Positions 1 to 64,000 are shown, numbered from the stretch's first letter. The stretch is DNA of 64,000 bases from Teretinema zuelzerae (GCF_021021555.1 NZ_JAINWA010000003.1:62001-126000), one strand, 5' to 3'. Notes: generated by a model from the letters alone, not told the origin. Numbers and translations are program-made.

Positions 1-427
1 CGATTTTTTCCATGCTGTCCAGAATCTGTTCATTAAGCGCCTGTTGGTCGGCGATGCCTTCCGCATCGACTAGTTCAACCAATCGGGCCGGTTTGAATTT
101 TCCGGTGATTTTTACGGACATGCTCCAGCTGAAATCAGGCGATCCTTCAAAAAAACGGGAATACAAATCGCCGGAAGGCAGAACGCCTTGTATGGTTGTA
201 TTGCAGTGCACTGGCTGTTGTTCGAAAACAAGGATGGTTGCATTCGTAGGAATGAGGCGTTCCCATCTCCAGTCGAAATCGCCTGGTACTATTGGATCGG
301 CGTCATATCCTGATGTTTTCGACGCCATAATCCCGACGTGTCCGGGCGGAACGATGAATTGAACCCAGCCCGCGAAAAAAACGCCTGCAGAGAATACTAT
401 TAGAACCAGGAGTAGAATCTTTTTCAT
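1..427 (-). CDS. Membrane-anchored protein, possibly SPFH/band-7-like (partial, runs off left edge)
   Basis: The reading frame is open from the ATG at 427 to the window edge, giving 142 visible residues with no stop. It begins with Lys residues and a hydrophobic segment (about residues 4-24), then a VPPGHVGI stretch and a beta-rich region ending in IVPGDFDWRWERLIP. A membrane anchor followed by a G-H-x-G-I motif resembles the start of SPFH/prohibitin-like proteins, but this is inference from a fragment. An AGAGGA ribosome-binding site (433-438) lies 5 nt from the ATG. It is divergent from the small membrane protein at 496. Confidence 0.7.
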   Translation of the reverse strand, partial: MKKILLLVLIVFSAGVFFAGWVQFIVPPGHVGIMASKTSGYDADPIVPGDFDWRWERLIPTNATILVFEQQPVHCNTTIQGVLPSGDLYSRFFEGSPDFSWSMSVKITGKFKPARLVELVDAEGIADQQALNEQILDSMEKI

Positions 428-439
428 AACGATCCTCTG

Positions 440-467
440 TTGAATATCATGTTTTTATTGGTATAGT
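440..467 (+). promoter_or_regulatory. Sigma-70-type promoter for the gene at 496
   Basis: TTGAAT (440-445), a 16-nt spacer and TATAGT (462-467). The in-frame GTG at 466 lies inside this -10 box, so translation more likely starts at the ATG at 496. Confidence 0.5.
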
Positions 468-495
468 GTCTTCCAAAGGAGTATACCGTACTTTT

Positions 496-837
496 ATGCA
501 CAGGAAAAGCCGAAAACAGCAGACTGTCCGCTTTTTATACCGATCCATACTCTTTCTTGCTGTGTTCGCGATCGCCCTTTTTCTATTTTTTTACTATGGA
601 AATACACAGTCTTTTCTCGATTCTACGCAGAAAATGATTCTTTTCGTGCTTTCTCACATCTCTGTTTCGTTGCTTTTTTTGTCAACGATAACGTTGATTC
701 TAGAGGTGTATCTTTCGGTTTTTCAAAAAATGAGGTTTTATCTGCAATTAGCGGTCCCGACGCTGTTTTATTTTCTCATCGGCGCGGCAGGCACCTTTAT
801 CTCCCGCGTAATCCTCTTTTTGTCTTCCGGGATGTAA
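496..837 (+). CDS. Small three-helix membrane protein of unknown function
   Basis: 113 residues with a basic N-terminus (HRKSRKQQ) and three hydrophobic segments (roughly residues 16-35, 45-70 and 80-108), so very probably an integral membrane protein. I do not recognise the family. The ATG at 496 is preferred to the GTG at 466, which lies in a predicted -10 box; AAGGAG at 476-481 is a ribosome-binding site with rather long spacing. It stands alone between a divergent gene and a chorismate mutase that has its own promoter. Confidence 0.6.
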   Translation: MHRKSRKQQTVRFLYRSILFLAVFAIALFLFFYYGNTQSFLDSTQKMILFVLSHISVSLLFLSTITLILEVYLSVFQKMRFYLQLAVPTLFYFLIGAAGTFISRVILFLSSGM

Positions 838-852
838 TGATCTGTTCGGCAA

Positions 853-881
853 TTGACACCCGTTTCTCTCCTCCGTATCAT
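853..881 (+). promoter_or_regulatory. Sigma-70-type promoter of aroH, predicted leaderless
   Basis: TTGACA (853-858), a 17-nt spacer and TATCAT (876-881). Only 8 nt (no purine-rich Shine-Dalgarno) separate the -10 box from the ATG at 890, so the expected transcription start falls at or within about 2 nt of the start codon. Confidence 0.7.
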
Positions 882-889
882 CGGTTTTC

Positions 890-1270
890 ATGAATACTTC
901 TGATCGTTTATACGCAGTACGCGGAGCGGTTTGCTGCGAAAACACCGTTGAATCTATAGGCTCCCGCGTTTCTGAACTGTACTCGCTGCTTTTAGCGCAG
1001 AATTCCGTATCAGAATGCGATATCGTTTCGGTTCAATTTACCATGACGGCTGATCTTGACGCCCTTAATCCCGCTACCGCTCTCAGGAAAGCAGGAATGG
1101 CTTCGTCGGTCCCTCTTTTCGCTGCTGCCGAACCTTTCATCCGAGGAGGGATGCCTCGCGTTGTACGGATACTGCTTACGTATTACGGTTCGCGCGCCGG
1201 ATCCCCCGTGTACCTTCACGGAGCCGAGAAGCTTCGCCCCGACCTGATCGGCGCATCCGCTGGTGTCTGA
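890..1270 (+). CDS. aroH: Chorismate mutase, AroH type
   Basis: 126 residues, the usual size of monofunctional AroH enzymes, which convert chorismate to prephenate for Phe/Tyr synthesis in the cytoplasm. The N-terminal VRGAVCCEN, the central D-I-V-S-V-Q-F-T-M-T-A-D-L segment (residues 44-56), the following NPA-ALRKAG and VPLF, and the C-terminal VYLHGAEKLRPDL all match the AroH family. The conserved active-site Arg of VRG and Glu of AAAEP are present. It is transcribed from its own promoter. Its stop falls 1 nt before the preferred ATG of the glycogen synthase, so the two are probably cotranscribed despite unrelated roles. Confidence 0.9.
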   Translation: MNTSDRLYAVRGAVCCENTVESIGSRVSELYSLLLAQNSVSECDIVSVQFTMTADLDALNPATALRKAGMASSVPLFAAAEPFIRGGMPRVVRILLTYYGSRAGSPVYLHGAEKLRPDLIGASAGV

Positions 1271-1271
1271 C

Positions 1272-2858
1272 ATGATGCCGATCCAGGAGGTTTGGTACGT
1301 CGCCAGAGAATATGCAGGAATCGCCGAAGCCGGCGGAGTGAAAAACGTATCTTGCTCTCTTGCCGAGGGAATGGCCGCCCAGGGGTATTCAGTTACAGTC
1401 TTCATTCCCGCGTACGGTTGCGTCACTATCAGCGGAGAACTTCTCTATCAGGATGTCATTGAAGCCGCAGGAGAATCCCATTCGATTTATTTTAAAAAGA
1501 CCAGCATTAACGGCGTTCGCATAGTACTGGTCGATGGAGCCGTGTTTCGCGATAAACAGGCCGTCTATGTATATACCGCCGAAGAGGCGAGAAGACTTCC
1601 GGGCGATCCGCGCGGCCGGGGGCATTTCGATGCCGATATCATGAATGTTCTCCTTCAAAAAGCGGTTCTCAGATTTTCCTGTCTTTCAGGAGAAATCCCT
1701 TCGATAATTCACGGCCAGGACGCGCATACCGCCTTGCTGCCCGCGTTTATGCGAACGGATGAAGCCTATGCTTCAAGGTTTTCAAAGACGCTCGCTCCCG
1801 TCACAATTCACAATGCGGGTCCGGGGTATCGGCAGGGCTATCCGGGGATACTGCGGGCTCGGCATATTACCGGCCTCCCGGAGTCGGTTCTTTCCTTCGG
1901 CGCGTGCAACGGCATGGTCGAACCCTTCCTGTTGGCCGGACAGTTCGGTTTGCTCACGACGGTATCGCCTTGGTATGCGGAGGAGATAACTTCAGAACAG
2001 GTCAACGACTATACCGAGGGATTAAGCCGTGAATTGTCGAGTCGGGGAATAGAGATTGAAGGAATAACTAACGGCCTGGATTTCTCAAGGTATGATCCGT
2101 CCGATACGTCGATCTCTCTTCTTCCTTTTTCATTTGATCCGTTGATGGGCGATTTGTCGGGTAAATACAAGTGTCGTTCCTGGTTTCTTGATTTCCTGAA
2201 AACGGATGATCTTTCATCTGTATCGCTTGAAAAATTCGGTTTCTACGAACCTTCGGATGAAGGCGTATTTTTTTCGTATCATGGCAGAATTGCATGGCAG
2301 AAAGGTCTTGACGTATTCGAACAGGCGGCGAAGCTTGTATTGGATCATCTTCCTCAGGCTCGTTTTTTCGTGCTGGGGCAGGGCGATCCGGTTTTGGAAG
2401 CGGCTCTTATTCGGATGAGCATGCGGTATGCCGGAAGATTCGTATATCTGCGGGGGTATGAGAGATCCTGGGCTCGCCTTGTCGTCGCGGCATCTGATTT
2501 CCTGGTTCTTCCGAGCGCATTCGAACCCTGCGGTCTGGAAGACTTCATCGGACAAACCTACGGCACTATCCCGGTGGCCCATGCGGTCGGAGGGTTGCAA
2601 AAAATAATCGACGGACGAACCGGTTTTTTATACGGTGGATCGAAAACTGTATCCGATGCGAACGCGCTCGCGTCCCTTCTTCTGGAAATCTCGGAACCGA
2701 TGATCGGGAACGGATCCTGCGGATGCGCTTCTGTGCCTCGGTATAAACAGATGATCCAAGACGCAGCCTCTTATATCAGGGAACATTATTCATGGGATAA
2801 AATAATCAAGGAACGCTATATTCCGTGGTATGAGAAAAAAATTTCCAGCCTGTATTGA
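1272..2858 (+). CDS. glgA: Glycogen synthase (GT5 family)
   Basis: 528 residues from ATG 1272; a second ATG follows at 1275, and an in-frame GTG at 1263 would overlap aroH. GT5 enzymes add glucose from ADP- or UDP-glucose to glycogen. Visible features are the N-terminal EAGGV loop, replacing the usual K-x-G-G-L donor loop; HGQDAHTALLP; ITNGLDFSRYDP; the GRIAWQKGLD glycosyltransferase-B signature; and the C-terminal retaining motif FEPCGLEDFIGQTYGTIPV. The donor-loop Lys is not in its classical place, as in some divergent synthases, so donor preference is open. No branching enzyme or ADP-glucose pyrophosphorylase lies nearby. Confidence 0.88.
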   Translation: MMPIQEVWYVAREYAGIAEAGGVKNVSCSLAEGMAAQGYSVTVFIPAYGCVTISGELLYQDVIEAAGESHSIYFKKTSINGVRIVLVDGAVFRDKQAVYVYTAEEARRLPGDPRGRGHFDADIMNVLLQKAVLRFSCLSGEIPSIIHGQDAHTALLPAFMRTDEAYASRFSKTLAPVTIHNAGPGYRQGYPGILRARHITGLPESVLSFGACNGMVEPFLLAGQFGLLTTVSPWYAEEITSEQVNDYTEGLSRELSSRGIEIEGITNGLDFSRYDPSDTSISLLPFSFDPLMGDLSGKYKCRSWFLDFLKTDDLSSVSLEKFGFYEPSDEGVFFSYHGRIAWQKGLDVFEQAAKLVLDHLPQARFFVLGQGDPVLEAALIRMSMRYAGRFVYLRGYERSWARLVVAASDFLVLPSAFEPCGLEDFIGQTYGTIPVAHAVGGLQKIIDGRTGFLYGGSKTVSDANALASLLLEISEPMIGNGSCGCASVPRYKQMIQDAASYIREHYSWDKIIKERYIPWYEKKISSLY

Positions 2859-2883
2859 CACTTTTTTGCAAATGAGTTAATTT
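2855..2883 (+). promoter_or_regulatory. Sigma-70-type promoter of the tRNA-Thr/tRNA-Tyr unit
   Basis: TTGACA (2855-2860) overlaps the glgA stop codon. A 17-nt spacer leads to TAATTT (2878-2883). The predicted start is about 10 nt before the tRNA-Thr 5' end at 2900. Confidence 0.65.
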
Positions 2884-2899
2884 ACTGCTCGTTCGCAAT

Positions 2900-2973
2900 G
2901 CCAACTTAGCTCAGCTGGCCAGAGCACGTGATTTGTAATCTCGGGGTCCAGGGTTCGAATCCCTGAGTTGGCT
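2900..2973 (+). tRNA. tRNA-Thr (anticodon UGU)
   Basis: The acceptor stem GCCAACT (2900-2906) pairs with AGTTGGC (2966-2972), with U73 at 2973. The D arm is canonical and the T arm is CAGGG-TTCGAAT-CCCTG. The anticodon loop TTTGTAA places TGT at 2934-2936, reading ACA. No CCA is encoded. The anticodon stem CGTGA/TCTCG contains one U.U mismatch, which is unusual but tolerable. Confidence 0.95.
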
Positions 2974-2999
2974 AGGCTGAAAACAATGCGATCTTTTAT

Positions 3000-3081
3000 G
3001 GGGAGATTCCCGAGTGGTCAAAGGGGGCAGACTGTAAATCTGTTGGCTACGCCTTCCAAGGTTCGAATCCTTGTCTCCCCA
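3000..3081 (+). tRNA. tRNA-Tyr (anticodon GUA)
   Basis: Class II tRNA of 82 nt. The acceptor stem GGGGAGA (3000-3006) pairs with TCTCCCC (3074-3080), followed by A73. The anticodon stem-loop CAGA-CTGTAAA-TCTG places GTA at 3034-3036. A long variable arm, as in bacterial tRNA-Tyr, precedes the T arm. No CCA is encoded. It is cotranscribed with the upstream tRNA-Thr. Confidence 0.96.
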
Positions 3082-3118
3082 AAAGCCTTCCTTATTTTTT
3101 AAGGAAGGCTTTTTTTTT
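3082..3118 (+). terminator. Rho-independent terminator of the tRNA unit
   Basis: A 12-bp perfect stem, AAAGCCTTCCTT (3082-3093) with AAGGAAGGCTTT (3101-3112), with a 7-nt loop, followed by a run of T to 3118. Confidence 0.9.
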
Positions 3119-3128
3119 CGGAGGATGT

Positions 3129-3578
3129 ATGAATACGCCATTTTATGCTAACGGTTTGCGCTTTTCCTGCCAGCGATGCTCATGCTGTTGCCGCCATGAT
3201 CCGGGGTTCGTACATCTTTCGGAACAGGATTTGTCCCGGCTTTTATCTTGGAGCGGTTTGGACCGCGACTCATTTATCAGCAAATGGTGCCGCTGGGTGG
3301 ATAGAAACGACGGGTACGAATATCTTTGTTTGCTTGAAAAAGATAATTATGACTGTATATTATGGGAAGACGGTTGCAAGGCGTATGAAGACAGGCCTTT
3401 TCAGTGTTCGTCTTATCCTTTTTGGCCGTCGTTGCTGATGGATGAGGACTGGTGGGAGGCGAACGCCCGCGATTGTCCGGGAGTAAATAAGGGCGCTGTG
3501 CACGGCAGAGATGAAATCGAGTCCTATCTTGCGCGCCGCCGCGCTGAGCCGTATATCCGAAGAAAACTTGATAATTGA
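3129..3578 (+). CDS. YkgJ-family Cys-cluster protein (CxxCxxCC)
   Basis: 149 residues. The N-terminal F-x-C-x2-C-x-C-C-C (residues 12-21) and later Cys residues in CILWEDGCKAYEDRPFQCSSYPFWP match the YkgJ/UPF0153 family, thought to bind zinc or an Fe-S cluster; the biochemical role is unknown. The GGAGG ribosome-binding site at 3120-3124 is well spaced before the ATG. The gene follows the tRNA terminator and is 21 nt from the MBL hydrolase, with which it is probably cotranscribed. Confidence 0.82.
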   Translation: MNTPFYANGLRFSCQRCSCCCRHDPGFVHLSEQDLSRLLSWSGLDRDSFISKWCRWVDRNDGYEYLCLLEKDNYDCILWEDGCKAYEDRPFQCSSYPFWPSLLMDEDWWEANARDCPGVNKGAVHGRDEIESYLARRRAEPYIRRKLDN

Positions 3579-3599
3579 CTTCATAGGGGGGTGATATCC

Positions 3600-4565
3600 A
3601 TGCGTATCCATTTCTGGGGCGTCCGAGGATCGATTCCTGCGCCTCTGTCTCCTATGCAGGTCCAAAATCGCATAGCCGCCGTCGTGCAGCGCATATCAGC
3701 GAAAGACGTTGTCTCGGCCGACAGCCGAGAGCGTTTCTTGGCTTCTCTTCCCCAGTGGATTTTCGGAACAATCGGAGGCAACACTTCTTGCGTCGAGGTG
3801 GAAAACTCTTCCGGGGATTGCATCATTCTCGACGCTGGAAGCGGTTTGCGCGAATTGTCGGTAAACCTGAGACAGCGTCCCGGCTTCACCGCGACTGGCA
3901 GAACGTATCACCTTGTTTTTTCCCACTTTCATTGGGATCATTTGCAAGGCCTTCCTTTTTTTTCCCAAGGATTCGATCCGCGGAATAAAATCGTGTTCTA
4001 CAGCACAAATCCTGACTTCAGAGCTATTCTCAACGCTCAGATGAGGGAGCCGTATTTCCCCGTTCCCATGGAAGGACCCGGCGGTTTCAGGGCTCAGCTC
4101 GAATTCGTCCATCTGGACTCCGGCGATCATGTTTTTTCCATCGGCAACACAAAACTGATTTGGAAGGAAATGAATCATCCCGGAGGCTGCACGGCGTACA
4201 TGTTGACCGAAGGCGGAAAGAAAGTCATCTACGCGACCGATACGGAGCTCACTCGGGAAGATTTCATCAAAAATCCCGGGAACGAAGAGTTTTATTCGGG
4301 CGCCGATATTCTCATCATGGACTCGCAGTATACGATGGGCGAGGCTATCGAGAAGACCGGATGGGGCCATTCGGCTTTTTCTCTTTCAGTCGATTTCGCG
4401 TTGACCTGGGGGGTTAAAACTCTTGTACTGTTTCATCATGAACCTACGTACTCCGATCAAAAAATCTGGTCTCTCCGGCAGTCTGCTGAATGGTATCGAG
4501 AATACGCAGGTTCGCGCGTAGTGGATATTCAAATAGCCCGGGAAGGATTGGATTTATATACATGA
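3600..4565 (+). CDS. MBL-fold metallo-hydrolase
   Basis: 321 residues from ATG 3600, preceded by a G-run ribosome-binding site (3586-3591). Metallo-beta-lactamase features are the N-terminal FWGVRGSIP; GGNTSCVEV; LDAGSGLREL; the HFHWDH metal motif (the first His near residue 107); a Gly-rich AYMLTEGGKKVIYATDTE; and a C-terminal FHHEPTYSD. This layout matches the family of PhnP-like or cyclic-nucleotide phosphodiesterase-like hydrolases. The substrate cannot be deduced. Its stop overlaps the start of a 59-aa gene (ATGA), so translation of the two is coupled. It heads a chain leading to mltG, dnaG and rpoD. Confidence 0.85.
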   Translation: MRIHFWGVRGSIPAPLSPMQVQNRIAAVVQRISAKDVVSADSRERFLASLPQWIFGTIGGNTSCVEVENSSGDCIILDAGSGLRELSVNLRQRPGFTATGRTYHLVFSHFHWDHLQGLPFFSQGFDPRNKIVFYSTNPDFRAILNAQMREPYFPVPMEGPGGFRAQLEFVHLDSGDHVFSIGNTKLIWKEMNHPGGCTAYMLTEGGKKVIYATDTELTREDFIKNPGNEEFYSGADILIMDSQYTMGEAIEKTGWGHSAFSLSVDFALTWGVKTLVLFHHEPTYSDQKIWSLRQSAEWYREYAGSRVVDIQIAREGLDLYT

Positions 4566-4741
4566 GCGGCGCCGGCGTATTAACATACGAATTCACTTCG
4601 GGCGAAGTTCTCGCGCTGGCATTGTTACTTCGAAACCATGAAGATGTTCTTGACAGCAGGCTGGACTCATTGAAGTGCATTCTCGAGGATCAGGTCTATC
4701 AAATTATGACTATCGAAGAAGCCGAGGCATTTTTTAAATGA
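4562..4741 (+). CDS. Conserved-looking small protein, 59 aa, function unknown
   Basis: Starts in an ATGA overlap with the MBL hydrolase stop and ends in an ATGA overlap with mltG. This placement between two real genes supports it being coding. The 59 residues are soluble-looking and acidic, with an amphipathic Leu-rich centre (ALALLLRNHEDVLDSRLDSL) and an acidic C-terminus (TIEEAEAFFK). I recognise no domain. Coupling to mltG and the primase/sigma genes suggests coordinated expression but gives no function. Confidence 0.7.
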   Translation: MSGAGVLTYEFTSGEVLALALLLRNHEDVLDSRLDSLKCILEDQVYQIMTIEEAEAFFK

Positions 4742-5757
4742 AACGCATACTGTTATTCGTTGCCGCACTGTCGGTCTTATCGGCGTTGAGCGCTGGAGCC
4801 GGTTTTATTGCTTACTCATTCTCTTCCGTCGATCCGGCATCCGAACAATCGGTTTTGTTCCAAGTTTCCCGCGGCCAATCCGTCGCCTCCGTTTGCCAAT
4901 CCCTTGAAGAAAGCGGCCTCGTTCGCTCCGCGTTAATCTCCCGGTTGCATGTCCGTCTGTACGGTTTGACCGTCAAGGCGGGAACTTATCGTCTCTCTCC
5001 TTCTCAAAACACGCAGTCGATCATCAAAACGCTGTCAGACGGCAAACAGGAAACGAAGAGAGTCACCATTCCCGAGGGTTTAACGCTGGGAAAGGTAGCT
5101 TCCTATTTGGAATCCCAGGGCTTTTTCTCAAGAGATGATTTTATACAAACAGCAAAAGATAGAAACCTCCTCGATGAATTCGGAATCGCTGCTTCATCCG
5201 CAGAGGGCTACTTGTTTCCGGATACCTATTTTTTCCCCCTGGGCGCAGACTCGGAAATCGTCGTCCGAACAATGCTTCGCACGTTCTTTTCAAGAATTTC
5301 GGCGCTTGAGGACAATCCTGAATCCGCGAAGGATCTTCATGAACGCATAATTATGGCCAGCATCGTAGAACGCGAATATCGGTTGGCAGACGAAGCTCCT
5401 CTTATCGCCAGCGTTTTCGCTAATCGCCTGAAAATAGGCATGGGGCTTCAGTCCTGCGCTACGATTGAGTACATCATCACCGAGATTGAAGGAAAGGCTC
5501 ATCCGTCGCGGCTGTTGGTCTCGGATCTTGAAATACCCAACGACTTCAACACCTATCTCTGGGCGGGTCTGCCGCCGGGGCCGATCTGCAGTCCGGGTCT
5601 TGTGGCGATTAAAGCGGCCTTTTCCTATCCCTCGACGCCGTATCTGTATTTCAGACTCACTGACCCGGATACCGGAAGGCATTCATTCACCAGATCCCTC
5701 GAAGAACATGTTCAGGCCGGACGCCAGCTCTATTTGAAAAAGGCGGCTGGTAAATAA
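4738..5757 (+). CDS. mltG: Endolytic murein transglycosylase MltG (YceG family)
   Basis: 339 residues. An N-terminal membrane anchor (about residues 3-26) is followed by a LysM-like region (SRGQSVASVCQSLEESGLV). The catalytic domain has the conserved SIVEREY with the presumed catalytic Glu at residue 211, then ASVFANRLKIGMGLQSCATIEY and the signature NTYLWAGLPPGPICSPG. MltG cleaves nascent peptidoglycan glycan strands at the outer face of the inner membrane. Both ends overlap neighbours (ATGA with the 59-aa gene; TAATG with dnaG), tying a wall-cleaving enzyme to the replication and transcription genes downstream. Confidence 0.93.
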   Translation: MKRILLFVAALSVLSALSAGAGFIAYSFSSVDPASEQSVLFQVSRGQSVASVCQSLEESGLVRSALISRLHVRLYGLTVKAGTYRLSPSQNTQSIIKTLSDGKQETKRVTIPEGLTLGKVASYLESQGFFSRDDFIQTAKDRNLLDEFGIAASSAEGYLFPDTYFFPLGADSEIVVRTMLRTFFSRISALEDNPESAKDLHERIIMASIVEREYRLADEAPLIASVFANRLKIGMGLQSCATIEYIITEIEGKAHPSRLLVSDLEIPNDFNTYLWAGLPPGPICSPGLVAIKAAFSYPSTPYLYFRLTDPDTGRHSFTRSLEEHVQAGRQLYLKKAAGK

Positions 5758-7550
5758 TGGGCCGGATTTCTCCCGATACGATCGAGTCGGTGAATCAACG
5801 GGCTGATATCGTTTCCATCGTCGGCGAGTATACCCGTTTAGAACACAAGGGTAGCGATTGGTGGGGATGCTGTCCGTTCCATAATGAAAAGACTCCGTCT
5901 TTTCACGTCATACCCGACAGAAAAGTATACCATTGCTTCGGTTGCGGGGTCGGCGGCGGCGTCATCAATTTCGTCATGGAGATGGAAAAAATTTCCTTCG
6001 TCGAGGCCGTCGAGAGTCTTGCTAAAAAAGCAGGGATCGAGATTATTTATGAGGGAAGCAATCAGACCGACGTCCGGCCCAAGGATACCACCCGGGATGA
6101 TCTGATAGAGCTGTACAACCGGGTTGCGGGAAGTTTTCATTACGTCCTCAAAGAAACTCAGCTAGGGGCCGCCGCACGTTCATATTTGGAGTCCCGCAAG
6201 GTTTCTCCGGAAATGATCGAAAGGTTCCGGCTCGGCTATTCGCCTGCCGATAGAAGATGGCTGTACCGCTTTCTTTCTTCCAAGGGCTATTCTTCGGATT
6301 TTCTTGATAAATCCGGGTTGTTTTCCAAGAAATATCCTGAATCTTCATTTTTTTCCGATCGTCTTATGTTTCCTATTTCAAATAGAAAGGGACAGGTTGT
6401 CGCTTTCGGAGGAAGAATTCTTAACGGAGACGGTCCGAAATATCTTAATTCCGGCGACTTGCCTCAATATAAAAAGGGCGAGACTCTTTTTGCCTTCGAT
6501 CTGGCCTTGCCGGAAATCAGAACGACTCGTTCGGTTATATTTTGCGAAGGCTACATGGATGTCATCGCATGGCACCAGGCCGGAATAACACGGGCCGTAG
6601 CCCCTCTGGGCACGGCCTTTACCGCCGAACAAGCCCGTCTTGTCAGATCCTTCGCCGAAACGGTGTATTTATCCTTCGACTCCGATCAGGCCGGTCAAAC
6701 CGCAACCTATAAATCCATACTTATGTGTCGACAATTGGGGTTTGAAGTTAAAATCGTAGTTATTGACAATGGAAAGGATCCTGCTGAAATAATTCAAAAT
6801 GAAGGCCCGGAAGCATTGAAAAAAATACTCGATTACTCTATAATCGATCTGGATTATCTTGTTCAGATCGCAGGAAAGCGATTTGAAACGGGAAATCCCG
6901 AAGGAAAAACTCGAGCTTCTGCTTTTATATTTCCGTATATAGAGGCATTGGAATCCGATATACAAAGGGAGTCTACAATAAACCGGCTTTCTGCCGTCTT
7001 CGGAATAAGCGAAAAAGCATTGTTTGCCGATTATAAAAAACGGAAACAAACAAAGCTCCCCGTGTCAGGAGAAGATGAAGCGGTTGATAAGGGTAAAATA
7101 CAAAGGATTAAGAGAAATGCGGAATTGCGTGCCGTGTTGGCTGTAGCGGCGAATACGGATCTTTTTCCGGTGATGCGCAATCGATTGACTTCAGATGATT
7201 TCGACGATCCTTCGGCGCGGGATCTTTTTATCATTCTTGAGGAGTGTTATCGTTCAGACGCGATCACTGTCGATAATCTTTTGGCAAGATGCGCGGATGA
7301 AAATCTTCGTGTGCTCGTTACGGAAACAATAACGCGCGGAGAATTTGCAGACAACGCGCCGAAGGTTGTAGAAGACGGCATTGCCTTAGTACGGAAAAAT
7401 GCCTTGGAGCGAAAGAAAAATCGCTTGATAGCACGAATGAATTTGGTCCGGGGATCAAGTCCTGACGACATCAAAACGATAACCGAGATGATGTTTGAAA
7501 AACAGGAAATTGACGAGGAACTTGCAAAATTGAAGGATATGAATGAATGA
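5757..7550 (+). CDS. dnaG: DNA primase
   Basis: 597 residues, close to the usual DnaG length. It makes RNA primers at the replication fork. The CHC2 zinc motif is C39-x2-H42 ... C60-x2-C63. The TOPRIM domain shows [15 protein letters not shown] and SFDSDQAG. The C-terminal helical region (about 440-597) would bind the DnaB helicase. The ATG overlaps the mltG stop by one base (TAATG), and the stop overlaps the rpoD start (ATGATG), as in a macromolecular-synthesis operon without rpsU. Confidence 0.97.
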
Positions 7551-9292
7551 TGGATCTTGAGCTTGATCCTGCTGTCGTTAAACTACTAGAGTATGCCAAA
7601 GAAAAGAAGGTCCTGAGCTGGGATGAGGTCAACGACCTTTTGCCGGAATCCATTGTGAACTCTGAAAAAATGGATCAGGTTCTCGTCTTGCTTGAGAAAA
7701 AACAAATTCAGCTTCTCGAGGAAGATTCTTCTGCTGATGAGGATTCCCAAGACGACGCTAAAAAACCCGAAAATTCCGAACGGAAACGGCTTGTATACAA
7801 CGAAAAGGATTCGTCGGTAGACGATCCTATTCGTTTATATTTGCGTGAAATCGGAAAGGAAAACCTTCTCACCGCAGAACAGGAAGTCGAGCTTTCAAAA
7901 CGGATGGAAGACGGCGAGAACATAATTAAAAGCGTCGTGAAGCATTCAGGCATGATAATTCCTGAATTTTACGCGATTGCTCAAAAAGCCTTCTCGAAAA
8001 TCGATCCTCATGAAAGCAACAAGCCTCGCAAGGAATTGAACGAGGAGATGGCGGAAAAGCGAAGGCTCAAGCAGTTGTACGGCGAAACCGTCAAATCCGT
8101 ATTGCCCGATATGAAGCAATACATGGCTTTGAAGAAACGTTTGTTTGAACGCGATCAGTTCTCCGACCTCATGCAGGACAAGGAGCTTCTTGAACTCAGG
8201 AATAAAATTCTTCCCGTTCTGCAGGAAGCCGACATTCAATCGGAAGAAATAGACCGGTTTTCCGAGAAATTCATCGAAGCCAAAAAGAAAATCCGGGATT
8301 ATCGCAGGCGCCAGGAAAAAAAAGAGAAGGAATTGCGCCTTTCCGATTACGGAGAGCTCAGAAATTTAGGGAAAAGGCTTGCAATCGCAAGGGAACGTTC
8401 CAAGCTTGAGCAAGAGCTCGGAATGAGCGCAAACGATATAAAAGAAATCTACACTCAGATTCAGGTTATTAACCGTAAAATATGCAGGCTTGAATACGAT
8501 TTTGAAAACAACGTTGAAGAAATCATTTCAATGGCGCGCGAAATTCATCGCGGCCGCGTCATGATGAAGAACGCGAAAGATCGGCTGATCAATGCCAACC
8601 TTCGCCTTGTAGTTTCAATCGCAAAGAAATATACAAACCGGGGTCTTCACTTTTTCGACCTCGTACAGGAAGGAAACATCGGCTTGATAAAGGCCGTGGA
8701 AAAATTCGAATACCGCAAGGGTTATAAGTTCTCGACTTACGCGACTTGGTGGATCAGACAGGCGATCACCCGTTCAATCTCGGATCAGGCACGGACGATT
8801 CGCGTACCCGTGCATATGATCGAACAGATCAATAAGGTTGTGCGAGAATCGCGACAGCTGATGCAGCGTCTCGGGCGCGAGCCGACCGACGAGGAAATTG
8901 CCGAGCAATTGGGTTGGAATGCCAGCAGGGTTAAGCAGGTCAAAAACGTCGCCAGGGAACCAATATCGTTGGAAACTCCGATCGGCGAAGAAGAAGATTC
9001 TCTGCTCGGTGATTTCATCGAGGATAAGGATGTGGAGAATCCGGCGAATCAGACTGCCTTTACTCTTCTCCAGGAGCAATTGCGGTCAGTTCTTTCCACC
9101 TTGCCTCCCAGGGAGCAGGAAGTTTTAAAAATGAGATTCGGTCTCGACGACGGATATTCCTTGACTCTCGAAGAAGTAGGTTTATATTTCAACGTCACCA
9201 GAGAACGCATACGCCAAATTGAGGCCAAGGCCTTGCGGCGTTTGAGACATCCGAGACGCAGCCGCAAGCTCAAGGATTATTTGGATAATTAA
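7547..9292 (+). CDS. rpoD: Principal sigma factor (sigma-70/RpoD)
   Basis: 581 residues from an ATGATG start overlapping the dnaG stop. Regions in order: 1.1-like acidic N-terminus (1-60); region 1.2 [11 protein letters not shown]; a long Glu/Lys-rich non-conserved insert (about 130-310); region 2 with [14 protein letters not shown] and the -10-recognition segment [15 protein letters not shown]; region 3; region 4 ending in [31 protein letters not shown]. The DNA-contacting residues for TATAAT and TTGACA elements are present, in line with the near-consensus promoters seen elsewhere in this window. Confidence 0.97.
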
Positions 9293-9316
9293 GTTCATGA
9301 ATAAGAGGGGATTAGT

Positions 9317-10165
9317 ATGGTAATGACGGAAGTTTTCGATAAGCTGAAGGCGCTCCAGGACATTCTGGCACAGAAGAATACGGTAGAAGCTTCTATAGAA
9401 GACGCCCCGAAGCTTCTTTTAACCCAGGAAGAACTATTGTCTCGTTTGAAGAAAGGTTATATCGAAAAAAACGAGCAGTACGAAAAATCCAGACAATATA
9501 TCAGCGACATTAAATCTCAGTTGTTCGAAGCGGAAAGCACCCGCGAGAAATCCGAGAAGGCGATGGACACCATCACCACTCAACGCGAGTACGAGGCTTT
9601 GGACAAGGAAATCCGCGATGCAGGCGAACGCGAACAAAACCTCAGAAAAGAGCTTCAAAAGGAAGAGCGGGTTTTTCAGGATTTAAACGAAGATTTGAAG
9701 CGGGACGAATCCCTTATCAAGCAGCAGGAAGACGAGCTTAATGAAAGAAAGGCCAAGCTTGCAGCTGAAATCGATGAAAAGAAAAAAACGCTTGACGAGC
9801 TTAATTCAGCGGAAGAAGACGTTTCTCCGGGAATCGATCCTGAAACAAAATTCAAGCTTGAACGCATCATCAAAAGCAAGCAAGGCGTCGGAATCGTAGC
9901 AATCCACGGAAATGTGTGCACCGGTTGCCATATGATTCTTCCCGCTCAATTCGCGAATATCGTCAGAATCGGAGAGAAGATCGTGTATTGCCCCTATTGC
10001 AGCCGCATTCTCTATTACTCTGAAACCGCCGAAGGCGAGGATATCTACTTTAACGACGACGATGCCGGAAGCCTTGCCGACTTGGACGATTTCATCGACG
10101 AAGACGAAGAGGACGGAGAGGACGGAGATTCCATCGACGACGAAAAAATGGAGTACGAGGATTAA
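9317..10165 (+). CDS. Coiled-coil plus zinc-ribbon protein (C4-type, CT398-like)
   Basis: 282 residues. A long Lys/Glu-rich coiled coil (about residues 30-180) is followed by a CxxC...CxxC zinc ribbon (VCTGCHMILP ... VYCPYCSRILYY, about 198-225) and a very acidic tail. This is the zf-RING_7/CT398 architecture, a family found next to basic cell-biology genes in many bacteria whose exact role is unsettled. The AGAGGGG ribosome-binding site (9304-9310) is 6 nt before ATG 9317. No terminator separates it from rpoD, so cotranscription is likely. RNase P RNA begins a few bases after its stop. Confidence 0.88.
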   Translation: MVMTEVFDKLKALQDILAQKNTVEASIEDAPKLLLTQEELLSRLKKGYIEKNEQYEKSRQYISDIKSQLFEAESTREKSEKAMDTITTQREYEALDKEIRDAGEREQNLRKELQKEERVFQDLNEDLKRDESLIKQQEDELNERKAKLAAEIDEKKKTLDELNSAEEDVSPGIDPETKFKLERIIKSKQGVGIVAIHGNVCTGCHMILPAQFANIVRIGEKIVYCPYCSRILYYSETAEGEDIYFNDDDAGSLADLDDFIDEDEEDGEDGDSIDDEKMEYED

Positions 10166-10167
10166 AC

Positions 10168-10614
10168 AGGCAGAGGGCAGTGGGAATCGCCGTTGCCGCG
10201 CCTTCGGGCGTTGCAGCGGAGGAAAGTCCGGGCTCCTTCGGAAATGATGCCGGTTAACGACCGGGAGATCAAGGCTTAAGCTTTGATCGACAGAAAGTGC
10301 CACAGAAAATATACCGCCTGGTTTGTTCCGCAAATCAGGCAAGGGTGAAAAGGCGGGGTAAGAGCCCACCGCGTCGCTGGCAACAGGACGGCATGGCAAA
10401 CCTCATCAGGAGCAAGATCAAGCAGTAAAGGATTTTCCGATCCGAAGAGCGGTAGTCTGCTCTCCCGAAAGGGAGTACGTCGTTTCGAAAGAAACGCGTC
10501 AATTTACGGGTTGGTTGCGTGAGAAAAGCGGCAACGTTTTTCCAAGATAGATGGTTCCCGATTTTTTAGCCTCGGCTATTAAATAACAGAACCCGGCTTA
10601 TTAGCCCTCTGCTT
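10168..10614 (+). ncRNA. rnpB: RNase P RNA (bacterial type A)
   Basis: About 445 nt. The conserved P4 strand GAGGAAAGTCCGGGCTCC (10219-10236) and its partner ACAGAACCCGGCTTA (10586-10600) are present, as are the CAGAAAGTGCCACAGAAA element and the GGTAAGAGCCCACCGCG region. The ends pair as P1: GCAGAGGGC (10170-10178) with GCCCTCTGC (10604-10612), followed by a T-run that can serve in termination. It is the ribozyme that matures tRNA 5' ends. It starts right after the zinc-ribbon gene and precedes the TPR/mre genes. Confidence 0.97.
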
Positions 10615-10640
10615 TTTTTATATGAAAGGATGAATAAAAC

Positions 10641-11582
10641 ATGAGTTTTAAGCGGCGAGAAAAAAAATACCTGTTGACCGGAAGGCATCAGCCCTTTGGT
10701 TCGGGTTTCATTTTTTTCGTCGTTTTTCTTTTTATAGCCGCAACTGCCTTATTATCGTGGCAATTCATTTTTAAAAAGACTTTTTCCAGGACGCCGCGAA
10801 TTCAAGATGTATATTCAGCGTGGGAACATCATGATTTCGAACTGGCGTACGATAAAGCCGGCCAGATACTTACTGCAAGGCCCCTCGACGGCGAAGCCTT
10901 ATCGATGCGCGGCTTTTCCGCGTATTATCTATATGTCGAGCAAACCGATTCCAATATCGCCCAGCAGCTCCTCGCCGAATCTATTCAAAATCTCAGAAAC
11001 GCCTGGCATCGTGTCGTTGAATCCGAAAGACCTTTCATCGCATATGTGCTTGGCAAGGCGTATTATCAGCGCGGACTGTATTTTGCAGATCTTGCGTCGT
11101 TTTATCTCGAGTATGCTCACAATTCTGGAGTAGCGGCGGATGATCTTGACGAATTCCGAGCTTTATCGTTCTCGTCTCTCGGAAATCATGAGGCTTCGAT
11201 TACTGCTTTTCTCGAAGCCCTGTCCGCCAAGCCATCCGATTTGCTTGTTTACTCTTTGGCTCAAAGCTATGTCGAGATGAAAGACAGCGAAAAGGCCGAA
11301 CAATATTTTTTGGAAACAATTAGAATAACAAATGACGAGCTGCTTCAATTAAAGTCGAGAAACGCGCTCGGACTGCTCTATCTGAATGCTTTGCGCATCG
11401 ATGATGCTCATCGAGAATTCGCGTTAATTCTGGAAAAAGAACCGAATTCTGCTGACGCGCATTATGGACTTGGTGTAGTATATGAGATTCAAGGTGATCT
11501 GATTCGCGCCCGCGCAGAGTGGAGAAAAGCCTTGAAAGCCGATCCGCTTCACGGCGGAGCTCGGTTAAAAATGAATAGTTAG
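10641..11582 (+). CDS. Membrane-anchored TPR protein
   Basis: 313 residues. A basic N-terminus and one transmembrane helix (about residues 21-43) precede tetratricopeptide-type helical repeats that run to the C-terminus; the clearest are SLAQSYVEMKDSEKAEQYF, ARNALGLLYLNALRIDDA-like and HYGLGVVYEIQGDLIRA. It is probably anchored in the inner membrane with TPRs outside, acting as a protein-binding scaffold. AAAGGA lies about 11 nt before the ATG. It sits 30 nt upstream of mreB, which suggests it serves the elongasome, but this is inference from position. Confidence 0.82.
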   Translation: MSFKRREKKYLLTGRHQPFGSGFIFFVVFLFIAATALLSWQFIFKKTFSRTPRIQDVYSAWEHHDFELAYDKAGQILTARPLDGEALSMRGFSAYYLYVEQTDSNIAQQLLAESIQNLRNAWHRVVESERPFIAYVLGKAYYQRGLYFADLASFYLEYAHNSGVAADDLDEFRALSFSSLGNHEASITAFLEALSAKPSDLLVYSLAQSYVEMKDSEKAEQYFLETIRITNDELLQLKSRNALGLLYLNALRIDDAHREFALILEKEPNSADAHYGLGVVYEIQGDLIRARAEWRKALKADPLHGGARLKMNS

Positions 11583-11612
11583 CTGTAACATATTTCGGGA
11601 GGATGTGCTGAT

Positions 11613-12647
11613 ATGGGTTTTTTAAAAAGTCTCTCCGCAGACATCGGAATTGATTTGGGCACCTGTAATACGTTGATATACGTTCGGGGTAAAGGCATAG
11701 TCGTCAATGAACCTTCCGTAGTCGCCGTAGAAAGAGGGACCAGACGCGTCGTAGCGGTCGGCGCCGAAGCGAAAAGAATGCTTTGGAAGACCCCGGGAAA
11801 TATCATTGCCATCCGTCCTTTGAAAGACGGCGTTATCGCGGACATGGACACTACTGAAAAGATGATCCGCTATTTCGTTTCAAAAATAATGCCTCGCCAT
11901 GGACTTATCAAGCCCAGGATGGTTATAGGAATTCCCAGCTGCATCACGGACGTAGAAAATCGAGCAGTAAAAGAAAGCGCGTTCAAAGCAGGCGCACGGG
12001 AAGTTCAGGTTATAGAAGAATCTCTTGCCGCGGCGATCGGAGCTCAGATCCCCATCCATGAACCCGCCGGCCACATGATTTGCGACATCGGCGGCGGTAC
12101 GACTGAAGTATCGGTGATTTCTCTCGGAGGCATGGTCGTAACGAACGCGATCCGCCTCGGCGGCGACGAATTCGACCAGGCCATAATCAAGCATGTCCGA
12201 TCGGTTCATAATCTGATTATCGGCGAACAAACCGCGGAACGGCTCAAGGTTGAAATCGGCAACGCTTCCCCTGAAAAGAATATTGAAAAAGTCGAAATCA
12301 AGGGAACAGATGCGATCACTGGGCTGCCCAGACGGCTGGAAATAGACTCTGTCGAGGTTCGCGAAGCGCTGAAGGATCCGATCACGCAGATTGTTGAAGA
12401 AATCAAGCGAACCCTGGCCCAGACGCCGCCTGAGCTCGCTGCCGATATTGTCGAGAGAGGCATTGTGATGACCGGCGGCGGAGCTTTGTTGAAAGGCCTG
12501 CCGAAATTAATCTCAAAAGAAACCGGGGTTCCGGTAATCCTCGCTGAAAATCCGATGGATTGCGTTGCTATCGGCGCCGGACAGTATTATGAAATTTTCA
12601 AGGATATGTCGATTGACCGAAGCGTATACGACAGTCTGAACAACTAA
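11613..12647 (+). CDS. mreB: Rod-shape-determining actin homologue MreB
   Basis: 344 residues, the typical length. Actin-fold ATP-binding motifs are [15 protein letters not shown] (phosphate 1), [27 protein letters not shown] (phosphate 2) and [12 protein letters not shown] (adenosine motif). MreB filaments guide lateral-wall synthesis at the inner membrane. GGGAGG precedes the ATG. It is first in the ordered set mreB-mreC-mreD-PBP2-rodA. Confidence 0.98.
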
Positions 12648-12654
12648 GGCGTCC

Positions 12655-13518
12655 ATGTCCGACCGAAGAGTACCGTTTAAATTCCGTCTGGATATTTTTC
12701 TTTTATCTCTCTATCTGTTCGTATCGGGGCTGTTGCTTGCCTTTTCGAGCGGTGGTTTTATTGTCAATTTCGGAAATATCGGTTTTTCCGTTCTTTCCGG
12801 CGCTCAACGGGGCTTGTATTCCGTAGCATCTTTTTTTTCCGGAACTATAAACGCCGTTCATGAGCTGACAGTGATGCGGAAAAGCTATATCGAGCTGCAA
12901 GAACGAATCGCGGATTACGAACTTCTTCAGAGAAGCAATGCAGAGATACGGCTGGAAAACGAACACTTAAAAAAACTGTTGGGTTTTTCAAGGTCTCTGG
13001 ATGTTGTGAATATACCCGCGGAAATAACCGGTCGCGATCCTTCTAACTTGTATTCAGGACTGATTATCAACCGGGGATCTCGACATGGAATCAGGAAAAA
13101 CATGCCTGTTGTTTCTTTTCAGGGAAGCGGAGCTGCCTTAGTCGGAAAAATCGTACAAGTCGGCCGTTCGTCAAGCATTATACTCCCCGTGTACGACTAC
13201 CAGGCGTTTGTGTCCGCTCGTTTGCAATCGACTCGATATGAAGGCCTCATTAACGGACAGGGCGGCGTGGATGTTCCGTTAGTGATGAAATACATTAAAA
13301 AGCGAGCTCGAGACGAAATTTCTGTAGGAGATATTGTTGTCACCTCCGGAGAAAGCTATCAGTATCCGAAAAACGTGCCCGTTGGAATGATATCTAGAAT
13401 TCGCGGGTTGGATTATGAGACGTCTTTGGAGCTTGATATCGAACCCATCATCGATTTTTCCCGTCTGGAGGACGTATTCGTTCTGGATATGAGCAGTTTA
13501 AAATCGGAGATTGAGTAG
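12655..13518 (+). CDS. mreC: Rod-shape-determining protein MreC
   Basis: 287 residues. One N-terminal transmembrane helix (about 12-35) is followed by a coiled coil (about 65-105) and the MreC beta-domain, with EITGRDPSNLYSGLIINRGSRHGIRKNMPVV and VVTSGESYQYPKNVPVGMI. MreC is the periplasmic activator of PBP2 in the elongasome. It starts 7 nt after mreB and its stop is 1 nt before the mreD ATG. Confidence 0.95.
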   Translation: MSDRRVPFKFRLDIFLLSLYLFVSGLLLAFSSGGFIVNFGNIGFSVLSGAQRGLYSVASFFSGTINAVHELTVMRKSYIELQERIADYELLQRSNAEIRLENEHLKKLLGFSRSLDVVNIPAEITGRDPSNLYSGLIINRGSRHGIRKNMPVVSFQGSGAALVGKIVQVGRSSSIILPVYDYQAFVSARLQSTRYEGLINGQGGVDVPLVMKYIKKRARDEISVGDIVVTSGESYQYPKNVPVGMISRIRGLDYETSLELDIEPIIDFSRLEDVFVLDMSSLKSEIE

Positions 13519-13519
13519 C

Positions 13520-14026
13520 ATGAGAAAAGTGTTCCTGTGGTCCGTAATTACCGCGGTATTTCTTTCTCTGGTTGAAATAACCGTTTTTTCAAATTTTCCC
13601 TTGCTTCCGGCGATCCCGGATCTTGTTCTTATTCTCGTTGTATATGTCTCGTTCATGAACGGTTCGGTAGCCGGATCGTCTTCAGGTTTTCTGTCAGGAT
13701 TATTGCTGGATTTCATTTCAGTCGCTCCGATCGGTTTGAACGCGTGTGTTCAAACGATATCGGGTTTTGTTTTCGGAAAATTTACTGGCTCCTTCAATTT
13801 GGATCGCGTTGTCATCCCTATGATGATGGGCGCATTTGCGACCGGGTTGAAAATCGCTTCGACTTTTTTTCTTTCGCTTTTATTCGGAGAAGGAGTCAGA
13901 AGTTATTCTCTGTTCTCTTCAGTGCTTTGGTATGAATTGCTCTTTAATTGCATCTCTGCGCCGATTTTGTTTTTCATTTTTTCGCGTTTTCAAACATTAT
14001 TCATCGCGGATAGAGCTTCTTCATGA
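13520..14026 (+). CDS. mreD: Rod-shape-determining protein MreD
   Basis: 168 residues from ATG 13520; an in-frame TTG at 13511 inside mreC is less likely. It is almost entirely hydrophobic, with about five membrane helices and the LPAIPDLVLILVVYVSF and GFLSGLLLDFIS segments typical of MreD. It is a polytopic inner-membrane partner of MreC. Its stop overlaps the PBP2 start by 4 nt (ATGA). Confidence 0.9.
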   Translation: MRKVFLWSVITAVFLSLVEITVFSNFPLLPAIPDLVLILVVYVSFMNGSVAGSSSGFLSGLLLDFISVAPIGLNACVQTISGFVFGKFTGSFNLDRVVIPMMMGAFATGLKIASTFFLSLLFGEGVRSYSLFSSVLWYELLFNCISAPILFFIFSRFQTLFIADRASS

Positions 14027-15873
14027 ATGATTCCGATTCGCGGGCAGTAAAAGTCCGGATACTGACTTCTATTATATTTCTTTTAATGACCCTCTACTTG
14101 TATAAGCTATTTTCAATGCAGATTCTTCACGGTGAGGCGTATCGGAAGCAATCTCAGAATATTTCGCAGAGGTCGAAAAAAATTCCTTCGCAACGCGGAG
14201 AAATTTTTGATCGAAACGGCACAGTTCCGATGGTTCTGAATATCGATTCATTCGCAGTCGACGTTACCCCTGGAGAAATTCCCTCCGATCAAATGTTGAC
14301 GGTTCTTTCTTCCTTAAGCGAAATCTTGCAGGTTCCTGTTTCTTCTCTGGAACAAAAAATACCATTATCGATACGAAGATCGTATCAGACCATTGACGTT
14401 AAAGCGAATGTCCCGTATATCACAATAACCCGTATCGCAGAACGCATGGATGAATTACCCGGCGTTTCGTGGCATTCAAAACCGATACGAAACTATGTAG
14501 AAAGCGGTTCCATCTCTCATGTGTTGGGATATGTCGGCGACATTACCCGGGAAGAGCTTAAAATATATTATAACAAAGGCTATACGAACAACAGCATCCT
14601 CGGAAAAGCAGGCATCGAAAAGCAGTATGAAGAATTGCTGCGCGGAACCGACGGCTTCGAATACCGCACTGTCGACGTAAAAGGCCGTATAATCGAAAAC
14701 ACTTCCGCTGTGAAGCCTCCGGAAATGGGGAAGAACCTTATTCTGACTATCGATAGTAAAATACAGGCTTTGGCGGAGGACGCACTCGGAAACAGGATCG
14801 GATCTGCTGTTGTACTAAAAGCGTCAACCGGAGAAGTTCTCGCAATGGTTTCCTATCCGTATTTTGATCCTAATCTATTCAATCGTCCGGATTCGAACGA
14901 TCAATACGTCAAGCTCTTGAACGACAAGAACAACCCCTTGCTTAACCGTTCGGTAAACGCCAGTTATCCGCCAGCTTCGACATTCAAGATCGTTATGACG
15001 ACGGCCTTGCTTACCGAGGATCTGATTCCTCCTGAAAAAACAATCGACTGTCTCGGCGAAATCGAATACGGCGACCGCGTTTTTCGCTGTCATATCCGCA
15101 GGCCCGGACACGGACCGGTTGATTTAAAAAACGCGCTGGCTCAATCATGTGATGTATATTACTGGGTTACCGGTAGAGATTATCTCGGTGTAGACCGCAT
15201 CGCTTCCTATTCCGCTGAGTTCGGCTTCGGCTCATCGGTTGAAATCGATCTGCCGAGCCAAACGCAAGGATTCATTCCGACTCCGCAGTGGAAGGAGCGG
15301 CGTTTCCATGAACGCTGGCTCGGAGGCGATACGATGAACATGTCTATCGGACAGGGATTTTTTCTTGCTTCTCCACTTCAGGTAGCGAACATGGTCGCGA
15401 TGGTTGTGAATAACGGAGTTATTTATAAGCCTCATCTTTTAAAAGAAGTCCGGGATCCCGTTACGAATTCTGTCATATCCCGTGAGCAGCCGAGCGTTTT
15501 GCACAAGTCGAACATATCGCCTGAAGTATTTTCTACTGTCAGGGAACATATGCGTTATGTAATAACGAACGGAACTGCGCAGTTTCCGATGAAAAATAAA
15601 ACAGTGCAGTTGGCCGGAAAAACAGGAACAGCTGAAGTCGGTCTGCTCGACCGCTGGCATTCATGGATGGTCGCTTACGGTCCATACGACGCCCCCGCAG
15701 ACGAGGCAATCGTTGTAGTTGTTATGGTTGAAGCTTCGAATCCCTGGGAATGGTGGGCTCCGTACGCAACCAACATAATCTTCCAGGGCGTTTTTGCGGA
15801 TCAAACCTACGATGAAGCGGTCGGCGATCTCGGCTTTAAATATTTGTCAGGCCCGCGAGGACGTCAGGAATGA
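14023..15873 (+). CDS. mrdA: Penicillin-binding protein 2 (elongasome transpeptidase)
   Basis: 616 residues. After an N-terminal membrane anchor (about 12-33) comes the pedestal domain with RGEIFDRNGTVP, then the transpeptidase domain with its three motifs: S319-T-F-K322, S375-C-D377 and K533-T-G535. It cross-links peptidoglycan during elongation, working with the glycosyltransferase RodA. Four-base ATGA overlaps with mreD and rodA imply coupled synthesis in fixed proportion. Confidence 0.97.
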   Translation: MNDSDSRAVKVRILTSIIFLLMTLYLYKLFSMQILHGEAYRKQSQNISQRSKKIPSQRGEIFDRNGTVPMVLNIDSFAVDVTPGEIPSDQMLTVLSSLSEILQVPVSSLEQKIPLSIRRSYQTIDVKANVPYITITRIAERMDELPGVSWHSKPIRNYVESGSISHVLGYVGDITREELKIYYNKGYTNNSILGKAGIEKQYEELLRGTDGFEYRTVDVKGRIIENTSAVKPPEMGKNLILTIDSKIQALAEDALGNRIGSAVVLKASTGEVLAMVSYPYFDPNLFNRPDSNDQYVKLLNDKNNPLLNRSVNASYPPASTFKIVMTTALLTEDLIPPEKTIDCLGEIEYGDRVFRCHIRRPGHGPVDLKNALAQSCDVYYWVTGRDYLGVDRIASYSAEFGFGSSVEIDLPSQTQGFIPTPQWKERRFHERWLGGDTMNMSIGQGFFLASPLQVANMVAMVVNNGVIYKPHLLKEVRDPVTNSVISREQPSVLHKSNISPEVFSTVREHMRYVITNGTAQFPMKNKTVQLAGKTGTAEVGLLDRWHSWMVAYGPYDAPADEAIVVVVMVEASNPWEWWAPYATNIIFQGVFADQTYDEAVGDLGFKYLSGPRGRQE

Positions 15874-17180
15874 ACGTAAAAGGATTTACCTATTTCGATT
15901 ACATACTTTTTTTGGCTGTAATCCTGTTAACCACCATCGGCATCTCGTTCATTTATTCTTCAGGCATAAATTCCGACGGCGCTTTGGTTTCGAATGAGTT
16001 CATCAAGCAGATTCTCTGGGCGTCTATTGGTATAGTATTGATGCTCGTCGTTGCGATGCTTGATTATCGGAGATATGCGGACAGGACCTTTCTGCTGTTC
16101 GCGGTATTTTTATCTATATTAGTGTATACAAGGATTTTCGGACGTTATGTAAACGGCGCTAAGAGCTGGATCGGCATAGGCGAACTCGGAATTCAACCGT
16201 CTGAATTTTCCAAGATAATCTATATTCTCTATTTGGCGTATTTTCTTGATAGATCGTCCGGCGATCCTGCAAAACTCTCCAGATTCATTAAATCAGGCTT
16301 AATCATGGGCATTCCCATGCTCCTCATCTTATCGCAACCCGATCTGGGCACCGCTTCGGTCTATATACCGATTTTCATTGCTATGGCTTTTATGGCAGGC
16401 ATACCGCTGAGATTCATAGGGATGGTATTGATAGGCGGTTCGTTGTCTTTGTTGTTCACGCTTATGCCGTTATGGCAGGACGCCATTGTTCAAAAACCGA
16501 TGCCGGCAATACGGATTCTCACAGAAATGCGTTTTACATTAATCGCATTATTTTCTCTGGGAGTAATTACTGTTCTCGCGATGATGGGAAGATTGATTTT
16601 TAAGACGCGGTATTATTATTGGATCGCTTACTTTACCGGTTTGGTAGCGGTATCTCTTGCGGCTTCGCTCGGAGCGTCCAGGGTTTTAAAGCCCTATCAG
16701 TTGATGCGCCTTATCGTTTTTCTAGATCCGAACGTCGATCCGCTGGGTTCCGGGTGGAATATTATTCAATCGATCACCGCAATAGGATCCGGGGGCCCTT
16801 TCGGCATGGGATACCTTCAGGGGACTCAAAGCCATTATCGCTTTCTTCCACAGCAAAGCACCGACTTTATTTTCAGCATCCTCTCTGAGGAATGGGGCTT
16901 CCTCGGCGGTCTCGTCGTTTTTATTCTGTACGGAACGATTCTTGCGCGATCTTTGATCATCATTAAAAAGACAGAAAATAATTTCGGCGCTTTAGTCGCT
17001 ACCGGCATCGCCGCAATGTATTTTTTTCATTTTATGGTTAATATCGGAATGGTAATGGGCATGATGCCGATTACCGGAATTCCGCTGCTTTTCGTATCAT
17101 ACGGCGGTTCGTCCTTGTGGACCGCCATGACGGCTTCCGGTTTGCTCATGAGCATCAATATGCGCCGCCTTGACCACTAA
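15870..17180 (+). CDS. rodA: SEDS peptidoglycan glycosyltransferase RodA
   Basis: 436 residues, longer than the roughly 370 of E. coli RodA. The extra length is mainly a hydrophobic stretch near residues 210-270, probably additional membrane segments. SEDS signatures are ARSWIGIG-like NGAKSWIGIGELGIQPSEFSK, and HYRFLPQQSTDFIFSILSEEWGF, which holds the catalytic Asp of the S-T-D-F motif. It polymerises lipid II with PBP2. The ATGA overlap with mrdA confirms the pair. Confidence 0.96.
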   Translation: MNVKGFTYFDYILFLAVILLTTIGISFIYSSGINSDGALVSNEFIKQILWASIGIVLMLVVAMLDYRRYADRTFLLFAVFLSILVYTRIFGRYVNGAKSWIGIGELGIQPSEFSKIIYILYLAYFLDRSSGDPAKLSRFIKSGLIMGIPMLLILSQPDLGTASVYIPIFIAMAFMAGIPLRFIGMVLIGGSLSLLFTLMPLWQDAIVQKPMPAIRILTEMRFTLIALFSLGVITVLAMMGRLIFKTRYYYWIAYFTGLVAVSLAASLGASRVLKPYQLMRLIVFLDPNVDPLGSGWNIIQSITAIGSGGPFGMGYLQGTQSHYRFLPQQSTDFIFSILSEEWGFLGGLVVFILYGTILARSLIIIKKTENNFGALVATGIAAMYFFHFMVNIGMVMGMMPITGIPLLFVSYGGSSLWTAMTASGLLMSINMRRLDH

Positions 17181-17197
17181 TTTTTTTTGGAGTAGCC

Positions 17198-19741
17198 ATG
17201 AACACTATCGATCCGATAAGGGATCTTTCTTATGAATTAGCTTCGATTCAAAATCCCGCGCGCTATTTAGGCGGCGAATACGGACAGGTTAAAAAGGAAT
17301 CCGCTGATTTGACGTTCGCTCTTGCGTTTCCGGATTTATACGAAATTGCGATGTCTAATTTCGCTATTAAACTTATTTATGACGGATTAAACAAGATTCC
17401 CTCAGTGCGTTGCGAACGGGTTTTTGCTCCGGCTCCTGATTTTGAAAAGCTTCTAGAGAAGAAGAGGCTGCCTTTATATACGCTTGAAAGCGGCATCCCT
17501 TTAAAAGACGCTGATATTATCGGCGTGAGCATGGGTTTTGAGCCGGGGATTACCGGGCTTCTTTCAATTTTGCATTCGGGAATGGTTCCGATAGAGGTCT
17601 CTAAACGTACTGCCGACCATCCCATCGTGATCGCCGGAGGATGCGGGGTAACGAATCCCGCTCCGTTCTCGCGTTTCATAGATGCTTTTTTTATTGGAGA
17701 GGCAGAAGGCGGCATGTTCGCTTTAGTAGAGGAATTAGCAGAGTTAAAACGCTCCGGCGCCGGTCGGTCTGATTTACTGCAGAAAATAGAAGCGCATCCT
17801 TCTGTTTGGACTCCGTCAAAAGATAAAAAAAGAGCAGCTTCCCAAAGCTGCGCCCGAAAGGCTTTTTATTCTGAATTCGGCGCGTTGAAAGATTCTGGTT
17901 ATACTTTTCCCTTGCCGAACCTGCGCGTCGTTCAGGATCACGGAGTTATAGAGATTATGCGGGGGTGCCCCAACGGGTGCCGTTTTTGCCATGCAGGCGT
18001 CTATTATCGGCCTCAACGCATTGCCTCGATTCGCAAGATTATCTCCGACGCGGATTTTCTCGTGGATAAGTGCGGATATCGCGAAATCAGCCTGATGTCC
18101 CTTTCGTCCGGCGATTATCCAGATATACATACGCTTATGTCTACATTAACCACTCGTTACAAGAATAAAAAAGTTTCGTTTCAATTACCGTCCCTAAAAG
18201 TGAACTCTTTCACGCTTCCGTTGCTTGAGACAATGTCGGAAGTTCGAAAAAGCGGTTTAACCTTCGCCATTGAAACGCCTGTAGACGCTTGGCAGTTTTC
18301 CTTGAATAAAGAAGTCTACCGCGAAAAAATCATAGATATAATTCTTGAAGCGAAAAAGCACGGTTGGAGCAAGGCAAAGTTTTATTTTATGGTCGGTTTG
18401 CCTGTCGAACAGGGCGGACTTCATGAAGAAATCGAAATCGTTAATTTTCTTTTGGAAATCCAAGAACGCACAAGAATACAGTGCAACGTCAATGTGGGTA
18501 CTTTCATTCCTAAGCCTCACACGCCGTATCAGTGGTCGAAACAGCTGACCATGGCTGAATCCGATCAGAAGCTCGACTTCATCAGACGATCGCTTCCGCG
18601 CGGAAAGTTCAAAGTCAGCACGCATCAGTCGTTTAATTCATTTCTCGAAGGCATTCTTTCCCGCGGAGACGAACGGGTAGGGGAAATAATACAGGACGCT
18701 TGGGAGCAAGGATGCCGGCTTGATGCCTGGGAGGATTGGGCCCGCCCCGACCTTTGGAAAAATGCCATACGAAACGCTGGATGGGATGTCGAGAGCATAT
18801 CATTGCGCGAACGATCTTTTGATGAGCCGCTTCCTTGGGACGGCGTCAGTTTAGGCGTTTCAAAATCTTTCTTGAAGCGTGAAAAGCAAAGATCAGACTC
18901 AGCCCAGCTTACCCCAAAATGCGTTGAAGAATGCGAGGAACCTTGCGGCGTATGCGGAACCAAGATAAAGGTTAACACATCTGATGTTGACGTATCTGAA
19001 TCCAGCGCCGAGGAGCAGCCTCTTGCTATTCAGGCAGGGTCTCAATCGCAAGAAGCGGCTTACAGAGTCGTTGCGTCGTTTACCAAAATCAGAGAGGCTG
19101 CATACATTCCTCATCTTGCTTTACTGGAAATTTGGCACAAAGCATTCCAGTGCAGCAATTTGCCTGTTGTTTTTACAGAGGGTTTTAATCCCATGCCGAG
19201 ATTCGAAATATCTCAGAGCCTATCTTTAGGCATTTCCTCGAAAAACGAAATTGCATCTTTTCTGTTGTATGATTTTTCACTATCCGAGAAAGATATAAAG
19301 AATCTTCTTAATTCTCTGCTTCCTGAATCGATTCAGATCGATGATATTTTGGTTTACCGGCTATCGAGAAACGTAAAGCGTTCAGCGTTATCGTCTTTTC
19401 TCTGGGGCAACAGATACACCTACCGTTTTATTAATCCTGTGTCTTTCTCGAAAGACTCTTCTGAAATTCTTGAATCCTGTAAAAATTTTGATCCACCTGT
19501 AGATATCGAATCAGAAATCATCGAAAAAAAATCAGAGAGCCTCGTTTGGACCGTTCTATTGCCGTTTCATGCAGATCGTCCGTTTCGCGATCTTCTGGCG
19601 TCGATGGAAAACAAACCCATACACGAGATAGTCCAGATTGAAAAAATCCAGACTCTTGCAAAAGATGCAAGCGGAACGCCGATTTCGTTTTTCGAAGTTT
19701 TCTCAGAGGTTGCGCAACAAAACAATAACGCTGGTTATTAA
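17198..19741 (+). CDS. B12-binding/radical-SAM protein fused to DUF2344 (TIGR03960-TIGR03936)
   Basis: 847 residues. Residues about 40-230 are B12-binding-like. The radical-SAM core has RGCPNGCRFCHAGVYY with C257-x3-C261-x2-C264 for the 4Fe-4S cluster. A linker holds a second cysteine cluster, KCVEECEEPCGVCG (about 565-580). The C-terminal domain from about 640 begins YRVVASFTKIREAAYIPHL, a DUF2344/TIGR03936 signature; in many genomes the two modules are separate genes next to ribonuclease G. Here they are fused and no rng follows. The likely role is RNA or tRNA modification, but the reaction is unproven. GGAG precedes the ATG. Confidence 0.85.
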   Translation: MNTIDPIRDLSYELASIQNPARYLGGEYGQVKKESADLTFALAFPDLYEIAMSNFAIKLIYDGLNKIPSVRCERVFAPAPDFEKLLEKKRLPLYTLESGIPLKDADIIGVSMGFEPGITGLLSILHSGMVPIEVSKRTADHPIVIAGGCGVTNPAPFSRFIDAFFIGEAEGGMFALVEELAELKRSGAGRSDLLQKIEAHPSVWTPSKDKKRAASQSCARKAFYSEFGALKDSGYTFPLPNLRVVQDHGVIEIMRGCPNGCRFCHAGVYYRPQRIASIRKIISDADFLVDKCGYREISLMSLSSGDYPDIHTLMSTLTTRYKNKKVSFQLPSLKVNSFTLPLLETMSEVRKSGLTFAIETPVDAWQFSLNKEVYREKIIDIILEAKKHGWSKAKFYFMVGLPVEQGGLHEEIEIVNFLLEIQERTRIQCNVNVGTFIPKPHTPYQWSKQLTMAESDQKLDFIRRSLPRGKFKVSTHQSFNSFLEGILSRGDERVGEIIQDAWEQGCRLDAWEDWARPDLWKNAIRNAGWDVESISLRERSFDEPLPWDGVSLGVSKSFLKREKQRSDSAQLTPKCVEECEEPCGVCGTKIKVNTSDVDVSESSAEEQPLAIQAGSQSQEAAYRVVASFTKIREAAYIPHLALLEIWHKAFQCSNLPVVFTEGFNPMPRFEISQSLSLGISSKNEIASFLLYDFSLSEKDIKNLLNSLLPESIQIDDILVYRLSRNVKRSALSSFLWGNRYTYRFINPVSFSKDSSEILESCKNFDPPVDIESEIIEKKSESLVWTVLLPFHADRPFRDLLASMENKPIHEIVQIEKIQTLAKDASGTPISFFEVFSEVAQQNNNAGY

Positions 19742-19751
19742 TTTCACGACT

Positions 19752-19785
19752 AAGATTGAGTATGTATAATAAATTATTCAATCTT
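19752..19785. other. Inverted repeat between convergent genes
   Basis: AAGATTGA (19752-19759) and TCAATCTT (19778-19785) form an 8-bp stem with an 18-nt AT-rich loop after the radical-SAM gene. There is no clean T-run, so terminator function is uncertain. The rest of 19742-19898 shows no gene. Confidence 0.3.
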
Positions 19786-19898
19786 GGTTGTTTGTATCAA
19801 ATGGTCGACAGAACATACATTATGCGCAGTTGTAAAAGCAGTTTTTTTTGAGTAGAGAACTCCCCTTTAGCGTAATTAATAAAAAATTTAAAAAGGCA

Positions 19899-21056
19899 TT
19901 ACGGCGTGTATCCATTAAAAACGATCACATATATCATAAGCAACAAGAAATTCCAGAATGTGAAAACTCCCAAGTATTTCACTGTTTCTCCCGGCCTATT
20001 TTGAATAAAAAACTTGAATGAGATGACGCTTGCCAGCGATGCGATTAGCGTCCCCATTCCGCCGATGCTGACGCCTATCAGCAATTCCGCGGCATTATCC
20101 GTGAATCCCGATATGAGGATTGCTGCAGGTACGTTGCTGATTATTTGGCTCAATAAGGCAGAAAACAGCAAAGTATTTCTATCTGCTATTTGTATCAGCA
20201 ACTTCGATATAGTTTCGATTCTTTGGAGGTTGCCTATGAAGATGAAAAAGAAAAGAAACGTCAGCAACAGCGAATAATCGATTTTTTTCAGAAGTTTTCT
20301 ATCGATTAGTAAATACACTGCAAGTATTATAACGGTAATGACTCTAAAGTCGATTATATTAAAGACGCTTCCGATCGACAGTATAAACAACACTAAGTGG
20401 AGTACTGTTTTGCGTATTGATATTGAATGATTCGGGCTCGGTATGAATTTGGCCAAATCATCATTCGGAATCGTCCATATGAAAATTCCCAGAAATAAAC
20501 CTCCGAGAAGAACTACCGGGATCGTTATTGAGAAGAATCGTAGAACGGAGAAGTCATAGGAAGTAAAAAGGAATAAATTTTGGGGATTTCCGATCGGAGT
20601 CAAAGAGCTTCCGACATTAGCCGCAATTGTTTGAAAAACGATTATTCGAATCCTTATTTTCGGGCGAGTTATATTATTCAATAATAAAAGAGAGAATGGT
20701 ATCAGCACTATCAACGCTACGTCGTTGGTTATTCCCATCGATAGTATAAATGTTATTCCGACAAGTATCGCCGCGAGACTTCTGATCGATTTGCAACGGC
20801 GTGTGAGAGCAACCGCTGCTATGTCGAACAAACCGCTCAGGCGCAGCGCCGCGACGACGGCCATAAGACAGAAGAGAATCGCGATCACCTTGAAATCGAT
20901 ATAATCGATCCAAAGACGATCAGGGGGAATTATGAACGAGGTGATCAATGCGCAAGAAAATGAAATTAACAGCACCGTATCGTTTTTAAGCCGCGAAACA
21001 AAGAGCTGCGACAATCTATTCATAGTGAACGTTAATTGATTAGCGAAGTTTGCCAT
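19899..21056 (-). CDS. SLC13/ArsB-like ion transporter (permease)
   Basis: 385 residues with about ten hydrophobic helices. The SILSMGITNDVALIVLIPF-type segment and the ANVGSSLTPIGNPQNLFLF loop are hallmark features of the ion-transporter superfamily (CitMHS, SLC13, ArsB, NhaD); the N-x-G-N-P-Q loop contributes the substrate and cation site. The substrate may be an anion such as a dicarboxylate or sulphate, or Na+/H+ exchange; sequence alone does not decide. GAGG sits 7 nt before ATG 21056. The start overlaps the end of the ABC ATPase frame by 25 bp, so it is the last gene of the ABC operon. Confidence 0.8.
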   Translation of the reverse strand: MANFANQLTFTMNRLSQLFVSRLKNDTVLLISFSCALITSFIIPPDRLWIDYIDFKVIAILFCLMAVVAALRLSGLFDIAAVALTRRCKSIRSLAAILVGITFILSMGITNDVALIVLIPFSLLLLNNITRPKIRIRIIVFQTIAANVGSSLTPIGNPQNLFLFTSYDFSVLRFFSITIPVVLLGGLFLGIFIWTIPNDDLAKFIPSPNHSISIRKTVLHLVLFILSIGSVFNIIDFRVITVIILAVYLLIDRKLLKKIDYSLLLTFLFFFIFIGNLQRIETISKLLIQIADRNTLLFSALLSQIISNVPAAILISGFTDNAAELLIGVSIGGMGTLIASLASVISFKFFIQNRPGETVKYLGVFTFWNFLLLMIYVIVFNGYTP

Positions 21057-21668
21057 GATAATACCTCAGAACATTTTTTTTCAAAATCTGCGTCCACGAC
21101 AGTGTCTAACAATACTTCGACCGGACGATTGCCCAGCACGAATGCTTGATCAGCAAGTTTTGCTGCATCGGATATATCGTGCGTCACAGCGATGATGTTT
21201 TTTTTTTCCTGGCGATGCAATTTTTTAATCAAGTCGATGAGCTGATTTTTTGTAGCCGGATCTTGCGATTGAAAAGGCTCATCCATCAATAGAATCGGTG
21301 AGGGACTTGAAAACGCGCGCGCAATAGCGACTCGCTGTTTTTCTCCTCCGGACAGGCTTCCGGGATACGACCCTGCCCTTTCATGCAAACCTACCAGCTC
21401 CAAATAGTACGGAATCAAGGGTATCCTGTCTTTTTAGTGCGAACATGATGTTTTTCTCGATAGTTTCCCAAGGAATAAGCCGGGGTTCCTGAAAGATGAA
21501 CGATATTTGATGGAGGGAATTCCTCGAAGCTATTTCATTGAGCAATGTTGTTTTACCGCAGCCTGAGGCCCCAAGAATAGCGGTTATAGACAAGTCTTTG
21601 AATGTAATGGAAAAGTTCTCATACACTTTTTTATTGCCGTATGAAATCGTAACGTCGTTTAATGTCAT
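21032..21668 (-). pseudogene. ABC transporter ATPase (NitT/TauT/SsuB type), frameshifted
   Basis: Two frames together encode one ATPase. The first (21668 to about 21381) holds the Walker A GASGCGKTT and the Q-loop FIFQEPRLIPW; the second (about 21418 to 21032) holds the signature LSGGEKQRVAIARA, Walker B ILLMDEP and the switch VTHD. Removing one base from the T-run at 21431-21435 (A-run on the coding strand) joins them into a continuous 211-residue protein with no other defect. This is either a recent frameshift, a slippery-site programmed shift, or a sequencing error. It lies 3 nt after the permease stop and would energise that transporter. Confidence 0.85.
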
Positions 21669-21671
21669 GTT

Positions 21672-22433
21672 CTACTTCTTTGCTTCTTTTTCCAAATAAG
21701 TTCTGGTTGATCGCGCCAAAAATGAAAACGCAAGCTCGGTTAACAAGCTTAACATGATGGTCATAATAGTTATGCTGAACACGCGAGGGGTTTCAAGATG
21801 TATTTTCGCAGTCTGAAGAGCCGATCCCAAACCGGATCTGGGAAGCGCAAGTATTTCCCCCGCGACGACAACCTTCCATGTCAGCCCCAGAGCGCTCCCA
21901 GCACCGGATAAAAAAAAAGGCATAGCCGATGGTATTTGTATATGCGTCAGTATGTCTCTTTTCTTGAAATGATAAATTCTAGCCATCTCGAGCAGCTTGG
22001 CGTCGGTTTGCCTTATTCCGGCTGAAATAGCTTCGGTCATGATCGGAAGGGTCATTAAAATAGATACGAAAATGGGAACTAAGTCCGTTCCGAACCAAAA
22101 TAGCGCAATCAGTATGAACGATACGACGGGCGTTGATTTAATGACTGTCATCCATGGAGAAATAAAACTCGCGAAATCGTCGAATAAGCCTGCTGCAAGT
22201 CCGAGAAGTGCAGAAAGTAATGCGGAAAGCAAAAAGGAGAAAATGCTTCGGAGAAAGGTGTTCGCCAATGAACCATAAAACAAAGGCTCTCCGATGAGCC
22301 GGCTTGCATCCCGGATAACCGTCAACGGAGAAGGCAGTATGAGTTCTGATTGAATTAGCAACGACGACGCTTGCCATGCTAAAACCAGCAATCCAACTGA
22401 AGAAAGTTTCAGCAGGCGTTTTTTTGACATCAT
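21672..22433 (-). CDS. ABC transporter permease (NitT/TauT type)
   Basis: 253 residues from the ATGATG start at 22433, which overlaps the binding-protein stop (ATGA). It has about six membrane helices and the BPD inner-membrane signature region (KLLEMARIYHFKKRDILTHIQIPSAMPFFLSGAGSALGLTWK), containing the EAA loop that contacts the ATPase. The family imports nitrate, sulphonates, taurine, or thiamine-precursor-like compounds. Upstream in-frame starts would lie inside the binding-protein gene and are unlikely. Confidence 0.88.
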   Translation of the reverse strand: MMSKKRLLKLSSVGLLVLAWQASSLLIQSELILPSPLTVIRDASRLIGEPLFYGSLANTFLRSIFSFLLSALLSALLGLAAGLFDDFASFISPWMTVIKSTPVVSFILIALFWFGTDLVPIFVSILMTLPIMTEAISAGIRQTDAKLLEMARIYHFKKRDILTHIQIPSAMPFFLSGAGSALGLTWKVVVAGEILALPRSGLGSALQTAKIHLETPRVFSITIMTIMLSLLTELAFSFLARSTRTYLEKEAKK

Positions 22434-23410
22434 TTCAGATAAAAAGCGTCTTCCGGAAGCTTGCCGCCGATTGAATCCGGAGAAAACTTGAGGAAGACCG
22501 ATAAAAGCCCTTCGATCTGTTCTTGACCCTCTTGAGCCGGTATAAATACAAAATTGCACACAGGAATCGCCTGCTCCGCTATCTGAGCTTTTAAGCCGAG
22601 ACCGGCTGCTTCAACCAAAGGCCCTGCTTCTTGAGGATTTCTAAGCACCCATTCGATTGATTTTCTATACTCTGCAAGAAATACTCTCACAGCGTCCGGA
22701 TGCGATTCGAAAATGTCCTTCCGTACGACGCAGAGCGTCATCGGAAAATCGCTGCCGTATCCTGCTTCACGCCATCCGTCTACAAGAGACCACCCTCGCC
22801 TCACCTGTACTCCCGCCTTTTTGCCGTTCATGACTGCTACTGTCGCAAACGGTTCCGGCAATACTGCGTAGTCGATTTTACCTGAAATTAAAGCCGCGGC
22901 TATTTCCGGAGTCGGCAATGAAAAATCAAGGGTAACGTTTTTTTCAATATTGTGATAATCAAGCAATGTTCTGAAGACATATTCAGGAGTAGATCCCTGT
23001 CCTGCGACGACTACTTTCTTTTCTTTCAAGCCGGCGGGGCTCGTAAGTGACTGATCCGTTGTGACTACAGATAACATTCCGTTGCCGACGACAGCGCACA
23101 CAAGGAATGATTCGGGATGCAGCGAGTTGATCTTCGCAGCGACATTCGGAGGCAATATGCCGATATCGACTTCGCCCTTTATCAATTTCGGGATTAAAGC
23201 ATCCACAGAAGGCGCCGCTTCGAATGTTGTTTCGGCTATTCCCGGTATAATCGGTGGATTTGCAAACATCGGCGCCATCCCAATGCCTGAAGGTCCTACC
23301 AATGCTGAAACACGGAGCGATATTTCCGGAGTTTTATCCTGTTTCGGCATGGCGAAAGCATTAACGAGCGCCAGCATGATAAGCGTAAAACAGATCAACA
23401 GTTTTTTCAT
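22430..23410 (-). CDS. ABC transporter substrate-binding protein (NMT1/TauA type)
   Basis: 326 residues with a Sec signal peptide (about 1-20, AFA before cleavage). The mature part shows the type-2 periplasmic-binding fold of the SsuA/TauA/NMT1 family: SVDALIPKLIKGEVDIGILPPNVA, GSTPEYVFRTLL and ISGKIDYAVLPEPFATVA. Ligands of relatives include sulphonates, nitrate and thiamine precursors; the ligand here cannot be read from sequence. GAGG (spacing 7) precedes the ATG. An extended -10 (TGgTATACT) lies upstream. It is the first gene of the operon SBP-permease-ATPase-SLC13-like permease. Confidence 0.88.
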   Translation of the reverse strand: MKKLLICFTLIMLALVNAFAMPKQDKTPEISLRVSALVGPSGIGMAPMFANPPIIPGIAETTFEAAPSVDALIPKLIKGEVDIGILPPNVAAKINSLHPESFLVCAVVGNGMLSVVTTDQSLTSPAGLKEKKVVVAGQGSTPEYVFRTLLDYHNIEKNVTLDFSLPTPEIAAALISGKIDYAVLPEPFATVAVMNGKKAGVQVRRGWSLVDGWREAGYGSDFPMTLCVVRKDIFESHPDAVRVFLAEYRKSIEWVLRNPQEAGPLVEAAGLGLKAQIAEQAIPVCNFVFIPAQEGQEQIEGLLSVFLKFSPDSIGGKLPEDAFYLK

Positions 23411-23485
23411 GGAATAACCTCGCTGTATGATCTAGTATACCATTTTTAGTATTTTGATTACCAGTCGAACTATTGTAAATACAGC

Positions 23486-23521
23486 AAAAAACAGGGGCAT
23501 CTAATTATATAGACACCCCTG
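23486..23521 (-). terminator. Rho-independent terminator of ppdK
   Basis: On the minus strand, CAGGGG pairs with CCCCTG (23516-23521 with 23492-23497), with an inner TCTA/TAGA extension, followed by six T (23491-23486). Confidence 0.8.
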
Positions 23522-23549
23522 GAATAAGGATTAACAGACTCGAGAAGGA

Positions 23550-26360
23550 TTATTTCTTTGTGGTTGCCTTAGGAGAAGCCGTCTTTTTTGCAGCAGTTGA
23601 AGTCGCTTTCTTTTCTTTTTTCGGCCCTGCTTTTTTTACGGTCTTTTTGACTGCTTTAACTCCAGGTCCCGCGCTCGCCTTGTCTGCAATAGCAGCTTGT
23701 GCGGCAGCGAGTCTCGCTACCGGAACCCGGAACGGCGAGGCGGAAACATAATTCATTCCAGCCCTGCAGCAGAATTTTACCGACTCGGAGTCGCCGCCGT
23801 GTTCTCCGCAGATACCGATTTTCAAAGACGGTTTGGCGCTTCTGCCTTTTTCGATTCCTGTTTTTATCAATAATCCAACACCGGCTTGGTCCAGGCTCTG
23901 GAAAGGATCAAGCCTGAATACGCCTGCTTTGTTCTCGTCGATATAATCCGGAAGGAATTTTCCGGCATCGTCGCGGCTCATTCCCAGAGTCATTTGAGTC
24001 AAGTCGTTTGTTCCGAACGAGAAGAAGTCGGCGTGCCCCGCGATTTGATCCGCCAATAAAGCGGCGCGCGGTGTTTCGATCATCGTTCCGACGAGATATG
24101 TCACCTTTACCGCCTGTTTTGCGATAATAGCGTCCGCGGTTTTTCTCACCTGTTTTTCCAGCAGGGCCAATTCAACCGCGTCTACAACGAGAGGAATCAT
24201 GATTTCCGGATAAACCTTAACGCCTTTCTTAGTCTGTTTGCATGCGGCTGTGATAATCGCGGTAACCTGCATTTCAAGAATCTCAGGGTACGTGATAGTC
24301 AAGCGGCAGCCGCGATGTCCGAGCATCGGGTTTGCCTCGTGAAGCTGTTCAACACGTTGGCGAACTTCTTCGAAGGTTTTTCCGACTGCCTTGGCAAGCG
24401 CTTTTTGTCCTGCTTCGTCGTGAGGCACGAATTCATGAAGCGGAGGGTCGATGAGCCGGATCGTTACTCCATATCCGTCCATCGCTTTGAAAATACCTTC
24501 GAAATCTTTCGTTTGGAATGGAAGAAGCTTCGCGAGGGCTTTTTTCCTGTTCTGCGAATTGTCGGCAATGATCATTTCCCGTATTGCCAGAATTCGTTCC
24601 TCCGAATCGAAGAACATGTGTTCTGTTCGGCACAAACCTATTCCCTCGGCTCCCAGCTTTCTTGCATGAGTCGCGTCGTAGGGCGTGTCAGCGTTGGTTC
24701 GGACCTTTACGGTTCTAACCTCGTCTACCCATTTCATGATCGTCTGATACGATTCCGGAAGCTTCGGGGCTACGAGCTTGAGTTCTCCCTTATATACATT
24801 GCCGCTCGAGCCGTCGAGAGTGATGAACTCTCCTTCTTTAACGGTAATGCCGTTCGCCTTGAACATTTTTTTTGCATAGTCGATTTCCAGTTTTTCGCAT
24901 CCGACGATGCAGCATTTTCCCCAACCGCGGGCGACTACCGCCGCATGGCTGGTTTTTCCGCCGGTCGCGGTCAGAATTCCCTGGGCTGCATGCATTCCGC
25001 CTACATCTTCAGGGCTGGTTTCCTTGCGAACAAGAATCACCTTCTCGTTCAAATCGGCCATTTCTTCCGCTTTCGCGGCCGAAAAATACACCTTTCCGCA
25101 CGCAGCTCCGGGAACGGCGTCGATGCCGTTAACGATGAATTCAGATTTAAGCTGCTGAACCTGGGATTTGTCGATTGCGGGATAAAAAATGCCTTCTATA
25201 TCGGATGTTTTAATTCTGGAGACGGCAGTCTCTTTGGAAATCAGTTTTTCAGTCACCATATCAACGGCGATCTTAAAGGCGGCCGCCGGAGAGCGCTTTC
25301 CGGTTCGGCACTGGAGCATGTACAGCGTGCCTTCTTCTACCGTAAACTCGAGGTCCTGCATTTCCTTGTAATGTGTTTCCAGCGTTTTCCTAACCGCGCA
25401 CAGCTGTTTATACGCTTTCGGGTCGTGTTTTTCAAAATCCGAGAGCTTGATGGGCGTTCGTATGCCGGCGACGACGTCTTCTCCCTGCGCGTTGACCAGA
25501 TAATCGCCGTAGAATTTGTTTTCTCCGGTGTTCGGGTCCCGGGTGAAGCATACGCCCGTCCCCGAGTTGGAACCCATATTGCCGAATACCATCTGAACGA
25601 TGTTGACCGCGGTACCCTTCACTCCTACCAGTTTTTCAACCTTGCGGTAGGTTATCGCCTTATCCGCCATCCATGAACCGAAAACAGCGCCGATCGCTCC
25701 CCAAAGCTGCTCGATCGGATCCTGGGGGAAATCCTTCTTTATTTCTTTTTTGTACAGTGCTTTAAAATTACTGATAAGCGCGCCCAGTTCGTCTTCATTG
25801 ACATCCGTATCTCCGACTTTAACCGAAGCGGCGAGTTTTAATCGCTTTCTGGTGACCGTTTCCTTAATCTGATCGAAGGCGTGATCGAACTTTTCTCTGC
25901 TGATTCCCATAGCTGTCGATCCGTACATCATGATGAAACGGCGGTATGCGTCGAGGGCGAATCGCTTGTTTCCGGTTTTTTTCGCAAGACCTTCTACGGA
26001 TTTATCGGTAAGTCCCAGGTTAAGGATGGTTTCCATCATTCCCGGCATCGATACGGCGGCTCCCGAGCGAACCGAGACAAGCAAGGGGTCGGAGGGATCT
26101 CCCAATTTTTTTCCGGTTGTTTTTTCGAGTTTCTTTACGTGCTTTTCAACTTCTTCGACAAGTCCCGCAGGATATTTTTTTCCATTCTTGTAATATAAAT
26201 CACAGACTTCCGTCGTGATTGTGAAACCCGCCGGCACCGGCAGTCCGATCATTGTCATCTCGGCAAGACCGGCGCCCTTTCCGCCGAGTAATTCTTTCAT
26301 CGATCCACTTCCCTCGGCTTCTTTATTGCCGAAAGAATACACGAATTTTGCTTTGGCCAT
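23550..26360 (-). CDS. ppdK: Pyruvate, phosphate dikinase with Lys/Ala-rich C-terminal tail
   Basis: 936 residues. The enzyme interconverts pyruvate, ATP and Pi with PEP, AMP and PPi, and can run glycolytically with PPi. The nucleotide-binding domain starts LLGGKGAGLAEM. The swivelling His domain has TGGKTSHAAVVARGWGK, with the phosphohistidine at H472. The PEP/pyruvate domain has GAEGIGLCRTEHMFF and the catalytic C of GICGEHGGD. The core ends near residue 893, where PPDKs usually stop. A further 43 residues contain 15 Lys with Ala, Thr and Pro, like a histone H1 tail. It is monocistronic, with its own promoter and terminator. Confidence 0.96.
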   Translation of the reverse strand: MAKAKFVYSFGNKEAEGSGSMKELLGGKGAGLAEMTMIGLPVPAGFTITTEVCDLYYKNGKKYPAGLVEEVEKHVKKLEKTTGKKLGDPSDPLLVSVRSGAAVSMPGMMETILNLGLTDKSVEGLAKKTGNKRFALDAYRRFIMMYGSTAMGISREKFDHAFDQIKETVTRKRLKLAASVKVGDTDVNEDELGALISNFKALYKKEIKKDFPQDPIEQLWGAIGAVFGSWMADKAITYRKVEKLVGVKGTAVNIVQMVFGNMGSNSGTGVCFTRDPNTGENKFYGDYLVNAQGEDVVAGIRTPIKLSDFEKHDPKAYKQLCAVRKTLETHYKEMQDLEFTVEEGTLYMLQCRTGKRSPAAAFKIAVDMVTEKLISKETAVSRIKTSDIEGIFYPAIDKSQVQQLKSEFIVNGIDAVPGAACGKVYFSAAKAEEMADLNEKVILVRKETSPEDVGGMHAAQGILTATGGKTSHAAVVARGWGKCCIVGCEKLEIDYAKKMFKANGITVKEGEFITLDGSSGNVYKGELKLVAPKLPESYQTIMKWVDEVRTVKVRTNADTPYDATHARKLGAEGIGLCRTEHMFFDSEERILAIREMIIADNSQNRKKALAKLLPFQTKDFEGIFKAMDGYGVTIRLIDPPLHEFVPHDEAGQKALAKAVGKTFEEVRQRVEQLHEANPMLGHRGCRLTITYPEILEMQVTAIITAACKQTKKGVKVYPEIMIPLVVDAVELALLEKQVRKTADAIIAKQAVKVTYLVGTMIETPRAALLADQIAGHADFFSFGTNDLTQMTLGMSRDDAGKFLPDYIDENKAGVFRLDPFQSLDQAGVGLLIKTGIEKGRSAKPSLKIGICGEHGGDSESVKFCCRAGMNYVSASPFRVPVARLAAAQAAIADKASAGPGVKAVKKTVKKAGPKKEKKATSTAAKKTASPKATTKK

Positions 26361-26411
26361 ACTGATTGTTTGTCTCCTCCTGGGTTATTACCCTTTTTTA
26401 CACCGCGTAGA

Positions 26412-26440
26412 AGTGTAACTTGTGAATTTCCATCTGTCAA
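26412..26440 (-). promoter_or_regulatory. Sigma-70-type promoter of ppdK
   Basis: On the minus strand, TTGACA (26440-26435), a 17-nt spacer and TACACT (26417-26412). The leader is about 45 nt and carries GGGTAATAACCC and an AGGAGGAG ribosome-binding site. The element interleaves with the divergent capA promoter. Confidence 0.75.
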
Positions 26441-26448
26441 TGTAAACT
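26420..26448 (+). promoter_or_regulatory. Sigma-70-type promoter of the CapA-like gene, predicted leaderless
   Basis: TTGTGA (26420-26425), a 17-nt spacer and TAAACT (26443-26448). Nine nt without a Shine-Dalgarno separate the -10 box from ATG 26458. It occupies the same DNA as the opposing ppdK promoter. Confidence 0.55.
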
Positions 26449-26457
26449 GTTTTCATC

Positions 26458-27696
26458 ATGACTTTCAGCCTCTGCAGGATCCGAACCACGCTTTTTCTAG
26501 TCCCGGCCTTGGCCTTAGCGGCGCTTTCCTCGTGCCGCACAGTTCCCGGCGATATCAAGCAAACCGGCCTATCGTTTCGCGAGGCATCGGCTGAAACCGG
26601 CCCAGAAGAAATTACCGAATCCACCCTCCCGGACTCGATCGAGCTCACGTTCGCCGGCGATATCATGGCTCATACTGAAAACTGGTCCATGTCGGATTAT
26701 TCCCGCATATATCAGGATGTCTCTTCTCTATTGCGAAACGACGACCTTACCTTTGCGAATTTTGAAACGCCTGTCTCGAATTCGCTCCCCCTTTCCACTT
26801 ATCCCCGTTTTAATGTTCATTCATCATATTTGGATGCCGCAGTCGAAGCCGGTTTTGATGTTTTTTCCCTGGCGAATAATCATTCCAACGACCAAGGGCT
26901 AGCTGGAGTCGCCGAAACCCTTTCGTCATTCTCTTCGGTCCATGGTCCGATATATTTTTCCGGGCTGTACGACGAGAACCGCATTATGGCTCCTGTTGTT
27001 ATCACTAAAAACGGATTCCGGATTGTTTTCATTGCAGCTACCGAAATTCTTAATTCGCACGATCCCAGTTCTAAAAAGGTGTATTACGTGGCGCCGACAG
27101 AAAAAGAACGTGAAGCATTCTTACAACAAATCACCCTCTGGAAAAAGGAGAATCCCTGCGATCTTTTCATACTCTCTCTTCATGTACATGAGAGCGAGTA
27201 TGTTCGAGACGTCGGCGAATCACGGAAAAGATGGTCTGAGCGTCTCGTAGATGCGGGAGTAGACATTTTATGGGGCCATCATCCCCATGTGCAGCAGGAG
27301 TGGACTGTTTTGGATAGAACAGCGGATACGGGATCGGGGCTTATGAATCCTTTGATCATGTATTCAATGGGTAACTTTATCTCCGGGCAGCGGCGGGATC
27401 CCGATCTATCAAATCCGGGAGGAGCGCGGGAATACACAGGTGACGCGGTTCTTCTCAAGATTTCGGTGAGTAAAATCGGCGAGAATACTTCTAAAATCGC
27501 CGACTTACAGGCTATACCGATTACAACGCATATCGAATCAGACAGGTCTTTCGTCGTCAGGCGGTTCACGCCTGAATTCATCGGATCCCTTCGGACTCGA
27601 AGATGGAGGGAGTATTATGCTAACAGATACGCCCTTCTTTGTTCGTATCTTCCGTTGTTGCCCCTGATGCTTGAACCGGCTATACTTATGGAATGA
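26458..27696 (+). CDS. CapA/PgsA-like metallophosphatase lipoprotein
   Basis: 412 residues. A signal sequence with relaxed lipobox (LSSC, C26) suggests a lipoprotein. The CapA domain shows LTFAGDIMAHTE, LTFANFETPVS, FDVFSLANNHSNDQG and a late ILWGHHPHVQQE plus YSMGNFISGQ, which supply the metal-binding D, N and H residues of calcineurin-like phosphoesterases. Relatives work in poly-gamma-glutamate capsule synthesis, but no capBC genes are here, so the substrate is open. No Shine-Dalgarno; the ATG lies just after the -10 box. Its stop overlaps the helicase start (ATGA). Confidence 0.85.
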   Translation: MTFSLCRIRTTLFLVPALALAALSSCRTVPGDIKQTGLSFREASAETGPEEITESTLPDSIELTFAGDIMAHTENWSMSDYSRIYQDVSSLLRNDDLTFANFETPVSNSLPLSTYPRFNVHSSYLDAAVEAGFDVFSLANNHSNDQGLAGVAETLSSFSSVHGPIYFSGLYDENRIMAPVVITKNGFRIVFIAATEILNSHDPSSKKVYYVAPTEKEREAFLQQITLWKKENPCDLFILSLHVHESEYVRDVGESRKRWSERLVDAGVDILWGHHPHVQQEWTVLDRTADTGSGLMNPLIMYSMGNFISGQRRDPDLSNPGGAREYTGDAVLLKISVSKIGENTSKIADLQAIPITTHIESDRSFVVRRFTPEFIGSLRTRRWREYYANRYALLCSYLPLLPLMLEPAILME

Positions 27697-30254
27697 AACC
27701 ACAAGAACTGCCGGTATATCAACAGAAAAAACGCATCCTCGACATGCTTGAGCAAAGCCAGGTCATAGTCGTGGAAAGTCCCACCGGTTCCGGTAAAACG
27801 ACTCAGCTTCCGATCATCCTGCATGAAGCAGGCTATTCTTCCCATGGAATGATAGGGGTTACGCAGCCAAGGCGCATCGCAGCCCTTTCCGTCAGCGAAT
27901 TCATTTCCAAACAACTCGGCACTCCGATGCCCGGCTTTGTCGGTTATAAAATGCGCTTCGAGGATAAAACCGATTCGTCTACCAAAATCAAGATAATGAC
28001 CGACGGCATTTTGCTTCAGGAAATGAAGCTCGATCCATGGCTCAGCAAATACTCTGTTCTCATGGTTGATGAAGCCCACGAACGCAGCCTGAACATCGAT
28101 TTCATTCTCGGCTTGTTAAAGCGCGTCCTGGCCGAGCGTCATGATTTTAAGGTTATCGTTTCTTCGGCGACGATTAACACCGGCTTATTTTCCGAGTATT
28201 TCGATAATTGTCCCGTCGTGAGCATAGACGCTATAACGTATCCGGTAACAGTAATTTACGATCCCCCTGCGCTTCCCGTCTCCGGCGGCAGTCTCGCGGC
28301 CGAAGAAGCGCTCATGGAAAAAATCACCCAAATAACCTCGCGTATATTAAGCGACGGCCGCTCGGGAGACATACTCGTATTTCTTCCCGGAGAGAGAGCC
28401 ATTAAAAATTGCATCGAAAGACTGTCCGCGGAACCCTGGTATAGAAAACTGTACATACTTCCTCTATACGGCCGCTTGGGAAAAGAAGAACAGGAGCGGG
28501 TCTTCGATATGCCTCCGTTCGGAAAACGGAAAATGATCATTTCAACGAATATCGCTGAAACATCGGTTACCATCAACGGGATCACCAGCGTGCTTGATTC
28601 CGGATTGGCGAAGCTTAATTTTTATAATCCCCACACCTTTACTTCCAGCCTTGTCGAGGTTCCCGTCTCTAAAGCTTCCTGCAACCAACGGCGCGGACGG
28701 GCGGGACGCACAAGGGAAGGAACTTGCTACCGGTTGTACGAGCGCAACGACTTCGAAGCCCGTCCTCAGTATACGACCGAGGAAATATATCGCACCGATC
28801 TTTCGGAAGTAGTGCTCCGGATGGCGGAACTCGGCATTACCGACTTCGACCAATTCGACTTCATATCGTCTCCCGGCCGGGAAGGGATTATCGGAGCCGT
28901 AGAAACTTTGAACCTATTAGGCGCGCTCGGCCCGGATCGGAGCTTATCCAAAATCGGCGAGATGATGTGCCTCTTCCCGCTCCCTCCAAGGCAGTCCCGC
29001 ATTATCGTGGAAGCCGTGCTGCAATATCCTTCAGTGGTCGAGGAAGTGCTGATAGCGACTGCGTTTCTTTCGGCGCAAAGCCCCTTCATCCTTCCACAGG
29101 GAAAGGAAATGGAGGCTCGAAAAGCGCATCACGGGTTCAGGGATTCATCAGGCGACTTTGTTTCTTTCCTGCGCATATTTCGCATGCATCGAATGGCAAA
29201 AAACCGTTCGAAATTCTGCGAAATCAGCTATCTCGACGAACGGGTTATGGCGGAAATTTCGAATATCAAAGATCAGCTCGAAATGATCGTCTCGGATATG
29301 GGCATTCCTATTCTGTCCGGCGGATCCACCGATGAATATCTTTCCTGCATTTCTGCAGGCATGGTTCAATTCGTCTGCATCAGGGACGGAAAAGACTCCT
29401 TCAGAAGCCTGACTGCTGAACGAATTCAAATACATCCGGGTTCCTGCATGTACAGGGAGAATCCGCAATACATCGTAGCCGGCGAGATAGTACGCACTTC
29501 AAGAATGTATGCGATGTCCGTCTCTCCTTTGACGAAGGCCCAGGTAGAACGCATTCAGCCAGGCTTGTCGCAAAAGCTCTCCGGCGGATATAAAGCCTCT
29601 AAAACGGTCGATCAGCGAAGCGACGCAAGCCTGTCAACGCAGAGAAAGGGAAAAAAGGCAGGCGGAAAGGAAACGCAGAGGGACTCGGGCAAAGCTGAAA
29701 CTGAAGGCGTTACATTCGGCGGAGAGTTTTTCGCACTGTCCCGCGTAAAGGGGAAAAAAGAGCTGGCTTTGCCGCTTGAGCAGTTCCGGAACGCGTTAAA
29801 ATCCGTAGATACCGCAAATTCGCATACTGCCCAGATCTCGGGTCTCAGAGGAAAGCTTATTCTCGGGTCGCATGAGCTTCTGGCCGGCGAAAAAATGGAT
29901 TTGATCATCCGCATCGCCACCACCTTCGATCTGGCGAAAGCAGACGAGAAGTCCTGGCCTCGCAGGGAGAATTTCGTCTGCGCCGAGAGGCCTCTTGAAC
30001 TGATAGACAACCTTAAATGGCTTTTTCATGTTGCTGTCGCGAAACAGAAAAGCAAGGAACTCGGGTTTATCTGTCTTTTCCATGACGGAAACGGAACGTA
30101 TTGGTTCAAATGTTCGCGGGGATTCCATACAGCGCTCAATGAAACAATATCAAGCCTGGAAGCGTTGATCGACGAGCTGCCCGGGAATTTGGATGATAAA
30201 TCAAAGAACGTCGTCAGCGATATGTACAGGAAATTAAACAGCTTTTTCGCGTGA
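27693..30254 (+). CDS. hrpA: DEAH-box RNA helicase (HrpA-like)
   Basis: 853 residues. Motifs: Walker A TGSGKTT (31-37), TQPRRIAA (Ia), D126-E-A-H129, SAT (III), and motif VI in QRRGRAGRTREG. These are followed by the HA2/OB-fold region typical of HrpA/HrpB. The last roughly 200 residues, with a Lys-rich low-complexity linker (about 635-665), match no domain I can name. HrpA is favoured over HrpB from the motif spacing, but this is not certain. The ATGA overlap with capA couples translation. The 3' end overlaps the convergent hemW by 21 bp. Confidence 0.88.
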   Translation: MKPQELPVYQQKKRILDMLEQSQVIVVESPTGSGKTTQLPIILHEAGYSSHGMIGVTQPRRIAALSVSEFISKQLGTPMPGFVGYKMRFEDKTDSSTKIKIMTDGILLQEMKLDPWLSKYSVLMVDEAHERSLNIDFILGLLKRVLAERHDFKVIVSSATINTGLFSEYFDNCPVVSIDAITYPVTVIYDPPALPVSGGSLAAEEALMEKITQITSRILSDGRSGDILVFLPGERAIKNCIERLSAEPWYRKLYILPLYGRLGKEEQERVFDMPPFGKRKMIISTNIAETSVTINGITSVLDSGLAKLNFYNPHTFTSSLVEVPVSKASCNQRRGRAGRTREGTCYRLYERNDFEARPQYTTEEIYRTDLSEVVLRMAELGITDFDQFDFISSPGREGIIGAVETLNLLGALGPDRSLSKIGEMMCLFPLPPRQSRIIVEAVLQYPSVVEEVLIATAFLSAQSPFILPQGKEMEARKAHHGFRDSSGDFVSFLRIFRMHRMAKNRSKFCEISYLDERVMAEISNIKDQLEMIVSDMGIPILSGGSTDEYLSCISAGMVQFVCIRDGKDSFRSLTAERIQIHPGSCMYRENPQYIVAGEIVRTSRMYAMSVSPLTKAQVERIQPGLSQKLSGGYKASKTVDQRSDASLSTQRKGKKAGGKETQRDSGKAETEGVTFGGEFFALSRVKGKKELALPLEQFRNALKSVDTANSHTAQISGLRGKLILGSHELLAGEKMDLIIRIATTFDLAKADEKSWPRRENFVCAERPLELIDNLKWLFHVAVAKQKSKELGFICLFHDGNGTYWFKCSRGFHTALNETISSLEALIDELPGNLDDKSKNVVSDMYRKLNSFFA

Positions 30255-31424
30255 GACTTCGTCGATGCAGTCTGCTAAAAACGAATTTAAAAAGAGCAGT
30301 CCTTCTCCGGTCAAAGCGATTCTGTCGCCGATCGGTTGAAGGAGGTGTCGATCGGTCCAGGACGCGATCGTTTCTTTAAGCGAAATCACGGGATCGAGCC
30401 CGAATCTCTCGAAGGTTTTAGTTCTGGATAATCCCCGAACTTGCCTGAATCCCATCAACATATGTTCAATAAATAAGTCTTTGCGATTTATTAGCTCGGT
30501 TTCTCCGGGCGAACAGGGACTTTTCAGCCATTTTTGCAGATTCCGCTCGACAGTATATCGTTGAGCGGTCGCATCGGCTCGAATTATCGTCGCGCTCGAA
30601 GACGGACCTGCGGCAAGCCATCCGTCCATTTCCCAATATGCGGTATTATGTATGCTTTCCTTCATAGGTTTCGAGAAATTTGAAACCTCGTATTGATGGT
30701 AGCCCTTTTTTTCTAGGGCATCTCTTCCCTGAATCCAAATTGACGCGCTTTCATCATCGTCGGGAAGATTGTGAATCAATCCTCTCTTGTTCTTACTGGC
30801 CATCGGGGTGCCGTCTTCAATGGTCAAAGAATACAAGGAAAAATGATCAGGATTATACGCGAACAGCTCATCAAGGTCTCGCCGTAATCCGTCCGGTGTT
30901 TGCCCGGGAAGTCCCGCTATTAAATCCAGCGATACATCCCCTTTCCATGCGGCAGCAACGAGCTCCAATGCTTTCAAATTGCTTTCTCGCGTTCCCCGTC
31001 TGCCGACGGACTTGAGAATTCCGGTATCCATGGATTGAATTCCAAGCGACAGCCGCGTAATTCCAGCTTCTGTACATGCATTAAGCCATTCGCTCGTAAG
31101 GTCTTCTGGATTCGCTTCGATTGTCCATTCGTCCGTTGTAAAGGGTTTTACCGATATTGTTTTTCGTAGTATCTCGCCGAGAGAGATTATTTCTGTCGGG
31201 CTAAGAAGGCTCGGCGTGCCTCCGCCGATATACACTGTTTTCCATGAGTTAACGGAAAATGTATCGGCGATATCCGTAATTTGACTTCCAAGAGCATCCA
31301 CGACTTTCTTCCCGATCGAACCGAAGCCGTCTTTATCGAGATTTCTTGAATCAAGCGAATAAAAATCGCAATAGTCGCATTTGCTTTTACAGAAGGGGAT
31401 GTGAATGTAAAGAGATGTATCCAT
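30234..31424 (-). CDS. hemW: Radical-SAM haem chaperone HemW (HemN-like)
   Basis: 396 residues. The N-terminal YIHIPFCKSKCDYCDFYS carries the C-x3-C-x2-C 4Fe-4S motif; YIGGGTPSLLSP (SAM-binding GGGTP) and LSLGIQSMD follow. The C-terminal HemN-C-type domain is visible (EHMLMGFRQVRGL). The C-x3-C-x2-C-x-F form and the length favour HemW, a haem-insertion chaperone, over coproporphyrinogen dehydrogenase. It starts 9 nt after the signal-peptidase-like gene without an obvious Shine-Dalgarno. Confidence 0.9.
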   Translation of the reverse strand: MDTSLYIHIPFCKSKCDYCDFYSLDSRNLDKDGFGSIGKKVVDALGSQITDIADTFSVNSWKTVYIGGGTPSLLSPTEIISLGEILRKTISVKPFTTDEWTIEANPEDLTSEWLNACTEAGITRLSLGIQSMDTGILKSVGRRGTRESNLKALELVAAAWKGDVSLDLIAGLPGQTPDGLRRDLDELFAYNPDHFSLYSLTIEDGTPMASKNKRGLIHNLPDDDESASIWIQGRDALEKKGYHQYEVSNFSKPMKESIHNTAYWEMDGWLAAGPSSSATIIRADATAQRYTVERNLQKWLKSPCSPGETELINRKDLFIEHMLMGFRQVRGLSRTKTFERFGLDPVISLKETIASWTDRHLLQPIGDRIALTGEGLLFLNSFLADCIDEVSREKAV

Positions 31425-31433
31425 GCGCTTGCG

Positions 31434-32165
31434 TTACGGCTGCCCGAAGCGATCAAACGGCCAATATCTGAAAAGAACTTTCGACTGAATCCTGTCCGCA
31501 GAAATCGGCCCCCATATGCGCGAATCGGCGTACAAGGATCGATTATCGTTCATCACGAAATATTCGGAATCGCTCAAAGTTATTTCCGTAAAACTGCCTG
31601 AAAACGGCAAATCATTAGTCCAGGTTTTAGGCAAATTCTGTATGATTACTTCATAGTCTCTTTCTGCCAACTCGAATTCGGTGAGAAAATGAGCTGCATT
31701 CGCAGGTCTGATATGCAGAACTCCCTTATCAAGGTAGATGGCGTCACCAGGGAGTCCTACTATTCTCCGAACAAGCGACTTTTCGGCCTGTACATCCGAT
31801 GAAAGAAATGGATGGTACCTCTGAAGCGACAAAAAAGCAACGGCGGAGTCGAGAACCGCAAGCGGCAGCGGAAGTTCATGAGGATAAGCCGGTGAAATTA
31901 CCGCAAGATCCCCTCTTTTCGGAGAAATAAGCGGTATAATCGTATTTTTATTGCTTCCATTATAGAGCGGCGTCGCGATGATTCTGTCTCTTTCTGATAA
32001 AGTCGGTTCCAATACTGAAGTATGGATTTCTATCATTGCGAATAAATTCACATGAATCACAAAAAAAACGATTCCGAGAAGCAGAAAAACTCCGAATATC
32101 GATAACAAAGACCTGCGCTCGTCTCGTTGAGCGGAATATGAGTATTTATGCCATTTTGCCGGCAT
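31434..32165 (-). CDS. lepB: Signal peptidase I-like protein with altered catalytic motifs
   Basis: 243 residues with one N-terminal membrane helix (about 22-43) and the S26 fold outline: TSVLEPTLSERDRII (box B), SLVRRIVGLPGDAIYL (box D) and YFVMNDNRSLYADSRIWGPIS (box E). In active SPase I, box B reads S-M-x-P-T-L and box D K-R-x-V-G. Here, aligned on P-T-L, Val occupies the Ser position (a Ser lies one residue further upstream), and Arg replaces the catalytic Lys. It may be an inactive paralogue or use a shifted Ser. A GAGG ribosome-binding site precedes ATG 32165. Divergent from smpB. Confidence 0.8.
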   Translation of the reverse strand: MPAKWHKYSYSAQRDERRSLLSIFGVFLLLGIVFFVIHVNLFAMIEIHTSVLEPTLSERDRIIATPLYNGSNKNTIIPLISPKRGDLAVISPAYPHELPLPLAVLDSAVAFLSLQRYHPFLSSDVQAEKSLVRRIVGLPGDAIYLDKGVLHIRPANAAHFLTEFELAERDYEVIIQNLPKTWTNDLPFSGSFTEITLSDSEYFVMNDNRSLYADSRIWGPISADRIQSKVLFRYWPFDRFGQP

Positions 32166-32223
32166 ATACGTACCTCGCTTGGTTAGTAAAAAAGTGTTTA
32201 AATGGTAACATGAAGACCTTCCG

Positions 32224-32253
32224 TTGACAAGTCTATTGATAGGCTTCTATAAT
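32224..32253 (+). promoter_or_regulatory. Full-consensus sigma-70-type promoter of smpB, predicted leaderless
   Basis: TTGACA (32224-32229) and TATAAT (32248-32253), both perfect, with an 18-nt spacer. The ATG of smpB is at 32263, so the expected transcription start lies within about 3 nt of it. The intervening CTTTCAATT contains no Shine-Dalgarno. Confidence 0.85.
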
Positions 32254-32262
32254 CTTTCAATT

Positions 32263-32730
32263 ATGAAAGACTCTGCCGTAAAGATACTGGCTCAAAATAG
32301 AAAAGCTCGATTCAATTATGCCATCGATGATTCAATAGAGTGCGGAATCGTTCTTGAAGGCACTGAGGTGAAATCAGTTCGCGCCGGAAATCTCTCTTTT
32401 CCCGATTCCTTCGCGGAGATTCGAAATGGCGAAATCTGGCTTATGAATTTCCATATAACGCCCTATGTATATTCTTCCATATTCAATCATGATCCTGACA
32501 GGCCAAAGAAATTATTATTGCATAAAGACGAGATTAAACGTTTGATCCGCAAGGTAGAAGAAAAGGGATTCACCTTGATTCCGTTGGATGTATATTTAAA
32601 AAAAGGCAGAATAAAGGTTCAGCTTGGTATCTGTAAGGGTAAAAAGTTGTTTGATAAACGTTCGGACATACGTGATCGAGATGTTCAACGTGAGATGCAG
32701 CGGGAATTCCGCAAGCATATTGACGGATAA
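32263..32730 (+). CDS. smpB: SsrA-binding protein SmpB
   Basis: 155 residues, the family length. It begins with the conserved AQNRKARFNYAIDDSIECGIVLEGTEVKSVR, continues with LSFPDSFAEIRNGEIWLMNFHITPY and ends in a basic tail (GKKLFDKR ... REFRKHI) that mimics the tRNA anticodon arm. It delivers tmRNA to stalled ribosomes. ATG 32263 is chosen over an upstream in-frame TTG (32224) that lies within the -35 box. The tmRNA gene itself is not in this window. Confidence 0.95.
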   Translation: MKDSAVKILAQNRKARFNYAIDDSIECGIVLEGTEVKSVRAGNLSFPDSFAEIRNGEIWLMNFHITPYVYSSIFNHDPDRPKKLLLHKDEIKRLIRKVEEKGFTLIPLDVYLKKGRIKVQLGICKGKKLFDKRSDIRDRDVQREMQREFRKHIDG

Positions 32731-32745
32731 CCTCGCGGGAGGGTC

Positions 32746-33651
32746 ATGACCAGAGCCCAGTCTTACACACTACTTTTTATCCTCTTTGCTTGTTTTTACG
32801 CAGATTTATTCGGTCAGGGTCTGCCTGTTGTCGCCGTGTATTCATTACAGTATGAAAATACTCCAACAACCGTCGTAAAGACGGTCAACGACATCGTTTT
32901 TTCGTTCATACGCGAGCAACGCAATTACAGAATCATCGATTTGCGTAACGAACCGTTGCGGGAGGACTTATCAGTTCCGGAAGGTTCCGATTTCCTGTTT
33001 TATGGAACACTTCTCTCCCGTTCCGACGGTATGAAGCTTGAGCTCGTTCTGAAAGGCGGTGTTGATCAGACCACTAGAATCATTTCGAGGGTGTATGAAA
33101 ATTCAAACAAAATTCTATTGGAGTCGAGATTATTAGTAAGAGATCTCTTTGATCGATCAATCGCTCTTCCCGACCCTCCTTCTCCGGACGAAACTCTTTC
33201 TGCATCGACTCAACAGTCCTCAAACGTGCTCATAGCTCCGAAACAGGATGAACCGTATTCGCTAAAAAAAGTTACCGATCTCGATTCTCTGTCAGGTTCC
33301 TGGCAAGGGGAATCCGGAATTGAAAAGATAATGATTCTGCGCGGCGGTCGGGGCGTTGCCGTTTTGGAAAGCGGCATATCTATTTCTTTGGAATTGATTC
33401 GCGGTGAAAATGAGTTGATAATCCGGCAAAAAGGTTCTGTTCATATACGGCAGTTTTTGGACCTGCCCGACGCAGTCGCCCGCCAGGCTGTTTCAATCGT
33501 ACCTCCCTTGGAATGGAGGTTTCTTTCGACAGAAGACGATTCAAAACTGATTGGAACAAGTTTCGGAGTCGTTATTAAACATGACGGAAAGAATATTTTA
33601 ACCATGGAGCCGAAACAGGAAAAAATCGAATGGTCGAGAGCTTATCGCTGA
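32746..33651 (+). CDS. Exported protein of unknown function, possibly a lipoprotein
   Basis: 301 residues with a hydrophobic signal (about 7-24). An L-F-A-C box (C16) could make it a lipoprotein; otherwise cleavage after the FGQ region is possible. The part from about 26 to 140 (LPVVAVYSLQYENTP ... ELVLKGGVDQTTRII) resembles the alternating strand/helix pattern of TolB/CsgG N-terminal-type domains, but only weakly. The C-terminal half is beta-rich with no motif I recognise. It starts 15 nt after smpB behind GCGGGAGGG and is cotranscribed. It overlaps the convergent FtsB-like gene by 10 bp. Confidence 0.7.
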   Translation: MTRAQSYTLLFILFACFYADLFGQGLPVVAVYSLQYENTPTTVVKTVNDIVFSFIREQRNYRIIDLRNEPLREDLSVPEGSDFLFYGTLLSRSDGMKLELVLKGGVDQTTRIISRVYENSNKILLESRLLVRDLFDRSIALPDPPSPDETLSASTQQSSNVLIAPKQDEPYSLKKVTDLDSLSGSWQGESGIEKIMILRGGRGVAVLESGISISLELIRGENELIIRQKGSVHIRQFLDLPDAVARQAVSIVPPLEWRFLSTEDDSKLIGTSFGVVIKHDGKNILTMEPKQEKIEWSRAYR

Positions 33652-34076
33652 TTTTTTTTTAGAAAGTATACTATACTGATGGCGAGGGCCATTAACCCAG
33701 TTGCGATACCGGCTGTTTTGCATATCCAATCTTCCAGGAATATCGGTTTAACCCGTGTTATAAGAGTTCCGGGGTGCAAGTTTCTATCAATTCCGCCTAT
33801 GAATCCGGAAAGTTTAATCAACCGTTCGCCTTCTGCAATATAGCCGAGTTCATGGGCATAGACGGCTATCGTGTCGGGATTCGCTGAAAGATTTTTTACC
33901 TGCGCTGCAAGTTCCTCATTCATGGTTTTAAGCGAGGAAATATGTTCTTTCATAGTTTCGGCTTCTTTTTGAAGATGACTCATAGGAAGAAAACCTTTCG
34001 GCCCTACAGTCATCAATAACGCTGTATATACAAAAGTCCCGCAAAAAAAGGGAATAATAAATCGAAAACGTTTCAT
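33642..34076 (-). CDS. FtsB/DivIC-like membrane protein with an extra C-terminal helix
   Basis: 144 residues from ATG 34076. An N-terminal membrane helix (about 5-25), a coiled coil (about 32-65, LQKEAETMKEHISSLKTMNEELAAQVKNL) and then DTIAVYAHELGYIAEGERLIKL match the septum-formation-initiator family, which links division proteins in the periplasm. Unlike ordinary FtsB, a second hydrophobic helix (about 118-138) lies at the C-terminus, so both ends may be cytoplasmic. No Shine-Dalgarno is visible. Confidence 0.72.
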   Translation of the reverse strand: MKRFRFIIPFFCGTFVYTALLMTVGPKGFLPMSHLQKEAETMKEHISSLKTMNEELAAQVKNLSANPDTIAVYAHELGYIAEGERLIKLSGFIGGIDRNLHPGTLITRVKPIFLEDWICKTAGIATGLMALAISIVYFLKKNQR

Positions 34077-34117
34077 TTTATATATAACGGAAGTCGGCCG
34101 GACAATCTTTAATTTTA

Positions 34118-34147
34118 TTGACAGAAACAAAAGCCGTAAGATACAGT
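34118..34147 (+). promoter_or_regulatory. Sigma-70-type promoter of the acidic-protein operon
   Basis: TTGACA (34118-34123), an 18-nt spacer and TACAGT (34142-34147). The predicted leader is about 55 nt and carries GGGAG (34199-34203) before ATG 34210, so this operon is conventionally led. Confidence 0.6.
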
Positions 34148-34209
34148 TAAATATATGGTAAGGAAATACCGATATTTAAGGGTAATGACTCTAGATTCGG
34201 GAGAAGCAC

Positions 34210-37200
34210 ATGACTTCAGATTTTGATAAGGATGAAATCCAGGACTCCGCATTTCCTATCGATTTTTCGCAGGATTCCGCATCGCTTGACATGTACGGAG
34301 TCTGGGTAAAAAGCGGGCCCCGGGATGTAAGCGTCGCTGCTCGCGATGTTGAATCTATAGTCAGCGACCCCGAAATAGGCATTGTAGACGATTTATCTCA
34401 GTTTTCAGAGTTGCCGGATTTTCCGGATTTCAATTCGCTTGAACAAGATATCTCTGTCTCGGATGACGAACAATTCGCTAACGAAGCGGACTCCGGATCG
34501 ATTCAAGCGGAGATACAGGATGAACCATTCGATTTTGACGAATCGGATATTCAATTTGAAGAGATAGTACCCCCGCCTCCTGCAGTTTCAGAAGCATCTT
34601 TTGAGCCTGTTTCATCTATTGAAACAGAGTTTGCAATTCCTGAGCCGGATAAAATTGTTTCTATCGATGCATCAAGCTATGATGACGTAGACTTCAATGA
34701 TTTCGATTCTGCCGATGATGCCGACTTTGAAAAAACAGTATTAGACGATAATAAGGCTGATGAGCCGTTTGTTTTTGAAACTATAGACGAGTTTCCTGAA
34801 ATTGAATTCGAAGACATAAAAACCGAAGATCTTGGGCAGGATGATGATTCGCCAAACGGTGATTCATATGAAGATATTCCGATTTCTCTGGAAATACCGA
34901 TAATTGATGATTCCTTCGATGAACAAATCATTGAAGACGAACCGTTCGATGTTGCGGCTGAAATAGATGAGCCGGTCATTGAACCGGTTTATGATGACGT
35001 CATCGAGCCGTTGAATGCAGATCAGGTTGGAACCATCGAAGTCGCGTTCGACGAGCCTGTCGTGCCCGATCAGGTGCAAACTATCGAAGTCGCGCTCGAC
35101 GAGCCTGTCGTGCCCGATCAGGTTGAAGCCATCGAAGACGCGCTCGACGATCATGCCCAATTGGATGCAGAACTGCCCTCTGATATGGATTTCAGCGACT
35201 TCCTGGACGACTTGAATTCCGGAAGCATTGAACCTCCGCCAGAATCAAAGCCATCGCCATCAAATGACCTTGAAATTGACGATCTCGATCTGGACTCCTT
35301 TATAGATTCCTTCAATGAGTCTGGAGGCGTCGGGGCGGATGAAACTGAAAAACTCTTTACCGATTCTGAGCCTGTGGAAATAGATCTGGAATTTGATGAA
35401 TCGTATATAGAAGACGCAAATAGAATCAAAGCAAGCGGTTCTTCGGTCTCGAATCAGGAATATGATAGTTTGGAATTCGGCGTGGAGATGATTGATGAAT
35501 CAGCCGGGGCAGGCGGAGATTCGTCTGCCTTTGATTCCTTTTTCGATTCCATTCCCGATATGGGAGAGACCTCGGGCGCCGATTCGGCAAGCCATGATGA
35601 TTCTTCCCCGTCGTTGGAGTCAACGACGGAATTTGACGATTTGCTGGTCGATTTGGAAAACGCCGCTGTTCAAGCGCCACGTTCGGACTCGCCCTCATTT
35701 TCGGGCAAGACCGCTCAATCGTATAACCTTTCTGTAACATTGGACGAAGATCTCAATGCCTCAGCTCCAGCAGTCGCTGATTCTCAAAGCGATGAAGACA
35801 TACAGGTGTCTCTTGTTTCTTCAACCGGGTCCGGAAAATCCGAATCGCCTGTTGCGCGTTCCGACAATGCGGCTTCTGCATTTGCTCCTGCACAATCAAG
35901 CGACAGTTCGGATGAAATCGACGCTCTGCTCGCTGAAAGCGGCTTAATGGAAACCGTCGGATCGCGCTCTGTTTTTTCCGAACCAGAGAATTCCTTTGAT
36001 GAAGTTCCTGTATTCTCCGATGACGAAGTCGAATCGATGCAATCGGATGAACCTGCGGAACAAGCGCTTGTCGAACCTTTTGGATCATTTGATGATTCCT
36101 TTTCGGCGAACGTAATTGATGAAGGAGAGTACAAGGAACTTCCCGCTTTGAATGAAAATCAAGAATTTATTGATATTCCGGATAATTCAGGGTACAATGA
36201 AGATATATCCTACCCTCAGGCAGATAATTCAGTCACATTGGAGGATTCAGTGTCTGTTGATTTTGATGACATTAGCGCTGTAGAACAGGAACTGAGCGAA
36301 ATGGCTCCTGAAACAGAGGAAAAAACAGTGATAGGTACCGACAGGTCGACTGAACTATTAATGAAGATCGCTGACGAGTTGTCTTCAATAAAAAACGAAA
36401 TATCGACGCTTAAAAACGAATTAGCTGGAATTAAGGGACTTTCCGCAGAATCTCCCGAATCTTCCTTCCCCGGAACGCAGGATAAAACAGGTGAAACTTC
36501 TGGTTTCTTTACGGACGATGATCCGGATGAAACAATCGCGCTGACAGGCGATGAATTGAACAACATCCTTATCACAGCCGATTTTACTGAAGAGAAAAAC
36601 GACGGCATCGATTCCTCGGCGTCGGAGGAATTGCAACTTGAAAATATCGAAATAACCGACTTCTCTGATTCAACTCCCGGGCAAGCCGATGACGTCGAAT
36701 CCGCACAGGACAACCGGCTCGAGATAGAAACGGAATCGTACGAAGAGGAGATTCCAGAAACCCTTCCCGATTCGATTTTCGAGAGTTCAGACTTTGAAAT
36801 TCCAGAGCCTGTCGAAGTTGGCCATGTGAACGCTCTCATGGACGACACCAGTTATCTGGAAGGCGAAGGTACTGTCGAGCCTGATTTAGATAATGTCGCT
36901 ATTGAGGAACCTGATCTTGAAATTATCGATTTCGACGACGAAAAGCTCGAAGAACCTGAGCTGACGGAGTTTAATATCGATCTTTCAGACATTGAGACGA
37001 GTTTCGATACAGACCTTCCGAAAGAACAGGAACTGGCGATTACAGACATCGAAGATTCCGATCTCGTCGCGGATTCCGAAAACCAGATTGTCGATTTCTC
37101 TGACGATATTGGAGATATATCAATTGAAGAGCCTGCTCTCGGCCAAGCCGATGAAACATCGATCGAAGATTTTTCAATAAACGAAGAAGATATTCATCTA

Positions 37201-37479
37201 TCTGATTCGGACTCCTTCGAAACAGCGGTAGAAGAATCTGTGGAAATGCCAGTGTACGAAGATATCGTCGTTGAAAAAGATTCCGCAGCTGAGGAAGACA
37301 TATCACCTCCTACTGAAGTTAACTCTCTTCCGGTTGAATTAAAGGAAGAAATAAAATCCGTTCTTTCATATATGGATCAGCTTCTCGAGAGCTTGCCGGA
37401 AGAAAAGATCGAGGAATTCGCCCGATCCGAACATTTCGAAGTATACAAGAAGTTGTTCGAGGAACTTGGAATTTCCTGA
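34210..37479 (+). CDS. Giant acidic low-complexity protein (1089 aa), function unknown
   Basis: Very rich in Asp, Glu and Ser with little predicted fold over most of its length and no signal peptide. Visible structure: a 48-bp (16-residue) tandem repeat near residues 271-318; a recurring acidic-aromatic motif of the FDSFFDSI type (about 324, 360, 440, 475 and 568); a short coiled coil (about 718-745, LLMKIADELSSIKNEISTLKNEL); and a folded-looking amphipathic C-terminus (LPVELKEEIKSVLSYMDQLLESLPEEKIEEFA ...). It looks like a disordered cytoplasmic scaffold. It heads a five-gene run with DUF115 proteins. Codon use resembles the neighbours. Confidence 0.8.
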   Translation: MTSDFDKDEIQDSAFPIDFSQDSASLDMYGVWVKSGPRDVSVAARDVESIVSDPEIGIVDDLSQFSELPDFPDFNSLEQDISVSDDEQFANEADSGSIQAEIQDEPFDFDESDIQFEEIVPPPPAVSEASFEPVSSIETEFAIPEPDKIVSIDASSYDDVDFNDFDSADDADFEKTVLDDNKADEPFVFETIDEFPEIEFEDIKTEDLGQDDDSPNGDSYEDIPISLEIPIIDDSFDEQIIEDEPFDVAAEIDEPVIEPVYDDVIEPLNADQVGTIEVAFDEPVVPDQVQTIEVALDEPVVPDQVEAIEDALDDHAQLDAELPSDMDFSDFLDDLNSGSIEPPPESKPSPSNDLEIDDLDLDSFIDSFNESGGVGADETEKLFTDSEPVEIDLEFDESYIEDANRIKASGSSVSNQEYDSLEFGVEMIDESAGAGGDSSAFDSFFDSIPDMGETSGADSASHDDSSPSLESTTEFDDLLVDLENAAVQAPRSDSPSFSGKTAQSYNLSVTLDEDLNASAPAVADSQSDEDIQVSLVSSTGSGKSESPVARSDNAASAFAPAQSSDSSDEIDALLAESGLMETVGSRSVFSEPENSFDEVPVFSDDEVESMQSDEPAEQALVEPFGSFDDSFSANVIDEGEYKELPALNENQEFIDIPDNSGYNEDISYPQADNSVTLEDSVSVDFDDISAVEQELSEMAPETEEKTVIGTDRSTELLMKIADELSSIKNEISTLKNELAGIKGLSAESPESSFPGTQDKTGETSGFFTDDDPDETIALTGDELNNILITADFTEEKNDGIDSSASEELQLENIEITDFSDSTPGQADDVESAQDNRLEIETESYEEEIPETLPDSIFESSDFEIPEPVEVGHVNALMDDTSYLEGEGTVEPDLDNVAIEEPDLEIIDFDDEKLEEPELTEFNIDLSDIETSFDTDLPKEQELAITDIEDSDLVADSENQIVDFSDDIGDISIEEPALGQADETSIEDFSINEEDIHLSDSDSFETAVEESVEMPVYEDIVVEKDSAAEEDISPPTEVNSLPVELKEEIKSVLSYMDQLLESLPEEKIEEFARSEHFEVYKKLFEELGIS
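35020..35163 (+). repeat. 48-bp in-frame tandem repeat, three copies
   Basis: Units start at 35020, 35068 and 35116, each encoding D-Q-V-x-x-I-E-x-A-x-D and ending EPVVP in the first two. The third diverges in its second half. Confidence 0.85.
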
Positions 37480-37481
37480 TT

Positions 37482-38435
37482 ATGGGCTTAATTAGCCATG
37501 CTGCGTCGATAGATACTGCAACTGATAAAAGCACTGAGCCGTTGAAAAAAAAAAACGGCTTGTTGCGCAAAATTGTAGAATCGTCAGTCTTCGATAATTT
37601 CGACGCAATCTTCTCTGCTGTATTAAGAAAAGCAGATGCGGAAAAAGCTGGTATTTACGTAGTTACTGATGTTTCTCGGTCTTTGATCATTTCCGAAGGA
37701 TTTGATTTAACTACGATTAATCGTTTTTATCCTGATCCAAAAATCTTTGGACTTTCGGAACCAATAAATAACGAATGGATTCAAATAGATCCAAAAAAAG
37801 ATTCTTCTCTTTTTCAGGGGTTCTTTTCTTCGCACGAATGGTCTGGTTTAGAGTCTCTACTCGTTTTTCATCTTTCTCAAATAACTGATGCTCATGTTTT
37901 TATCATATTCTGCTCATCCAGCCTCTCAATTCAACGTAAGACTCTGAAAATTCCTCTTGAGGATGATCTGGTTTCACAGTTATGTAACTGTATAAATCAG
38001 AATCCTCATTTTTTCGATATGTTGTTGGAAGGCAGTACGTGCGGATTGCCGAAAAAAGCGGGAAAAGACCGCCTTAATTCAGCAGTAAACGCCGGAATGA
38101 CGTCGACTTTGCTTAAAATAGATTTGTCTCGACTTTTTGTTTCTGAAGAGAATCTCTTCAGGGACTCCCGTTCTCTGTCTTTGTATAGACTGCTCCTAAT
38201 GAATATTTCAAGAATTGCCGGTTCAACTAATATAATGGTTGTTAAGAAATCCCTTGAAATACGAATATCGTTGTTTTCTTCTCAAAAAATCGATTCGGAA
38301 TTATATAAAAATAGATTTTTGCAAAACCTTCATCGAAACTTTGGAATTCAACGTATTTCGAAATTGGATTTTGAGTTTTCAGACTCTGTTGCTGATATGG
38401 AAAAGATTTACGGATATTTATATGGTGATGCATAA
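37482..38435 (+). CDS. Protein of unknown function (317 aa), GAF-like/regulatory appearance
   Basis: Starts 2 nt after the acidic protein and its TAA overlaps the next ATG by one base. It is soluble, with no signal peptide. An N-terminal Lys-rich helix is followed by an alpha/beta stretch (about 35-165, VFDNFDAIFSAVLRKADAEKAGIYVVTDVSRSLIISEG ...) reminiscent of a GAF-like sensor, and a second alpha/beta part (about 205-310, TSTLLKIDLSRLF ...) that could be a degenerate nucleotide-cyclase-like domain. Neither assignment is firm. Its third positions look more AT-rich than those of its neighbours. Confidence 0.65.
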   Translation: MGLISHAASIDTATDKSTEPLKKKNGLLRKIVESSVFDNFDAIFSAVLRKADAEKAGIYVVTDVSRSLIISEGFDLTTINRFYPDPKIFGLSEPINNEWIQIDPKKDSSLFQGFFSSHEWSGLESLLVFHLSQITDAHVFIIFCSSSLSIQRKTLKIPLEDDLVSQLCNCINQNPHFFDMLLEGSTCGLPKKAGKDRLNSAVNAGMTSTLLKIDLSRLFVSEENLFRDSRSLSLYRLLLMNISRIAGSTNIMVVKKSLEIRISLFSSQKIDSELYKNRFLQNLHRNFGIQRISKLDFEFSDSVADMEKIYGYLYGDA

Positions 38436-39943
38436 TGTCCTCGGCAGCATCATCGGCGAAACGAATCCATTCGGCGTATAATCCTGCCCAGGAGGCCGAA
38501 CGATACGCAAGACAATCCCTTCCCTCCTATAATCCTCTTTTTATTGTACTATCCGAACCTGGAGAATCTTGGCTTGCCTGCGAATATAGAAAGCTTGTTC
38601 CGGACGCAACCCTTATCGTATTGCGGTATACGAACGACATGTTTCTTGATTCCGATGCGCTGTGGGATTATGTCTGGCGTCCCTCGCATCCTGTTTCAAC
38701 ACATGTTTTTCTTCAGAGTCTTATTCCAGAAGAGATGCTTTCTGCAACGCTTTTTCTTCCGTGGAAACCCGCCGATGCACTCTGGCCTCGGGAATCCTCA
38801 ATGGTATGGGCTGAAATCGCGGGTTTCATAAAGCTCCAGCAAAGCCAGCTTCAAACTAGAGGAATTTTCGGCAGAGCATGGTTTCGAAATATGCTAAAAA
38901 ACGCATTGCATATTGAAACGATAGTAGATTCGACTTTGTCGAATAGGGATGTTTTTTTGGCCGCCGCAGGTCCGAGTCTTGAAAAATCTTTCGCTGCATA
39001 TGCGGATTCCTTATATCTGTGTTCAACGGCGTCGGCTCTCTCGTTTTTCTCCTACAACAAAAAGATTCCCGACATGTGCATATCAACTGACGCTGGTTAT
39101 TGGGCCCGGGAACATTTTCAAGATCTTCCTGCAGCCACGATTCTCGCGATTCCTCTCGAAGCAGCCGTTCCCGCTTCAACGCTTGAAAGGAATCCTGTGA
39201 TGGTGCTGAATTTCGGAACCAGTCTTGAAAATTCGATTATTAGGTCATCGGGATTTATATCAAAGCCTGCCGAAAGAAACGGCACGGTTATGGGAACAGC
39301 GGCTTCCTTTTTACTACGCCAAACAGAGGGTTCCGTGTATGCGGCAGGATTGGACCTGTCTACGGGTCTGTCCTTTTCCCATGCCCGGCCCCATGCATCC
39401 GATTCTCGTTCCAGACAATCAAGCCGCGTAAATCCGTTTTCAACTTATCTTTACGAACGAAACCGTGCTTCTTTTTCTCTTGAAGCATACGCCTCATGGT
39501 TTTCTTCCCGCAATGAATCTTTCAAAAAGCGTTTTAAGCGCCTGCGTCCATGTCCGTTCGATATTCCCGGAATTGCATCAGTTGAGGCGCCGCTTCCACG
39601 CGAAGCGGAATACTGTGCGAATCGTAACTCGATTTCTTATATACCTGTTTTATCAAAATCGCAACGTGCCTCGAATATGCGTGAGTTGCTGGACAGCATG
39701 AAGAATCAATTGATGACCATCGGGGATCCTATTAACATAACCGAAATCATGTTTTCTAATCAAATTGATGACGAATATCGCTCGCTTGTCGAAGCAATTG
39801 AATTTAGTTCGTTCGGTGAATATCTGCGATTGATTAAGGAATCACGCGCCCGCGATTCTTCACGGTATCATGAAACAGCTGCATCCATGGTTCGCCGGAC
39901 AATAACAGAAATTGATTCACTCTCCGCGAGGCTATTGGTATGA
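38435..39943 (+). CDS. DUF115/MAF-type protein, first paralogue
   Basis: 502 residues. The core (about 130-320) has FGRAWFRNMLKNA, VFLAAAGPSLEKSFAAY and IPDMCISTDAGYW, the signature of PF01973 (MptE-like/MAF_flag10). Relatives include archaeal hydroxymethylpterin pyrophosphokinase and bacterial motility accessory factors that glycosylate flagellin with nonulosonic acids. No pse/neu sugar-synthesis or flagellin genes are in this window. It starts in a TAATG overlap and ends in an ATGA overlap with its paralogue. Confidence 0.85.
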   Translation: MSSAASSAKRIHSAYNPAQEAERYARQSLPSYNPLFIVLSEPGESWLACEYRKLVPDATLIVLRYTNDMFLDSDALWDYVWRPSHPVSTHVFLQSLIPEEMLSATLFLPWKPADALWPRESSMVWAEIAGFIKLQQSQLQTRGIFGRAWFRNMLKNALHIETIVDSTLSNRDVFLAAAGPSLEKSFAAYADSLYLCSTASALSFFSYNKKIPDMCISTDAGYWAREHFQDLPAATILAIPLEAAVPASTLERNPVMVLNFGTSLENSIIRSSGFISKPAERNGTVMGTAASFLLRQTEGSVYAAGLDLSTGLSFSHARPHASDSRSRQSSRVNPFSTYLYERNRASFSLEAYASWFSSRNESFKKRFKRLRPCPFDIPGIASVEAPLPREAEYCANRNSISYIPVLSKSQRASNMRELLDSMKNQLMTIGDPINITEIMFSNQIDDEYRSLVEAIEFSSFGEYLRLIKESRARDSSRYHETAASMVRRTITEIDSLSARLLV

Positions 39944-41499
39944 ATGCTACAATGAATACTGATTTATTCAGTAAAAACATTTCAGCATTAGCTTCAGAAA
40001 ACGATGATATTGCGAACCAAATTCGAAACACTGAAGTTTTTTACGGATATTCGGGAACTAAGTCCGCGAAAAGCGGTTCTGCGGTTGTTTTATTCGATAA
40101 CAATCGTCCTGCGCATTCTCTCTATGATCCTGAGCAGGAAGCTGTTCGCTTGATCGAAGACATTCCCGAAGACGCTTTTATTTGCTTCGTCGGCGTCGGA
40201 AGCGGCTATCATATTCGCAGTTTTTTAGACAAGCATCCTCGCTCGCGTTGTCTTCTTGTAGAGCCGAATGAATGCGTTTGGAAAGCTCTGCTTTCGCTTG
40301 TTGATTTGTCCGATATTCTTCAAAATTCGAGAGTATCCGTATGCTGTCGGGCCGATTCTATATGCGAGGACTTGCCCTTGCATTGGTTTCCCGCCCTTTC
40401 GCCCCGGTTTCGTTTAATAACTCTTCGTTCGTGGAAAGAATTCTTCCCTGAAGCGTCGATAACGGCTCTTGACGGCATCAATGGAGCCCTTGCGCGTATA
40501 TCATCCGATTATTCAGTTCAGGCTCATTTCGGCCGGTTGTGGTTTCGAAACGCTCTGATGAATATCGCCCAGATGGATTCCAGCAACAATAGCATTCCGC
40601 ATATCGACGCACAAAAAGAGGCCGTTATCGCAGCCGCAGGACCAGGTTTGGAAAAATGGCTTCCGCGACTCAGGGAGAACCGGGACCGCTACGCAATTTT
40701 TGCTACCGATACTTCTTGGGGCAGTCTCGATAACGCCGGCATAGAACCGGATTATTTCATAAGCATCGACGGCCAGAATGTATCACTATCTCATGTGATG
40801 AATTCATTGCCGGCAAGTACTATCGTCTTTGTCGATCTGTGCGCTAATCCCGGAGTCCTGCGCGAAACGAAAAAAGCGGGATGCAGATGCTTCATAACCG
40901 GCGGCGGCCATCCGCTGATTCAATCGACGGATTTACGGAACAGTCTGCCCCCTATCGATACGTCTTCAGGGACAGTCGCATTGGCCGCAAGGAGCATAGC
41001 GTATTCTCTCGGTTTTACATCCGTTGTTCTAGCCGGCGCGGATTTTTGTTATCCTCTTGGAAAGGCCTACGCACGGGGCACGTATCTGTACGACAAATTT
41101 TCAGCTCAAGCGACTAGACTGATTCCTTCTGAATCGTTGTGGACCGGTCTGTTGTTCCGTACGGAAGTCGCCTCGCTGAACGATTCGAACCTTCGTACTT
41201 ATCGGACTGCTGTTCTTGATTCTTACGAAGAGGCAGCGAAAAATCCTCAAAAAATGCACGACTGGAATAAGAACAGTTTTATACCGTTCAGCAAAGAACG
41301 TTTTTTTTCTTCTCTTAAGCAGGGCATTTCAAGATTGACCGTATCTTCTTCGCATGAAGATCCGTATCTTCGTTCCCTGTTGCCGTTGATTGCTTGGGCT
41401 CGATCATTCGGAGATACTAAAATAACTGAAAAAAAAGCGCCGGATCCGATAGAGAGCTCGATAATTCTTGCGCTTGATTTGATTGAGAGATATACTTGA
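39940..41499 (+). CDS. DUF115/MAF-type protein, second paralogue
   Basis: 519 residues. An N-terminal alpha/beta domain has a Gly-rich FVGVGSGYHIRSFL (about 83-96) like a Rossmann loop. The DUF115 core shows FGRLWFRNALMNIAQ, AVIAAAGPGLEKWL, PDYFISIDGQNVS and GADFCYP. It is clearly paralogous to the preceding gene but diverged. Together they are candidates for two steps of, or two acceptor proteins in, a sugar-transfer system; this is inference from family membership. It is coupled by ATGA to the upstream gene and 6 nt from the GGDEF-like gene. Confidence 0.87.
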   Translation: MNATMNTDLFSKNISALASENDDIANQIRNTEVFYGYSGTKSAKSGSAVVLFDNNRPAHSLYDPEQEAVRLIEDIPEDAFICFVGVGSGYHIRSFLDKHPRSRCLLVEPNECVWKALLSLVDLSDILQNSRVSVCCRADSICEDLPLHWFPALSPRFRLITLRSWKEFFPEASITALDGINGALARISSDYSVQAHFGRLWFRNALMNIAQMDSSNNSIPHIDAQKEAVIAAAGPGLEKWLPRLRENRDRYAIFATDTSWGSLDNAGIEPDYFISIDGQNVSLSHVMNSLPASTIVFVDLCANPGVLRETKKAGCRCFITGGGHPLIQSTDLRNSLPPIDTSSGTVALAARSIAYSLGFTSVVLAGADFCYPLGKAYARGTYLYDKFSAQATRLIPSESLWTGLLFRTEVASLNDSNLRTYRTAVLDSYEEAAKNPQKMHDWNKNSFIPFSKERFFSSLKQGISRLTVSSSHEDPYLRSLLPLIAWARSFGDTKITEKKAPDPIESSIILALDLIERYT

Positions 41500-41505
41500 T
41501 GCATT

Positions 41506-42804
41506 ATGAAGAATAAGTTCATTGCGATATACGCGACGTTTGCATTTCTTGCGCTCGCCGGTTCGGTTGCCTGGTTTTTTATGTCCCTCTCTTCTGCCAG
41601 TAAAACAGGATACAACGAAGCTGAACGCAGTTTCGATTGGATTTCAAGAGAATCGGGTTCTGCCGCCTTGCAAAACGGATTTATGTCGGATGATTTCGTC
41701 GCACGCATGACCGAGATTTGCGGGCAATCCCGTTTGCTCAGCTCTCTCGTGCTTTCCACTCCCGCAGGAGCTCTTTTTGTCTGGCCGGCGGATTCGCACA
41801 TATTTACTTACACTATGAACGGTTCAGTGTCTTTTACGGATACGCCGTTATTCTCGAGGACGTTCAGCGCTGTTGTCGACGTAGGCGACGGATTTTCAGG
41901 CGCGGTAACACTTACGGCGCTCGTGCAAGGGCTTGAATCGCAATACATCTTTTATTCCTTGAGAAATTCTTTTTTCATAGTGTTCGCCGTTTTCCTGTTG
42001 ACGCTCATTGTTATTTTGCTTCAATCTACAAAATTAGAACATAAGAAAAGCACTGATAAGTCGGTAGATGCGATTCTCGATGAAGCGTTTTCCGCGAAGA
42101 AGGAACCGCTTCTACGCCCTTCGCCGTTCGAAGGAAAAACCGAAATCGAAACGTCGGAAACGCCTCGAGATTCGTCGGAAACGGCGATAGTCGATAGCAA
42201 TCCGGACGAAGTATCGTCTTACATGGATGACGAGCCGTCTCCTTCGAGCTTCCAATCGTCAGACGTACCCTATGCCGAAGACGGCGAATTGGAATCGGTT
42301 CCCGAAGGCCTTTTCTCTCCTCTGACCGGAATCGGATGGGAAGAATATCTTCTGGACCGCCTCGACGCCGAGCTGGTGCGGGCCGCTTCATCTGAACAGG
42401 ATCTTTCCCTGATAATCGTGCAAGTAGATCCTTTGTCTCGAACAGATCTTCTCGCAAAGAAAATTTCACAGGTTTTATTGGATACTTTCCGTTTCAGGGA
42501 TATGGTGTTCGAATTCGGATCTAACGGGTTCGCCGGAATTTTGATTAATATGAACCTGGACCAAGCTATGAAAACCGCCGACAGCCTCTATGCCGACATC
42601 GATTCTATCCTCCTGGAGATGGGATACTCGGCACATATTCATATCGGCATAACGACAAGAACAGCCCGTCTTCTTCCCGCTTCGAGAATGATTGACGAAG
42701 CTCTCAACGCCGCGAAAAAAGCGGCTGAAGAGCCTCACCTTCCAATCGTTGCGTTTAGGGCGAATCCTGAAAAATACCGGACTTTCGTCGCAGGAGCGAA
42801 TTGA
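41506..42804 (+). CDS. Two-helix membrane protein with degenerate GGDEF-like domain
   Basis: 432 residues: membrane helix (about 5-26), extracytoplasmic sensor-like domain (about 27-155), second helix (about 160-182), acidic linker (190-275) and a C-terminal domain with the alternating pattern of a GGDEF domain (YLLDRLDAELVRAASSEQDLSLIIVQVD, FRFRDMVFEFGSNGFAGIL, HIHIGITTRTARLLPASRMIDEALNAAKKA). Where active cyclases have G-G-D-E-F there is G-S-N-G-F, so c-di-GMP synthesis is not expected. It may be a sensor or effector-binding domain. It is the last gene of the acidic-protein operon. Confidence 0.75.
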   Translation: MKNKFIAIYATFAFLALAGSVAWFFMSLSSASKTGYNEAERSFDWISRESGSAALQNGFMSDDFVARMTEICGQSRLLSSLVLSTPAGALFVWPADSHIFTYTMNGSVSFTDTPLFSRTFSAVVDVGDGFSGAVTLTALVQGLESQYIFYSLRNSFFIVFAVFLLTLIVILLQSTKLEHKKSTDKSVDAILDEAFSAKKEPLLRPSPFEGKTEIETSETPRDSSETAIVDSNPDEVSSYMDDEPSPSSFQSSDVPYAEDGELESVPEGLFSPLTGIGWEEYLLDRLDAELVRAASSEQDLSLIIVQVDPLSRTDLLAKKISQVLLDTFRFRDMVFEFGSNGFAGILINMNLDQAMKTADSLYADIDSILLEMGYSAHIHIGITTRTARLLPASRMIDEALNAAKKAAEEPHLPIVAFRANPEKYRTFVAGAN

Positions 42805-42841
42805 ACTCGAATGATGACTACTGGTCTTAAAATGCCTTACG

Positions 42842-45280
42842 TTATCGCTCGTTCTGTTTAAAAATAGACAGAATCCTATCGATTTCCGTCGATGAAACGA
42901 TCCATCCGGCGGCGTTGTTCCCTATTTGGATGTGCCAATATTCGCCGCTTATTTGTTCAAACCGGACCTCTATCGTAGCAAGCGCGTCAGTTTCTAAATT
43001 GAGCACGAAGGGATCAGAGAACGGCATGTTCGTGATGTCGATGCTGCGGAGATTTGTAAGTTCGCGCGTTAGCGACGCGAGCGCATCGCCCTTTATTAAA
43101 GAAATCTTCCCGATTGCGTCCGGAGCGGAGAGACGCGCATGTGCGATTCCCGTATGGCCTAGAAATGCGGCAAATATATATCGTTCTGTCCATTCTATCG
43201 CATTGCTGAAAACAGAGTCGTCCAGGGCGTCCGGACTGGATGCATGCGATCCGCTTAACGGGTAATAAAAAAGACTATTGAATCCGTCGTAAGCAGCATA
43301 ATATTCTATCTGTTCGATGAGAGAATCGTTTTTTCCATAGAGGGTTATTACGCAATAATTTGAAACAGAATCGAAAGACGGAGTACTGCTGGTTTTTTCT
43401 TTTACTCTTTTCCTGGTCAAGTCAGAAATGAATCGGGTAATTTTTTCGGCATTTCCGGAGTAGACCAATTCATTGTGAATCGATACGTCCCAAGACGCCT
43501 CCTTGACATTTAAACTGTGTGTTGATTTTACGTCAGAGTCAGCGTTCCTCAGCAAGAGCGTTTCGTAATTTGTGCCGGGATACAGCAAACTGATTTTTTC
43601 GGTTTGCTGTATCTGTTTTTTCGTAACTATCGGGCCTTGTGTTATAGATTTCTGTCTGGGAAAGCCCCACGATATCCGCAGGGGATTTTTTTTAAGAGCT
43701 ATAAGGTCCGGCTTTCCAAGCATTGCATCTACGCTGTCCCTGAGAAATTCAAAGTTATTTGAACTTGCGGTATAATCTGTCATTGAGCTGAGAAAAAGTT
43801 CATCCGCAATGACTAACAGGCCGTAATCAACAGTGCGCACAGCAAAAGTGAAAGATTCTCCCGAACGAGGCGAGCTTTTATTGTTTCCGTTGAACACTGT
43901 TAATGGATCGATTGGAGCAGTCGTCGGTTCGATGTTTGCCCGCCGCGATGAGGCGATGACTTCTAGAAGGTTTGAATGAGATTCCGGGCTGAATGCTAGA
44001 TGCGAAGGCCAGAAAAATTGAATATTCATTTGCCGGGACGTTTTCGCCGTGAATGAATTATGTATAAGAGGTGCAGTCGGCCAGAATTCATATGAACCTT
44101 GAACGACGTTTTTTCCATCGAGTTCAGGAAGGGTCATAAAGAAACAACGTTCATCGCGTACAAGCCCTTTCTCGATGTGAATACCGTATGCATCAAGAAG
44201 CAGATCAATCGGTGTTTCTGCATTTTCTTCGACGAACCAACCGTTATCAAACGAGATGTTGTGCGCCGTCGTATTTATGATGGCCTTTCCTCCCCGTTTA
44301 ACGAATTCATGAAGGTTTAAAACGTCCTGTTCTGTCATCCGTGACGTGCCGATAAGCAGGATTAGCGAGTAATCCCGGGTATCGACGGGCATCTCGTCGG
44401 TTTCGACTACATTATATCCACCGGAAGCTATAGCTTGCGCGACATACGGATAATTAAGCGGAGAATGATTGCCGCCGTATACAACACAGACGGCCGGCAA
44501 GGCCTTTCTCATATAAATGCTCGATAGATGCTCTATTGCGGCTATAATTTCGTAATAGACGAGTTCCGGATCGGTTACCGGAGAAATAACTCGCGAAACG
44601 CCGTTAAGTTCGATCGCTAAGGACGAATACACAGGACGCGGGGAAGGAAAAGACAGAAGCTGCTGTGGCACGGGCAAGATTTCTGGCTCGGCGAGCATGC
44701 GTTCGTGAGAATTGATTTCTGCTTGCACAATCGAATAGTCGATTTTATCGCCGCCGGCTTTGTCGATTTCCTGCAGAATTTGTTCGATCTGCACTGCATG
44801 AGGATTAAACGCCGCGTATGATGAAGATCTATGCCACTGTATGCGTATCTGTTGATCAATGCCCTTAAGCCGATCGGAAAGAATCGATGTCGACGCATTG
44901 TTGATTGGAAACGAAAAGTTGAATGCCAGAAGCGCGAACAAAATGGCTCCGAAAGAGAAAATGGCCTTGCCTCTGTGCTTTTTACCCGATAGGTGGGCTG
45001 CGGCTTTAATAGAAATAACCGCGATCAATGCAAACCATGCATCCAGATCGATGATTCCGTTCGATGCACGCAAAATGCGATAGGGAAATGAAAACGAATA
45101 ACAGATATTCGCCGTGAGGTCAGAAGCGTTAAGCAACGAGGGAAGCCGTTGAATTGTCAGAGCCGCGGTAGTCGCGAACAGGATTGCAATGATTCTTTTA
45201 CTGACATCTTTTCCGCGGAGGGGCAACGCATGCACTAGAACCGCAAACGCGCTTAATACGGAAAGCAAAACGCTCAGCAT
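42842..45280 (-). CDS. GldG-like ABC-transporter auxiliary membrane protein
   Basis: 812 residues. The N-terminus has about four hydrophobic helices within the first 125 residues; the large remainder is extracytoplasmic. The segment from about 270 to 345 (VETDEMPVDTRDYSLILLIGTSRMTEQDVLNLHEFVKRGGKAII) has the ABC_transp_aux (GldG) signature, and the end (WHIQIGNNAAGWIVSSTEIDRIL) resembles DUF4340. GldG-type proteins partner ABC transporters such as GldA/GldF. No ATPase or permease gene is adjacent, so its partner must be elsewhere. It follows rnz by 5 nt in the same operon. Confidence 0.75.
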   Translation of the reverse strand: MLSVLLSVLSAFAVLVHALPLRGKDVSKRIIAILFATTAALTIQRLPSLLNASDLTANICYSFSFPYRILRASNGIIDLDAWFALIAVISIKAAAHLSGKKHRGKAIFSFGAILFALLAFNFSFPINNASTSILSDRLKGIDQQIRIQWHRSSSYAAFNPHAVQIEQILQEIDKAGGDKIDYSIVQAEINSHERMLAEPEILPVPQQLLSFPSPRPVYSSLAIELNGVSRVISPVTDPELVYYEIIAAIEHLSSIYMRKALPAVCVVYGGNHSPLNYPYVAQAIASGGYNVVETDEMPVDTRDYSLILLIGTSRMTEQDVLNLHEFVKRGGKAIINTTAHNISFDNGWFVEENAETPIDLLLDAYGIHIEKGLVRDERCFFMTLPELDGKNVVQGSYEFWPTAPLIHNSFTAKTSRQMNIQFFWPSHLAFSPESHSNLLEVIASSRRANIEPTTAPIDPLTVFNGNNKSSPRSGESFTFAVRTVDYGLLVIADELFLSSMTDYTASSNNFEFLRDSVDAMLGKPDLIALKKNPLRISWGFPRQKSITQGPIVTKKQIQQTEKISLLYPGTNYETLLLRNADSDVKSTHSLNVKEASWDVSIHNELVYSGNAEKITRFISDLTRKRVKEKTSSTPSFDSVSNYCVITLYGKNDSLIEQIEYYAAYDGFNSLFYYPLSGSHASSPDALDDSVFSNAIEWTERYIFAAFLGHTGIAHARLSAPDAIGKISLIKGDALASLTRELTNLRSIDITNMPFSDPFVLNLETDALATIEVRFEQISGEYWHIQIGNNAAGWIVSSTEIDRILSIFKQNER

Positions 45281-45285
45281 GAGCG

Positions 45286-46212
45286 CTAATCCGTATATTC
45301 GATGGGAAACACCATTCTATCGCGGGTTAATACGGTCTCAGGGAAAACTGTTTTCGCTTCATTGAGGAGAGTTTTCAGTTCTGAATCGGTGTACCGCGGA
45401 CTGTAATGAATCAATCCCATTTTTTTAACGCGTGCGTCTTTTGCGATGGTTGCGGCTTGAATAGAAGTCATGTGTTTTTTTTCGGCGGCCGTTGCTTCAA
45501 GCGCTTGTTCGAACATGCCTTCGCAAATGAATAAATCAGAATCTTCCACTTCTTTCGCGATTGAAGGAAGATATTTCGTATCGGTGACGTAGCTGAACTT
45601 TCTCCCTTTACGTTGAGGGCCGAGCACTTCTTCCGGGCTCACGGTGTTTCCGTCCGACGACAACACCGTTTCGCCGTCCTGCAGACGCGACCACAAAGGA
45701 CCGCACGGCACTTTTTTTGCTTTTGCCGCTTCGGGGTTGAATGCGCCCGGGCGGGGATTTTCCTCGAGCGTATAACCGACGCATGTTTTCGTGTGTTGCA
45801 GGGGAAACGCGCGGACATGAAAATCCGGGCCTGTGTAGACTATCCCCGGTTCAGTGATTTCCTGCACGATTATTTGATAGTTGATGTACATGTCGAGCAC
45901 TTTTCGGCTTGTTTCAATATATTCCGCGATTTTCGGAGGGCCGAAGATATACAGAGGATCGTCTCTATCTACCTGAGATGAAAGCATGAGAAGCCCCGGC
46001 AAGCCTGTCACATGGTCAGCATGCGTATGGCTGACGAAGATTGCGTTGATTTTTTTCCATCGAAGATTCAATTTGCGCAGAGATACCTGCGTTCCTTCCC
46101 CGCCGTCGAATAAAAACAGATCGCCTTCGCGTCTGAGAAGTACGGATGTTAAATGCCTGTACGGAAGCGGCATCATGCCGCCGCATCCGAGGATAAATGC
46201 TTCAAGATTCAT
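45286..46212 (-). CDS. rnz: Ribonuclease Z
   Basis: 308 residues. MBL-fold endonuclease motifs: the N-terminal LGCGGMMPLPYRHLTS, FDGGEGTQVSLRK, SHTHADHVTGLPGLL (H-x-H-x-D-H), YVTDTKYLPS (metal Asp) and the late GLIHYSPRYTD (final His). RNase Z removes tRNA 3' trailers, important here because the two tRNAs seen do not encode CCA. The -10 box ends 9 nt before the ATG and no Shine-Dalgarno is present, so the mRNA is probably leaderless. Divergent from the isochorismatase-family gene. Confidence 0.93.
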   Translation of the reverse strand: MNLEAFILGCGGMMPLPYRHLTSVLLRREGDLFLFDGGEGTQVSLRKLNLRWKKINAIFVSHTHADHVTGLPGLLMLSSQVDRDDPLYIFGPPKIAEYIETSRKVLDMYINYQIIVQEITEPGIVYTGPDFHVRAFPLQHTKTCVGYTLEENPRPGAFNPEAAKAKKVPCGPLWSRLQDGETVLSSDGNTVSPEEVLGPQRKGRKFSYVTDTKYLPSIAKEVEDSDLFICEGMFEQALEATAAEKKHMTSIQAATIAKDARVKKMGLIHYSPRYTDSELKTLLNEAKTVFPETVLTRDRMVFPIEYTD

Positions 46213-46221
46213 ATTTGATCA

Positions 46222-46251
46222 AGTATATCGGAAAACTGCGCATCTTGACAA
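46222..46251 (-). promoter_or_regulatory. Sigma-70-type promoter of rnz, predicted leaderless
   Basis: On the minus strand, TTGTCA (46251-46246), an 18-nt spacer and TATACT (46227-46222), then 9 nt to the ATG at 46212. The -35 box overlaps the -35 box of the opposing promoter. Confidence 0.7.
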
Positions 46252-46272
46252 TGCGAGCGTTTATGGTAGTAT
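46245..46272 (+). promoter_or_regulatory. Sigma-70-type promoter of the isochorismatase-family gene, predicted leaderless
   Basis: TTGACA (46245-46250), a 16-nt spacer and an extended -10, TGgTAGTAT (hexamer 46267-46272). The ATG at 46279 is 6 nt downstream, at the expected transcription start. It shares its -35 sequence with the rnz promoter. Confidence 0.7.
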
Positions 46273-46278
46273 TCCGCT

Positions 46279-47067
46279 ATGGCCAAGTCAATGTTGATCA
46301 TCGACCCTCAGAATGATTTTTGCGATCCCCGCGGCGCGCTCTACGTTCCAGGCGCGTTCGAGGACTCCAAGCGCTTGTCGTCGGTTCTGGACCGCTACAT
46401 CGATAGGTTCGACTCGATTCACGTTACCCTGGATACCCATTACTCCTACCACATCGCCCATCCTGTTTTCTGGCTTGATTCCGAAGGAAGGCACCCCGAT
46501 CCTTTCACGATAATCACCGCGGACGATGTTAGAAATGGAAAATATCGGCCGTCGGTAAGCGATCTGGACGCTTATGCGCTGCGATATGTTGAAAATCTTT
46601 CGAGCGGCGGTAAATACGCCTTATGCGTATGGCCTCCTCATTGTCTGATCGGTTCTTGGGGCCATGCGTTAAGCGGCGATCTCCATTCCGCTCTCGTCCG
46701 CTGGGAGCACCGAATTCCAGGGAGAGCGGTCCATTTTATTCAGAAAGGAAGCAATTCCCTGACTGAGCATTACAGCGCTATTCGCGCAGAAGTTTCAATT
46801 CCCGGCAATAAGGATACCGATGCCAACGAGGGCTTGATTACTGCCCTCAAGGGAATGGATTCAATACTTATAGCCGGTGAAGCTTTATCGCACTGCGTCG
46901 CGAATACGGTCAGAGATTTGATTCAGTATATCGATCCATGCAAATTAACCGTATGCATAGATTTGTGTTCGAATGTTAAAGGTTTTGAACATTTAGGAAC
47001 TGCATTCAGAGATGAAGCGTCGAGACTCGGCGTTTGCTTTCTTACTTCCGACGCGTGTTTTTCCTGA
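46279..47067 (+). CDS. Isochorismatase/nicotinamidase-family hydrolase
   Basis: 262 residues. The Asp-Lys-Cys triad of the family is readable: IDPQNDF (Asp near residue 9), FIQKGSN (Lys near 157) and AGEALSHCVANTVRDL (Cys near 202). The metal-site type sequence CVWPPHCLIGSWG, common in nicotinamidases (PncA), is present. It probably hydrolyses nicotinamide to nicotinate in NAD salvage, though insertions make it longer than the roughly 200 residues of bacterial PncA and the substrate could differ. Its 3' end overlaps the convergent FemAB-like gene by 26 bp. Confidence 0.83.
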   Translation: MAKSMLIIDPQNDFCDPRGALYVPGAFEDSKRLSSVLDRYIDRFDSIHVTLDTHYSYHIAHPVFWLDSEGRHPDPFTIITADDVRNGKYRPSVSDLDAYALRYVENLSSGGKYALCVWPPHCLIGSWGHALSGDLHSALVRWEHRIPGRAVHFIQKGSNSLTEHYSAIRAEVSIPGNKDTDANEGLITALKGMDSILIAGEALSHCVANTVRDLIQYIDPCKLTVCIDLCSNVKGFEHLGTAFRDEASRLGVCFLTSDACFS

Positions 47068-48196
47068 ACATTTTTTTCATTTTTTTGAACCAAACCGCGC
47101 GGAGTAGTTCGGCTGATCTGCCGGCATAGTAATATAGCGCATTGCAGGGATAGTCGATGCTGCCGCACCGATGAATAATTGTTCCGCCGAATCCAGTCTT
47201 GAAACGATATAAGCCGTGCATCGGATGATTTTCGTCGTCTGTCGGAGGTATGCCGTAGAAATCATACCATGCGCATCCGAAGTCGCGCGCATCGCGGATC
47301 GCCTGCCATTGGAGAGCGTACGCCGGCATGAGGTTGCGTTTTTCGTTAGACGATGCTCCGTACAGATATACCGCTTCATCTCCGCAAAATAGAGTGACGA
47401 TAGCTGCGAGCGGCGAACCTTCATGCGATGCGATATATACCCGGACGCTGCGTTTTTTATCGTAGCCGGTGTTCTCGAACGCCGCCGCATGGGTGAATAA
47501 ATCCTGATAGTATCGTTTATCGTGGAGAGCGATTCCGTCACGTTCGGCGGTTTCCAAATAGAGAGTCCAGAAAATCTGCAATCCTGTCTGTATCGCCGAA
47601 TCTCCCTCGTAACAATCGACTTTGAGGCCTTTTTTCTGTCCGAGCTTGATGTTGTATCGCCATTTAGGCTTCATGACATCGAGAAGCCTTGCCTCTCCAT
47701 CAGGGACGCTCAAGGGCGGAAGATTCAGAACGACTGTATCGGGAGGCTGGATATCCACAGGCGCGGCGCAGCCCGAACCATCCGGACGTTGCCGGATGAA
47801 AGCGGGTCCGGCCGCGAGCTCCGGTGACTCGCCGTCGGTAGAAAGCTGTTCTTGAACGAACCAGGGAGGGTCGAAGCGGATATATCTGACGCTTTTAGGC
47901 AGCAGCCGTTTAAGCTCCGCCGCGAGCGAGTCGAGGATACGGCCTTGTTCTTTGGAATCGATGCAATCTATATCGGGACCGAGAGGCACATAGGCGATAT
48001 CGCCGTATCGCTTGATACAACGAACCAAGACCGAGAGCAAACGAGGCGGATTATCTTCGATCAGAAAGTAAAACGGCCGCCATCCATGGTCCTTTTTGAA
48101 TTCGCACCAAAAAGGCGTTTGCAGAAACGACCGAGGCGGCGACGAGACCGACCCGGCGTTCGATGTGAAAGGAAGCGAAAGAGGTGTCAGTTTCAT
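47042..48196 (-). CDS. FemAB-family aminoacyl/peptidyl transferase
   Basis: 384 residues with the twin GNAT-like pattern of the FemABX family: the N-terminal SFLQTPFWCEFKKDHGW, the linker MKPKWRYNIKLGQKKGLKV, GDEAVYLYGASS, and the late WYDFYGIPP ... GLYRFKTGFGG, the classic C-terminal Fem motif. Such enzymes add amino acids from aminoacyl-tRNA to the peptidoglycan stem peptide. It lies 7 nt downstream of metG and is cotranscribed, an apt pairing of a tRNA-charging enzyme and a tRNA-using transferase, though the amino acid used is not known. Confidence 0.87.
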   Translation of the reverse strand: MKLTPLSLPFTSNAGSVSSPPRSFLQTPFWCEFKKDHGWRPFYFLIEDNPPRLLSVLVRCIKRYGDIAYVPLGPDIDCIDSKEQGRILDSLAAELKRLLPKSVRYIRFDPPWFVQEQLSTDGESPELAAGPAFIRQRPDGSGCAAPVDIQPPDTVVLNLPPLSVPDGEARLLDVMKPKWRYNIKLGQKKGLKVDCYEGDSAIQTGLQIFWTLYLETAERDGIALHDKRYYQDLFTHAAAFENTGYDKKRSVRVYIASHEGSPLAAIVTLFCGDEAVYLYGASSNEKRNLMPAYALQWQAIRDARDFGCAWYDFYGIPPTDDENHPMHGLYRFKTGFGGTIIHRCGSIDYPCNALYYYAGRSAELLRAVWFKKMKKMFRKNTRRK

Positions 48197-48203
48197 CTGC
48201 AGG

Positions 48204-50606
48204 TTACGAAACCGAGCCTGTTTTAATCAGAGAGGTCTTTACCGTCTTTCCGTCGATTAACAGTTTTTTACCGTTAATGAATACTTCGTGTTCGATGATG
48301 TTCATCGGAGCGGCGAAGAAAACGTCTGCGTCGATGACATCGGGTTTTTTGAATGAAGGATCGGCACCTTCCAAAACGACCGGGGTTCCGGGAGCGGCCC
48401 ATGATGAGTCGAGCAATTCAACGTGTTCTACGCCCTCGGCATCGGTGTAATCGCCGGCGAGAAGCATGCCCCTCGATTCGATTCCGCGCATTTTGCGGGG
48501 CTTGAGATTGTCTGCGATGATGATGGAGCGGCCGAGGAGCTCTTCTTCTTTGAAATACGGAACAAGCCCGGACAAAATGATTCTTTCAGCACCGCTTCCG
48601 TCGTCGAGAGTTTCAATATAGAGTTTTTCGGCGTCTGGATGGCGTTCAACCTTTACGATTTTCGCGGTCTTTAAAGCGATTTTTTCGTTAAACAGCGCAT
48701 CGGCTGGAACAGCCGCTTCATTCTTGACCGCTGTGTCCGTTTTTTCTTCTTTTTTCGCAGCAGGTTTTGCCTGCTCCTTTTTATCTTCTTCCACTTTCTT
48801 GTCCTTTCTTTCCTGCTGAGAACCGGCATACCGGTCCCGGAATTCATTCGTAGTTTTATCGTCCATAGGTTTGAAAATGATTTCAGGAGATGAGACAGAC
48901 GCAAGTCCGTCCCTGGATCCCAAATCTTTCCATGACAAGGTTCCCTCAGGAGGAACAAAGGAGAGCGGATTCGGCGCCGAACCGTAGTCGACGGCCTTTT
49001 CGTCGAATACCTGCCCCGACCATATCTCTTTACCGAAGAACGATAATACCTTCGAGGCGAATTGGGGGAGATAGGGATGTGCCATAATCATGATGTCTTT
49101 GATGAGGTAGCATAATTCGGTGACGAGCACTTCCGCTTTTTCAGGATCTTCGGTTCTCGCCTTCCAGGGTTCGCCATCCTGAAAAGCCTTATTTGCGACG
49201 GACGAAAGCAGAAAGAGCTCCCTGAATGCTTCTCTGAGTTCGGCCCACTCAAGCAGTTCTGTCGCCCGTTTCACTGTTTTTGCCGTTGAATCTCTCAAAT
49301 GCGCCGTCATTTCGCGAATGTCCTTGCGCTCGGATGTAAGTCCGTCCCGGGCCGGGATGCGTCCTTCGTAATAGCGGGCTACAAAGGTGAGCGTACGGTT
49401 GACGAGGTTTCCAAGATTTCCTATCAACTCGCTGTTCATTTTTTCCTGAAAGTCCTTCCAGGTGAACTGTGCGTCGGCTTTTTCAGGACGATTATAGAAA
49501 ATATAGAATCGCCAAATATCCGCGTGTATGCCCGACTCTCGAGCGTCTGAACCGAACACCCCAATACCCTTAGACTTGGAAAATTTTCCTGATTCGTAAT
49601 TGAGGTATTCCGTGCTCGACATGTGATGGAGTTTTGTCCAGTTTTTTCCCGAACCCAACAAGCTCGACGGGAATATCACTGTATGGAAGGGAATGTTATC
49701 CTTGCCGATGAATTGGAAGAGTTCGACATTATCAGGATCGAGCCACCAGGATGCCCATTCCTTCTCGCTATTTTCTGGAGAGCCGGAAATTCGGTCGAAC
49801 AGGCACCGGGCAATAGAAATATATCCAATGGGAGCGTCGAACCAGACATAAAAAACCTTGCTCTCGAAGCCTTCTCTTGGCACGGGGATACCCCACTTCA
49901 AGTCGCGCGTTATCGCCCGTTCCTGCAATCCGTCGCGGATCCATGCCTGGGTCATTTGCAGCGCGTTCTTTGCCCACTGGCCGGAGACGCTCGTTTCCTT
50001 CATCCATTTTTCGTATTTGGGAAGAATACCGGGAAGATCGATGTACAGGTGGCTGGTGGTCCGTACTTCAGGAGTCGTGCTGCAGCTTGAACAACGGGGA
50101 GATTTCAACTCCGTGGGGTCAAGCAGTTTTCCGCAGTGTTCGCACTGATCTCCGCGGGCGTCTTCATAGCCGCAGGAGGGGCACACGCCGCGGACGTATC
50201 TGTCCGCGAGGAAGCGGTTGCATGATGAACAGAAAAGCTGATCGATCGCATGCTCTTTGATGTAGCCGTTATGTTCCAGATCTTCAAATATGCCCTGGGT
50301 TACGACTGTTTGCTGAGGCGTCGATGTCCGGCCGAAATGGTCGAACGCGATATGAAACCATTGATAGATGTCGCTATGAATTGCATGATAATAATCGCAT
50401 AATTCGCGGGGAGTCTTGCCTTCTTCCTGGGCGCGGGTCTCTGTCGCCGTTCCGTATTCATCGGTTCCGCAGACATACAGGGTTTCATAGCCTTTCAGGC
50501 GGCAAAAACGCGAATACACGTCGGCTGAAAGAACCTGTATAAGGTTGCCGAGATGGGGAATATTATTGACATATGGGAGAGCAGAGGTAATCAGTTTTCT
50601 CTTCAT
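48204..50606 (-). CDS. metG: Methionyl-tRNA synthetase with C-terminal tRNA-binding domain
   Basis: 800 residues. The class I HIGH motif appears as HLGN (near residue 18) and KMSKS as KFSKS (in SGKFSKSKGIGVFG). Several CxxC pairs in the connective peptide (FCSSCNRF ... CPSCGYEDARGDQCEHCGKLLD ... CSSC) form the zinc knuckles of the two-zinc MetRS class. A Lys/Glu-rich linker (about 635-685) leads to a Trbp111/EMAPII-type OB fold (AKIVKVERHPDAEKLYIE ... PRKMRGIESRGMLLA). Its promoter abuts the ATG without a Shine-Dalgarno. Confidence 0.96.
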   Translation of the reverse strand: MKRKLITSALPYVNNIPHLGNLIQVLSADVYSRFCRLKGYETLYVCGTDEYGTATETRAQEEGKTPRELCDYYHAIHSDIYQWFHIAFDHFGRTSTPQQTVVTQGIFEDLEHNGYIKEHAIDQLFCSSCNRFLADRYVRGVCPSCGYEDARGDQCEHCGKLLDPTELKSPRCSSCSTTPEVRTTSHLYIDLPGILPKYEKWMKETSVSGQWAKNALQMTQAWIRDGLQERAITRDLKWGIPVPREGFESKVFYVWFDAPIGYISIARCLFDRISGSPENSEKEWASWWLDPDNVELFQFIGKDNIPFHTVIFPSSLLGSGKNWTKLHHMSSTEYLNYESGKFSKSKGIGVFGSDARESGIHADIWRFYIFYNRPEKADAQFTWKDFQEKMNSELIGNLGNLVNRTLTFVARYYEGRIPARDGLTSERKDIREMTAHLRDSTAKTVKRATELLEWAELREAFRELFLLSSVANKAFQDGEPWKARTEDPEKAEVLVTELCYLIKDIMIMAHPYLPQFASKVLSFFGKEIWSGQVFDEKAVDYGSAPNPLSFVPPEGTLSWKDLGSRDGLASVSSPEIIFKPMDDKTTNEFRDRYAGSQQERKDKKVEEDKKEQAKPAAKKEEKTDTAVKNEAAVPADALFNEKIALKTAKIVKVERHPDAEKLYIETLDDGSGAERIILSGLVPYFKEEELLGRSIIIADNLKPRKMRGIESRGMLLAGDYTDAEGVEHVELLDSSWAAPGTPVVLEGADPSFKKPDVIDADVFFAAPMNIIEHEVFINGKKLLIDGKTVKTSLIKTGSVS

Positions 50607-50612
50607 GAAGGC

Positions 50613-50641
50613 ATGATAAATTGTAGAGGAAAAACAGTCAA
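50613..50641 (-). promoter_or_regulatory. Sigma-70-type promoter of metG, predicted leaderless
   Basis: On the minus strand, TTGACT (50641-50636), a 17-nt spacer and TATCAT (50618-50613). Six nt (GCCTTC) separate it from the ATG at 50606. Confidence 0.72.
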
Positions 50642-50662
50642 CGGGGATTGAAGTTTCGAAGA

Positions 50663-52558
50663 TCAGGCGTCGATTTTAAGAAACAGCATTTTCTCGGTTT
50701 CGAAATTAGGCCCTAGTTCAACCTTCCAATACAGATAAAGCCGTACGCCGCCTTTGTCCAGTATCGGAACAAGAGTCGCTTGCGGATTCTCATTCGCCTC
50801 GAAGGTGAAATGGCTGCCGGATTCCGGATCGTCGAGACGAATCCAGGACAAATCCGAAAAACTGCTTTGTTCCGCAATGCCTTCTATCCGATTATCCTGT
50901 GCATACGCCGCCATGGTTGGAATCATGTTTTTGAAACCCTGCAGGGCTAAATCGATTTCGATGAGAAATATGCCTGAAATATTGAACGGACTGTCATTTT
51001 TGAGAATGTATTGAACTTGTATGCCTTCATTCCGAAAGGAAAAAGTTTTCTTCAACGAAACGGGCTGTTGAAAAATTCCGAATAAGCCTGAAGCGCGCAG
51101 AGAAACTTCATGGCGCGCCGCGTCGACCGATAATTCCTGATACAGGCTTTTAGCGAATACCGGAGGCGAATCGGGCAAGGTTCCGTTTTCGATGTTTTCA
51201 GATTCTTCCGAAGGATACAGATGATCGATGAAAAGTCCAGAACGAGATATATCTACATCGCTATAGTTTTTATGCAATGAAAGTATATCCAACTCGAAAA
51301 TTCTTCCTCCGAGGGGATGAATATAAAAATTCAGGTTTTCGAGCTGGCAAAGGTATTCTTTCAAACCGTCAAGATCGAAATCGAAACTGTGAATCGAGGG
51401 AGCAAAAACGCCCCTGAGGCGCGACATTCTTTCCGCAGCCAGTAAATTCTTGTAGGCTGCCAACCGTAGCTGGCGAGGCGAAACAGCTTTTTCATGAGGA
51501 GGTATCTTAGTTCGATAAATGAACTCGTTTTGCGCTTTCCATAGTTCTTCTTTTCCCGTTTTTCTCCGCGCCTTATCGCCTCTCAAAAGGGTTACCAGTG
51601 AATGAACATACATCATTTTCGCGTAAATATTCATGACGTTGTCGGATTCAAGCAGGAGATACTTTACTGAAGTTCTGGCGAGAAATCTCACGTCGTCCGG
51701 AGCTTCAACCTTGTCGTAGTCGTACGGCGACATGCCTGAGGGGAGAAATGCTCTGTGCAGCATAGTTTGAGATTTTAAAATCTGGCCGGGAGTGCTCAGC
51801 ATAATTTTCGACTCGGATTCCTGAACAGCAGAATAGAATTGCGTTATCCATGGTTCCTGCTCCCCGAAAACAGGCGTAAAAATTGCATCAATAGATTCGC
51901 GCTCGATAAATACAGTAATGTTTTTTTTGATCTGATCATCGGGGTTGCCCGTGATGGATTCGATAAAAGACCGGACTGAAAATCGCTCCAGATTTCGGTA
52001 TGTGTTATCCATAGGAACGGCAATGATCGTTTTTCCGCTGTCTTCGAGGATTACCGGATTAAGACCTGTAACGCCGGGAAAATCGCTTGTTTCGATCATG
52101 AGCCTGTCTATGAGGACATATTCCATGCAGCAGGACGTCAACGAGGCAATCATCGAGGGTTCCCATGCGCTGGCAGGGAGCCATGCGCCTCTCGGCCTTT
52201 TTCCGAAATTCTTCCTGATCGCCGTCGTAAGCATTTCTATCTGGCCTACCCGGTCTATGGGCGGCAGAAAAGGAAACAGCGGAGAATAATACCCTCCCCC
52301 AAGAATTTCAATTTGCTTTCGCGAGGTCATCTCCTCGAGAATCATAAAGAACTCAGGATGATGGCGTTCAACCCATTCGCAGAATATTCCGGTTAATGCG
52401 ATCGAGAAGGGAAATTCAGGCAGGTTATAGAGAGCCGAGACCAGGGGCTTATAGGAGTTTTGATATATTTCTTCGCAGTCTTTTGAATCTAGCCCCGCCG
52501 GGAAAGCGCAACAAGTGCCGAAACACAGCTGGATATGTTTTGCCTCGTTTTTCACCAT
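50663..52558 (-). CDS. GH57-like protein (alpha-amylase/4-alpha-glucanotransferase family), catalytic residues altered
   Basis: 631 residues from ATG 52558, which overlaps the RnfB-like stop (TGATG). The N-terminal half follows GH57 (IQLCFGTCCAFPAGL, ILGGGYYSPLFPFLPPIDRVGQIEML, RGAWLPASAWEPSMIASL), and the beta-rich rest resembles DUF1925/DUF1926. In active GH57 glucanotransferases the motif reads WLxERVW with Glu as nucleophile; here Ala occupies that position. The acid/base segment, normally FGDDGEK, is replaced by FGEQEPW. A non-catalytic or very different activity is therefore likely. It is the last gene of the Rnf-like operon. Confidence 0.8.
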   Translation of the reverse strand: MVKNEAKHIQLCFGTCCAFPAGLDSKDCEEIYQNSYKPLVSALYNLPEFPFSIALTGIFCEWVERHHPEFFMILEEMTSRKQIEILGGGYYSPLFPFLPPIDRVGQIEMLTTAIRKNFGKRPRGAWLPASAWEPSMIASLTSCCMEYVLIDRLMIETSDFPGVTGLNPVILEDSGKTIIAVPMDNTYRNLERFSVRSFIESITGNPDDQIKKNITVFIERESIDAIFTPVFGEQEPWITQFYSAVQESESKIMLSTPGQILKSQTMLHRAFLPSGMSPYDYDKVEAPDDVRFLARTSVKYLLLESDNVMNIYAKMMYVHSLVTLLRGDKARRKTGKEELWKAQNEFIYRTKIPPHEKAVSPRQLRLAAYKNLLAAERMSRLRGVFAPSIHSFDFDLDGLKEYLCQLENLNFYIHPLGGRIFELDILSLHKNYSDVDISRSGLFIDHLYPSEESENIENGTLPDSPPVFAKSLYQELSVDAARHEVSLRASGLFGIFQQPVSLKKTFSFRNEGIQVQYILKNDSPFNISGIFLIEIDLALQGFKNMIPTMAAYAQDNRIEGIAEQSSFSDLSWIRLDDPESGSHFTFEANENPQATLVPILDKGGVRLYLYWKVELGPNFETEKMLFLKIDA

Positions 52559-53163
52559 CACCTCGACTTTCCGTTGATTATACCCCAAGTGGACAGTATT
52601 TTAAAGCGGGTTTCAGGAAAGTTTTTACGCTCTATGAGACAGCCGTGGTCAGCGGTTGCGCAAAATGCAAACTGCTCGTTATGTCCGCTTACCGGGCAAG
52701 TCCAGGACGAAGCTGATTCGATCGAAACGAGCGATATCAGATTTTTCGGACACATTCGAACGCAAGTACCGCATCCAGTGCATTGTTCAGTAACGAAAAT
52801 TCTTCCTTTTTTTAAGATTATCGCATCGGATGGGCACGCGACAGCGCAGGATCCCAGGCCGAGGCATCCGTAACGGCACATGAGATTACCCTGGAAGACC
52901 TTTGAAAGGGTGCTGCAATTCATATATCCTGAAACAGAAAAAAACTCAGGAGATTCAGGAGAAATTCTGTCGCAATGAATAATCGCTTTCATCTTTTGCG
53001 GATCTGCATGAACTATCGAATCGTCCTTCGGAAAAGCAGCAGGCCGAATCGATTCTGCTTGATTCCGAACGCCCAGTTTATGAAAGAACAGAAATAATAA
53101 AAAAACCAGGACTAAAAGCGACGCAAAAACGAGCAGCGCGGTAAGAATTGCTGTAAAAATCAT
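52558..53163 (-). CDS. rnfB: RnfB-like ferredoxin subunit lacking the Fes domain
   Basis: 201 residues. An N-terminal membrane helix (about 4-28) is followed directly by IIHCDRIS and MCRYGCLGLGSCAVACP plus QCTGCGTCVRMCP, the two 4Fe-4S ferredoxin motifs of RnfB. The Fes/C-x2-C domain that usually sits between the helix and this region in RnfB is missing. A further CPVSG ... CATADHGC set lies near the C-terminus. It would be the membrane-bound electron-carrying subunit. The start overlaps RnfA-like (ATGA). Confidence 0.8.
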   Translation of the reverse strand: MIFTAILTALLVFASLLVLVFLLFLFFHKLGVRNQAESIRPAAFPKDDSIVHADPQKMKAIIHCDRISPESPEFFSVSGYMNCSTLSKVFQGNLMCRYGCLGLGSCAVACPSDAIILKKGRIFVTEQCTGCGTCVRMCPKNLISLVSIESASSWTCPVSGHNEQFAFCATADHGCLIERKNFPETRFKILSTWGIINGKSR

Positions 53164-53723
53164 TTAAAAGCCTCTTCAAGCCACCATGACGCTTCTGTTA
53201 CGTGAAGAACCATGAATAGCATCCCTAAAGATATAAGGGCAAGAGGAGCTCCCTTGAAATCGGCCTGAAGATTTGATTCTCTATAACGGGTTCTGATCGC
53301 TTTGAGAAGCACGATTCCTATAAGCAGCGACAGCATTGAAAAAAAGGAGATCAACAGGCACTCTTTGAAGCTTGTTCCCTCATGAAGCGAGAAAAAAACA
53401 ATGGCAAACAGATAGAATCTGTCGCTTGCGTTGAAACTTCGCATGCGCCGGCTCGCCAAGTTCAAGACGCCCTGGATAAGGCCGCACCCTAGAACAATAT
53501 ACATCGGCGCGAGAAATGAAACGCCGTGCGGCTGCAGGAGCGCAGAAAGAGGATAATACAATACCGCGACGCTGAGGATAATTTGAAAAAATAATAGAAA
53601 CAAATCTGCGCTGAGTTTAACGCGTGAACGCGAATCGATGAAGACTTTTTCTAAACCGATTCCGTATACGAGAAGTACCGATGAAGAGATGATATAGAAA
53701 ATAAATGTTTCAAAATAATACAT
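53160..53723 (-). CDS. RnfA-like membrane subunit
   Basis: 187 residues from ATG 53723, which overlaps the RnfE-like stop (TGATG). It has about six membrane helices, the RnfA/NqrE size and topology. Aligning by eye, the first cluster Cys of RnfA (G-L-C-P-F) falls on G-L-E-K-V-F and is lost. The second (TNCAVLG-like) is kept as C80 in IVLGCGLIQG. Assignment to RnfA rather than RnfE rests on gene order and this alignment and is only moderately sure. Confidence 0.65.
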   Translation of the reverse strand: MYYFETFIFYIISSSVLLVYGIGLEKVFIDSRSRVKLSADLFLLFFQIILSVAVLYYPLSALLQPHGVSFLAPMYIVLGCGLIQGVLNLASRRMRSFNASDRFYLFAIVFFSLHEGTSFKECLLISFFSMLSLLIGIVLLKAIRTRYRESNLQADFKGAPLALISLGMLFMVLHVTEASWWLEEAFK

Positions 53724-54304
53724 CAGGGCAATCTCCTGAGGGAACGGACTTTCCGTTGCACGTATTTTCCCGCCCACGTGATCAAACCGAGCAGAATGAG
53801 CGATCCGCCTGAAGTCGCCCAGAATCCAATGCCCCATTGCGGAAAAGCCGGCAGGATATGATGAATGATTAATCCTCCTTTTCCGGGGAGCGTAATCGTT
53901 CCCTGACCGATAAGCTCTCTAAACGCGGAAAATAAAATCATGAAAGGAATAAACGCGATAATCGGAGAAATATTGATTTTCTCCAGCGAGTAACCGTCAA
54001 TGCTGATCATCAATAAATACGAAAACGCGGATACGTACAGGTATAATGAAATGCTGGAAACAATCGTCGGGAAGAAAAAAGAGGCTATGCTCGAAAACAG
54101 AGCAACGCTTGCAGCGAGTCCTGACAATTCAATATACGGACCGACTTCAGGCGCGTCTATCTTTTTTACGATTTCGCGAAAGAAAATTCCCGCTGCAAGG
54201 TACCATAAAAAAGCGAGACCGAAAATTAACGCATACGCGAAATTCGAGGCGGCGGGAATGAGGGGACACAGGGCAAAAATAAAAATCACAGGGGTATTCT
54301 TCAT
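53723..54304 (-). CDS. RnfE-like membrane subunit
   Basis: 193 residues, about six membrane helices. The N-terminal NTPVIFIFALCPLIPAAS matches the NPV...GLCPLLA start of RnfE/NqrD and keeps Cys13. The second conserved Cys of the family (in the N-C-x-I-L-G segment of helix 4) appears absent; the protein has only this one Cys. In Rnf and Na+-NQR, two Cys from each of RnfA and RnfE hold an intramembrane 2Fe-2S cluster. Overlaps RnfG-like by 4 nt. Confidence 0.7.
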   Translation of the reverse strand: MKNTPVIFIFALCPLIPAASNFAYALIFGLAFLWYLAAGIFFREIVKKIDAPEVGPYIELSGLAASVALFSSIASFFFPTIVSSISLYLYVSAFSYLLMISIDGYSLEKINISPIIAFIPFMILFSAFRELIGQGTITLPGKGGLIIHHILPAFPQWGIGFWATSGGSLILLGLITWAGKYVQRKVRSLRRLP

Positions 54305-54768
54305 TTTGCGTCCTTTAGTTCGAGAAGGTCGTGCTTGAGCTTCTGTATCCTGAATTGAAGCAGCCTCTCGGAGAAGCCGAACCTTACCGGATCAAGACTT
54401 GATTCCGGAATTCCAGCCAGGGCGAGAAAACGCACGTCGTTATCATTTTTGTAATGGAATACTGCCGTATACGGCCCGGAATCGCCGGTGACGGGAACCG
54501 CGACGATCAATTCTCCGCCGCGGTTTTTTCCTTCAACCTTCCACGCAGTAATTCGGGAGATTCCGTTTCCCCTCAAATCGGTTTCTGACCCGGGAACGAG
54601 AGGAGGATTCGATATGCCGGCAATGGTTTTAGCAACCGAATTTCTCAAGTTTGCCTTGTAGTAGGGGGTAACGAGGAAATGAGCGGCTCCAATGATAAGG
54701 CATAGCAAGGTAACTAACAGAAGCGTATAGGTATACGCGACAAGGTTTTTTTTTGCATGTTCGTTCAT
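54301..54768 (-). CDS. RnfG-like subunit, truncated and without flavinylation motif
   Basis: 155 residues against about 190-220 for RnfG. A single N-terminal membrane helix (about 11-33) is followed by TPYYKANLRNSVAKTIAGI and a periplasmic beta-domain. The conserved S-G-A-T flavinylation site, to which ApbE/Ftp attaches FMN, is not found, nor is the GYGG segment. Family assignment depends partly on its place between the RnfD- and RnfE-like genes. Starts and ends in ATGA overlaps. Confidence 0.62.
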   Translation of the reverse strand: MNEHAKKNLVAYTYTLLLVTLLCLIIGAAHFLVTPYYKANLRNSVAKTIAGISNPPLVPGSETDLRGNGISRITAWKVEGKNRGGELIVAVPVTGDSGPYTAVFHYKNDNDVRFLALAGIPESSLDPVRFGFSERLLQFRIQKLKHDLLELKDAK

Positions 54769-55793
54769 CGGGTTTTGCTCCTGTCGACAAAGCGCCTGCT
54801 TTCAATTTTTTCGATGAAAGGAGCGATTGAATTCATCGCCAGCAACGTGAATATGCCTCCTACCGGCGTGCCCCCGGGACCGCATACAAGAAAAGCGGTT
54901 GCACCTGAGATGATTCCCATGACTATTTTCGCCTGCAGCGTCCTCGGATTCACAGAATAATCGCCTGCGAGAAAAAAAGCGATGAATAAAATTCCGCCGG
55001 TTAAAAGGCTGAATAATATATCTCCGCCCATGAATGCCGCTGTTATCGGAACCAAAGACAAGACGCGAACAGCGGCAGCGTAAGTCAGAATAAAAACAGA
55101 GGGAACGATCGCATCGATGTTTCTCATCGCAATCAAAAAAATGGAACTGATAAGGGTGAACACATTATATCTGAATGCAGGGATAGTCGAAGGAGAATTC
55201 CAAAAAAGGGTGATGTATCCTTCTGGAAGTTTAATGCCCAAATGCGACAGGAATCCTGTATTCAATTGGGATGTGATTATCGCGTCTTGAGGCAAAACCG
55301 CGAAATTATCGAGCTTCAAGGCTTCGAAAAAGGAGCCGACTCCGCGAACTCCCTCGATGGACACCAACTGTCCGGGAAATACATCGGGTCTGCTTATCCA
55401 TGCGATGCCGATCGCAACCGCTACGGGATGCATCCAATACGAACCGTTTCCGCCGAAAAGAACCCGCGATATGCACATTCCGATAAAAACCGAGCCGAAG
55501 GCGATTAAAGGCGGCATTACGGAAGGTAAAAGAAGGCCTGAAAGCAATCCAGCCAAAAGCACCGCCAACGGATCATAGACTTTCCTTCGGACGGTAAAAG
55601 AGAGAAAAACTTCGGATAATAGCGAGGCAGTTACAGAAACCGCTGCAATCAGAAGAGCCGCGAAGTCTCGATCGATAAGAATCATCATGACATGAGGGAG
55701 AAGACACAGAAGCGTCGTCAAATTCATGTTGTCTACCGTATTTCGAACGAGAATAAAAGGAGAGGGCGTCACTATCCATGGCGATTTTTTCAT
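54765..55793 (-). CDS. rnfD: RnfD-like membrane subunit without flavinylation motif
   Basis: 342 residues with about nine to ten membrane helices. The N-terminal SPFILVRNTVDNMNLTTLLCLLPHVMM and YDPLAVLLAGLLSGLLLPSVMPPLIAFGSVF are clear RnfD/NqrB features, as is FLAGDYSVNPRTLQAKIVMGIISGATAFLV near the end. The periplasmic loop that normally bears D-x-x-S-G-A-T (covalent FMN) reads DAIITSQLNTGFLSHLGIKLP and lacks it. The S-G-A-T seen near the C-terminus lies in a membrane helix and is not the flavinylation site. Confidence 0.82.
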   Translation of the reverse strand: MKKSPWIVTPSPFILVRNTVDNMNLTTLLCLLPHVMMILIDRDFAALLIAAVSVTASLLSEVFLSFTVRRKVYDPLAVLLAGLLSGLLLPSVMPPLIAFGSVFIGMCISRVLFGGNGSYWMHPVAVAIGIAWISRPDVFPGQLVSIEGVRGVGSFFEALKLDNFAVLPQDAIITSQLNTGFLSHLGIKLPEGYITLFWNSPSTIPAFRYNVFTLISSIFLIAMRNIDAIVPSVFILTYAAAVRVLSLVPITAAFMGGDILFSLLTGGILFIAFFLAGDYSVNPRTLQAKIVMGIISGATAFLVCGPGGTPVGGIFTLLAMNSIAPFIEKIESRRFVDRSKTR

Positions 55794-57094
55794 TCTGCGG
55801 ATTCCTTAACCATAAAAGAAGCTTCCCTGATTATATGATGGAGCGGTATTCGGGAAGGACACACCATCGCGCAGCAGCCGCAATGTTGGCAGCGTTCGCA
55901 AGATTCGATTAATTCGCGGGACTCATTGTTTTTGCGGATTCCCGCAGCCAGCTTCATCGGATCAAGATTCGCAGGGCACACGCGAAGGCAAAGCCCGCAG
56001 TGGATGCACTCCTTGGTTTTTTGATCCGGACTGGCGTCATGATCCAGTAAATGAACGGATTTTACCGACTTTGTTATGGGAGTATCCAGGTCGTGTATCG
56101 ATATACCGGACAAAAGGCCGTTAATAATGATTCTGCCGGGCTCGCTTTTAAAACCTCCGCATTCTTCTATAACGTCGCCGATAGTGGTTCCGATGCGGGT
56201 TGTAAAAAAGGACGTGCGCTGTACTGCCGGGCCGGTTACCAGAATCCGCTGCTGTACGATGGGCTGATTTTTTACGATAATATCGTATACCGATAATGCG
56301 GTAGATGGATCTATTACGATCCTGTTCGATGGTATCGATTCTTTCAATGAATCCAGTATATTGAAAATTCTGTGAATGTTTCCGCCTGGATATTTTTTTG
56401 CGGCTTTAACCGGAATAACGTCAGAAACAGGGAAAAGCTGCTCCAACGAGGTAGGCGATGCGACAGTCCATTGCTTGTCATGATGCAGGATGCACGTCGT
56501 TTTCGCTTCGAGTGCTTTAGCGATAATGGCCGCGCCGATTAACACATGGTCTTGAAACGAGTTCCACAGAAGGGTATCCAACATCGTAGTCGGATCTTCG
56601 TCGAACGCCCGCAGTATAAGCGCTCGCGTGGGTTCTTGTTTAAGGGCGCGCATTTGAGGAACAAGCGGGGCTCCCCCGTAGACGGTATTAACAGCGCCCC
56701 TGTCTTCCAGCAGCCTGAAAATTTCCGATACGGGCGATGACTGCCATGGATAGTGTTCCTCTTTTCGTCCCAGAATATCAAATGATCCTGAAAGATGAAT
56801 TACCGCCGCCAATCCGAGAGTTCCGTCGGGCAAAGACGTTTCTTTCCATGAATGGAGTATTCCGGGAATCGGCGCGTGAATATTCGAGGAAGCTTGGTCC
56901 TGAGACCGAGCGATGAGCTGCCCTTCCCTCACCCGATCTCCTGCGCGTATAAGGGGTCTGGCGTCTGAGCCCGCATGCTGTCGTACAGGAACAATCGCAG
57001 TAACAGGGAGAAATGCGTTTCCGCTGAAAGAAACTTCAGGCGTTTCAAACCAGATTTTTTCCCCTCCGCGGAGAAAGGGTATGTTTTGCATCAT
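55790..57094 (-). CDS. rnfC: RnfC-like subunit with eroded nucleotide-binding loop
   Basis: 434 residues from an ATGATG start overlapping the upstream stop. The N-terminus has IPFLRGGEKIWF and IVPVRQHAG ... AGDRVREGQLIA (RnfC barrel-sandwich). The C-terminus has two 4Fe-4S motifs, CIHCGLCLRVCPANLDP and CERCQHCGCCAMVCPSRIPL. The Gly-rich NADH/FMN loop (G-x-V-G-L-G-G-A-x-F-P-T) falls on RGAVNTVYGGAPLVPQ, with most glycines lost. It is the first Rnf gene of the operon and presumably the cytoplasmic electron-input subunit. Confidence 0.82.
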   Translation of the reverse strand: MMQNIPFLRGGEKIWFETPEVSFSGNAFLPVTAIVPVRQHAGSDARPLIRAGDRVREGQLIARSQDQASSNIHAPIPGILHSWKETSLPDGTLGLAAVIHLSGSFDILGRKEEHYPWQSSPVSEIFRLLEDRGAVNTVYGGAPLVPQMRALKQEPTRALILRAFDEDPTTMLDTLLWNSFQDHVLIGAAIIAKALEAKTTCILHHDKQWTVASPTSLEQLFPVSDVIPVKAAKKYPGGNIHRIFNILDSLKESIPSNRIVIDPSTALSVYDIIVKNQPIVQQRILVTGPAVQRTSFFTTRIGTTIGDVIEECGGFKSEPGRIIINGLLSGISIHDLDTPITKSVKSVHLLDHDASPDQKTKECIHCGLCLRVCPANLDPMKLAAGIRKNNESRELIESCERCQHCGCCAMVCPSRIPLHHIIREASFMVKESAE

Positions 57095-58491
57095 TCCTTC
57101 AGCCTCGTCATTGTTACAGTTGTAAAGCGGCCTTGATTCAAAAGCAGGATATCCAGGGGCGTTTGAACCAAAGAAAGAGCTTTCCGAATAAAATCATCAT
57201 CGAAAACTACCGGATGGCCGTTGCGGGAAACTATGCTGCCGTCGGATTCCATGTTCCATTCTTCAATGGATACAGAGTATCCCTTCTGAGGCGAAGGAAT
57301 AGCGTCGCCGATTCGGATCATCGAAGCCAGAGTCAGCATCCAATAAGTCTCGATATAATCTCCCAGATCGGGAAGACTTCGTTCTGTACGCTGATTCTGC
57401 AATTCCAAAAAACTCTTGACGGTAAAACCGTTTTGGGCATTATATCCCGAGGGCGACGGAATATACAACTGCTGAGGCAGCGATTGGCGAATGCCTCCGG
57501 AAACGAGTCGGGCGTTGCTCGAAATGAAAGGAATTCCCGTTAAAATAAACGCTATCGTAATCAAAAGGATGCCGAGAATAGTACCACGTTTATACGCCGG
57601 CACAATTGAAGCCGGCGACATGGGGATGGCGGTGAAAAAAGGGTGTAACCGTTTTCGCTCGCGTATTTCGGTCGCTTTTTGCTTAACGGAACGAATGCAT
57701 ACGAGCATGCCGGCGGATGAAATTACGGCAAGCATCCAAAGGAGCATTGTATGAGTACCTCCGAGAACTGCAAGTAAGAAAGCTGTCAGCGGCATCAGCA
57801 GGAAATACAGGGGTTTTATCGGATTGGTTCTCAAGTAGATCCGTAATAACGAATTATTGAGATGCTCGTATGTTTTATCTGTATACAAGATGAAGAGAAT
57901 ACTGAATAGTCCTGAGCCAAGGCCTTCCATAGTATTGCAGGACCACAAGTATACTATCCATGGACTGATTATCAAAACGAAGAAACACCGCTTTTTAAAG
58001 AGAAACATTCCTATAAGGATCAAACAAGCCGCGACAATCAACGGATAGGGGGAGTATCCCGGAGATTGTTCAAAAAACCACGAATCGACGATTCCGGCAA
58101 AAGCCTGTTGAATTTTTTTATCCGTCTGCTTGTCCTTTCCGGCGTTAGCTGCGCGCGGAATGTAAAAGTAGCGCAACCCATCAGGTTTCGATATGAACCA
58201 TTGCGACCGTCGGGAATTCGCTTCGTCGAGCACCGGATGAACCGGAACCATCGGATTAGGACTCGACAGCATGGAATTGGATTCAGTGACGCAGCCGTCG
58301 ATCCCCGCTCTCTCCAATCTATCCAATACGGTTGATTCCTCGATCGACGACCCGACGGCGAGTACACGGTAGCCTTTCCAGACGCTCGAGTACTTTCTGA
58401 CGGGGAATTGTACAAGACAAATAAATGAGAAAATGAGAAGAATGAGCGCTATGTACGGCGTTTTTTTGATTTTACCTGGAAAGATATTCAT
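57091..58491 (-). CDS. Polytopic membrane protein of unknown function, Rnf-linked
   Basis: 466 residues: an N-terminal helix (about 12-29), an extracytoplasmic domain (about 30-150), a cluster of about seven helices (150-340) and a second soluble domain (345-466). I recognise no family. It starts 7 nt after the PAP2-like gene, and its stop overlaps rnfC by 4 nt, so it is translated together with the Rnf-like genes and is a candidate extra subunit or assembly factor. Confidence 0.7.
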   Translation of the reverse strand: MNIFPGKIKKTPYIALILLIFSFICLVQFPVRKYSSVWKGYRVLAVGSSIEESTVLDRLERAGIDGCVTESNSMLSSPNPMVPVHPVLDEANSRRSQWFISKPDGLRYFYIPRAANAGKDKQTDKKIQQAFAGIVDSWFFEQSPGYSPYPLIVAACLILIGMFLFKKRCFFVLIISPWIVYLWSCNTMEGLGSGLFSILFILYTDKTYEHLNNSLLRIYLRTNPIKPLYFLLMPLTAFLLAVLGGTHTMLLWMLAVISSAGMLVCIRSVKQKATEIRERKRLHPFFTAIPMSPASIVPAYKRGTILGILLITIAFILTGIPFISSNARLVSGGIRQSLPQQLYIPSPSGYNAQNGFTVKSFLELQNQRTERSLPDLGDYIETYWMLTLASMIRIGDAIPSPQKGYSVSIEEWNMESDGSIVSRNGHPVVFDDDFIRKALSLVQTPLDILLLNQGRFTTVTMTRLKE

Positions 58492-58498
58492 GCTCGGG

Positions 58499-58978
58499 TT
58501 AAAGGACTGAGAAGGCTACCCCGATGAAAAAGCCGAGCAGAATGCCGGCCAACACTTCCATCGGTCTGTGCCCCTGAATCTCCTTAACCGGCTTGAATTG
58601 ATACCGGAACCTGGTAGCTACCTTCGTTCCAAGTTCGTTCAAGGCTCTCGCCTGTTGTCCGCTTGATCTGCGGACGCCTACTGCGTCGCGGATGACGACG
58701 AGAGCGAAGCAACAGGAAAAAATAAAAAGATCCGAACCGGCACCGCATTTAAAACCGATTGCCGTTGAAACTGAAGACACTAAGGCCGAGTGGCTGGAGG
58801 GCATGCCGCCGGTTTTCCAAAACAACAGCTCGATGAGTTCTTTCGCTGATCTGACTTCGTTCGTGAGGAGCGTTATGAGCGTTTTTATAAATTGACTTAT
58901 GATCCAGCTGGAAACAGCCGCCAAGAAAATGGGGTTGTGGATGAGAGTCTGTACCTGTTGCATCACCTTTTGATCCAT
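58499..58978 (-). CDS. Divergent PAP2-like membrane protein (DUF212/YuiD family)
   Basis: 159 residues with four to five helices. The family motif KTGGMPSSHSALVSSVSTAIGF and the later RDAVGVRRSSGQQARALNEL match DUF212, a divergent acid-phosphatase/VanZ-like group. The S-S-H-S core suggests a lipid or prenyl phosphate substrate, but activity is not established. ATG 58978 has no Shine-Dalgarno; a second ATG five codons in follows AAAGG closely and is an alternative start. It heads the Rnf-containing operon. Confidence 0.85.
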   Translation of the reverse strand: MDQKVMQQVQTLIHNPIFLAAVSSWIISQFIKTLITLLTNEVRSAKELIELLFWKTGGMPSSHSALVSSVSTAIGFKCGAGSDLFIFSCCFALVVIRDAVGVRRSSGQQARALNELGTKVATRFRYQFKPVKEIQGHRPMEVLAGILLGFFIGVAFSVL

Positions 58979-59008
58979 TTCGATAGTATTTTGTTGAAAC
59001 GAGGCCTT

Positions 59009-59036
59009 TTGTCAAGGGGCAAAGCCGGTATATACT
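59009..59036 (+). promoter_or_regulatory. Sigma-70-type promoter of the pseudouridine synthase gene, predicted leaderless
   Basis: TTGTCA (59009-59014), a 16-nt spacer and TATACT (59031-59036), then 8 nt of TCCCTTCC to ATG 59045. A TTGACA for the opposite direction (59015-59010) overlaps this -35 box, with a weak AATACT at 58990-58985 (19-nt spacer). Confidence 0.65.
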
Positions 59037-59044
59037 TCCCTTCC

Positions 59045-60007
59045 ATGGAATTTCAGCATTTTACCACAACCAGCGACGACGAAGGAAGACGGCTTGACCG
59101 CGTTATAAAGCGGATGCTGCCGTCTTCATCGCTTTCAGCCCTCTATCGGTTAATAAGAAAGGGCTTGATCCGGGTAGATGCGGCCCGCTGCAATCCCGAT
59201 ACTGTTGTGCATGTCGGTAACGACATAACCATAGCGGTCATAGATGAAACCCTGTCCGATCTTCGCCGAACGGCATCTGATTTCCAGGATCCCACGATGC
59301 CGCAAACAGGCGATGATAGGTCGCCCTGCCCGTTTCCGGTACTCTTTGAAAATTCAGATCTTCTTTTTATTAATAAGCCCTCGGGAGTCCCTGTTCACGG
59401 CGACGGCGGATTGGACAGATTGATCGGACAGGCAGAGTCTGCCTCAAGATCCCTCTCGTTCCGTTCTGGCCCCTTGCACCGCCTCGACAAGGAAACAAGC
59501 GGAGTAATCGCATTTTCGCGCTCGCTGCATGGGGCTCAATGGTTTTCAGAAGGCATGCAGACACATGCCTTTAACAAACTCTATCTCGGAATCGTAGAAG
59601 GCCGTCTGGAGGAACCGGAGAGATGGGAAGACAGGGATGAATACGGCCGTCCGATGATTACCCGAATACTGCCGATTTCGGATGGGTCAGGGAGCCTGAG
59701 AAATATCTCTTTGATTCTCTACCGGATTGAAACCGGACGAAAGCATCAGATACGCATTCAGTCTTCGTTACGGGGCTATCCGCTTCTGGGAGACGCTCGC
59801 TACGGATCAAAAAAGGGCGGGCCGTATTATCTGCATGCTGGATGCCTGAAATTCCCCGAAGACCGCTTGGAGGGTTTGCCCCCGGAAATAACCGCACCCC
59901 TTCCCGAACGGTTTATCTCTCTGCTTCGTAAAGACTTTCCGGAAAATGTGCTTGCGTTGGTGCAGAGCAAAGCCGTATACTGTAGCGAGAATGAAGAGCT
60001 TCAGTGA
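59045..60007 (+). CDS. RluA/RluC/RluD-family pseudouridine synthase
   Basis: 320 residues from ATG 59045, which lies directly after a promoter; upstream in-frame codons lie across that promoter and the divergent gene. An N-terminal S4-like RNA-binding segment (GRRLDRVIKRMLPSSSLSALYRLIRKGLIRVD) precedes the synthase domain with LFINKPSGVPVHG, HRLDKETSGVIAFSRS (catalytic Asp of H-R-L-D), and TGRKHQIRIQ. It isomerises uridine in rRNA; which site is unclear. Its 3' end overlaps the next gene by 17 bp. Confidence 0.92.
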   Translation: MEFQHFTTTSDDEGRRLDRVIKRMLPSSSLSALYRLIRKGLIRVDAARCNPDTVVHVGNDITIAVIDETLSDLRRTASDFQDPTMPQTGDDRSPCPFPVLFENSDLLFINKPSGVPVHGDGGLDRLIGQAESASRSLSFRSGPLHRLDKETSGVIAFSRSLHGAQWFSEGMQTHAFNKLYLGIVEGRLEEPERWEDRDEYGRPMITRILPISDGSGSLRNISLILYRIETGRKHQIRIQSSLRGYPLLGDARYGSKKGGPYYLHAGCLKFPEDRLEGLPPEITAPLPERFISLLRKDFPENVLALVQSKAVYCSENEELQ

Positions 60008-60875
60008 TCTGTATTGGTTTTTCAAGGGCGTTCAGGTCTTCGCCCTTGTGGGTGAAAGCGGCACCGGTAAAAGCTTCCGCGCCAAACTTCTCGCGCAAAA
60101 ATACGGCATTGAACTCATCATCGACGACGGCTTATTGATCAGGGACGATAAAATTCTGGCCGGTCATTCCGCTAAAAGGGAACAGACATTTCTCGCCGCC
60201 GTCCGGGTGGCTTTGTTCGACGATAAAACGCATCGGGACCTGGTCGCTAAGGCTCTTCAGTCGCAGAGCTTCAAGAAGATTCTTATTCTCGGAACATCGG
60301 AAAAGATGGTGAACAGGATAGCGACGAGGCTTCAGTTGCCGCCTCCGCAACGCATCATCAAAATAGAAGAAATCGCGACTCAGGAAGAGATTGAACATGC
60401 GATCCGTTCGCGCAGAGTCGAGGGAAAACACGTCATTCCGGTTCCCTCTATAGAAGTGCAGCGCAATTATCCCCAGATTTTTTATGATCGCGTTCGGGTT
60501 CTGTTGAAACGAAAATCGAACCCGCTCGGGGCGAAACAGCACTCGAAGGTATTCGAGAAGTCCGTCGTCAGGCCCGAGTTCTCCAAGGGCGGCAGGGTCA
60601 CCATATCCGAAGCAGCGTTGAGCCAGATGGTAATTCATTGCGTGCATGAGTTCGATTCCGACATACGGATTAAGAAACTCACCATCAAGTCCGACTCTCA
60701 GGGCTATCGGCTGGTTATCATCATAGATGTGCCGTTCGGCACGCAATTAACCGGAAAAATTCATAAAATGCAAGCGTATGTAATTGAAAATATCGAACGA
60801 TTTACCGGCATCCTTATCGAGGATGTGCATATCATTATCGATAAAATAACTAAAACTCCCGGAGGAATGCGATGA
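59991..60875 (+). CDS. P-loop ATPase-like protein fused to an Asp23/Gls24-like domain
   Basis: 294 residues from ATG 59991. A Walker A ALVGESGTGKS (residues 18-28) lies near the N-terminus, with kinase-like IIDDGLLIRDDK and LILGTSEKM following. After a linker comes a domain from about 200 (GGRVTISEAALSQMVIHCVHEFDSDIRIKKLTIKS ... LTGKIHKMQAYVIENIERFTGI) with the look of the alkaline-shock Asp23/Gls24 family. I know of no standard name for this fusion. TATACT ends 9 nt before the ATG, but the -35 is poor. Coupled by ATGA to the next gene. Confidence 0.75.
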   Translation: MKSFSDLYWFFKGVQVFALVGESGTGKSFRAKLLAQKYGIELIIDDGLLIRDDKILAGHSAKREQTFLAAVRVALFDDKTHRDLVAKALQSQSFKKILILGTSEKMVNRIATRLQLPPPQRIIKIEEIATQEEIEHAIRSRRVEGKHVIPVPSIEVQRNYPQIFYDRVRVLLKRKSNPLGAKQHSKVFEKSVVRPEFSKGGRVTISEAALSQMVIHCVHEFDSDIRIKKLTIKSDSQGYRLVIIIDVPFGTQLTGKIHKMQAYVIENIERFTGILIEDVHIIIDKITKTPGGMR

Positions 60876-62095
60876 ACATAAAACGCGTCATGCTTATAAC
60901 GCTGTTTAGCGCGGTTGTGTCCTGTGGATTCGCACAAGCGACGCTGCTTCACACAGACGGAATATATCAGTTCGAGTATCCGGAAACCTTCGACGGGATC
61001 GAAGAAGTTTCCCGTGCATTTACGTCTTTCCATCGATATTATTCCGATTTTTTCAGATTCGCAGATCAAAGCGGGACGTCCTTATTGCGCGTCGTGATTT
61101 TGCCTGACCGCGATTCATTCGAAACCTACATTCAAAACAGAATCGGAGAACGGAGAAGCGGCTTTTTATTCCTGAAATACGCCAAAAAAGAGCTTTCGGA
61201 ATTGGTGTTGTATCCTTCCCTTTCGGCTTCAGGTGAAACGCTCCGGGGTTTTGACGCGTTCGCCGGGCCTGTCCTGCTGCGCCAGCTGTACCTGCAGTAT
61301 CTATACGCTCACGTTTCAGAACCGCCTCTGTGGGTTCGAGACGGGTTTCAGGCCTGTTTTGAAACGTTGAACTGGGATTCGCAAACCGGTGCCGTAAGAG
61401 AAACGAGCGGGGAACCATGGCTTGAGTCTGCAAAAAGCTTGTATGCCGACTCCCAGAAACGGCTCCCTGCATCCGCCATCCTTTCGGCAGTCACCGGTTC
61501 ATACGAAGCAGTCCGCTTTTACCCCCAGGCATGGGCTTTCGCTACATTTTTGAAGACAACCGAGAATCCCGAATATCAAAGATTTCTCTATGAAACCTTC
61601 ATTATACTCGGAAACAATGGACGGTATAACGATTCGAGCCTCCAGGAGAACACCGATTCGGTGAAGATCCGCTTCGTTCGTTTTTTCGACGTTGCGGAAG
61701 CGGATGAAAATTTCGCCGTGTGGCTATCGGGAAAATATACTTTTAATGAATTGATTCAATTCGGCGTTACTTTATACAACTCTGGAGAGTACGCGGCTGC
61801 AGGCAAACGCCTCAGGGAAGCCGCTCTGATCCGTCCGCAGGATCCTCTTGTTTCGTATTACCTGGGCTTGGTCGCGTATTCGGAGAAGAATTATGAAGAA
61901 GCCCGGACCCGGTATATTCAGGCCCAGCAGTTCGGGGCGGAAGCGTCGACAGTGCTCTGGGCCCTCGCTCTCAACGCGTGGAGTTCAGGCGATATGGCCG
62001 AAGCGAAAAAGCACCTGCTCTCCGTGAAGGAAACCAACCCCGGCAAATACGGGGAACGAGCGGATAAGCTTCTTCAGTCGATTCCTTCGCCCTGA
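60872..62095 (+). CDS. Exported TPR protein with peptidase-MA-like region
   Basis: 407 residues. A signal peptide (about 1-22) with a possible lipobox at C18, or cleavage after AQA, indicates export. Residues about 50-260 follow the layout of peptidase-MA-like domains, but the zinc motif H-E-x-x-H is absent (LLRQLYLQYLYAH at that place). The C-terminal 120 residues hold at least two TPRs (LIQFGVTLYNSGEYAAAGKRLREAALIRPQD and SYYLGLVAYSEKNYEEARTRYIQAQQFG). It is probably a periplasmic structural or binding protein. Confidence 0.75.
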   Translation: MNIKRVMLITLFSAVVSCGFAQATLLHTDGIYQFEYPETFDGIEEVSRAFTSFHRYYSDFFRFADQSGTSLLRVVILPDRDSFETYIQNRIGERRSGFLFLKYAKKELSELVLYPSLSASGETLRGFDAFAGPVLLRQLYLQYLYAHVSEPPLWVRDGFQACFETLNWDSQTGAVRETSGEPWLESAKSLYADSQKRLPASAILSAVTGSYEAVRFYPQAWAFATFLKTTENPEYQRFLYETFIILGNNGRYNDSSLQENTDSVKIRFVRFFDVAEADENFAVWLSGKYTFNELIQFGVTLYNSGEYAAAGKRLREAALIRPQDPLVSYYLGLVAYSEKNYEEARTRYIQAQQFGAEASTVLWALALNAWSSGDMAEAKKHLLSVKETNPGKYGERADKLLQSIPSP

Positions 62096-62116
62096 TAGCG
62101 ATTCGATCTTCTTAAT

Positions 62117-63292
62117 CTATACGCTTTCAGGTTTTCTTCTTCTCCGCCTGCGCGGAGCAGGTTTGCCTTCTCTGCCCTCGTCGGGACCGGCGTCCCCGCG
62201 GGGCCTGTTTCTGTCGCCCTCGGGACCCTTTTTATCGCGCGGTTTCGGCATGCGCACATGCAAACCGCCTTCCTTCAGGCAAAATCTCACGGCGAATTCC
62301 AATTCGATGCGCGGCGGATTCATCGGCATAATGTAGCGTCTGCATTCATGATAGACTTTGTTATACACCTCGGAAGGCGGTCCGTTCCAATCGGCAATGA
62401 TTTGCACGAGATCTTTGATCAGGAACACGAGTTTTCTTCCGAGACGGCAATCCTCGCCTTTCGCGACCATAAGGTCGAGTTGTTCAAGGCTCGAGGCGTA
62501 ATTCCGCGAAAATCCCGCACTTCCGTCGATCATGCTCGCGGCAGCAGGCTGAAGATACATAAAAAGTCCGTATCGTATCGCGTTTTCTACGATGCCGTGC
62601 GCGTTTCCTGAATTGACTATCTTGATTATTTCTTCCGTCAGGCGGGAGGGCGATACCGGCTGCAACAACGGCGCGGATTTGTTAAGAGTGAAACGGAGTG
62701 AAAAAGGAATCCTGCATCCGGTGCTCACCGAGTATTTTACTGCGCGGAGCATTCGCACCGGATCATCCTTGAAAATTATTTTTAAAGGAATGACCGGCTT
62801 CAGTATCCTGTTTCGGATATCTTTCACTCCGCCGACATAGTCGATCAACTGTTCTTTCAGGGGATCGTAGTACAAGGCGTTCATGGTAAAATCTCTTCGC
62901 TGAACGTCTTCATCCATCGTGCCGAAACTGTTTCCGGTCGTGCCGTCGGCCAACGAACGGAAAGTAGAAACCTCGAAGATTTTTTCGCCGAAGAAAATAT
63001 GCACCAGCCTGAAGCGTTTCCCGATGATGCGGGAATTCCTGAACAGGCGCTTGATTTTTGCCGGCTCGGCATTTGTTACGATATCGAAGTCTTTCGGGGT
63101 TTTGCCAATGAGCAAATCCCTGACGGCGCCGCCGACCAGGTACCCTTCGTATCCGTAATTACGCAGATGGCTGACGATCCGCACTGCTTCGGGATCGATC
63201 AGCTCGCGGCGTATTGCATGCTCGTTTTTTGTGTAGATCAGGGCTTTACGCACTGCCTTGCCCCGCGAATCGGGGCTATATCTGGTTAACAT
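62117..63292 (-). CDS. pcnB: Poly(A) polymerase/tRNA nucleotidyltransferase-family protein (PcnB-like)
   Basis: 391 residues. The class II nucleotidyltransferase head shows YLVGGAVRDLLIGKTPKDFDIVTNAEP (G-G and D-x-D catalytic Asps), RRDFTMNALYYDP and DPVRMLRAVKYS. The long Arg/Lys/Pro-rich C-terminus (about 350-391) resembles the basic tail of PcnB rather than CCA enzymes. Since the two tRNAs here do not encode CCA, a CCA-adding enzyme must exist; this one could be either, with PcnB favoured. TTGACA-17-GAAAAT lies upstream, 11 nt before the ATG, with no Shine-Dalgarno. Confidence 0.87.
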   Translation of the reverse strand: MLTRYSPDSRGKAVRKALIYTKNEHAIRRELIDPEAVRIVSHLRNYGYEGYLVGGAVRDLLIGKTPKDFDIVTNAEPAKIKRLFRNSRIIGKRFRLVHIFFGEKIFEVSTFRSLADGTTGNSFGTMDEDVQRRDFTMNALYYDPLKEQLIDYVGGVKDIRNRILKPVIPLKIIFKDDPVRMLRAVKYSVSTGCRIPFSLRFTLNKSAPLLQPVSPSRLTEEIIKIVNSGNAHGIVENAIRYGLFMYLQPAAASMIDGSAGFSRNYASSLEQLDLMVAKGEDCRLGRKLVFLIKDLVQIIADWNGPPSEVYNKVYHECRRYIMPMNPPRIELEFAVRFCLKEGGLHVRMPKPRDKKGPEGDRNRPRGDAGPDEGREGKPAPRRRRRRKPESV

Positions 63293-63303
63293 GAGTGATA
63301 TCT

Positions 63304-63332
63304 ATTTTCTACGGAAAGGAGCTTCCTGTCAA
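63304..63332 (-). promoter_or_regulatory. Possible sigma-70-type promoter of pcnB
   Basis: On the minus strand, TTGACA (63332-63327), a 17-nt spacer and GAAAAT (63309-63304), then 11 nt to the ATG. The -35 is perfect and the -10 weak. Confidence 0.5.
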
Positions 63333-64000
63333 CGGGAGCCGGCAGGTGCGGCTGTCGACGAAAGAATCTGATCTATCCATCCCCTGATATCGGATGAAAC
63401 CTCGTCCCTGCATGTTTCATTCAGCAATTCATGTCGGGCGCCGGGATAGAGCTTGATTTCCGCCGCGATTCCCCGGTTCCGGTACATGCTGCACAGTTTT
63501 TCTACTGTTTTACCGTAGCCTCCCACCGGGTCATGGTCTCCCGCAATGAGAAAAACAGGCAGATCTCGAGGAATACGGTCGAGATTAGCCTGTTTATGAA
63601 TTTTTAAAAGGCCTGAGGTGAGGTCCTGGAAAAACCCTGCCGTGCAGGTAAAGCCTGTCCAGGGAGACGCGTCGTATTTTTCCACTTCCTTTTCGTCGCG
63701 GGAAAGCCAGGCGTTCGGGCTGGACGGAGCATCGATTTTAGCATTGTAGGTTCCGAACGATAGCTGAGTCAGCAAGGGAGAAGGCTTTTTCCTGCCGTTC
63801 GCCGCGCAAACGCAATCGGCCGCGAACTTTCCTAAAATGGTCATTACCGGGTCGGGGCCGCGTGTTCCGCACAGAACGCATCCGGAAAGAAGGTTTCCAT
63901 GATTTTCTATATAATACTGTCCGATGAACGACCCGAAGGAATGAGCGAATAAAAACACAGGCATGCCGTGAAGCCGCCGGCGTATTTCATCTGTAAGCTC
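63329..64000 (-). CDS. Alpha/beta hydrolase, lysophospholipase-like (partial, runs off right edge)
   Basis: 224 codons are visible to the window edge with no start needed; the frame continues through an internal Met at 63964. The nucleophile elbow is FLFAHSFGSFIGQYY (A-H-S-F-G). The acid/base pair is readable as VFLIAGDHDPVGGYG (Asp) and YPGARHELLNE (His). This is the serine-aminopeptidase S33/monoglyceride-lipase-like group. The N-terminal part lies outside the window. Its 3' end abuts the pcnB promoter. Confidence 0.88.
   Translation of the reverse strand, partial: ELTDEIRRRLHGMPVFLFAHSFGSFIGQYYIENHGNLLSGCVLCGTRGPDPVMTILGKFAADCVCAANGRKKPSPLLTQLSFGTYNAKIDAPSSPNAWLSRDEKEVEKYDASPWTGFTCTAGFFQDLTSGLLKIHKQANLDRIPRDLPVFLIAGDHDPVGGYGKTVEKLCSMYRNRGIAAEIKLYPGARHELLNETCRDEVSSDIRGWIDQILSSTAAPAGSR

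Follow-up and report, generated by a model that had tools for sequence, protein, structure and literature searches.

An Rnf-like operon of Teretinema zuelzerae that appears to have lost nearly all cofactor sites, coupled to a putative GH57 pseudoenzyme

Results

Organization of the operon

The window analyzed here, a stretch of 64,000 nucleotides from Teretinema zuelzerae, carries a nine-gene operon on the minus strand (50663-58978) in the order DUF212, X466, rnfC-D-G-E-A-B, and GH57. All six Rnf subunits, whose presence in one operon is a feature of membership in Rnf, are encoded together. The features are as follows.

58499-58978, minus strand: DUF212 (divergent PAP2 family), which opens the operon here and in the syntenic loci (PF02681, 5.5e-42)
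57091-58491, minus strand: X466, membrane protein with two domains lying beyond the predicted TM bundle (AlphaFold, synteny)
55790-57094, minus strand: rnfC variant, two [4Fe-4S] sites kept, FMN/NADH loops lost (TIGR01945, 6.9e-62, below the cut-off; alignment)
56654-56698, minus strand: former FMN loop of RnfC, VNTVYGGAP versus canonical GMGGASFP (alignment)
55973-56008, minus strand: RnfC [4Fe-4S] ligand motif 1, CIHCGLCLRVCP, conserved
55856-55891, minus strand: RnfC [4Fe-4S] ligand motif 2, CQHCGCCAMVCP, conserved
54765-55793, minus strand: rnfD variant, covalent-FMN loop lost (PF03116, 1.5e-41; alignment)
55302-55361, minus strand: RnfD region expected to hold D-x-x-S-x-A-T-P-L (alignment)
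54301-54768, minus strand: rnfG variant, flavinylation motif and FMN loops deleted (sequence, AlphaFold model, fold searches)
53723-54304, minus strand: rnfE variant, Cys13 kept, second cluster Cys lost (PF02508, 22.7 bits; alignment)
53160-53723, minus strand: rnfA variant (187 residues), both cluster Cys lost (alignment)
52558-53163, minus strand: rnfB variant lacking FdI and FdIII, with two [4Fe-4S] motifs retained (alignment)
50663-52558, minus strand: GH57 pseudo-glycosidase, TGATG-coupled to rnfB (PF03065, 2.5e-25; alignment to 1k1w)

ATGA or TGATG overlaps occur at every junction from X466 to GH57. The sequence-only reading of this DNA had described the rnfC-D-G-E-A-B order with such coupling, and both are indeed intact across 52558-57094; the coupling extends beyond the rnf genes, to X466 (57091-58491) on the upstream side and to GH57 on the downstream side (TGATG at 52558). 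The start of RnfA lies at 53723, which gives 187 residues, and not at 53837. In the Pfam/NCBIfam searches, RnfA and RnfG had no Pfam match, and the RnfE score for PF02508 fell just under the cut-off of 23.8 bits. In DUF212, the PSSH, RDAxGVRR, and GHxP motifs are invariant across the scored loci.

Loss of cofactor sites

As reported, the reference sites are Cys25/Cys113 of RnfA, Cys26/Cys109 of RnfE, Thr164 of RnfG, and the FdI domain of RnfB, which is the reductant of RnfA/RnfE (PMC9588780), while RnfC holds FMN and two [4Fe-4S] clusters and RnfD holds riboflavin and FMN (PMC12174285). We scored these sites in a table of 126 loci, among them 39-42 distinct Treponemataceae-type loci.

Based on the alignments, the FMN sites are missing from all three subunits that should carry them. 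The RnfG protein of the window (155 residues) has no SGAT flavinylation motif, and S/T-G-A-T/S was found in 0 of 42 Treponemataceae-type loci. Its AlphaFold model (pLDDT 90) shows a TM helix, a five-stranded sheet, and a C-terminal helix. Because the best solved neighbors of the model in both fold searches are RnfG chains, the short protein is read, on this predicted structure, as an RnfG that keeps the fold and lacks the FMN-holding loops. Similarly, despite a clear PF03116 match, the RnfD protein of the window lacks the D-x-x-S-x-A-T-P-L loop, and D-x-x-S-x-A-T is absent from all 39 Treponemataceae-type loci scored; many Gly, Pro, Trp, Asn, and Asp positions of RnfD are invariant across the scored loci. 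Furthermore, the GMGGASFP and PSGGLPSA segments of RnfC, which form the FMN/NADH loops, are gone from the window protein, and the Gly pair scored in RnfC is found in none of the 42 Treponemataceae-type loci.

For the intramembrane [2Fe-2S] cluster, the window retains one of the four RnfA/RnfE cysteines. RnfE has the first ligand, Cys13 (ALCPLIP), and lacks the second, whereas RnfA has neither, and its cysteines (LGCG, KECL) lie off the ligand positions. Among the Treponemataceae-type loci, the RnfA cysteines were kept in 0/41 and 0/41, and those of RnfE in 16/42 (first) and 1/42 (second). The iron-sulfur sites of the cytoplasmic subunits are better preserved. The eight [4Fe-4S] cysteines of RnfC are kept in all 42 Treponemataceae-type loci and in all 125 loci overall, and RnfB of the window keeps two [4Fe-4S] motifs and has lost the N-terminal FdI cluster, which was present in 0/24 Treponemataceae-type loci; in another 18 of the 42, no rnfB was found. 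Cys and His are not well conserved in any column of RnfA, RnfE, RnfD, RnfG, or X466 (best fraction 0.47), which argues against a replacement metal route.

Displaced cysteines or a displaced SGAT were ruled out: when every subunit was aligned with its counterparts in canonical and intermediate loci, the residues proved to be missing rather than shifted. The losses are more than a chance finding, as they are repeated throughout the 39-42 distinct Treponemataceae-type loci scored. Collectively, among the sites scored, only the cytoplasmic [4Fe-4S] clusters of RnfC and RnfB appear to remain. The sequence-only reading had correctly noted the short RnfG without S-G-A-T, the missing RnfD loop, and the single, first cysteine of RnfE; it erred in assigning RnfA a retained second cysteine. 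Its statement that the ferredoxin clusters remain holds for RnfC and for two RnfB clusters and fails for FdI, and it overlooked the lost RnfC loops as well as the state of GH57.

GH57 and X466

The GH57 protein is homologous to the GH57 4-alpha-glucanotransferase 1k1w over about 430 residues (6.9e-32). Residues E123 and D214, which we take to be the catalytic nucleophile Glu and the acid/base Asp of GH57 (1k1w numbering), are both replaced in the window protein: Ala stands at the first position, and the second aligns to Arg (phmmer) or Glu (MAFFT). Among the Treponemataceae-type loci, E123 is lost in 33/36 (kept in 3/36) and the E123-D214 pair in 36/36; among the basal loci, the Glu is kept in 14/24 and both catalytic residues in 5/24. 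The dN/dS of GH57 in close pairs is 0.06-0.14, indicating that purifying selection persists. These substitutions predict that GH57 is a pseudoenzyme, catalytically dead.

X466 (466 residues) has no Pfam family and no credible NCBIfam match. Its AlphaFold model (pLDDT 86) shows a weak resemblance to the RND superfamily (best Z 7.1; Foldseek best E 3.9e-3), which is below the reliable range, and the fold searches yielded no reliable match. Synteny of X466 holds in the fetched Treponemataceae loci other than that of genome G020.

Conservation, selection, and the canonical copy

Another contig of the T. zuelzerae genome carries a canonical rnfCDGEAB operon with all four RnfA/RnfE cysteines, the STATPL motif in RnfD, and two FMN_bind domains in RnfG; the second copy that the sequence-only reading wished to see sought is therefore present. 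With its two FMN_bind domains, this RnfG (L004:7586-8713) would be a multi-flavinylated RnfG. A canonical RnfA/RnfE pair lies elsewhere in the genome in 18 of 19 Treponemataceae genomes checked. Separately, genome G045 has fourteen FMN_bind matches, most in ORFs of about 590-750 residues, which would represent an expanded set of flavinylated proteins.

The variant is widespread: relatives of the window RnfE occur in 148/195 Treponemataceae genomes, and profile matches of the variant RnfD in 61/61 sampled. The order DUF212-X466-C-D-G-E-A-(B) is constant in the fetched loci and is followed by GH57 in most. Across seven close pairs and all subunits compared, dN/dS was 0.04-0.34. On this basis the operon is under purifying selection as a unit, as had been supposed, and is not simply decaying; a pseudogene was ruled out by the same values, and recent local degeneration by the universal presence of the variant in the sampled family. 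Divergence is faster than in the canonical copy, with identities between related genomes of 22-38% (variant) versus 43-72% (canonical).

The ORF of rnfD, GH57, or rnfC is split in a few genomes of treponemes (Brucepastera, G043, G009, and G063; loci L106:10314-11341 and 13565-15459, L049, L063, and L068), from sequencing error or local loss. In Brucepastera the affected genes are rnfD and GH57, and in G043 rnfC is affected. Some lineages may thus be able to do without the operon.

Probable stepwise origin from a GH57-linked Rnf

In other spirochaetes, a GH57-linked locus encodes a fully canonical Rnf, in many cases with X466. In a tree of RnfC and RnfD from which the cofactor columns had been removed, the GH57-linked loci form one clade (SH-aLRT 99), which includes a few loci where no GH57 was seen. 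Cofactor-complete members lie near its base, mixed states lie between (L159, L111, L116, L095, L098, L118, and L122), and Treponemataceae form one group (support 100), in which only the RnfC clusters, of the scored sites, are kept throughout. The fewest changes on the tree are four for the RnfC FMN site, five for the RnfA/RnfE cysteines, seven for the RnfG motif, and three for the RnfD residue. The stripped operon thus probably descends from the GH57-linked Rnf of other spirochaetes, which has every site, through such intermediates.

In five loci (L159, L111, L116, L095, and L152, the last with a split RnfC ORF), the RnfC FMN site was scored as lost and the RnfA/RnfE cysteines as kept, which suggests that NAD(H) reactivity may have been lost first; the reverse pattern occurs in three loci, and in one of them, L037, it probably stems from the scoring itself. 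Moreover, some GH57-linked loci have no RnfG, RnfE, RnfA, or RnfB: L139 (8839-13328) consists of C-D-GH57 only, and L147 (6268-12934) and L148 (6265-12931) of DUF212-X466-C-D-GH57. The membrane relay is hence dispensable in the GH57-linked locus, and from this composition RnfC, RnfD, and GH57 look like its core. Three further GH57-linked loci (L120:5817-14690, L133:157-5936, and L143:27-6715) keep the four RnfA/RnfE cysteines, with no rnfG found between rnfD and rnfE.

The operon in a probable Treponema pallidum genome

The original assignment of the T. pallidum RNF genes is reportedly that of Deka in 2015. A noncanonical, flavin-based RNF has been proposed for this organism (PMC7512555, PMC11717252). 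Since rnfD of genome G020 (173910-174905) coincides with tp0151, placed at 174174 in T. pallidum (PMC7162541), we take G020 to be T. pallidum. This genome has only the stripped operon, which is devoid of rnfB and X466, and no PF02508 match was found anywhere in it, hence no canonical RnfA/RnfE. One ApbE gene is present, and both FMN_bind matches of the genome lie outside the operon. With TP0151 at the position of the G020 RnfD, the proposed noncanonical RNF is presumably this same operon; a flavin-based pump was proposed, whereas the required sites are absent from the sequence, and the RNF of those reports would have to function without the known cofactor sites.

Discussion

The stripped complex shares with Rnf (RnfABCDGE, ferredoxin:NAD+ oxidoreductase; 7ZC6, 8AHX) the subunit set and order, the RnfD family, the RnfG fold, and the two [4Fe-4S] motifs of RnfC. 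In contrast, it has no FMN site in RnfC, RnfD, or RnfG, no [2Fe-2S] ligand set, and an RnfB without FdI, and its operon is coupled to DUF212, X466, and GH57. By the established mechanism, electrons cross the membrane twice; because the three FMN sites, the full RnfA/RnfE ligand set, and FdI are missing, this known double crossing would be impossible, in line with the earlier suggestion that such a complex could not use the known path for electrons. We are therefore highly confident that the complex is not a transmembrane electron pump, and by its membership features it should probably not be classed as one. In the open-access literature searched, we found neither the cofactor-poor operon nor its link to GH57 described.

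Taken as a whole, the best explanation is an exapted, selected descendant of the spirochaete GH57-linked Rnf that has lost nearly all cofactor sites, an account that we hold with about even confidence. The loss of the sites is well documented, and the new role is one that we infer. RnfC, anchored by RnfD, would carry the [4Fe-4S] clusters at the cytoplasmic face, and the redox or assembly state of these clusters could set its conformation, as in a redox- or iron-responsive element. RnfA/RnfE/RnfD, RnfG, and X466 might relay or anchor this signal across the membrane, and the dead GH57, together with DUF212, would be the partner acted on. The complex would work as a retained protein scaffold, as NqrA does inside NQR. 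NqrA is a cofactor-free homolog of RnfC with a retained non-redox role (PMC12174285, PMC4014512), having lost FMN and kept a structural function; it has lost its Fe-S clusters too, in a complex whose other subunits retain their cofactors, whereas the stripped complex is the reverse. An electron carrier would also keep invariant Fe-S motifs, and we hold the scaffold or sensor role with somewhat less than even confidence. Equally tentative is the broader picture in which an entire redox complex of the respiratory type has become an Fe-S-gated membrane machine that does not pump and is paired with an inactive glycosidase, the sole Rnf remnant in T. pallidum.

The sequence-only reading had left room for a new electron route or for something else; the search for replacement metal sites lends no support to the former, and the latter fits better. 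A new route could nevertheless be purely cytoplasmic, from the RnfB clusters to the RnfC clusters and a soluble acceptor, with RnfD as the anchor. The strict conservation of both RnfC and two RnfB [4Fe-4S] motifs would suit it, yet the loci where RnfB was not found include G020, the FMN/NADH loops of RnfC are lost, the published RnfB-RnfC distance is about 25 Å (PMC9588780), and the other membrane subunits would be conserved for no evident reason; we regard this route as unlikely. Improbable, too, is a cofactor-free channel or transporter for ions or small molecules, formed by RnfA/RnfE/RnfD and gated by the Fe-S subunits. RnfD has been proposed to contain a gated Na+ channel and RnfA-RnfE to form an alternating-access core (PMC12174285), and the invariant RnfD positions and the weak RND likeness of X466 point the same way; however, that likeness falls short of the reliable range, and the related L139, L147, and L148 clusters have no RnfA/RnfE. 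The flavin-dependent RNF published for T. pallidum, with non-covalent flavins or RnfD riboflavin and a flavodoxin partner, can draw on the ApbE/Ftp gene, but it would have to do without covalent FMN sites in RnfG and RnfD, RnfC FMN loops, [2Fe-2S] ligands, and, in G020, RnfB, with the FMN_bind proteins encoded elsewhere; we consider it very unlikely. Finally, the decay of a redundant Rnf copy into a relic, to which the faster divergence and split ORFs might point, is hardly credible given the dN/dS values, the universal presence in the sampled family, the intact coupling, and the retention in a reduced genome of 1.14 Mb.

The operon also forms a natural evolutionary series, along which the cofactor sites of a redox pump disappear step by step and its protein scaffold stays, and this series would let the structural, regulatory, and redox roles of the Rnf subunits be told apart. 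For T. pallidum, whose energy metabolism has been modelled around such a pump, the site losses challenge the published flavin-based RNF model; if the sole rnf-like genes of this organism lack the required cofactor sites, the model would need another source of the ion gradient.
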